22,803 bases of DNA. Origin: a virus. Every line of letters starts with the position of its first letter. Positions within the stretch are counted from its first letter, which is position 1. The stretch spans positions 1 to 22,803 of the IMG/VR virus record IMGVR_UViG_3300044858_001014. The stretch is one strand, 5' to 3'. Made by a program: the position numbers and the translations under genes. Positions 1 to 22,803 of this stretch are shown piece by piece. The notes beneath the pieces were generated by a model that ran no database searches, was not told the origin of the DNA, and was given only the letters and a program-made list of their open reading frames with translations.

Positions 1-2796
1 GTAGCCGTAGACGTTAATAAACTCATCTGCCATCATCTTGTATTTTGTGTCACCCGTGTTTCGGTACATCATGTACGAGCCAAGCGCTGACGTAACAGGC
101 TTAAGCATTGTGTTAATTCCAGTAGCTAGGGCGTTAACTGAAAAAGTTCTCGGTCCAGACAACAGGAAGTTAATCCACAACTCGTTGTGCATATCGAGAG
201 CAGACACGGGCGCTTGCGAAACAAGCCCCGCCGCCCCGTGCTTGGAATAAAGCTTGTCCAGTTTTTCTAGGGTAATCTCAACTTGCTCCTTGCCGCCAGC
301 CTGTTCCATAAGGCTTTTGGCGTATTCGACAAGAGTTGTAGTTTCTTTAATCTGCTTAAACACGTTGAGGTTACGCCCAGCCGAAGAACGAATAGTCTGG
401 TATCCAAACAACACTTCGCGAAGGTTGTCTTGAACTTGGGTGGCGGCCAGATAGCTTTCAGCGTACTTCTTTAAAATTGTTGGGTCGTTAGGCGACTTAA
501 GTAGCCAATCACGGGCCCTCAAGAACTCAGCCGTGTGCTGGCCTTGCTTGTCCTTCAGGGCCACGGCCATGCCGTAGTAAGCACGGATACGTGCGTCTAG
601 GTGGCGCTCGTTACGGGCGTCCTTAGCCAGACGGCTTAGAACGGCGTTACCTCCATCCATCTTTTTAATAAAATCTAGGGCCTCTTTGGCCACAACTTCT
701 TGCGTCCTGACAGGGCCTTTGGCCTTTTCAAGCACGTCAGCAAACGTCTCCATCAGGGCCAAGGATGCCCGGTGCGCTGTTTCCGTATCTTTAAAATCTT
801 CTAAGTTAAATACAGGACGGCCCCCGTCATCCACCCAAGCTTTAGCTAGGTTCTGCAAGTCCGTTGGGTTTGCTTCAAAAAGCTTAACGTAGTTTTCAAA
901 ACGTTTGCGTGTTTCAGGGCTTACTTCTGGAAGGATTCTACCTACTTCTCCCGGGTCAGCCCCTATCGCTCTAGCCCGAGCCATAAACCTAGCGTCCGTG
1001 TACCTAGGAGTTTTTTGAGCAAGCTCAAGCGTAGACAATTTCCATCCGCCCCAAGTTGGCTTCTTACCGTAATTCTCTCCTTTAAGAACGTATTCAAAAA
1101 TATCGTTTAGCGTAGCCGGGTCTTTTCGCCCAAACATTGAGCTCAACGTTTCTTTAATTTTTCCAAGAATCTCTTCAAACACGGCCACCAAATCTTTGTG
1201 CTCCGTTTTGTTTTTAATCACGTACTCAGCAAATGATTGGGCAAACCATTCAGTTTCGCTTTTGGCAAAGTATTTAGCGTAGTAATCGGGCTCAAAAGTC
1301 TTTCTTGTCGCGGCTACGCCTTCTTTAAAGAAACCAACTCGTTCTGATCGAGTAGTTGCCGAGTAAGCGTCAGAAATAAGCCTTTTCTGCTCAGGGCTTA
1401 AAAGAGAATAATATCCAGAGTGCCCGTATTCATGCCAAAACGTAGAAAGTGTTTGAGCCTCTTTCTCTCCTATTTTGTATTTATCAGCCAGCGCTTTTTG
1501 TAGAGTAATTAAAGGCTTCCAACCGGGTACTACGGCCCCGTCTTTCCTTACAGAGGTTTCTATAACCCCACCTCTACCAAGGCTTGTGGATTTAGACGTT
1601 AAAGTAGCTACTTCTAAATTTTTAAGGTACTCGTCATTTGCTTCGGCTTTCCAGAGTGTACCAATAATAAGGTCTTTACCGTTTTCAGTTAAGCCCTTGT
1701 CCTCGACAAGCAAGTCAAGGCGTTTAGTAAACTTTGCGTGACCCTCGCCGCGCTGGTCAAAATTTGCTCGTAGCTCTTGCGGGCTAGCAAACTGATTTAT
1801 AGGAGCGTCACGGCCCAAAAGCGTCTGGCCTTGAGCTAAATCCTGTTTTAGTCCTTCAGCGCCTTCAACAGATTGCCTAAGCTGGTCTTGGCGACCAAGC
1901 TCGGTTTCCATCACCTGAGCGGATTCGCGTGCGGACTTTACAAGCGGGTCAATTTCTTTTCCAGCTTCTTCTAATACTTTTTCGGCTTCTGCTGTTTTCC
2001 CGGCTTCAGCAAGGTTTCTGGACTTTTTAAGCGCCTTAATACCAAGCATAACGCCGTCGATGACTCCACCGACCATAACCCCTTCAAGAACATTTTTAAT
2101 TCGTCCCTCTAGAAGGCTGTCATCTTTGTCAGCCGCTAGGTATTCAGTTACAGGGTTTTCTAGACCCGGGATGCCTTGAATAAGATTAGAAAGGCGCTCT
2201 TCGTGTTCGTCAAAAACTGAGAAATCTGCTACAGCGCCAGCAACCGCCCCACGGCCTATTTCTGACCTTTGGAGCCAGCGCCCGATTGAACCCATTTTAG
2301 CTAGCTTGCCGACCTTTGCCGCTTTATTTATCACACCAAACACCGGGATAAACCCGACAGCAAATTCTGTACCTACTTCAACAAATCCTCCTACCGCTGT
2401 TTTTGTTTTAGGAAGATATTGAGTAAGTAAATCATTAGGAAGTGCTCCAAAAGCAACTAAATCTGCAACGCTTTCAACTGCCCCGGCAACACCTCTAGCC
2501 GCCCCGGTAGCGGCATCTAGCAAGTAATCTTCAGCGCCTAGCTCTTGTGTGGAAGGAGCCAAAGCATCCTGAGCCGGGCTAGGAGCGGGCTGGTTAGGTT
2601 GTACAGGGGTTTGTAGTTTAGGTGCTGAAATCTCAATGCTCTCAGAAGGCTGAGGCTGAGGAGCAACGGCTGGTTGTTGAACTGGTTCGGCTACAACTGC
2701 ACGACGACGAGTGAGTCCGCCTTGCTCGAGCTCGGTGTAAACTGAATCAATCTCCTGATTTAATTCTTCAGGAGATACCTGATCTAAAAAATCCAT
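1..2796 (-). CDS. Large ejected virion protein in T7 gp16 position, with zinc-metallopeptidase motif (partial)
   Basis: 932 codons are open from the ATG at 2796 to the left edge with no stop. The N-terminal 85 residues are acidic then proline/glutamine-rich. Two weakly hydrophobic regions follow (about 97-120 and 135-160), then DKDDSLLEGRIKNVLEGVMVGG (224-245), a pattern common in large ejected phage proteins. Residues 453-459 read FWHEYGH, an HExxH zinc site, and ETEWFAQSFAEY (514-525) offers the third ligand, probably E516. Later LWINFLLSGPRTFSVNALAT (873-892) resembles the SGPxTxxVN motif of giant virion proteins. T7 gp16 has an N-terminal lytic transglycosylase instead; none is visible here. 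Start overlaps the gp15 TAA by one base. Confidence 0.85.
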   Translation of the reverse strand, partial: MDFLDQVSPEELNQEIDSVYTELEQGGLTRRRAVVAEPVQQPAVAPQPQPSESIEISAPKLQTPVQPNQPAPSPAQDALAPSTQELGAEDYLLDAATGAARGVAGAVESVADLVAFGALPNDLLTQYLPKTKTAVGGFVEVGTEFAVGFIPVFGVINKAAKVGKLAKMGSIGRWLQRSEIGRGAVAGAVADFSVFDEHEERLSNLIQGIPGLENPVTEYLAADKDDSLLEGRIKNVLEGVMVGGVIDGVMLGIKALKKSRNLAEAGKTAEAEKVLEEAGKEIDPLVKSARESAQVMETELGRQDQLRQSVEGAEGLKQDLAQGQTLLGRDAPINQFASPQELRANFDQRGEGHAKFTKRLDLLVEDKGLTENGKDLIIGTLWKAEANDEYLKNLEVATLTSKSTSLGRGGVIETSVRKDGAVVPGWKPLITLQKALADKYKIGEKEAQTLSTFWHEYGHSGYYSLLSPEQKRLISDAYSATTRSERVGFFKEGVAATRKTFEPDYYAKYFAKSETEWFAQSFAEYVIKNKTEHKDLVAVFEEILGKIKETLSSMFGRKDPATLNDIFEYVLKGENYGKKPTWGGWKLSTLELAQKTPRYTDARFMARARAIGADPGEVGRILPEVSPETRKRFENYVKLFEANPTDLQNLAKAWVDDGGRPVFNLEDFKDTETAHRASLALMETFADVLEKAKGPVRTQEVVAKEALDFIKKMDGGNAVLSRLAKDARNERHLDARIRAYYGMAVALKDKQGQHTAEFLRARDWLLKSPNDPTILKKYAESYLAATQVQDNLREVLFGYQTIRSSAGRNLNVFKQIKETTTLVEYAKSLMEQAGGKEQVEITLEKLDKLYSKHGAAGLVSQAPVSALDMHNELWINFLLSGPRTFSVNALATGINTMLKPVTSALGSYMMYRNTGDTKYKMMADEFINVYGY

Positions 2797-5105
2797 TATA
2801 GTCCTCTTCCTCGACCAAGAGATTCAACCGCTAGCGCTTGGGCTTGGAAAAATTGCGGTACATCGCGAATGCTTAAATTCTCCATAATCTTCCTTGCACG
2901 TTCATCCCCGTTTCTATACGCAATTCGGAAGCTTGCAAGCTCTTCTACAGAGGTAAACACCGGGGTTACTAGAGGGTTAAGGTTTGGGTCAATTTCGATG
3001 TTTTCGTCAGTTTGGCCGTAAAAAATCTCAGCCGGGGTGTAGCCTTTAGAAGCCTTAGCTGTCCAATAGCGATACTTGTCAGCTTCCATTTTAGCTGTGC
3101 TTTTAGGGACATCATACGTCCGCACGTCCATAATAAGGTCTGAACTAGGGGCCAATAGCTTAGTTTCAGTCTTTTTCCTCACTTCTTCGGCTGTGCGGGC
3201 GACAACTTTATCTACTTTAGCGTCCAAACGAGCCAAATCACGCTTAATAATATCAGCCCGGTCAGGAGCAATACCCATTTTAGAAGCCCTAGCTAGTTCA
3301 ACAATGTTCCGAATGCGGTTACGATACGTCTGTACTTGAGAAACTTCGTCAAAATTTAGCCATCCGGGTCCAGCTAAAGACTTATCGGTATCTTGCGCGG
3401 CCTCTGCTTTAGCCCGGACCTCAGCGTTGCGTTTTTCTTCAATATCAATAGCTTTAATCTGCTTGTTTCCGTAATCTTGAAGAGTTTTTACAACCCTTTC
3501 GCGTACGTTATTCATAACAATCGGAGCGGCTTTATCTTGAGTCATGCCCGGGTTGCCAGCTAAGTAGGCGTCCATCTCGACTTTTACAGCTTTATTAAAT
3601 TCTAGGTCTACAAGCCCTGCTAAAGCATTTGCCACAGCGGGTCTATCGTCAAATTCAATCCCAATCGAGCTCTTAACTGCGGCCCGTGCTTCGGCTGAAG
3701 ACTGACTTTTTAGTAAAGGCTCATAGCTTTTTAAAGACTGCAACGCTTCAAGCATTTTAGCTTGGTTTGTCCCGTTAAACCCGCTCTCTTGGCCAAGATC
3801 GTAGAGTCTATTGGCCTCGGCAATGTCGTTGTTGACGATAGCAGTCTGAAACCTTGTCATATGCTCGGAGTTAGGCTGTGCGTTAAGGTTACGGCGTTCC
3901 TCAACCAGCTTCCTGACCGTGTTTCCAATAACTCCGTGTAAGTCGGTCTTGGTGGATAGAGGAGTTTGGACAAAGTTCCCAGAGCCGTCAGGAAGAGGAA
4001 CGTTGGCGGCAATAAGAGCGCTGGTAATATCGTTAATTGCGTTGGGGTCGTTGATGTTCTTGTACTGATCAATCAAAATATAGGCCCTGTCTTGAGCGGC
4101 AGTAAGTACATTACCTCGTTCTTGAAGAGCGGACCCTTCTTCTGTTTGAATCGTTCGAATAACAGCTTCTTCCATGTTATTAAACAACTCTAAAGTGTTT
4201 CCTTCTCCAACAATGTACCCATTAGGCAGTTTAGTGTTCTTAATTGAATCAATGACCGAAAGGGCTTTGTCTGGATTTGTACGCCGCAACTCATCAATGT
4301 AAGGCATTACCCCGGTTTTAATGGCGTAGTAAGTTGGGTTTGACATCCCGCTTGAAGCGGCTTCGCCAACAGCCGCGATGAAAGAGCCTACAACTGCTTG
4401 CGTTTGCTCTTCGGAAGGCAAAGCTTCAGCGGATTTAAAGCCGCGCTGAATAGAAATACCAAGCTGGTTCCTAGCGTCGATCTCGCGCTGTTCCAAACGT
4501 CTGTTTAGCGCCGACGTTGAAAAAGACTTAAAAGTGGTGGCCGCAACTTCATTCGCCGCCGCCTTTGCAAAAACAGAATCTAAATTAAAACCAGACTTCT
4601 TTTGATACTCCGCCCACGCTTGAGCCTGAATGGATTCAATGGGCTCAGTATTCTTTGGATCGGACATTTTGCCCATCCAATTTTGGTGAAGGTACTCTTG
4701 AAATCCCGGGGCAACAATGTTTTTAGCCGTGTTCTCCATGTAGCTTTTCCAGTACATGGGGTTACTGCTTTCTTTAAGGACACCAGCTTTAACAGCGTTT
4801 TGAAACCCCATCCGAAGGACTTGCCGGGCTTTTTCAGGATCAGAATTGGCGTCTGCTTCACCTTCCTGTCTTGCTTCTACGGCTTCGCCACGTAAATAAG
4901 AAAGGCCGAACGAAGCTAACTGCGAATTTAGCCCTTTGAGAGATTCGGCAACTTGGAGTAGCTCGTTGCTCTCTGAGGGCTGAGAAGCCGCAGGGGCCGG
5001 GGGAGCCATAAGCTGTGAAGCTTGGACCAGCGGAGACGGCGTAATAGAAGGAGCAAAGCCTAAACCTCGCTCCGCTCTGCGCGGAATGATTCTTTCCTCG
5101 GCCAT
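2796..5105 (-). CDS. Internal virion protein C, T7 gp15-like
   Basis: 769 residues, against 747 in T7. With gp16 it forms the periplasmic tunnel for DNA ejection. It is almost wholly helical, with a proline-rich N-terminal tail (SITPSPLVQASQL, MAPPAPAA), then LLQVAESLKGLNSQLASFGL and many Ala/Glu/Lys-rich helices typical of gp15. Near the C terminus, AEIFYGQTDE and PVFTSVEELASFRIAYRNGDE are typical of podovirus gp15 ends. It is linked by TAATG junctions to gp14 before it and the gp16-position gene after it, which suggests the three are made in fixed proportion. Confidence 0.9.
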   Translation of the reverse strand: MAEERIIPRRAERGLGFAPSITPSPLVQASQLMAPPAPAASQPSESNELLQVAESLKGLNSQLASFGLSYLRGEAVEARQEGEADANSDPEKARQVLRMGFQNAVKAGVLKESSNPMYWKSYMENTAKNIVAPGFQEYLHQNWMGKMSDPKNTEPIESIQAQAWAEYQKKSGFNLDSVFAKAAANEVAATTFKSFSTSALNRRLEQREIDARNQLGISIQRGFKSAEALPSEEQTQAVVGSFIAAVGEAASSGMSNPTYYAIKTGVMPYIDELRRTNPDKALSVIDSIKNTKLPNGYIVGEGNTLELFNNMEEAVIRTIQTEEGSALQERGNVLTAAQDRAYILIDQYKNINDPNAINDITSALIAANVPLPDGSGNFVQTPLSTKTDLHGVIGNTVRKLVEERRNLNAQPNSEHMTRFQTAIVNNDIAEANRLYDLGQESGFNGTNQAKMLEALQSLKSYEPLLKSQSSAEARAAVKSSIGIEFDDRPAVANALAGLVDLEFNKAVKVEMDAYLAGNPGMTQDKAAPIVMNNVRERVVKTLQDYGNKQIKAIDIEEKRNAEVRAKAEAAQDTDKSLAGPGWLNFDEVSQVQTYRNRIRNIVELARASKMGIAPDRADIIKRDLARLDAKVDKVVARTAEEVRKKTETKLLAPSSDLIMDVRTYDVPKSTAKMEADKYRYWTAKASKGYTPAEIFYGQTDENIEIDPNLNPLVTPVFTSVEELASFRIAYRNGDERARKIMENLSIRDVPQFFQAQALAVESLGRGRGL

Positions 5106-5779
5106 TAGATGTTAAAGCGCCACCCGTCACCGCCGGGGGTGGTGTTATCTTGCAATCCACCGCCGCCAGTTCCGCCCTGATAGTAACGGCCTTGGTAATA
5201 AGTTTGACCAGCGCTGAGAACGTTGCCGAGAGCGTTAATAGCAAACCCAGCAAAAGAAGGGCGCTGAATTGGTCGGTTGATTTGAGCAATGTTCATTTGA
5301 GACGAGAGGCGCGAAGTATCCAAATTCATCTGCAAAGCTTTGTTCATATTCTTTGTAGTTTGTTCATAGTAAACATCGCGCATCTGCCCCTGCCTAGTGC
5401 TGGCTTCAAAATAACCTAGCTCTTGGCGGTTGATTTCCCCCAAAAGCGATTCAACTGCAATACCGCCAATACCAGCTTCGCCAGCGGCCACGGTGGCTCG
5501 GGACGACGCCGCTCTAGCTTCCATTGAAACTTTATTAAGTTCCCGCGAAGCGGCTTCTTTTTCCTGTGCCTGACGCAAGCGAAGCGCTTCTTGTTCTTGT
5601 TGGTTTTTTAAAGCTAATTGGGCTTGTTCTTGTTGGGCACGCTGTTGTTCCAGCGTGATCATTTGATTTTGGTAAGAAGCCTGTTGACTAGCTTGTTGTT
5701 GGGCCCCTACGTACTGAAGGGCAGTAGAGGCTAGGCCGACTACAAGGCTACCAATGGCGAATACTGCTGGGGCACACAT
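5105..5779 (-). CDS. Internal virion protein B, T7 gp14-like
   Basis: 224 residues, against 196 in T7. In T7, gp14 leaves the head first and sits in the outer membrane to begin the DNA-ejection channel. Seen here: the typical MCAP start and hydrophobic N-terminal helix (FAIGSLVVGLASTALQYVGA), a long Gln/Glu/Ala-rich coiled coil (about residues 27-85), VSMEARAASSRATVAAGEAGIGGIAVESLL, then a Gln/Asn-rich part and a Gly-rich tail. It starts 3 nt after the gp13-like stop without a ribosome site, and its TAA overlaps the gp15 ATG by one base. Confidence 0.9.
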   Translation of the reverse strand: MCAPAVFAIGSLVVGLASTALQYVGAQQQASQQASYQNQMITLEQQRAQQEQAQLALKNQQEQEALRLRQAQEKEAASRELNKVSMEARAASSRATVAAGEAGIGGIAVESLLGEINRQELGYFEASTRQGQMRDVYYEQTTKNMNKALQMNLDTSRLSSQMNIAQINRPIQRPSFAGFAINALGNVLSAGQTYYQGRYYQGGTGGGGLQDNTTPGGDGWRFNI

Positions 5780-5782
5780 ATA

Positions 5783-6340
5783 TCAGAGTTTTACGCTTAG
5801 AAATTCAATGTAGGGTTCTTTATTCAATCCGTATTCCTTATACTCCCTAATAAACCTGAAGCCAAGCCATTTAAGCCAATCTACGTGCAATTTATTCCAA
5901 AGGCACACAACGTTAAATAGTATGGGGTATAGTTCGTGAAAGGACTTAATCCAATTAGGGCTTTGCCTGAGAAAAGCAATCTTTTCCTTTAGTAAGTCGT
6001 TGCTTCCCAACAACCATATTACGCCAACCGTTGGGCTATAATGATTTACGCCGAAAATGGCCACAACCTCGTTTTTGATAGTTATGCTGTATGTATAGGG
6101 GGATTGGATGATCCCTTGTTCTATGGCCTTCCCGGGACATCCCGTAGTTACGGCCCTTATTTCGCGCAAGTCTTCAGGGCGTAACTTAGGAGCTAGGGAA
6201 AAAGCGTCCTCAGGAAGCGCCTTTCGGACAGCGCAACCACGCTCATAATCCCAAACTTCGTCAGCCAGCCCTTTGAGAACGGGAGACGTATTGTGCCTCG
6301 ACGTCCAACGAAAGGAGGGAGCAGGGGTGGGGTGAGTCAT
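5783..6340 (-). CDS. Internal virion protein A / GNAT-like protein, T7 gp13 position
   Basis: 185 residues, against 138 in T7 gp13. From residue 38 it reads VRKALPEDAFSLAPKLRPEDLREI, the usual beginning of the podovirus acyltransferase-like gp13 group, then TYSITIKNEVVAIFGV, GVIWLLGSNDLLKEK and a final WLKWLGFRFIREYKEYG segment, a GNAT-type C-terminal pattern. The acetyl-CoA P-loop is not obvious, so enzymatic activity is uncertain. The only normal start in frame is the ATG at 6340, giving an 80-nt overlap with gp12; the first 37 residues look like overlap-derived sequence. No ribosome site precedes it. Confidence 0.78.
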   Translation of the reverse strand: MTHPTPAPSFRWTSRHNTSPVLKGLADEVWDYERGCAVRKALPEDAFSLAPKLRPEDLREIRAVTTGCPGKAIEQGIIQSPYTYSITIKNEVVAIFGVNHYSPTVGVIWLLGSNDLLKEKIAFLRQSPNWIKSFHELYPILFNVVCLWNKLHVDWLKWLGFRFIREYKEYGLNKEPYIEFLSVKL

Positions 6341-8819
6341 TTACTAAAGATATAAGTACCTGATCATTTTTAGAAAGAATAGGAAATTTAAATATACCAT
6401 CCCGTAAACTATCGAAGTTAACAGCCGCAGTTGGAGTCCCAGCGGATTGGTTATTACAGACATACTCGTAGGTTGTTGGGTACACGTTGTTAATTGGGAC
6501 AACCCGGACCTTAAACGTTCTTGTTTTATCATAAGAAAGAGAGGCTCTTTTTAGATACAACTTACCTACAGACACAACGGTTGGGTTTCCCCTTGCTCCC
6601 GGGGCCCTGATAACTACACGCCCCAAAGTGTGTTCCATTGTGTAGTTTTCCCCAATCCACAAGGAAACAGTCGAATAATTCCCTTTTACAGTTAAGAAAT
6701 AGCTTTCTGCTGAGTTAACCGGGACCACAGCACCTCCCACGCCCGTAGTAATGGGGAGTTGGCCTACGCCTCCTCCAACCGATTGAGGAACATAGCCCGG
6801 GCCAGAAAACGTAGTGGCTCTTGTAATTACAGCCGCCTTAGTCGGGTCTATTCCGTAAGGAAGCGTAAATGTCGTCAACCCCGTGTTTGCATTAAAAGTT
6901 TTAGTAACAGCGGAGCTACTTATTTTTCTGTCTAAAAGTACCGAGTAAGAAGAAAAAGAATCTGTTTTGTTCGATTGAAAATCAATTCTTTCCAAATAAG
7001 TTCCGTCACCTCTAGTCGTTACAATGTATAATTTGTTATCAATAAAGTCTACATTTTCAATAAACGTGACACCTGAAGTTGCGTTTGGATCGTCCGGGTC
7101 ACTACCAATCGTAAACTTACACCAAGCAGACTGTAATTTTTCACTTCCGTTAAAAAAGTACTTATACATATAAAAGCCGTTTTTTAGTCCGCTAGACATA
7201 ACAACAATCATCTGCTCGTTGTCCGACCCAACAATTTTTGAGACAGTACCTTTAATGTAAGATGGAATGGAAGCTGAAATGTCAACTCCGTCTAAATACT
7301 GGCTTTCCGGGTTTAGATAGTACTCCTGAATACCTGAAAACGAATCCCTGTTGAATGCAAAATAGATGTTTTTTCCAACAGCCACAGGCTGGCTTGCTGT
7401 AGAACACGCAAAGTTAGTGGTGTTTTGGATAGATACTGTTTTGGAAGTAAGGTTATCTGCACTTTGAAGGGAAAACTGAGTCTGGTCAGAAAACAGTAGG
7501 AGCTTTTCGTTAAATGGGATTCCAGCAAACAAGATAGAAACTTTATTAGAGCTAGAAGCTACGTCGATTGGGTCTGAGTCTAGAAGCTGAGTAACGGTAG
7601 TTCTGTAAAAATTAAAAAACTCACTAGCTTCAGACAAAATCACATTCTCGTCGCACAAAAAGCCAAGCCTGTTTCTAAAAAACAAAATATCTTTAATTTT
7701 TCGGTCTACAAATGAAGCGCTTGGGTTACTGTCTTCATCTCCTACCAGCCGCTCTCCCCAATATGGAATTTCGTATGTAAAGGCGTTTCCCGGCGCTGTG
7801 TATGTATCGCCGTCAAGTGCTGTAAAAAGAAAAGAACCGTTTTGCAATCTAATAAGCGCATGAGGAAGAGTTTCTTCATCTAAAGCAAATTTAATTCCGG
7901 GCTGAACAGTTTCTTTCCAGACGCCAGTACCGCCAGTTCCGTTAGATGCGTCGAATTTAACCCAATACTCATCCCCCTCGTCATCGGGCTCTCCGGCCAC
8001 TTTTACAATAAAGCCGTGTTTTCCTTCTGCTGGTAAATCCAAAAAGCTTTGCACCTCGTCGTTTATCAGCTTGAGTCCAGTACCGCTTTGAGAATCTGAA
8101 ACTGAAATAGTAAATGCGGCGTTATTTGTGCGTCTGATATAAATTGTCGAACCAATTACTTCAGTTGTTAAATTTGCATCTGAAGAAATTGCCTGTCTTA
8201 AGAAAAAAGCAATTTTAGTTGTATTAGCGTGGTCAGCGTTGGCCCAAGTAGAAAGACTTCCTGAGCTAGTTGTTGGGGCTGTAGTAGCGTTCCCGCTTCC
8301 TGTTTTAACCCAATGGGAGGTTCCGTTAATTGTTACCTGATATTCAGCGGTATAAGCTCCTTGGGCGACAAATATCATGGCCTCATACGGTCTTGTAGGT
8401 GTTAAGTTAGCGTACTCTTGAGCAGTTTTTTGTTTATTTAAAATAAGAGTGTAATCAGCTACAGACAGACATTTTAAATCTAGATTGGCCGTAGCTGGGA
8501 TATAATCAAAAGCATTGTTTCTTGTAATAACTGTTTTTTCGACGCCATTCATATCCCAAACTCTTACTGCATCGTTTGGATTAAAAACTACTGTATATCT
8601 TTCTCCTGAATCTCGGTTAATTGTGTGCCACTTTGCACCAGTTGTGTCCTCTAAAAAGAGAGCCCCAACGTAGTTAGTGCACGGACGCTTAATTAAGCCG
8701 TCAACAAGCGAGGGGTAAGCGTTAATCGATTCTTCAGCTTGCGACGCAAAGCGAAGGGCGTCGGCCTGTTGGCTCACCCCGCTGATTAAGTTCGGGATGC
8801 TGATCGAGACTAGGGCCAT
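6261..8819 (-). CDS. Tail tubular protein B (nozzle), T7 gp12-like
   Basis: 852 residues, against 794 in T7. It forms the hexameric tail nozzle to which fibres attach. Diagnostic segments are SISIPNLISGVSQQADALRF and AYPSLVDGLIKRP at the start, GFLCDENVILSEASEFFNFY and DPIDVASSSNKVSILFAGIPFNEKLLLFSDQTQF in the middle, and YLKRASLSYDKTRTFKVRV near the end. The middle domains are Ser/Thr/Asn-rich beta structure. It starts by a TAATG junction with gp11. The last 80 nt overlap the next gene in another frame. Confidence 0.95.
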   Translation of the reverse strand: MALVSISIPNLISGVSQQADALRFASQAEESINAYPSLVDGLIKRPCTNYVGALFLEDTTGAKWHTINRDSGERYTVVFNPNDAVRVWDMNGVEKTVITRNNAFDYIPATANLDLKCLSVADYTLILNKQKTAQEYANLTPTRPYEAMIFVAQGAYTAEYQVTINGTSHWVKTGSGNATTAPTTSSGSLSTWANADHANTTKIAFFLRQAISSDANLTTEVIGSTIYIRRTNNAAFTISVSDSQSGTGLKLINDEVQSFLDLPAEGKHGFIVKVAGEPDDEGDEYWVKFDASNGTGGTGVWKETVQPGIKFALDEETLPHALIRLQNGSFLFTALDGDTYTAPGNAFTYEIPYWGERLVGDEDSNPSASFVDRKIKDILFFRNRLGFLCDENVILSEASEFFNFYRTTVTQLLDSDPIDVASSSNKVSILFAGIPFNEKLLLFSDQTQFSLQSADNLTSKTVSIQNTTNFACSTASQPVAVGKNIYFAFNRDSFSGIQEYYLNPESQYLDGVDISASIPSYIKGTVSKIVGSDNEQMIVVMSSGLKNGFYMYKYFFNGSEKLQSAWCKFTIGSDPDDPNATSGVTFIENVDFIDNKLYIVTTRGDGTYLERIDFQSNKTDSFSSYSVLLDRKISSSAVTKTFNANTGLTTFTLPYGIDPTKAAVITRATTFSGPGYVPQSVGGGVGQLPITTGVGGAVVPVNSAESYFLTVKGNYSTVSLWIGENYTMEHTLGRVVIRAPGARGNPTVVSVGKLYLKRASLSYDKTRTFKVRVVPINNVYPTTYEYVCNNQSAGTPTAAVNFDSLRDGIFKFPILSKNDQVLISLVNDSPHPCSLLSLDVEAQYVSRSQRAG

Positions 8820-9397
8820 TAGCGTAGAATAATGCGGGCTACGTCGTAATTGTCAAAAACAGAATAATCCCCGGTATCGTTATCAAATTCTTTAAGTTGT
8901 GACAGGGCTAGCATTTCGTCATTCATCAAAGAGCGGGCGGCGTCACCAGACCCAACAACTCGATCTTGAAAAATCCTAGAAGCCCTAGTTGTGATGTAAT
9001 GCCGGGCGGGCTCAGGAAGCTCCTCAAAAGATAGCAAAAGGATAATCTCTCCTTTTAAATCTTGAGTAAAAACAAAAGTATGGTTTTTTCTGTCGTACAG
9101 TTTCGTTCCTCGCTGAACAACATCCACGTCAGGATACAGAGAATTGTCAACGTCAACCCTTACAATGTTTTGGGATAGGTTAATGTTGTTGCTTACGTCT
9201 CGGGAAAATGGATAATCTTTTTCGGTGTTGAAGTGCCAGCCCATAATTTGAACGGCTCTGTCAACTTCATCAAGTACTTGGACAGCAATACGGGCGTCCA
9301 CGGAAGTACCTTGAAATAGGGTATTTACAGGAGATTCACCGATAGCAGTCAACATCTGGTTAACCGCTTCCAGTTTAGTCATCGGGGTAACTGGCAT
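8819..9397 (-). CDS. Tail tubular protein A (gatekeeper/adaptor), T7 gp11-like
   Basis: 192 residues, against 196 in T7. It forms the dodecameric adaptor ring under the portal. The family start is clear: TKLEAVNQMLTAIGESPVNTL, then DARIAVQVLDEVDRAVQIMGWHFNTE, and LPEPARHYITTRASRIFQDRVVG near the C terminus. Two ATGs are possible (9397 and 9382, residue 6); neither has a ribosome site, and I kept the first. Its TAA overlaps the ATG of gp12 by one base (TAATG). Confidence 0.93.
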   Translation of the reverse strand: MPVTPMTKLEAVNQMLTAIGESPVNTLFQGTSVDARIAVQVLDEVDRAVQIMGWHFNTEKDYPFSRDVSNNINLSQNIVRVDVDNSLYPDVDVVQRGTKLYDRKNHTFVFTQDLKGEIILLLSFEELPEPARHYITTRASRIFQDRVVGSGDAARSLMNDEMLALSQLKEFDNDTGDYSVFDNYDVARIILR

Positions 9398-9415
9398 ATC
9401 GATAGGTATTTACTA

Positions 9416-9525
9416 CAGAAAAAGAGAGACCCTGCAAGCCATTAGTTTGATTAGACTCGGGGAAGGAAGGCGGGGCTAAACACCCCTAATAAAGTTCCCG
9501 AGAACCAAGACTAAGACTTGCAGGG
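9416..9525 (-). terminator. Large terminator after the capsid gene, T-phi position
   Basis: The minus-strand transcript can fold into a long interrupted stem: CCCTGCAAG (9525-9517) with CTTGCAGGG (9438-9430), TTAGT (9514-9510) with ACTAA (9446-9442), CTCGGG (9502-9497) with CCCGAG (9461-9456), and an inner GGGG/CCCC hairpin (9486-9483 with 9475-9472). The U-rich tract TCTCTCTTTTTCTG follows at once. In T7 the main terminator for phage RNA polymerase lies at the same place, between genes 10 and 11. Efficiency and which polymerase it stops cannot be read from sequence. Confidence 0.75.
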
Positions 9526-9538
9526 CCCTCTAAGTTAA

Positions 9539-10504
9539 CTACGGACGAGCGGCTCCGTTGAACAACTCGACGGCGCACTCAGGGCGAAGGATACCGTGAC
9601 CCATCGCGTACTTAGCGACCATGAAGTTGCCTTGGAGTTCGATCTTGTACTCGTTTTCGACGGCGAGATCGAGGAGCTTAACCGTACCAACAGCGTTTTT
9701 ATGGAACACAACGCCAACGGTGTTGGAGAAGTTTCCAATATAACCGCCGTTATTTCCCTCAGAGGAAGTAACGTTGGTGCTTGGGAGGTTATTGCTCTTA
9801 ACGATCTGAACGCCAGCGACGCGAACCACCGAGCCGTCCACATAGCTACCAACCGCATTGGCATTGCCAACGGCGGCGAGAGCCTGAACCAGCTTGTAGT
9901 AGTTGGCCGGGGAGAGCACGCAATAGCGCTCTTCGGACGGCACGTCGTTTTCGTCGAGTTTCTGAGCCGCGCTGTAGATGTCTTCAGCGAGGTCAGCACC
10001 CGTGGGCGTCAGAGAGCCCACATTGATGAACGAACCAGCTTTGCCACCAGAAAGGTTAGCGGAGGCCCGGGAGGCCAGCGTAATAACCTTGGCAATCGTG
10101 GTATCGAATTTCTTCGACAGCGCACGACCGAGTTCGGTGGTGTAGATGGAACGCACGTCATAGTGATTCATCGCCTCATCGATCTTCGCCACAAAGGTCG
10201 AAGCGGTCAGAAGACCGTCGATGGTGATGACTTTCTCGCTGTGCGCGATGGAGTTAATATAGGAGTTTGCCGCGAGCAACATATTGTCGCCGGGGCTGTG
10301 ATACTTCGCTGTAGCTGTGCCAGTAACAGGGAACTGAGCACTCTTGCCGCTCTCAATAGTACGAGTCAGGTGCAAAGGTTTGAAGACGTTTTCAGTCTCA
10401 AACGTGGTCAGCACCTCTCCCGCAAACTTCTTGAGAAACAACTCGAGATTATCGGCGTTTCCCTGCTTCAGGCCCAAACGCGAAACGGTAGTTTCAGAGG
10501 CCAT
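9539..10504 (-). CDS. Major capsid protein, T7 gp10-like
   Basis: 321 residues, against 345 for T7 gp10A; it forms the icosahedral HK97-fold shell. Features: the N-arm MASETTVSRLGLKQGNADNL, FAGEVLTTFETENVF, the E-loop and P-domain segment SGKSAQFPVTGTATAKYHSPG, then VITIDGLLTASTFVAKIDEAMNHYDVRSIYTTELGRALSK and RYCVLSPANYYKLVQA. The frame is open to 10558, but I chose 10504 (MASETT), with GAAAGG upstream. Codon use is GC-richer and more even than in its neighbours, as expected for the most strongly expressed gene. A terminator follows. There is no sign of a gp10B-type frameshift extension. Confidence 0.95.
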   Translation of the reverse strand: MASETTVSRLGLKQGNADNLELFLKKFAGEVLTTFETENVFKPLHLTRTIESGKSAQFPVTGTATAKYHSPGDNMLLAANSYINSIAHSEKVITIDGLLTASTFVAKIDEAMNHYDVRSIYTTELGRALSKKFDTTIAKVITLASRASANLSGGKAGSFINVGSLTPTGADLAEDIYSAAQKLDENDVPSEERYCVLSPANYYKLVQALAAVGNANAVGSYVDGSVVRVAGVQIVKSNNLPSTNVTSSEGNNGGYIGNFSNTVGVVFHKNAVGTVKLLDLAVENEYKIELQGNFMVAKYAMGHGILRPECAVELFNGAARP

Positions 10505-10549
10505 TTTGTTAGTTACCTTTCGGGTAGAGTTTCTTTTTTCCCATCCCAA

Positions 10550-10620
10550 GCGGGACAAGATTAAGTGTTTTTGTGCTGGTCACACCCGAGTAAAGCCTTT
10601 TCGAGTCGCAGTTGTCCCGC
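10550..10620 (-). repeat. 9-bp inverted repeat in the capsid mRNA leader
   Basis: TTGTCCCGC at 10612-10620 and its exact complement GCGGGACAA at 10550-10558 on the plus strand can pair in the minus-strand transcript and enclose 53 nt. The second arm lies about 45 nt before the capsid ATG. A region of this kind in front of gene 10 holds promoter and processing sites in T7, but I cannot define a promoter consensus from this window alone. Confidence 0.45.
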
Positions 10621-10642
10621 CGTAACGGGGCTGGCCTAATCA

Positions 10643-10662
10643 GACCATCTCTAAAGATGATC
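10643..10662 (-). promoter_or_regulatory. Hairpin at the start of the capsid leader
   Basis: On the minus strand GATCATCT and AGATGGTC pair over 8 bp (one G-U) around a TTAG loop, 22 nt after the lipoprotein stop. It is not followed by a U run. A processing site or an insulating structure before the highly expressed capsid gene would fit; no terminator function is supported. Confidence 0.45.
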
Positions 10663-10683
10663 CCAATTTTCAAAAACTGAAAT

Positions 10684-10944
10684 CTATTTATCCTTTGGTG
10701 GAGGACCTGTCAACCAACCTTCTGGTAGTTTTACTTTTTTAGCTGACTTCTCCCATTCCTTACCATTCCAGAAGTAAACAAACCCCTCTGTCTCCGGGCC
10801 AATCCTAAGCATTGTATCCCCGGTAGTATCAACGAATATCAGATTTTTTGTCTCTGAGGTACTCGCGCATCCTGTCAGACCAACGAGCGTGCAAAGTAGA
10901 AGGGGGAGGCCCAAGATCAGTACCCTTAACTGGCCTACTTGCAT
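10684..10944 (-). CDS. Outer-membrane lipoprotein, probably lysis-associated
   Basis: 86 residues from the ATG at 10944. A signal peptide (LRVLILGLPLLLCTLVG) ends in the lipobox LTGC; Cys26 would be lipidated, and Ala at +2 favours the outer membrane. The mature 61 residues read like a known type of phage lipoprotein: MLRIGPETEGFVYFWNGKEW then VKLPEGWLTGPPP. The frame is open to 11037, but I chose 10944 because GGGGGAGG lies 7 nt before it and the signal peptide then begins properly. Its signal-peptide part lies inside the 60-aa membrane gene. An o-spanin-like role is plausible from placement; it lacks the proline richness of Rz1. Confidence 0.72.
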   Translation of the reverse strand: MQVGQLRVLILGLPLLLCTLVGLTGCASTSETKNLIFVDTTGDTMLRIGPETEGFVYFWNGKEWEKSAKKVKLPEGWLTGPPPKDK

Positions 10945-11011
10945 CTTTGACCTCCCCCTTAATGATTTTCCAGATAGCCAGAATAAGGGCCTCAATAAGA
11001 CCCCAAAACAT
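10829..11011 (-). CDS. Small membrane-anchored protein of the lysis-like cassette
   Basis: 60 residues: MFWGLIEALILAIWKIIKG is an N-terminal membrane helix, followed by a charged tail with RWSDRMREYLRDKKSDIR. AAGGA lies 9 nt upstream, at the end of the holin gene. The lipoprotein gene starts inside it in another frame and overlaps it by 116 nt, the arrangement seen for Rz/Rz1 spanins. It is, however, much shorter than known inner-membrane spanins (T7 gp18.5 has 143 residues), so a spanin role is only a possibility. Confidence 0.62.
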   Translation of the reverse strand: MFWGLIEALILAIWKIIKGEVKDASRPVKGTDLGPPPSTLHARWSDRMREYLRDKKSDIR

Positions 11012-11014
11012 GGC

Positions 11015-11185
11015 TTAGTCCTTTTTAATCTTGGCAATCAGGGACCAACCGAGGCCAACAGCGGCTACAACGCCACCTACGATGGCTTCAACAGCGGCCT
11101 GATCAACAGTACCCTTGGCAACAAAATAGCCGCCAACGGCAGTTAGGATATGCCGAATAACGGCACTAATAATGTCAGGTGTCAT
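11015..11185 (-). CDS. Holin-like small membrane protein (Pam3-gp28 type)
   Basis: 56 codons: MTPDIISAVIRHILTAVGGY, a second hydrophobic segment (AIVGGVVAAVGLGWSLIAKI) and a Lys-rich tail. Two helices with a short polar turn containing an acidic residue and a basic C terminus match the small holin family typified by cyanophage Pam3 gp28, with the shared RH-x-L-T-x-x-G-G-x-x-V-A-x-G pattern. It would form membrane holes that time lysis. AAAGGG lies 11 nt upstream, and the next gene starts 3 nt after its TAA. No endolysin adjoins it. Confidence 0.72.
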   Translation of the reverse strand: MTPDIISAVIRHILTAVGGYFVAKGTVDQAAVEAIVGGVVAAVGLGWSLIAKIKKD

Positions 11186-11193
11186 GGTTTTTA

Positions 11194-11334
11194 TTACCCT
11201 TTCTTTTTGATGGCAAACCCGCCCATCTTATTTTTCATTTTGGAATAAACCTCAGGCTCAACCGTAGATTTTTTCTTACTACGGCTAATTCCCAAGCGCT
11301 TTCTCCGATTCATGTTGGCGTACAAGCCTTTCAT
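11194..11334 (-). CDS. 46-residue basic protein (MKGLYAN type)
   Basis: 46 codons; starts MKGLYANMNRRKRLGIS and ends AIKKKG, with roughly a third Lys/Arg. Short basic proteins beginning GLYANI(N/H)-x-(R/K)-R are widespread in podovirus structural regions in my recollection, usually unannotated. It starts 5 nt after the scaffold stop with no ribosome site, so coupling is likely. The high positive charge suggests a contact with nucleic acid or with the acidic scaffold; this is inference. Confidence 0.65.
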   Translation of the reverse strand: MKGLYANMNRRKRLGISRSKKKSTVEPEVYSKMKNKMGGFAIKKKG

Positions 11335-11339
11335 GTTTG

Positions 11340-12110
11340 TTACAGAATGTTACTGATTGCCAAACGCTGTTCAACTTCTTTTCTGTAAGCAGGGTCGGCT
11401 TTGTACTTGGGGTCAGACATGGCTCGGGTGAGCTCGGCGGTGCTCCTAAACGGCGCTGTGCTACCTTGCGTCTGAGAGCCGCTTAGAAGCTTAGGCTGTT
11501 TGTAAGAGCCCCCCTGAGCGGCTTGGTATCGGGCATACATACCCTTAACTGCCATAGCCGCTTGCTCAGAAGACCCTTCAAGCATGGAGTTGTAAACGTT
11601 TAACTCGTTCTCGGGGACGTTAGCCGCCGCCCAATCGCGCATTGCTACGAAGTTATCTTGGCCTCCAATGTCGTTAAGCAGTCCAGACGTGGACTTCTCA
11701 GCAATGGCCTTTTGGCCTTCAATGTATGCCTCAACAACTTCACGTGGGTAGCCCATCTCGTTTAGCTTTGAAAAGCTTTGATCAGATAGCTGGCCCTTTT
11801 CGCTGTACTCCTTGGAGAAATCAACGAACTTGGTTTCCCAAGCAGAAGCTACAGCCTGTTCTTGCTTAGACTGCTCTTCAGTCTTTGCTGGCTGGTTAGC
11901 TTGGTCTGCTTCGCCCTCTGCTTCAGCGCCCTGCCGGGGAGCGCCCATTTTCTTTTCCAATTCCCCGTAAGCCTTAGCGAGGTCCTCCGCGCTTTTGAAC
12001 TTCTCGGGGAGCCATTGCGGGCGATCCGGGGCGTTTGTATCTACCTTGCTATCTACGGGTGCATCAGCCGGAGCCATCTCAGGCTGAATAACTACTGATT
12101 CAGTTGCCAT
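11340..12110 (-). CDS. Capsid assembly scaffolding protein, T7 gp9-like
   Basis: 256 residues, against 307 in T7. It would guide capsid protein into proheads and then leave. It is acidic and Ala/Glu/Gln-rich with a low-complexity centre (about residues 56-85). The N-terminal PDRPQWLPEKFKSAEDLAKAYGELEKKMG segment is the typical RPxWLPxKF scaffold signature of podoviruses. The C-terminal part, RSTAELTRAMSDPKYKADPAYRKEVEQRL, contains the family's conserved F/R-S-x-x-E-x-x-x-A-M-x-DPRY-like capsid-binding end. GGAAGG lies upstream of the ATG, between the portal stop and this start. Confidence 0.92.
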   Translation of the reverse strand: MATESVVIQPEMAPADAPVDSKVDTNAPDRPQWLPEKFKSAEDLAKAYGELEKKMGAPRQGAEAEGEADQANQPAKTEEQSKQEQAVASAWETKFVDFSKEYSEKGQLSDQSFSKLNEMGYPREVVEAYIEGQKAIAEKSTSGLLNDIGGQDNFVAMRDWAAANVPENELNVYNSMLEGSSEQAAMAVKGMYARYQAAQGGSYKQPKLLSGSQTQGSTAPFRSTAELTRAMSDPKYKADPAYRKEVEQRLAISNIL

Positions 12111-12137
12111 TGTTTTCTTCCTTCCTTTCGACCCAAG

Positions 12138-13709
12138 TTATGGTTGTGGTGGTTCCGGGGCCTGATTTTGCGCTTGAGTCATCGCAACATCAGTAAAGCT
12201 TTTTATAGCTTGAGGACCAAGCTTGTTGGCCATCTGCATCATCATGGCGTTTTGCGAGCTTTGTGCAATCTCTTCTTGAGGTTTAATTAGACCCTCAGTC
12301 TCAATTCCTAGGGAGGTCGCCCTGCGCTTCAAATAATCTTCAATGTTAATATATTGCCCAATAGCTTCTGGGCCAAAGATTTGCCCAATCCCGGCCAAAA
12401 ACATATCAAGCTTGTTTAAGTCGTTACCGCGCCCAAGGGCCTCAACTCCCGTGACAATCATGGGGCGAATAAGGTTATTTTTGGGTAGCTTAGGAAGTCG
12501 GCCTTCTTTACCCATCCGGGTCATAAGGCGGTCAACCAAAGGTAGCTGAAACTCTTGGCTCAAAATTGAGTAAGCACCGCCCAAGGCAGTCTCTAGCTCT
12601 TGTGCCATAAACCTAATCTCTTCGGCGGTAACCCGCTCGGCTTGGCGCTGAACGGAAGTATTAAGCAAAAAGGCAAAGCCAAGGCGGGTTTGAATTTCCG
12701 CCATCATCTCTTTAGCTACCCGGAAGTCAGCATACTTTTCCATTTGCAAAGCCGCTACATCATCCCGGTTGCCAGAAACAAACGATCCGTTTTTGGCTTC
12801 AGCAAGCGTTTTGGCTTTAGTTGTCCCGGTAGGACGAACCATAAAGATAACTTTAGAGGCGGCGGCTGAACCTTCTACAACGGCTTTTGTCAGCCCCTCA
12901 AGAGAGCGTAAATCGCCTAGATACTCCTCAACCAAGCCACGGCCATAATCCTCTCCGTCAACACGGCTATAGCGCAGAGGAATAAAAGGACATTTATCAA
13001 TGGGGAAATAACCTTCGCTATCGGGAACTATCATCCCGTTAATTTGCTGGTACACTTCCCATTTCTTGTCTTCCCGGTGGATGCAAGTGTAAAGGTCTAC
13101 GCCCTTTTCGTGAGAGTATTCTTCGCTCTTTCCTTCTTTCGGACGAAGAAGTTTTTTAGCCTCGTCAGGTAAGGCAGAAGGTGATATTGTTTCCTTTGTA
13201 ACGATATGAAGCACATTCCCAAAGGCATCCCTCTTTACGACGTAATTCTCCAACTTAAAAACCCTAAGACCACCATCCTCAGGGAAATAAAGAAGCGTAT
13301 TGCCCGTGACAACAAGATGCTTAAGGGCCTCAAAAATGGGGACACGAAGCGCTGAGGTTTCAACTTCTTTCATCACCGAGCGCTCGATTTCAGCAAGAGC
13401 TTTCTCAATCTCAGTTTTAATTTTTTCGTCACCGCCCATTTTCTTGAGGCGGTATTGATCAACGGCCAGCCTAAAAAACGGGGCGTTTGGCGGGAACAGC
13501 GCCAGCAATAGCTTTGCCGCTAAGTTGTTTACTCCCCGGGCTCCAATTCCTTGAAAAGGAGTAGGGTACACGGTAGCGTAGCTGTTACCCTCAGGAGGAA
13601 CCAAAGTAGGTATTGTCAACTCCGCGCATTCCCGAGCCCTTTCAAGGTAAGTCTGCCTTGGGGATTCAAGTTCTCCGTAAAGCGCCGCTCCTGTTTTGTA
13701 TTCGTCCAT
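12138..13709 (-). CDS. Head-tail connector (portal) protein, T7 gp8-like
   Basis: 523 residues, against 536 in T7. It would form the dodecameric ring at one head vertex that starts capsid assembly, passes DNA and holds the tail. The N-terminal part has the family signature: ESPRQTYLERARECAELTIPTLVPPEG, then FQGIGARGVNNLAAKLLLALFPP and FFRL. YSRVDGEDYGRGLVEEYLGDL and QRQAERVTAEEIRFMAQELE are also typical of T7-type portals. The C terminus is Gln/Met/Pro-rich. The scaffold gene follows after 27 nt, matching T7 gene order 8-9. Confidence 0.95.
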   Translation of the reverse strand: MDEYKTGAALYGELESPRQTYLERARECAELTIPTLVPPEGNSYATVYPTPFQGIGARGVNNLAAKLLLALFPPNAPFFRLAVDQYRLKKMGGDEKIKTEIEKALAEIERSVMKEVETSALRVPIFEALKHLVVTGNTLLYFPEDGGLRVFKLENYVVKRDAFGNVLHIVTKETISPSALPDEAKKLLRPKEGKSEEYSHEKGVDLYTCIHREDKKWEVYQQINGMIVPDSEGYFPIDKCPFIPLRYSRVDGEDYGRGLVEEYLGDLRSLEGLTKAVVEGSAAASKVIFMVRPTGTTKAKTLAEAKNGSFVSGNRDDVAALQMEKYADFRVAKEMMAEIQTRLGFAFLLNTSVQRQAERVTAEEIRFMAQELETALGGAYSILSQEFQLPLVDRLMTRMGKEGRLPKLPKNNLIRPMIVTGVEALGRGNDLNKLDMFLAGIGQIFGPEAIGQYINIEDYLKRRATSLGIETEGLIKPQEEIAQSSQNAMMMQMANKLGPQAIKSFTDVAMTQAQNQAPEPPQP

Positions 13710-13714
13710 ATAAA

Positions 13715-13879
13715 TTACTCTTCGTCCGTTATATCTTCAGAATTGATTTTGACAAACAATTCCCCGTTTTCATCTTCGTAAAGCTGTATAAATCCTTCTT
13801 CTAGAAGGTATTGCAAAGCCGCGAGTATGTCTTCTTCGCTAAACTTTGAAAAATAACTAGCTCCGTTGTTTGTGCTCAT
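13715..13879 (-). CDS. 54-residue acidic hypothetical protein upstream of portal
   Basis: 54 codons starting MSTNNGASYFSKFSEEDILA. It is strongly acidic, with a helix (DILAALQYLLEEGF) followed by a strand-turn-strand segment (IQLYEDENGELFVKI), a shape like a minimal winged-helix unit. Its ATG overlaps the TGA of the preceding gene by 4 nt, and its TAA lies 5 nt before the portal ATG. The end of the gene supplies the weak GAAGAG ribosome site of the portal. Function unknown. Confidence 0.6.
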   Translation of the reverse strand: MSTNNGASYFSKFSEEDILAALQYLLEEGFIQLYEDENGELFVKINSEDITDEE

Positions 13880-14136
13880 TTTGGTTGGTTAAGATAAGCT
13901 AGCGCAACTGCGAAGTGAATGACAGCGCCTTTTAGTTGGTCTTTGCCAACTCCATCAGAAAAAAGAATGGTCCGTGTCCGCTCGTAACAAATGTTGTGCT
14001 TAACGTTTCCGTAGTATATGGAATCCACAGCTTTGACAGTCTGCTCTAAAGCAACAGGGTAGGCTTTCCAAAAAAGAAGGGCGTTCTTTTTTCCAATTAG
14101 AATAGCAATGGCTAAAGAAAAAAGGATTCGTTTCAT
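13876..14136 (-). CDS. Small protein with N-terminal membrane segment
   Basis: 86 residues. The N terminus MKRILFSLAIAILIG is a short positively charged start and hydrophobic stretch, fitting a membrane anchor or uncleaved signal. The remainder has YERTRTILFSDGVGKDQ and a mildly hydrophobic C-terminal helix (GAVIHFAVALAYL). I do not recognise it. It is joined by ATGA overlaps to the genes on both sides and ends one small gene away from the portal. A holin role is unlikely, as a better holin candidate lies at 11015-11185. Confidence 0.6.
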   Translation of the reverse strand: MKRILFSLAIAILIGKKNALLFWKAYPVALEQTVKAVDSIYYGNVKHNICYERTRTILFSDGVGKDQLKGAVIHFAVALAYLNQPK

Positions 14137-14282
14137 TGTAATTTCGCTTCTCCTTCGCTGTTTCCAGCCAAAGCTTTTTCGAGTGTCTGTAAAGCCTCCA
14201 CTACTTTTGTGTGGTCGGTTCTACTCAATAACGCGACACCGCTAGCAGTCGCAAGGATTTGAAGAGCTTCTTTTGTGCTCAT
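14133..14282 (-). CDS. 49-residue hypothetical protein
   Basis: A 49-codon gene starting MSTKEALQILATASGVALL and ending GEAKLQ. It is supported by ATGA overlaps at both ends: its ATG shares 4 nt with the stop of the 109-aa gene, and its TGA shares 4 nt with the ATG of the next gene. It is predicted to be mostly helical and mildly acidic, with a VVEALQTLEKAL helix. I do not recognise it; a virion-assembly helper or chaperone for its neighbours would fit but is not shown. Confidence 0.6.
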   Translation of the reverse strand: MSTKEALQILATASGVALLSRTDHTKVVEALQTLEKALAGNSEGEAKLQ

Positions 14283-14608
14283 TGGCTCCAAGGAAGGGGT
14301 AAGGCTGTGAAAACTGTTTGTGGGTTTTGTCTGCCTTTAATTTGATTTTCTAGATTGTCTTCAATGGCTTTTACACCTTTTTCCCCGAGTACTGTTTTAA
14401 CCCATTCAATAATTTGGTTTTCTTTTAAAAGATTATATGGAGTGAAGTCTCCTTCTGAATAAGATAAACGTACAGCATCAGAAACAGTAGCTACAAATTC
14501 TCCTTCTTTCGCAGACACGCAAAATAAAACCAATATAACTACATTTTCCTTTCCGTTTTGCTCGGGCGCTACAGCCAAAGAGTCTACTGTCCAATCAAAA
14601 GTTATCAT
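14279..14608 (-). CDS. Small phage protein of the FDWTV type (possibly DUF7936-like)
   Basis: 109 residues. The start, MITFDWTVDSLAVAPEQNG, and a second strand, ENVVILVLFCVSAKEG, followed by VSDAVRLSYSEGDFTPYNLL and an ending PLPW, resemble a family of short phage or prophage proteins that begin with FxWxV and contain PxxxLxE before a helical segment. I recall these as DUF7936; the assignment is tentative and no molecular role is known to me. The ATG overlaps the TGA of the YadA-like gene by 4 nt, so the two are translated together, which suggests a shared structural role. Confidence 0.55.
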   Translation of the reverse strand: MITFDWTVDSLAVAPEQNGKENVVILVLFCVSAKEGEFVATVSDAVRLSYSEGDFTPYNLLKENQIIEWVKTVLGEKGVKAIEDNLENQIKGRQNPQTVFTALPLPWSQ

Positions 14609-15363
14609 GGAGTCTCCAACTTAATTTTATATTGAGTCCCGTTCAAGTACACTATCCAATGCATATGCGCGGAGCCACCTGAGTTATTACTTAGAAGATT
14701 TCCCATGGCGTTAGCCCCACTTCCTCCTAACGAAAACGATCCATCTACTGCCGGGGAAATAGCCCCAAAACCAAGACAAACACAAAAATTTCTTGATGCT
14801 GTATCTACATTACTGTCGTATCCAATTAAAGTGTTAAACGACCCTCCACCTACGGCAGTTCCTGAATTAACTCCAATAGATGTATTGTTGTATCCTGTTG
14901 CGTACCTAAGAGCAAGATTGCCTATAGCAATGTTGTTATTTCCTACACTATTGTAAGATAATGAAAAATAACCAATTCCTATGTTTCCTCCTCCAATCGT
15001 GTTTCCAAGTAACGAATTGGCTCCAATTCCAATGTTTTGTGAACCAAAAGTATTAGAAGAGCAAGCCGACGCCCCGATTCCAACATTAGACCCGCCGCTT
15101 CGGTTGTTAAACAAAGCCCCGGACCCTAAAGCAAGATTTCCTGATCCACCTTCATTTTCTTGAAGAGCCCCAGCGCCTATGGCAACATTTGAACTTCCAA
15201 TTTGATTGTCGCGAAGAGCATTATTACCAATAGCAACATTGCCAGCGGACAAATCAAGAGGAGAATCGTGAGCTAACAGCCCAGCAACTAAACTTCCGTT
15301 GCGGTTGCTTGGAAAACCACGAAATAAACGGCTTTCGTCAATATATGGAACTAAAAAACCCAT
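14605..15363 (-). CDS. YadA-like repeat protein (NVAIGxxAL repeats), probable adhesin or fibre
   Basis: 252 residues. From about residue 40 to 180 there are about nine repeats of 15-17 residues with the core N-(V/I)-(A/G)-IG-x-x-(A/S)-L-x-x-N-x-x-G, for example SSNVAIGAGALQENEGG and GNIGIGYFSLSYNSVG. Such repeats form the left-handed beta-roll of trimeric adhesin heads and occur in phage tail fibres. The N terminus (MGFLVPYIDESRLFRGFPS) would attach it; the C terminus is short, ending YLNGTQYKIKLETP. It lacks the S74 chaperone domain often found after these repeats and has no T7 gp17 N-terminal domain. AAGG lies upstream of the ATG. Position next to a virion-type gene suggests host recognition; this is an inference. 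Confidence 0.65.
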   Translation of the reverse strand: MGFLVPYIDESRLFRGFPSNRNGSLVAGLLAHDSPLDLSAGNVAIGNNALRDNQIGSSNVAIGAGALQENEGGSGNLALGSGALFNNRSGGSNVGIGASACSSNTFGSQNIGIGANSLLGNTIGGGNIGIGYFSLSYNSVGNNNIAIGNLALRYATGYNNTSIGVNSGTAVGGGSFNTLIGYDSNVDTASRNFCVCLGFGAISPAVDGSFSLGGSGANAMGNLLSNNSGGSAHMHWIVYLNGTQYKIKLETP

Positions 15364-15366
15364 AAA

Positions 15367-15927
15367 TTAACCTTCCCAAGCTATAAATGGTTTTCCAGAA
15401 AAATTAAGACACACAATGTTTATGGCTTGAGTAGGGATAAAATTTGATTCAAAAACAAATCCTCCACCCAACTTACCCACAAGTATTCCAGTTAGTACTG
15501 TAGGGGCGTAGCCTATTCCTAAAAATAATTCTTGGTCTGATATATTCTGGATGGCGAAATACTTTCTAGATAAATTCTCAGGTGCTACTACTTGGCTAAC
15601 ACCCGCCGCACCTATTGTTCCACTTCTATTTGTAATTAAACCGCGAGGCGAAATAGCAGTTATGCCATTAGCCGTCCCGGTCACAAGCGATGTCATCAAC
15701 GCATTTAGCGTGTCCAGCTTCGCCTCAAGTTGATCCGTGTTTAGGTTGACCGTGTCGGCATCAATACTGATGTTGTCCAGCTTGTCGATTACTTGCTGAA
15801 CAGCGCCGGGAACCAAGCCCTGCCTGAGATAATTATGAATCTCAGCCTGAATCTTGGCTATACGTTTATCGTATACTTCTGTCCCTCTCGGGACATTACT
15901 GTCTCCGAACAGATCAACTTGAGGCAT
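15367..15927 (-). CDS. Putative virion-associated protein with coiled coil and beta domain
   Basis: 186 residues. The first 25 resemble a short virion-anchoring region (MPQVDLFGDSNVPRGTEVYD). A helical, probably coiled-coil part follows (roughly 25-80, with LDNISIDADTVNLNTDQLEAKLDTLNALM). The C-terminal half is beta-rich: RKYFAIQNISDQELFLGIGY and a final INIVCLNFSGKPFIAWEG. Short beta-sandwich proteins of the type R-x-x-x-x-IQN-(V/I)S-x-x-x-L are frequent in phage structural regions, so I infer a virion surface or tail role. No ribosome site precedes the ATG; it begins 7 nt after the proline-tract gene stop. The exact function is unknown. Confidence 0.55.
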   Translation of the reverse strand: MPQVDLFGDSNVPRGTEVYDKRIAKIQAEIHNYLRQGLVPGAVQQVIDKLDNISIDADTVNLNTDQLEAKLDTLNALMTSLVTGTANGITAISPRGLITNRSGTIGAAGVSQVVAPENLSRKYFAIQNISDQELFLGIGYAPTVLTGILVGKLGGGFVFESNFIPTQAINIVCLNFSGKPFIAWEG

Positions 15928-15934
15928 AAAGAAT

Positions 15935-16165
15935 TTAGCTAGGGAGGTTTAGCCCGGTGTCGGTCCCGCCCGTCATATCAATACGGAGGGCAGAACGTCC
16001 ACGCCGAAGGGGCCGCAACCGCTGTTCGCCAGCGTCGCTACCAGCCGTCTCCATTGCCGGAGCCACCTTTTCAGCGGTAGGCGTCGGAGGAGGGGTAGGC
16101 GGCGGGGGCGGGGGCGGAGGCGGAGGGGGCGGAGGAGGAGAGGGCGGGCTAGATGACATACACAT
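15935..16165 (-). CDS. Proline-tract small virion protein, T7 gp7.3-like C terminus
   Basis: 76 residues. Residues 10-23 are fourteen consecutive prolines, followed by TPPPTPT, then a basic segment (LRPLRRGRSALRI) and the ending GTDTGLNLPS. T7 gp7.3, a tail or virion assembly protein, likewise ends with a basic GKKSLSV segment and a Gly-x-Asn-Ile terminus (GGGINI), and it is encoded in the same interval between exonuclease and portal. I therefore infer a gp7.3-type role; the N-terminal proline tract is different. A second ATG (residue 3) is an alternative start. A run this long normally needs EF-P to be translated. The antisense poly-Gly frame is a shadow. Confidence 0.65.
   Translation of the reverse strand: MCMSSSPPSPPPPPPPPPPPPPPTPPPTPTAEKVAPAMETAGSDAGEQRLRPLRRGRSALRIDMTGGTDTGLNLPS
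16097..16138. repeat. G/C-rich purine tract encoding poly-proline
   Basis: The plus strand is a near-continuous run of GGC, GGG, GGA and AGG triplets; read on the minus strand it gives fourteen Pro codons (CCG, CCC and CCT mixed). Mixed codons mean it is not a pure triplet expansion. The many GG and GGG runs on the plus strand, which is the template for transcription, could form a G-quadruplex; that is inferred from sequence alone. Confidence 0.7.
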
Positions 16166-16169
16166 ATAT

Positions 16170-16382
16170 TTAGTTCTCTTTCGTTAAGATTGTTTCGTTT
16201 TGTTCTCTGAATTTCTCTCTTAATAGGCGCACAAGCGCCCGCTGTCCAGCATAAAACCACACTTCCCTATCAGTAAAACTCAATTCAGGACACTTTTCAG
16301 GTATCCTAAACTCAAGTTCTTTTAGTAAAACTTCTGGAACAGGAGGGAATCTATCTTCTTGGTCTGGTGTTTTAAAATTCAT
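16170..16382 (-). CDS. Small hypothetical protein, ATGA-coupled
   Basis: 70 residues, beginning with an acidic and proline-containing segment and then a helical stretch, VWFYAGQRALVRLLREKFREQ. I do not recognise a named family, though short phage proteins with a W-x-x-AGQR-x-x-VR-x-L helix are common between replication and structural genes. The ATG overlaps the TGA of the diphosphohydrolase by 4 nt, so translation is probably coupled. It ends 4 nt before the start of the proline-rich protein. No membrane segment or metal-binding pattern is visible. Confidence 0.65.
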   Translation of the reverse strand: MNFKTPDQEDRFPPVPEVLLKELEFRIPEKCPELSFTDREVWFYAGQRALVRLLREKFREQNETILTKEN

Positions 16383-16756
16383 TGTTTAATCTCTGGTGGT
16401 AAATCGTCTAACTCCTTAGATAATAAGCCTTTATCAATCTTATGTTTAGTTTCAATAAGGGCCAGTAAATTCCAAGCCGCCGCGACGTCGTGTCTTTCAT
16501 CTCTGTAACCTTCTAGGTGTTTGAATATATGACGCAAGGCTGAATCTATATACCGGGAAAGAGGCTGTCCTTTTTCCCAATTTCTAGGGTTATATTTTTT
16601 AGCCCCCTCCTCAAGTTGGCGGGCAACCATATAGATGGCATGACACATCAAAAGGTCGTATCGGCCCTTACCGTCACGGGTGTCCCTTTGGGACCCGGTG
16701 GAAAACTTCTGGCGCTCTCCGCTATCCTTAACAGGACAATCGTTTACGGAACCCAT
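16379..16756 (-). CDS. dATP/dGTP diphosphohydrolase-like protein (DUF5664 / MazZ-type)
   Basis: 125 residues. The core reads GKGRYDLL, EEGAKKYNPRNWEKG, SALRHIFKHLEG and HDVAAAWNLLAL. This pattern (RYDL, GAxKY, RNW, RH, HxxAAxWN) is that of the phage DUF5664 family, which includes the MazZ-type (d)NTP diphosphohydrolase of Vibrio phage phiVC8. A role in trimming purine deoxynucleotide pools fits its place right after the exonuclease. phiVC8 uses MazZ together with PurZ to replace adenine by 2-aminoadenine; no PurZ is visible here, so base replacement is not supported. An AAGG lies upstream of the ATG. Family assignment is from memory of the motif pattern. Confidence 0.65.
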   Translation of the reverse strand: MGSVNDCPVKDSGERQKFSTGSQRDTRDGKGRYDLLMCHAIYMVARQLEEGAKKYNPRNWEKGQPLSRYIDSALRHIFKHLEGYRDERHDVAAAWNLLALIETKHKIDKGLLSKELDDLPPEIKQ

Positions 16757-17493
16757 AAAGCAACCTTTTTTGTTTTAAAGTTGTACTCACCATGTCGAAG
16801 GATGCGGGCGCACCTAGCCTGAACAAGCGCCTCGCCCTCCCCGAACCCTGCCTTTTCAAAAGCGGCTACAACCTTAGGCCAAGACTCTTCTACAGTTTTA
16901 AAGCCGTCCAAAAGGTCAGCCGCTTTTTTAGGACCAATCCCGGGACACCCCGGGTATCCATCCGCTTGGTCCCCGGTAAGGGTTTGAACTAGAAAATTGT
17001 AGTCTGCCCTTATTTCAGAAGTTTCCACTACTGTTTCTTCAGGGTGATTCCAGTTATAAGACAGTCCGGGGATAGTGTTAAAATCCTTATCCAAACTTAC
17101 TATGATCTTTTCAATACCTTTTTCAGGAGTTGTAGCCCAAAGCCCAATAATGTCGTCAGCTTCCAAAATATGAACCCACCTAGCTTTGTGTTTAAAAATT
17201 AAGTGCTCTTTAACCTCTCCTAAAACCATAGGCTTACGCTGTGCTTTCCGATGTTCTTTGTAAGGAGGATAAATAACCTTTCTAAAGTTTTCGGGGCCAG
17301 AGACAGCTAGCAACATTTCGTCAGCCTCAATTTCTTCTTTGAGGTCCGCTAAGAACACATCAACCTTCTGCTTTGCCTCTTTCGCATCTGCGTGCAAGGT
17401 CCATATATCATTGCCCCAATTTGTGGGAACCTCGCACAAACCAGACTGCTGGTACGCTACAATGTCCCCGTCTACCATTGCTATTCGTTTCAT
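16744..17493 (-). CDS. 5'-3' exonuclease, T7 gp6-like (FEN/5'-nuclease family)
   Basis: 249 residues, against 300 in T7 gp6. It would degrade double-stranded DNA from 5' ends, remove RNA primers and provide nucleotides and recombination ends. Visible family features: VDGD near the N terminus (D8, D10), EADDIIGLW and SLDKDFNTIPG acidic metal-binding segments, TGDQADGYPGCPGIGPKKA with the helix-hairpin-helix (H3TH) motif. GGGAGG lies 11 nt upstream, inside the homing endonuclease gene, so the exonuclease has its own ribosome site despite the inserted gene. The end overlaps the next gene by 13 nt. Confidence 0.9.
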   Translation of the reverse strand: MKRIAMVDGDIVAYQQSGLCEVPTNWGNDIWTLHADAKEAKQKVDVFLADLKEEIEADEMLLAVSGPENFRKVIYPPYKEHRKAQRKPMVLGEVKEHLIFKHKARWVHILEADDIIGLWATTPEKGIEKIIVSLDKDFNTIPGLSYNWNHPEETVVETSEIRADYNFLVQTLTGDQADGYPGCPGIGPKKAADLLDGFKTVEESWPKVVAAFEKAGFGEGEALVQARCARILRHGEYNFKTKKVALWVP

Positions 17494-17494
17494 G

Positions 17495-17869
17495 TTATTT
17501 GTATACCTCCCTTTTTAGTTTTGTTATTTGTCGTTTAATTGTTTGACGGCGGGCTTTCCCAGCCTGATAGAAGTTAAGCGCCAACTGGATTTGGCGTTTT
17601 TTCTCACGGCTAAATGGGTAAATGCACGCCAAGAATCTAAGTGCTTGGTTGCCATAAATCCGCCATTGATAAGACGGACGCCACTTTGGTTTGTCTTTGT
17701 AATGAAACCTTCTAATGTTGCCGCCAAAACGCTTGTGAGCGTCACGAAGAACTGTTGGATAGCACGCATGAATCTGAGCCATAACTGTGCCCTCTGATTC
17801 GATCCGCACCATCCCTTCTCCGTCAAAGTATCCGGCCATGTAGCTCTCATCCCATTCCCTCCTTTGCAT
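17495..17869 (-). CDS. LAGLIDADG homing endonuclease, single motif, free-standing
   Basis: 124 residues. The segment YMAGYFDGEGMVRI is a LAGLIDADG motif (M-A-G-Y-F-D-G-E-G); the acidic residue before the last Gly would be the metal-binding catalytic residue. One motif means it should act as a homodimer, like I-CreI. The rest is basic and aromatic, with a C-terminal Arg/Lys-rich helix, as expected of a DNA binder. It starts one base after the polymerase stop and ends one base before the exonuclease ATG, so it is wedged between two essential genes without disrupting either. It is not inside an intron or intein: the polymerase is uninterrupted. No good ribosome site precedes its ATG, so expression probably relies on coupling. 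Confidence 0.8.
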   Translation of the reverse strand: MQRREWDESYMAGYFDGEGMVRIESEGTVMAQIHACYPTVLRDAHKRFGGNIRRFHYKDKPKWRPSYQWRIYGNQALRFLACIYPFSREKKRQIQLALNFYQAGKARRQTIKRQITKLKREVYK

Positions 17870-17870
17870 T

Positions 17871-19760
17871 TTAGTGTGTTTCTGCCCAATTTAGCCCAAC
17901 TCTGTATTCGCCGTCTAATGGACAACGAAAATTAAAAGACTTCCCGGCATCCCTTATTGCCTCAACTCCAATCTTACCCACTTCTTCTGCTATAGATTCT
18001 TTAGCCTCAATCTGCATTTCGTCGTGTATATGGGCTACAATAGCGTAGTCCTCGCCAAACTTGTGTCCAAGGCTTTCCATCTTAACTACAAAGTGGATAG
18101 TCGCCATCTTCATCACCAACGCCCCGGCTGATTGAAGCAAAGTGTTCAGCGCGGCGTGTTGGCTTCTGATCGGAAGTTGCCTACCGTCGAGGCCGATGAG
18201 GTGGCCCTTAGACCTGACAGCCCTCTCAACTTCCTCGCGTAGCCTTTTAAGCGCCGGGGTTTTGTTGAGGAACTCTTGCTTAATCCTTCGCCCCTCCTCT
18301 TGCCCTTTGCCAATAATGTTCCCAATCTTTTCGTCTCCCGCACCGTAGAGGAACGCATAGATAAACGTTTTGGCATTGTCTCTCGTAGGTAAACCAGCCG
18401 CCCGCTGGTTGACCGTGTGAATGTCTCCCTTTGTGAGCTCGTTCGCGTACGCTCCATCATCAAAACGAGCCATGAAGTGGGCGAGACAGCGAAGCTCCAA
18501 ACCTGAAGCATCGCATCCAACCAGCCTCTTTTCAGACGGGACATTAAATAGTTCACGGCACTCCTTTCCGTATTCACTCCCCACCCGGGGGACCTGAGCC
18601 ATGTTGGGTTTTGAATGGGTACAGCGGCCCGTAACTGCGCCATTTGTTGTTACCCTCCCGTGGATGCGGCCATCTTCCTTGACCATCTTCATCCAAGCCT
18701 CCTTGCCCTCGGCAAGTTGGCCAATTCGTTTCTGAATCAGGAGATACTCTAAAAGCGGTTTGGCCTCTGCATAGCCCAAGCGGCTAAGAGCCGAGAGCAC
18801 CGCTTCGTCAACTTTTGGCTTCCCATCGGGAGTAAACTCTGATGGCTTCCATCCATATTTTGTAATAAATCTTTCCGCAATTTCTTCCCTGCTCCCGGGG
18901 TTGAACGGAATCTCTTTTTCTTTCGCCTTGCCATCTTTAATGTTTTCCAACGCTACTTTTTGAGTCGTTTTGTTGGCCTTGGCCCAAGCCTTGGCGGCTA
19001 CGGTGGCCTCTGCCTTTGTGTTGTAAGTCTGACCCTCAAATAGGTAGGTGCAAGTCTTCATCTTTTCTACGCTTGGAGCAAATACCCGCCTCATTTCAGC
19101 CTCTAACTCAATGCGCCGCTTGGCCAAAGTTACGTAAAGGCCATTGGCTTTCTCCTTGTCAAAAAGAAAGCCGTGTCGCTCCTGAAGACCAATAATCCCG
19201 GCAAACCCGTGTTCAAGCTTTATAGCTTTAACAGAATAATTCTTTTTAATAATCATCTGGTAAAGCTTGGTCGTTACCGCGACGTCCTGAACGCAATAAT
19301 CCTCCATGCTAGGTGACCAAACAGAAAAGTCGCCGTCGGCTTCCTTAAAGTCTCCCTTGAGCATCCCAATCCTGTGGCCCCAAGCTTTGAGACTGTGGGA
19401 CCCAATAAGGTTCTTTGGAAAGTTTGGATGAGAATTGATGCGCCCAAAATCAACTTCTTTTAGATCGGGCCACATCAGACGTGTGCAAACAATGGTGTCA
19501 ACAATTTCGCAGTTGGGGACCCGTCCGTAAAGCTTGTCAATAACTGGTATGTCAAAACCTAGAATGTTGTGGCCCACAATGCATTCGTTTCGGTTGCAAT
19601 TCAAAAGCCTGTCAATGCCTTCTTGAACTGGACGTCCGCTAGGCTGGTGGTTATAGCGAACGGTCTCCCCGGTTTCTAACTCATGGATAACCAGACAATG
19701 AATAGTCTTTGTTTTGTCTAGTAAGCCGTCTGATTCAATGTCGAATATAAGTGTTTTCAT
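17871..19760 (-). CDS. DNA polymerase, family A, T7 gp5-like
   Basis: 629 residues, against 704 in T7 gp5. A 3'-5' proofreading domain comes first: Exo I FDIESDG (D7, E9), Exo II NILGFD (D70), Exo III YCVQD (Y155, D159). The polymerase domain has motif A CDASGLELR (D417), motif B RDNAKTFIYAFLYGAG (R460, K464, Y468) and motif C AHIHDEM (D580, E581). Motif B is almost the same as in T7, and Y468 corresponds to T7 Tyr526. About 58 residues are missing before motif A relative to T7, most likely from the thumb loop that binds thioredoxin. GAGGAG lies 9 nt before the start, within the helicase end. Confidence 0.95.
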   Translation of the reverse strand: MKTLIFDIESDGLLDKTKTIHCLVIHELETGETVRYNHQPSGRPVQEGIDRLLNCNRNECIVGHNILGFDIPVIDKLYGRVPNCEIVDTIVCTRLMWPDLKEVDFGRINSHPNFPKNLIGSHSLKAWGHRIGMLKGDFKEADGDFSVWSPSMEDYCVQDVAVTTKLYQMIIKKNYSVKAIKLEHGFAGIIGLQERHGFLFDKEKANGLYVTLAKRRIELEAEMRRVFAPSVEKMKTCTYLFEGQTYNTKAEATVAAKAWAKANKTTQKVALENIKDGKAKEKEIPFNPGSREEIAERFITKYGWKPSEFTPDGKPKVDEAVLSALSRLGYAEAKPLLEYLLIQKRIGQLAEGKEAWMKMVKEDGRIHGRVTTNGAVTGRCTHSKPNMAQVPRVGSEYGKECRELFNVPSEKRLVGCDASGLELRCLAHFMARFDDGAYANELTKGDIHTVNQRAAGLPTRDNAKTFIYAFLYGAGDEKIGNIIGKGQEEGRRIKQEFLNKTPALKRLREEVERAVRSKGHLIGLDGRQLPIRSQHAALNTLLQSAGALVMKMATIHFVVKMESLGHKFGEDYAIVAHIHDEMQIEAKESIAEEVGKIGVEAIRDAGKSFNFRCPLDGEYRVGLNWAETH

Positions 19761-21368
19761 TTACTGAAGCTCCTCTGGAATTTCAACTGGCGGCTGTCCG
19801 CTGTCTTTCAGCCTCCCGGTTTGTTGGTTGTACTCCAATCTGCACGCTAGACCCGTCTCTCCCGTGTATCTGTTTTTAAGAACACGAACCAAAGTGAAGT
19901 TTTTCTGAGTTTCGTCCTGTTGGTTTCGCTCCAATCCAAGAACAATGTCTGAGAGTTGTGCGATCCCAGCGGACCCGCGAAGTTGGGAAAGGCTGGTAGC
20001 CGCTCCTTCTTCATGGCCCCTGCCTTCTGGTCTTTTAAGATGGCTAACCAAAATAAGACCTATTTTAAGCTCTTCTACAATCGAGCGAAGTCGCGTCATA
20101 GTGTTATCAATTAGGCGGCGCTCATCGCCTTCGCCCATTCCCGACACCACAATCGAAAGGTGGTCCAAGATAATCCACCCGCACCCGCACCCTTTGACCA
20201 TGTAGCGGATGCGATTGATCAGGTTGTCGGAGTCCAACGATCCGAAGTGGTCGTAGGTAAAGAAGCGGCCCGTTGAAAGGCACGCATCATACGCCTTCTT
20301 AATATCATCTTGAGGGACCTCCTTTAAACGAAGATGAAGCGGCGTGCTCATCTCAATACCAAGAATGCCCAAAGCTGTTCGCCGCACGCTTTCCTCGAGG
20401 GCGATATACCCAACCGCTTGCCCGTGGGTAAGAAGCCAATGGCAAACCTCCCGGCATATCTGGCTTTTGCCTATCCCGCTTCCCGCTGTGATTGTCACAA
20501 GCTCGCCTTTTCGTAGCCCGTGTGTCATCGCAGTAAGCCCATCAAAAGGGTAAGAAACGGCTTCGCTTTGATCTACTTTAGTTATGTAATCCCAAAGGTC
20601 GCTACCACCCACAATGCCATCAGGTCTGTAGTCCTTGGCCCGCCACATAGCCTCAATAAGGTCACCGCCTCTTTCAGCTACAAGCATATCGTTTGGGTCT
20701 TTTAAAGGTAGAGAAGCTATCTTAGCTTTTCTAGGGCTCATCAGCGCCGCGCACTCTTGCGAAGCCTTCCTACCGGGCTCGTCGTTGTCAAACATGAAGA
20801 CAACTGTTTCAAACTGCTCAAGCCACTCAAGATTTTTAGCCACGGCTTTCGCCGCCGCTTGAGCTCCGTTTGGAACGCTAACCACGGGCCACTTGTGGTT
20901 TTGGACCTGACTTAAAGAGAGAGCGTCAATCTCACCTTCAGTAACAACACACATCTTATAAGAGCCCTTCCAAAGGTGCATACCAAAAAGACCCATTCTA
21001 TGGGAATCTCCAATAAGTTTAAAATCCTTGTTTGGAAACCTAATCTTTTGGGCAATAACATTTCCGTCTTGATCCTTGTAATTGGCAATCTGCACCGCCC
21101 TGCCAAAATACTGACCAACCCGGTAATCCCACTTTTGGCAAGTCTCTTCAGTAAGATGCCGCTTGCTTAAACCAGTAATCTCACCTTCGATAAATCCTTC
21201 TATTTGCATGGGGGCCTTTCTTGGTTGAATGGGAATCCCTTCTCCGTGTTCGTACGAAGCACAAGAGAAACAATAACCGTGACCGTCATCATAACGAGAA
21301 AGAGCATCGCTAGAACCGCATTTAGGACACGGTTCATGTTGTACGAAATTGGATTCTTGTTCCATCAT
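19761..21368 (-). CDS. DNA primase-helicase, T7 gp4-like
   Basis: 535 residues, against 566 in T7. It would make RNA primers and unwind DNA 5'-3' as a ring at the fork. Domains in order: an N-terminal zinc finger with C14, C17, C33 and C36; a TOPRIM primase domain with VVTEGEIDAL (E144) and FMFDNDEPGR (D194, D196); and a RecA-like helicase with Walker A AGSGIGKS (K301, S302), Walker B IILDH (D402) and the later LVSHLKRP and QLRGSAGI segments. Two ATGs stand in tandem at 21368 and 21365. GGAGG ends one base before the first, so the second may be the one used. The stop is immediately followed by the DNA polymerase ATG. Confidence 0.95.
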   Translation of the reverse strand: MMEQESNFVQHEPCPKCGSSDALSRYDDGHGYCFSCASYEHGEGIPIQPRKAPMQIEGFIEGEITGLSKRHLTEETCQKWDYRVGQYFGRAVQIANYKDQDGNVIAQKIRFPNKDFKLIGDSHRMGLFGMHLWKGSYKMCVVTEGEIDALSLSQVQNHKWPVVSVPNGAQAAAKAVAKNLEWLEQFETVVFMFDNDEPGRKASQECAALMSPRKAKIASLPLKDPNDMLVAERGGDLIEAMWRAKDYRPDGIVGGSDLWDYITKVDQSEAVSYPFDGLTAMTHGLRKGELVTITAGSGIGKSQICREVCHWLLTHGQAVGYIALEESVRRTALGILGIEMSTPLHLRLKEVPQDDIKKAYDACLSTGRFFTYDHFGSLDSDNLINRIRYMVKGCGCGWIILDHLSIVVSGMGEGDERRLIDNTMTRLRSIVEELKIGLILVSHLKRPEGRGHEEGAATSLSQLRGSAGIAQLSDIVLGLERNQQDETQKNFTLVRVLKNRYTGETGLACRLEYNQQTGRLKDSGQPPVEIPEELQ

Positions 21369-21573
21369 TCCTCCCGCTGTTCTTTACGATAACTCCGTTT
21401 AGCTTTATCTCGCCCTCATTTGTGTAGTCGGCGCTGTAAGCCACCGGGGCAAGGTCCTCCAAGTCTTTTTCAAGCTCCTTAAATTCAACTTCAGGAAGCC
21501 CAATACTTGTAGGCTTATTACCAAACCTAGTTTCAAACTTTTTCAGGAAGTCCGTGTAATCCGTGTACTTCAA
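21334..21573 (-). CDS. Small hypothetical protein with TTG start, in the T7 gene 3.5-3.8 position
   Basis: 79 residues, starting at TTG. I accept this start because a strong ribosome binding site, AAGGAGGG, lies 8 nt upstream and no ATG exists near it. The protein is acidic in the middle (EVEFKELEKDLEDL) and ends with a short basic segment. I do not recognise the family. It overlaps endonuclease I by 41 nt and the primase-helicase by 35 nt. T7 carries its amidase gp3.5 in this region; this protein has no zinc-binding His/Cys pattern and is half the size, so it is not that enzyme. Confidence 0.6.
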   Translation of the reverse strand: MKYTDYTDFLKKFETRFGNKPTSIGLPEVEFKELEKDLEDLAPVAYSADYTNEGEIKLNGVIVKNSGRNDGTRIQFRTT

Positions 21574-21946
21574 TTTGTGTTCCCTCCTTAATCCAATCGG
21601 CGGGTATTCTTCCGCCGTCCGAAAACTGGAAACCGTTTTTGGTTGCCCAATCTCCGTAAGTTGTTTTGCTGTTTTTATTAAGACGGTTTCTGGCGTTTTG
21701 AAACACCAGACGAATATCCAAACCGGGATTTTGGGCTTTAACGGCCAAAAGTTTTGATCTGTCTTCTGACCTGAACCAGCCCTTAGCCTCGATTATGATT
21801 CCCGTAGGCAAAAAGAAATCGGGTGTGTAGCGACACTCTTTGACGTAGGGAAAGCTCATGCTTTCATACCCAAACTGCACCCCACCCCGAGTGAGGTGGG
21901 ATGCAATCTGAGATTCTAGCTTTGAGCGATATTTAGAAGTCGGCAT
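21533..21946 (-). CDS. Endonuclease I (Holliday-junction resolvase), T7 gp3-like
   Basis: 137 residues, close to the 149 of T7 endonuclease I, which resolves branched DNA and helps degrade host DNA. The catalytic pattern of the family is visible: an N-terminal Glu (E11, in SKLESQIA), then TPDFFLP (D43) and IIIEAKGWF (E53 and K55), matching the E, D, ExK nuclease residues of T7 gp3. An upstream in-frame ATG exists at 22084 inside the SSB gene, but the added 46 residues are a basic shadow of SSB. The start at 21946 overlaps the SSB end by 14 nt and has a GAGG upstream. The 3' end overlaps the next small gene by 41 nt. Confidence 0.88.
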   Translation of the reverse strand: MPTSKYRSKLESQIASHLTRGGVQFGYESMSFPYVKECRYTPDFFLPTGIIIEAKGWFRSEDRSKLLAVKAQNPGLDIRLVFQNARNRLNKNSKTTYGDWATKNGFQFSDGGRIPADWIKEGTQIEVHGLHGLPEKV

Positions 21947-22574
21947 TAGCCTCAACAGGGGCCGTAGACTTCTTTTCGAAGATGTCGTCCGAGAAGCTTT
22001 CGCCGCCAGAAACGTAACCTTCCTCTTCGGCAGTAAAGCCGTAATTATCACTTTGCGAAGGACCGCCCGGGGCCTTGAGATCAAGAACCTGAACAGCCTT
22101 GCAACGCAAGCTTACGCCAACGCCAAGAGCCGGGGTGTACCAAGGGAACACGTCGGTTGCAACTCGAATAACCGAGCCGCCGCCAACACGTTCGTTCATG
22201 GGTTTGTTTTTAGCATCGAACAAGGCAGGGCGCTGTTCCCATTCCTTACCGCTCTTTTTACTTTTGATCTTGGCGGCAAGGGCAAACTTAATCCGAATCT
22301 TTCCCGTTTCGTTGCCTTCCTTGTCGGTATCGTTTTTGATCGGGAGGTCAGCAAGTTTGAGCTCTTTCTTTTTCAGAAGAGCGCATTGCTCCTTGTAATA
22401 ACCTTTGACCACTTCTTTTACTTTAGCCGCGAACTCTTTAGCTTCCTCAGGGGAAACCAAAAGATTGACCGAGTACTCGCCTTCAGGCTTGAACTTGGTG
22501 TCGGGCTCGTTGAGTTTGGGGAATGATGCAATGCCTTTCGGGCTGATCATCCTCACTTGTCGTGTATCGCTCAT
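21933..22574 (-). CDS. Single-stranded DNA-binding protein, T7 gp2.5-like
   Basis: 213 residues, against 232 for T7 gp2.5. In T7 this protein coats single-stranded DNA at the fork, promotes annealing and binds the polymerase and helicase through its acidic tail. Seen here: a basic OB-fold-like body with a conserved-looking VRMISPKGIASFPKLNEPDT start, and an acidic C terminus with EEEGY, SDDIFE and a terminal Phe, the hallmark of gp2.5 proteins. The frame stays open upstream to an ATG at 22649. I chose the ATG at 22574 because AAGGAAGG lies just before it and the protein begins MSDTRQVRM. The end overlaps the endonuclease start by 14 nt, which suggests coupled translation. Confidence 0.88.
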   Translation of the reverse strand: MSDTRQVRMISPKGIASFPKLNEPDTKFKPEGEYSVNLLVSPEEAKEFAAKVKEVVKGYYKEQCALLKKKELKLADLPIKNDTDKEGNETGKIRIKFALAAKIKSKKSGKEWEQRPALFDAKNKPMNERVGGGSVIRVATDVFPWYTPALGVGVSLRCKAVQVLDLKAPGGPSQSDNYGFTAEEEGYVSGGESFSDDIFEKKSTAPVEANADF

Positions 22575-22597
22575 GTACCTTCCTTCCTTTCTGTTTA

Positions 22598-22617
22598 GGC
22601 CAAGCAAAAGCTCGACC
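22598..22617 (-). promoter_or_regulatory. RNA hairpin between RNA polymerase and SSB genes
   Basis: On the minus strand GGTCGAGC and GCTTGGCC can pair over 8 bp (two G-U pairs) around a TTTT loop. It sits in the 52-nt gap between the RNA polymerase stop and the SSB start. The sequence after it is TAAACAG, not a U run, so it does not look like an intrinsic terminator. By analogy with T7, where RNase III cuts at hairpins between early genes, it could be a processing or stability element. That role is inferred. Confidence 0.45.
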
Positions 22618-22626
22618 TTTGTTTCT

Positions 22627-22803
22627 CTAACCAAAAGTGTATGCCGCATCGCGTATCAGGCAAGGATCAAAACTTCCCAAAACAAACGTAGAAGCTGTGC
22701 TTATCTCTTTATTAGAATTGCTTATGGCAGTTTGAAACAACTGTAAATTGTTGGATGAGAATACTTTTACAAACGCTTCTTTTACGTTTTTAATTAAGGC
22801 TTC
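22627..22803 (-). CDS. C-terminal end of a T7-like single-subunit RNA polymerase (partial)
   Basis: An open frame enters from the right edge of the window and gives 58 residues before a TAG stop. The stretch VKEAFVKVFSS lines up with the T7 RNA polymerase segment VRETMVDTYES near its C terminus. The last residues, GSFDPCLIRDAAYTFG, match the pattern of the T7 end GNLNLRDILESDFAFA (Gly, aliphatic, Asp, aromatic-x-Phe, small residue). The gene lies directly upstream of the gp2.5-like gene; in T7, RNA polymerase (gene 1) also lies upstream of gene 2.5, with small genes between. Only the end is visible, so the catalytic residues cannot be checked. The match rests on a short region recalled from memory plus position; another early protein is possible. 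Confidence 0.6.
   Translation of the reverse strand, partial: EALIKNVKEAFVKVFSSNNLQLFQTAISNSNKEISTASTFVLGSFDPCLIRDAAYTFG

Follow-up and report, generated by a model that had tools for sequence, protein, structure and literature searches.

A predicted ATLF-like zincin cassette within the gp16-position ejection protein of a T7-like phage

Gene content and layout of the locus

The window, i.e., the whole 22.8-kb stretch of viral DNA analysed here, carries a T7-like set of late genes on the minus strand, comprising portal, major capsid protein, tail tube, nozzle, a gp13-like protein, gp14, and the proteins in the gp15 and gp16 positions. The gp13-like internal virion protein (5783–6340, minus strand; PHROG 308, E = 4.5e-37) and gp14 (5105–5779, minus strand; Pfam T7_gp14, E = 3.7e-21) are identified by profile matches, while the gp15-position ejection protein (2796–5105, minus strand) is assigned by gene position and contains no detected enzyme domain. 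The gp16-position ORF starts at 2796 on the minus strand and occupies positions 1–2796, which encode residues 1–932, its 3' part lying beyond position 1 at the contig end; the protein was completed to 1555 aa from an identical contig (L002, 10001–14668). The full 1555-aa protein matches PHROG 6651 'internal virion protein' (E = 7e-60), and among annotated proteins it is closest to the 'internal virion protein D' sequences of Pelagibacter, Roseobacter, and Desulfovibrio phages. Judging from gene position only, it would be injected with the DNA.

Four regions can be distinguished along this ejection protein, all encoded on the minus strand. As the first-pass annotation described, the N-terminal part holds a proline-rich tail, visible in the translation at residues ~37–80 (2557–2688), and hydrophobic segments with hydropathy peaks at residues 102–163 and 233–257. 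These segments belong to an N-terminal scaffold (residues 64–297; 1906–2607), delimited by hydropathy and by identity to a sibling protein (L005), which is the presumed analogue of the TMH I region of T7 gp16. It is followed by a putatively mobile zincin (ATLF-like) cassette (residues ~332–598; 1003–1803), delimited by alignment to giant proteins and by a gap in the siblings L005 and L012. The C-terminal scaffold begins at residue 645 (1–864 in the window) and is kept in proteins with or without the cassette.

Elsewhere on the minus strand, a small YFDGEG ORF (17495–17869) between the DNA polymerase and exonuclease genes gave a sub-threshold match to LAGLIDADG_3 (E = 0.0013) and is probably a free-standing homing endonuclease, while a phage endonuclease I gene (21533–22084; Pfam, E = 9.6e-42) overlaps the preceding ORF by ~150 bases. 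Between the scaffold and capsid genes, a lipoprotein-like ORF with an LTGC lipobox (10684–11037) encloses a second ORF in another frame (10829–11011), whose N terminus is hydrophobic, and the two look like an overlapping spanin pair. An NVAIGxxAL-type repeat protein (14605–15363) resembles a fibre or adhesin head and has no Pfam match, and an ORF with a long proline run (15935–16165) is probably not a conventional gene.

A conserved metal-binding signature

The motif FWHEYGH was confirmed in the translation at residues 453–459, as was ETEWFAQSFAEY at residues 514–525, about 60 residues past HEYGH. In HEYGH itself (residues 455–459; 1420–1434, minus strand), H455 and H459 are the predicted zinc ligands and E456 the predicted general base, whereas the predicted third ligand, E516 (1249–1251), opens the motif EWFA (residues 516–519; 1240–1251, minus strand), which aligns with EFFA in anthrax lethal factor. 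Moreover, an invariant Tyr seven residues before this Glu (Y509; 1270–1272, minus strand) aligns with the Tyr that precedes the Glu motif of lethal factor. Conservation was examined in an alignment of 14 sequences, consisting of nine close members (the window protein and eight relatives with the same cassette) and five distant ones, the relatives showing 20–87% identity. The four residues singled out by the first-pass annotation, H455, E456, H459, and E516, are invariant across all 14, together with G458, Y509, W517, F518, and A519.

The cassette therefore displays the sequence hallmark of zincins, namely HExxH and a downstream Glu as third ligand, both conserved in relatives, and the earlier gluzincin-type reading stands on these residues, in contrast to its framing as a replacement for a transglycosylase, which is discussed below. 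We infer from the sequence a protease-type domain with predicted zinc binding and catalysis. Shuffling the 1555-aa protein 20,000 times produced HExxH in 0.7% of cases, while HExxH followed 40–90 residues downstream by E[WF]FA[EQ] arose in none.

Two AF2 models of the cassette reached medium to low confidence (pTM 0.62 and 0.68). In the latter, a hairpin (82–97) precedes a helix with HEYGH (114–135) and a helix with the Glu (184–198), an order that fits a zincin in these predictions, although it is no proof of one. Foldseek searches with both medium-to-low-confidence models gave no significant match in the PDB or among viral predictions.

Boundaries, distribution, and mobility of the cassette

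The cassette, from residues 333–336 to 582–598, aligns at 43–47% identity with giant proteins of unrelated phages. Seven such proteins (L017–L020 and L029–L031), of ~1,500–3,500 aa and in some cases cut by contig ends, carry the same cassette, and outside it they share nothing with the gp16-position protein, except that in one case the match runs on briefly beyond the cassette. One giant protein (L030) contains LPD38 and ART-PolyVal domains and matches a DarB-like antirestriction PHROG, and another (L019) has an ART-PolyVal match just below threshold. A third (L029) has a second HExxH (HELGH, residue 826) upstream of the cassette, which suggests two peptidase-like domains in one polypeptide.

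Conversely, the siblings L005 and L012 have the scaffold and lack the cassette. They show ~50% identity to the window protein over residues 45/64–283 (52% over 64–283 for L005) and ~36% over the remainder from residue 627/645 onward (37% over 645–1555 for L005), with a short unrelated linker in place of the intervening 340–360 residues. No HExxH was found in a long ORF of any of the siblings L005–L013, nor in the gp16s of HTVC025P, HTVC011P, CRP-403, ProddE, and LUZ100. Two gp16 lineages carry the cassette, one comprising the window and L002 and the other L003 and L004, at 93% identity. A cassette search of cultured phage records returned no real match, and the corresponding search of genome contigs returned a single distant clostridial one.

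Comparison of the window gene with that of L003 shows divergence to be greatest in the cassette (77–88% nucleotide identity versus about 88–100% for the C-terminal half), which also has a lower GC content (about 42% versus about 50%), while its dN/dS of about 0.08 indicates purifying selection. In the same comparison, nucleotide identity falls from 99% to 77–89% over residues 61–660 relative to most of the remaining gene, which is likely a recombination tract that includes the cassette. These data indicate that residues ~332–598 behave as a discrete, exchangeable module inserted in the middle of the protein.

Relationship to ATLF and lethal factor

Two profiles were used to place the cassette: A3, built from the close cassette set, and A4, an alignment of seven distant phage domains, several of whose members were retrieved by the EWFA pattern. 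Among the distant members are a Mu-F head-morphogenesis fusion (L036) and further proteins with matches to head or ejection-pilot PHROGs. Among 177,635 sequences, A4 finds the window protein at residues 430–542 (E = 2.7e-9), and the comparison of A3 with A4 gives a probability of 98% and a score of 92, versus at most 26 for shuffled decoys. In the PDB, A4 reaches anthrax lethal factor (E = 5.8e-5), and the alignment brings HExGH and Tyr-x6-Glu into register. Of the Pfam families, ATLF (PF07737) fits the cassette best, with matches to 13 of the 14 members; the window cassette itself scores 14.1 bits (E = 0.038), below the gathering cut-off of 27.4 bits. The nine-member close profile did not reach lethal factor in the PDB and, thus, the link to it runs through intermediates only. 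A phmmer search of the PDB with the cassette alone gave nothing, and NCBIfam held no useful match for it.

These comparisons indirectly place the cassette with the anthrax-lethal-factor (ATLF) zincins, via phage head-morphogenesis relatives. In the hmmsearch alignments, ATLF, lethal factor, and the cassette share HExGH and Tyr-x6-Glu-[WF]-F-A in register. Unlike lethal factor, the cassette lies in a phage context and scores below the Pfam threshold, and no toxin role is implied.

Zincin-like domains in other injected proteins

Metallopeptidases (MPTases) are reported to be the most frequent domain among injected polyvalent proteins, in which they were sorted into 12 clades, and the ART-PolyVal and LPD domains are hallmarks of such proteins injected with DNA (PMC5512222; Iyer et al. 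2017). Polyvalent MPTases combine HExxH with a Glu further downstream, on a second helix, as is predicted for the cassette, and they occur in large proteins injected with DNA, as the window protein would be by its gene position; ART and LPD domains share polypeptides with the closest relatives of the cassette (L019, L030), as in polyvalent proteins. In contrast to them, the window cassette has a gp16-type ejection protein as its host and comes from a T7-like phage, and none of the Pfam polyvalent MPTase models matched it, ATLF being the best.

A closer parallel in position is provided by phiKMV-like phages; in phiKMV, gp37 is the gp16 counterpart and has 1337 aa (PMC8954989). A profile of N4 vRNAP C1 domains (A5) matches an 'Internal virion protein' in the PDB (9sfn_G, 1337 aa) at residues 419–561 (E = 1.8e-8), and LUZ19 gp37 (L063) is equally long and is matched by A5 at identical positions (419–561), with HEAVH at 423. 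Matches to this 143-aa stretch occur in 144 phage records, which include vRNAPs, and many phiKMV-like entries are labelled as containing an endolysin domain, a label that presumably does not describe the zincin-like region. Conservation of HExxH extends to phiNV3, LIMElight, a Xanthomonas phage, and Limnohabitans phage YIMV22061, and in both LUZ19 gp37 and YIMV22061 the domain comes after the first hydrophobic region. Thus, phiKMV-like gp37 (LUZ19, LKD16) resembles the window protein in bearing a zincin-like domain past the first hydrophobic region of a gp16-position protein, the LUZ19 domain being of the N4 vRNAP type. Gp16-type proteins with a zincin-like domain are, therefore, not without precedent.

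The two domains differ in type, however, because A5 does not find the window protein and A3 and A4 miss LUZ19 gp37. The N4 vRNAP C1 domain shares with the cassette the occurrence of HExxH in a giant ejected protein and a somewhat similar helix region past the Glu, and the comparison of A3 with A5 is weak (probability 40%, score 36 versus a decoy maximum of 20), the zinc ligands not being aligned. This weak similarity past the Glu may reflect a common ancestor. Two further motifs in gp16 proteins were considered and rejected: HERLH at residue 559 of T7 gp16, which has no zincin match, and HEISH at residue 577 of Bordetella phage BB8 gp16 (L044), which occupies the corresponding slot as a motif without profile support.

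Membrane topology and the transglycosylase question

T7 gp16 consists of a transglycosylase (residues 1–156), TMH I (243–410), a cytoplasmic part (411–1118), and TMH II (1119–1290) (PMC8954989). The window protein has the same gene position after gp14 and gp15 and a similar layout of hydrophobic regions, with a third hydropathy peak at residues 1210–1232 in addition to the two N-terminal ones. In contrast to it, T7 gp16 carries a transglycosylase at its N terminus, and no zincin was detected in it. No sequence homology was detected between the gp16 family of the window and T7 gp16 and, therefore, the topology of the window protein rests on analogy. HEYGH lies ~200 residues past the last peak of the N-terminal hydrophobic region, so that, by this analogy, the cassette would come to lie on the cytoplasmic side, immediately past the first membrane region, a placement that would argue against peptidoglycan and for a cytoplasmic substrate.

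The first-pass annotation saw no transglycosylase in the first 450 residues, and a domain search of the fragment bears this out for SLT and lysozyme domains. It also asked whether such a domain lies at the C terminus, beyond position 1; none was detected along all 1555 aa of the protein completed from L002. Pfam SLT was likewise not detected in the gp16s of HTVC025P, HTVC011P, CRP-403, ProddE, and LUZ100, and was found in that of the more distant phage RHEph01. The description of the cassette as standing 'instead of' the transglycosylase is thus misleading: it is an internal insertion and, since gp16 relatives also lack SLT, its reading as an SLT replacement was rejected. As a separate observation, the N terminus of BB8 gp16 appears lysozyme-like by eye, without profile support.

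Proposed role of the cassette

The favoured reading, to which we assign a probability of roughly 0.5, is that the cassette is an accessory ATLF-type zinc endopeptidase delivered to the host cytoplasm, where it would cut a host protein. The ejection protein would thread through the tail during infection and its N-terminal hydrophobic region would enter the inner membrane, while the cassette, directly behind this region, would refold on the cytoplasmic side, bind Zn2+, and then cleave a protein, a host defence, stress, or transcription factor being the candidate substrate. A host substrate appears likelier than an ejection component because siblings dispense with the cassette and because it diverges fastest, although dispensability and rapid divergence do not favour a host target over ejectosome processing strongly.

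The main rival, which we regard as unlikely on balance, is that the cassette cuts its own polypeptide, e.g., at the proline-rich N terminus, or the neighbouring gp14 and gp15, before or after ejection, releasing parts or remodelling the ejectosome. Autoprocessing is favoured for many polyvalent metallopeptidases, with processed P1 DdrB cited as an example (PMC5512222), and the recurrence of the cassette in giant multidomain proteins is in keeping with it. However, the cassette is missing from siblings that share the gp16 scaffold and likewise have proline-rich N termini, and N4 vRNAP, which also bears an HExxH domain, is packaged unprocessed (PMC5512222). Considerably less probable is a catalytically silent zincin fold acting as a structural or packaging module, by comparison with the corresponding region of N4 vRNAP, which is required for encapsidation (PMC5512222) and for which the accessible part of the N4 vRNAP structure paper mentions no proteolysis; against this, the metal ligands and the catalytic Glu of the cassette are invariant down to 20% identity, which is unusual for a non-enzymatic scaffold, and siblings keep the same scaffold without it.

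Cleavage of peptidoglycan cross-links during entry, in place of the T7 gp16 transglycosylase, is very improbable and the weakest of the three roles proposed in the first-pass annotation, the others being processing of gp14/gp15 and action on a host defence protein. In its favour, no SLT or lysozyme domain was detected in gp13–gp16 of the window phage, but the nearest families (ATLF and Pro-Pro endopeptidases) cleave proteins, the cassette lies past the presumed membrane-spanning region rather than at a periplasmic N terminus, and some siblings have neither a detectable SLT nor the cassette. Finally, a chance HExxH in a helical segment, of which T7 gp16 offers an example and with which the outcome of the AF2 and Foldseek analyses would agree, can practically be dismissed, given that the paired motif is absent from all shuffles and the entire signature is kept across unrelated architectures, a conservation that already contradicts it.

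Implications for T7-like phages

Two distinct zincin types thus occupy the same slot in small, genetically tractable T7-like phages, namely the window cassette and the N4-type domain of LUZ19 gp37. It is a tentative and rather doubtful generalization that T7-type ejection proteins repeatedly gain unrelated zincin cassettes past the first membrane region, forming a general platform for early counter-defence effectors, because a protease placed in this slot would enter the host cytoplasm as soon as infection starts. T7-like phages offer a simple system for these questions, in which one active-site change would separate the host-effector, self-processing, and structural models.
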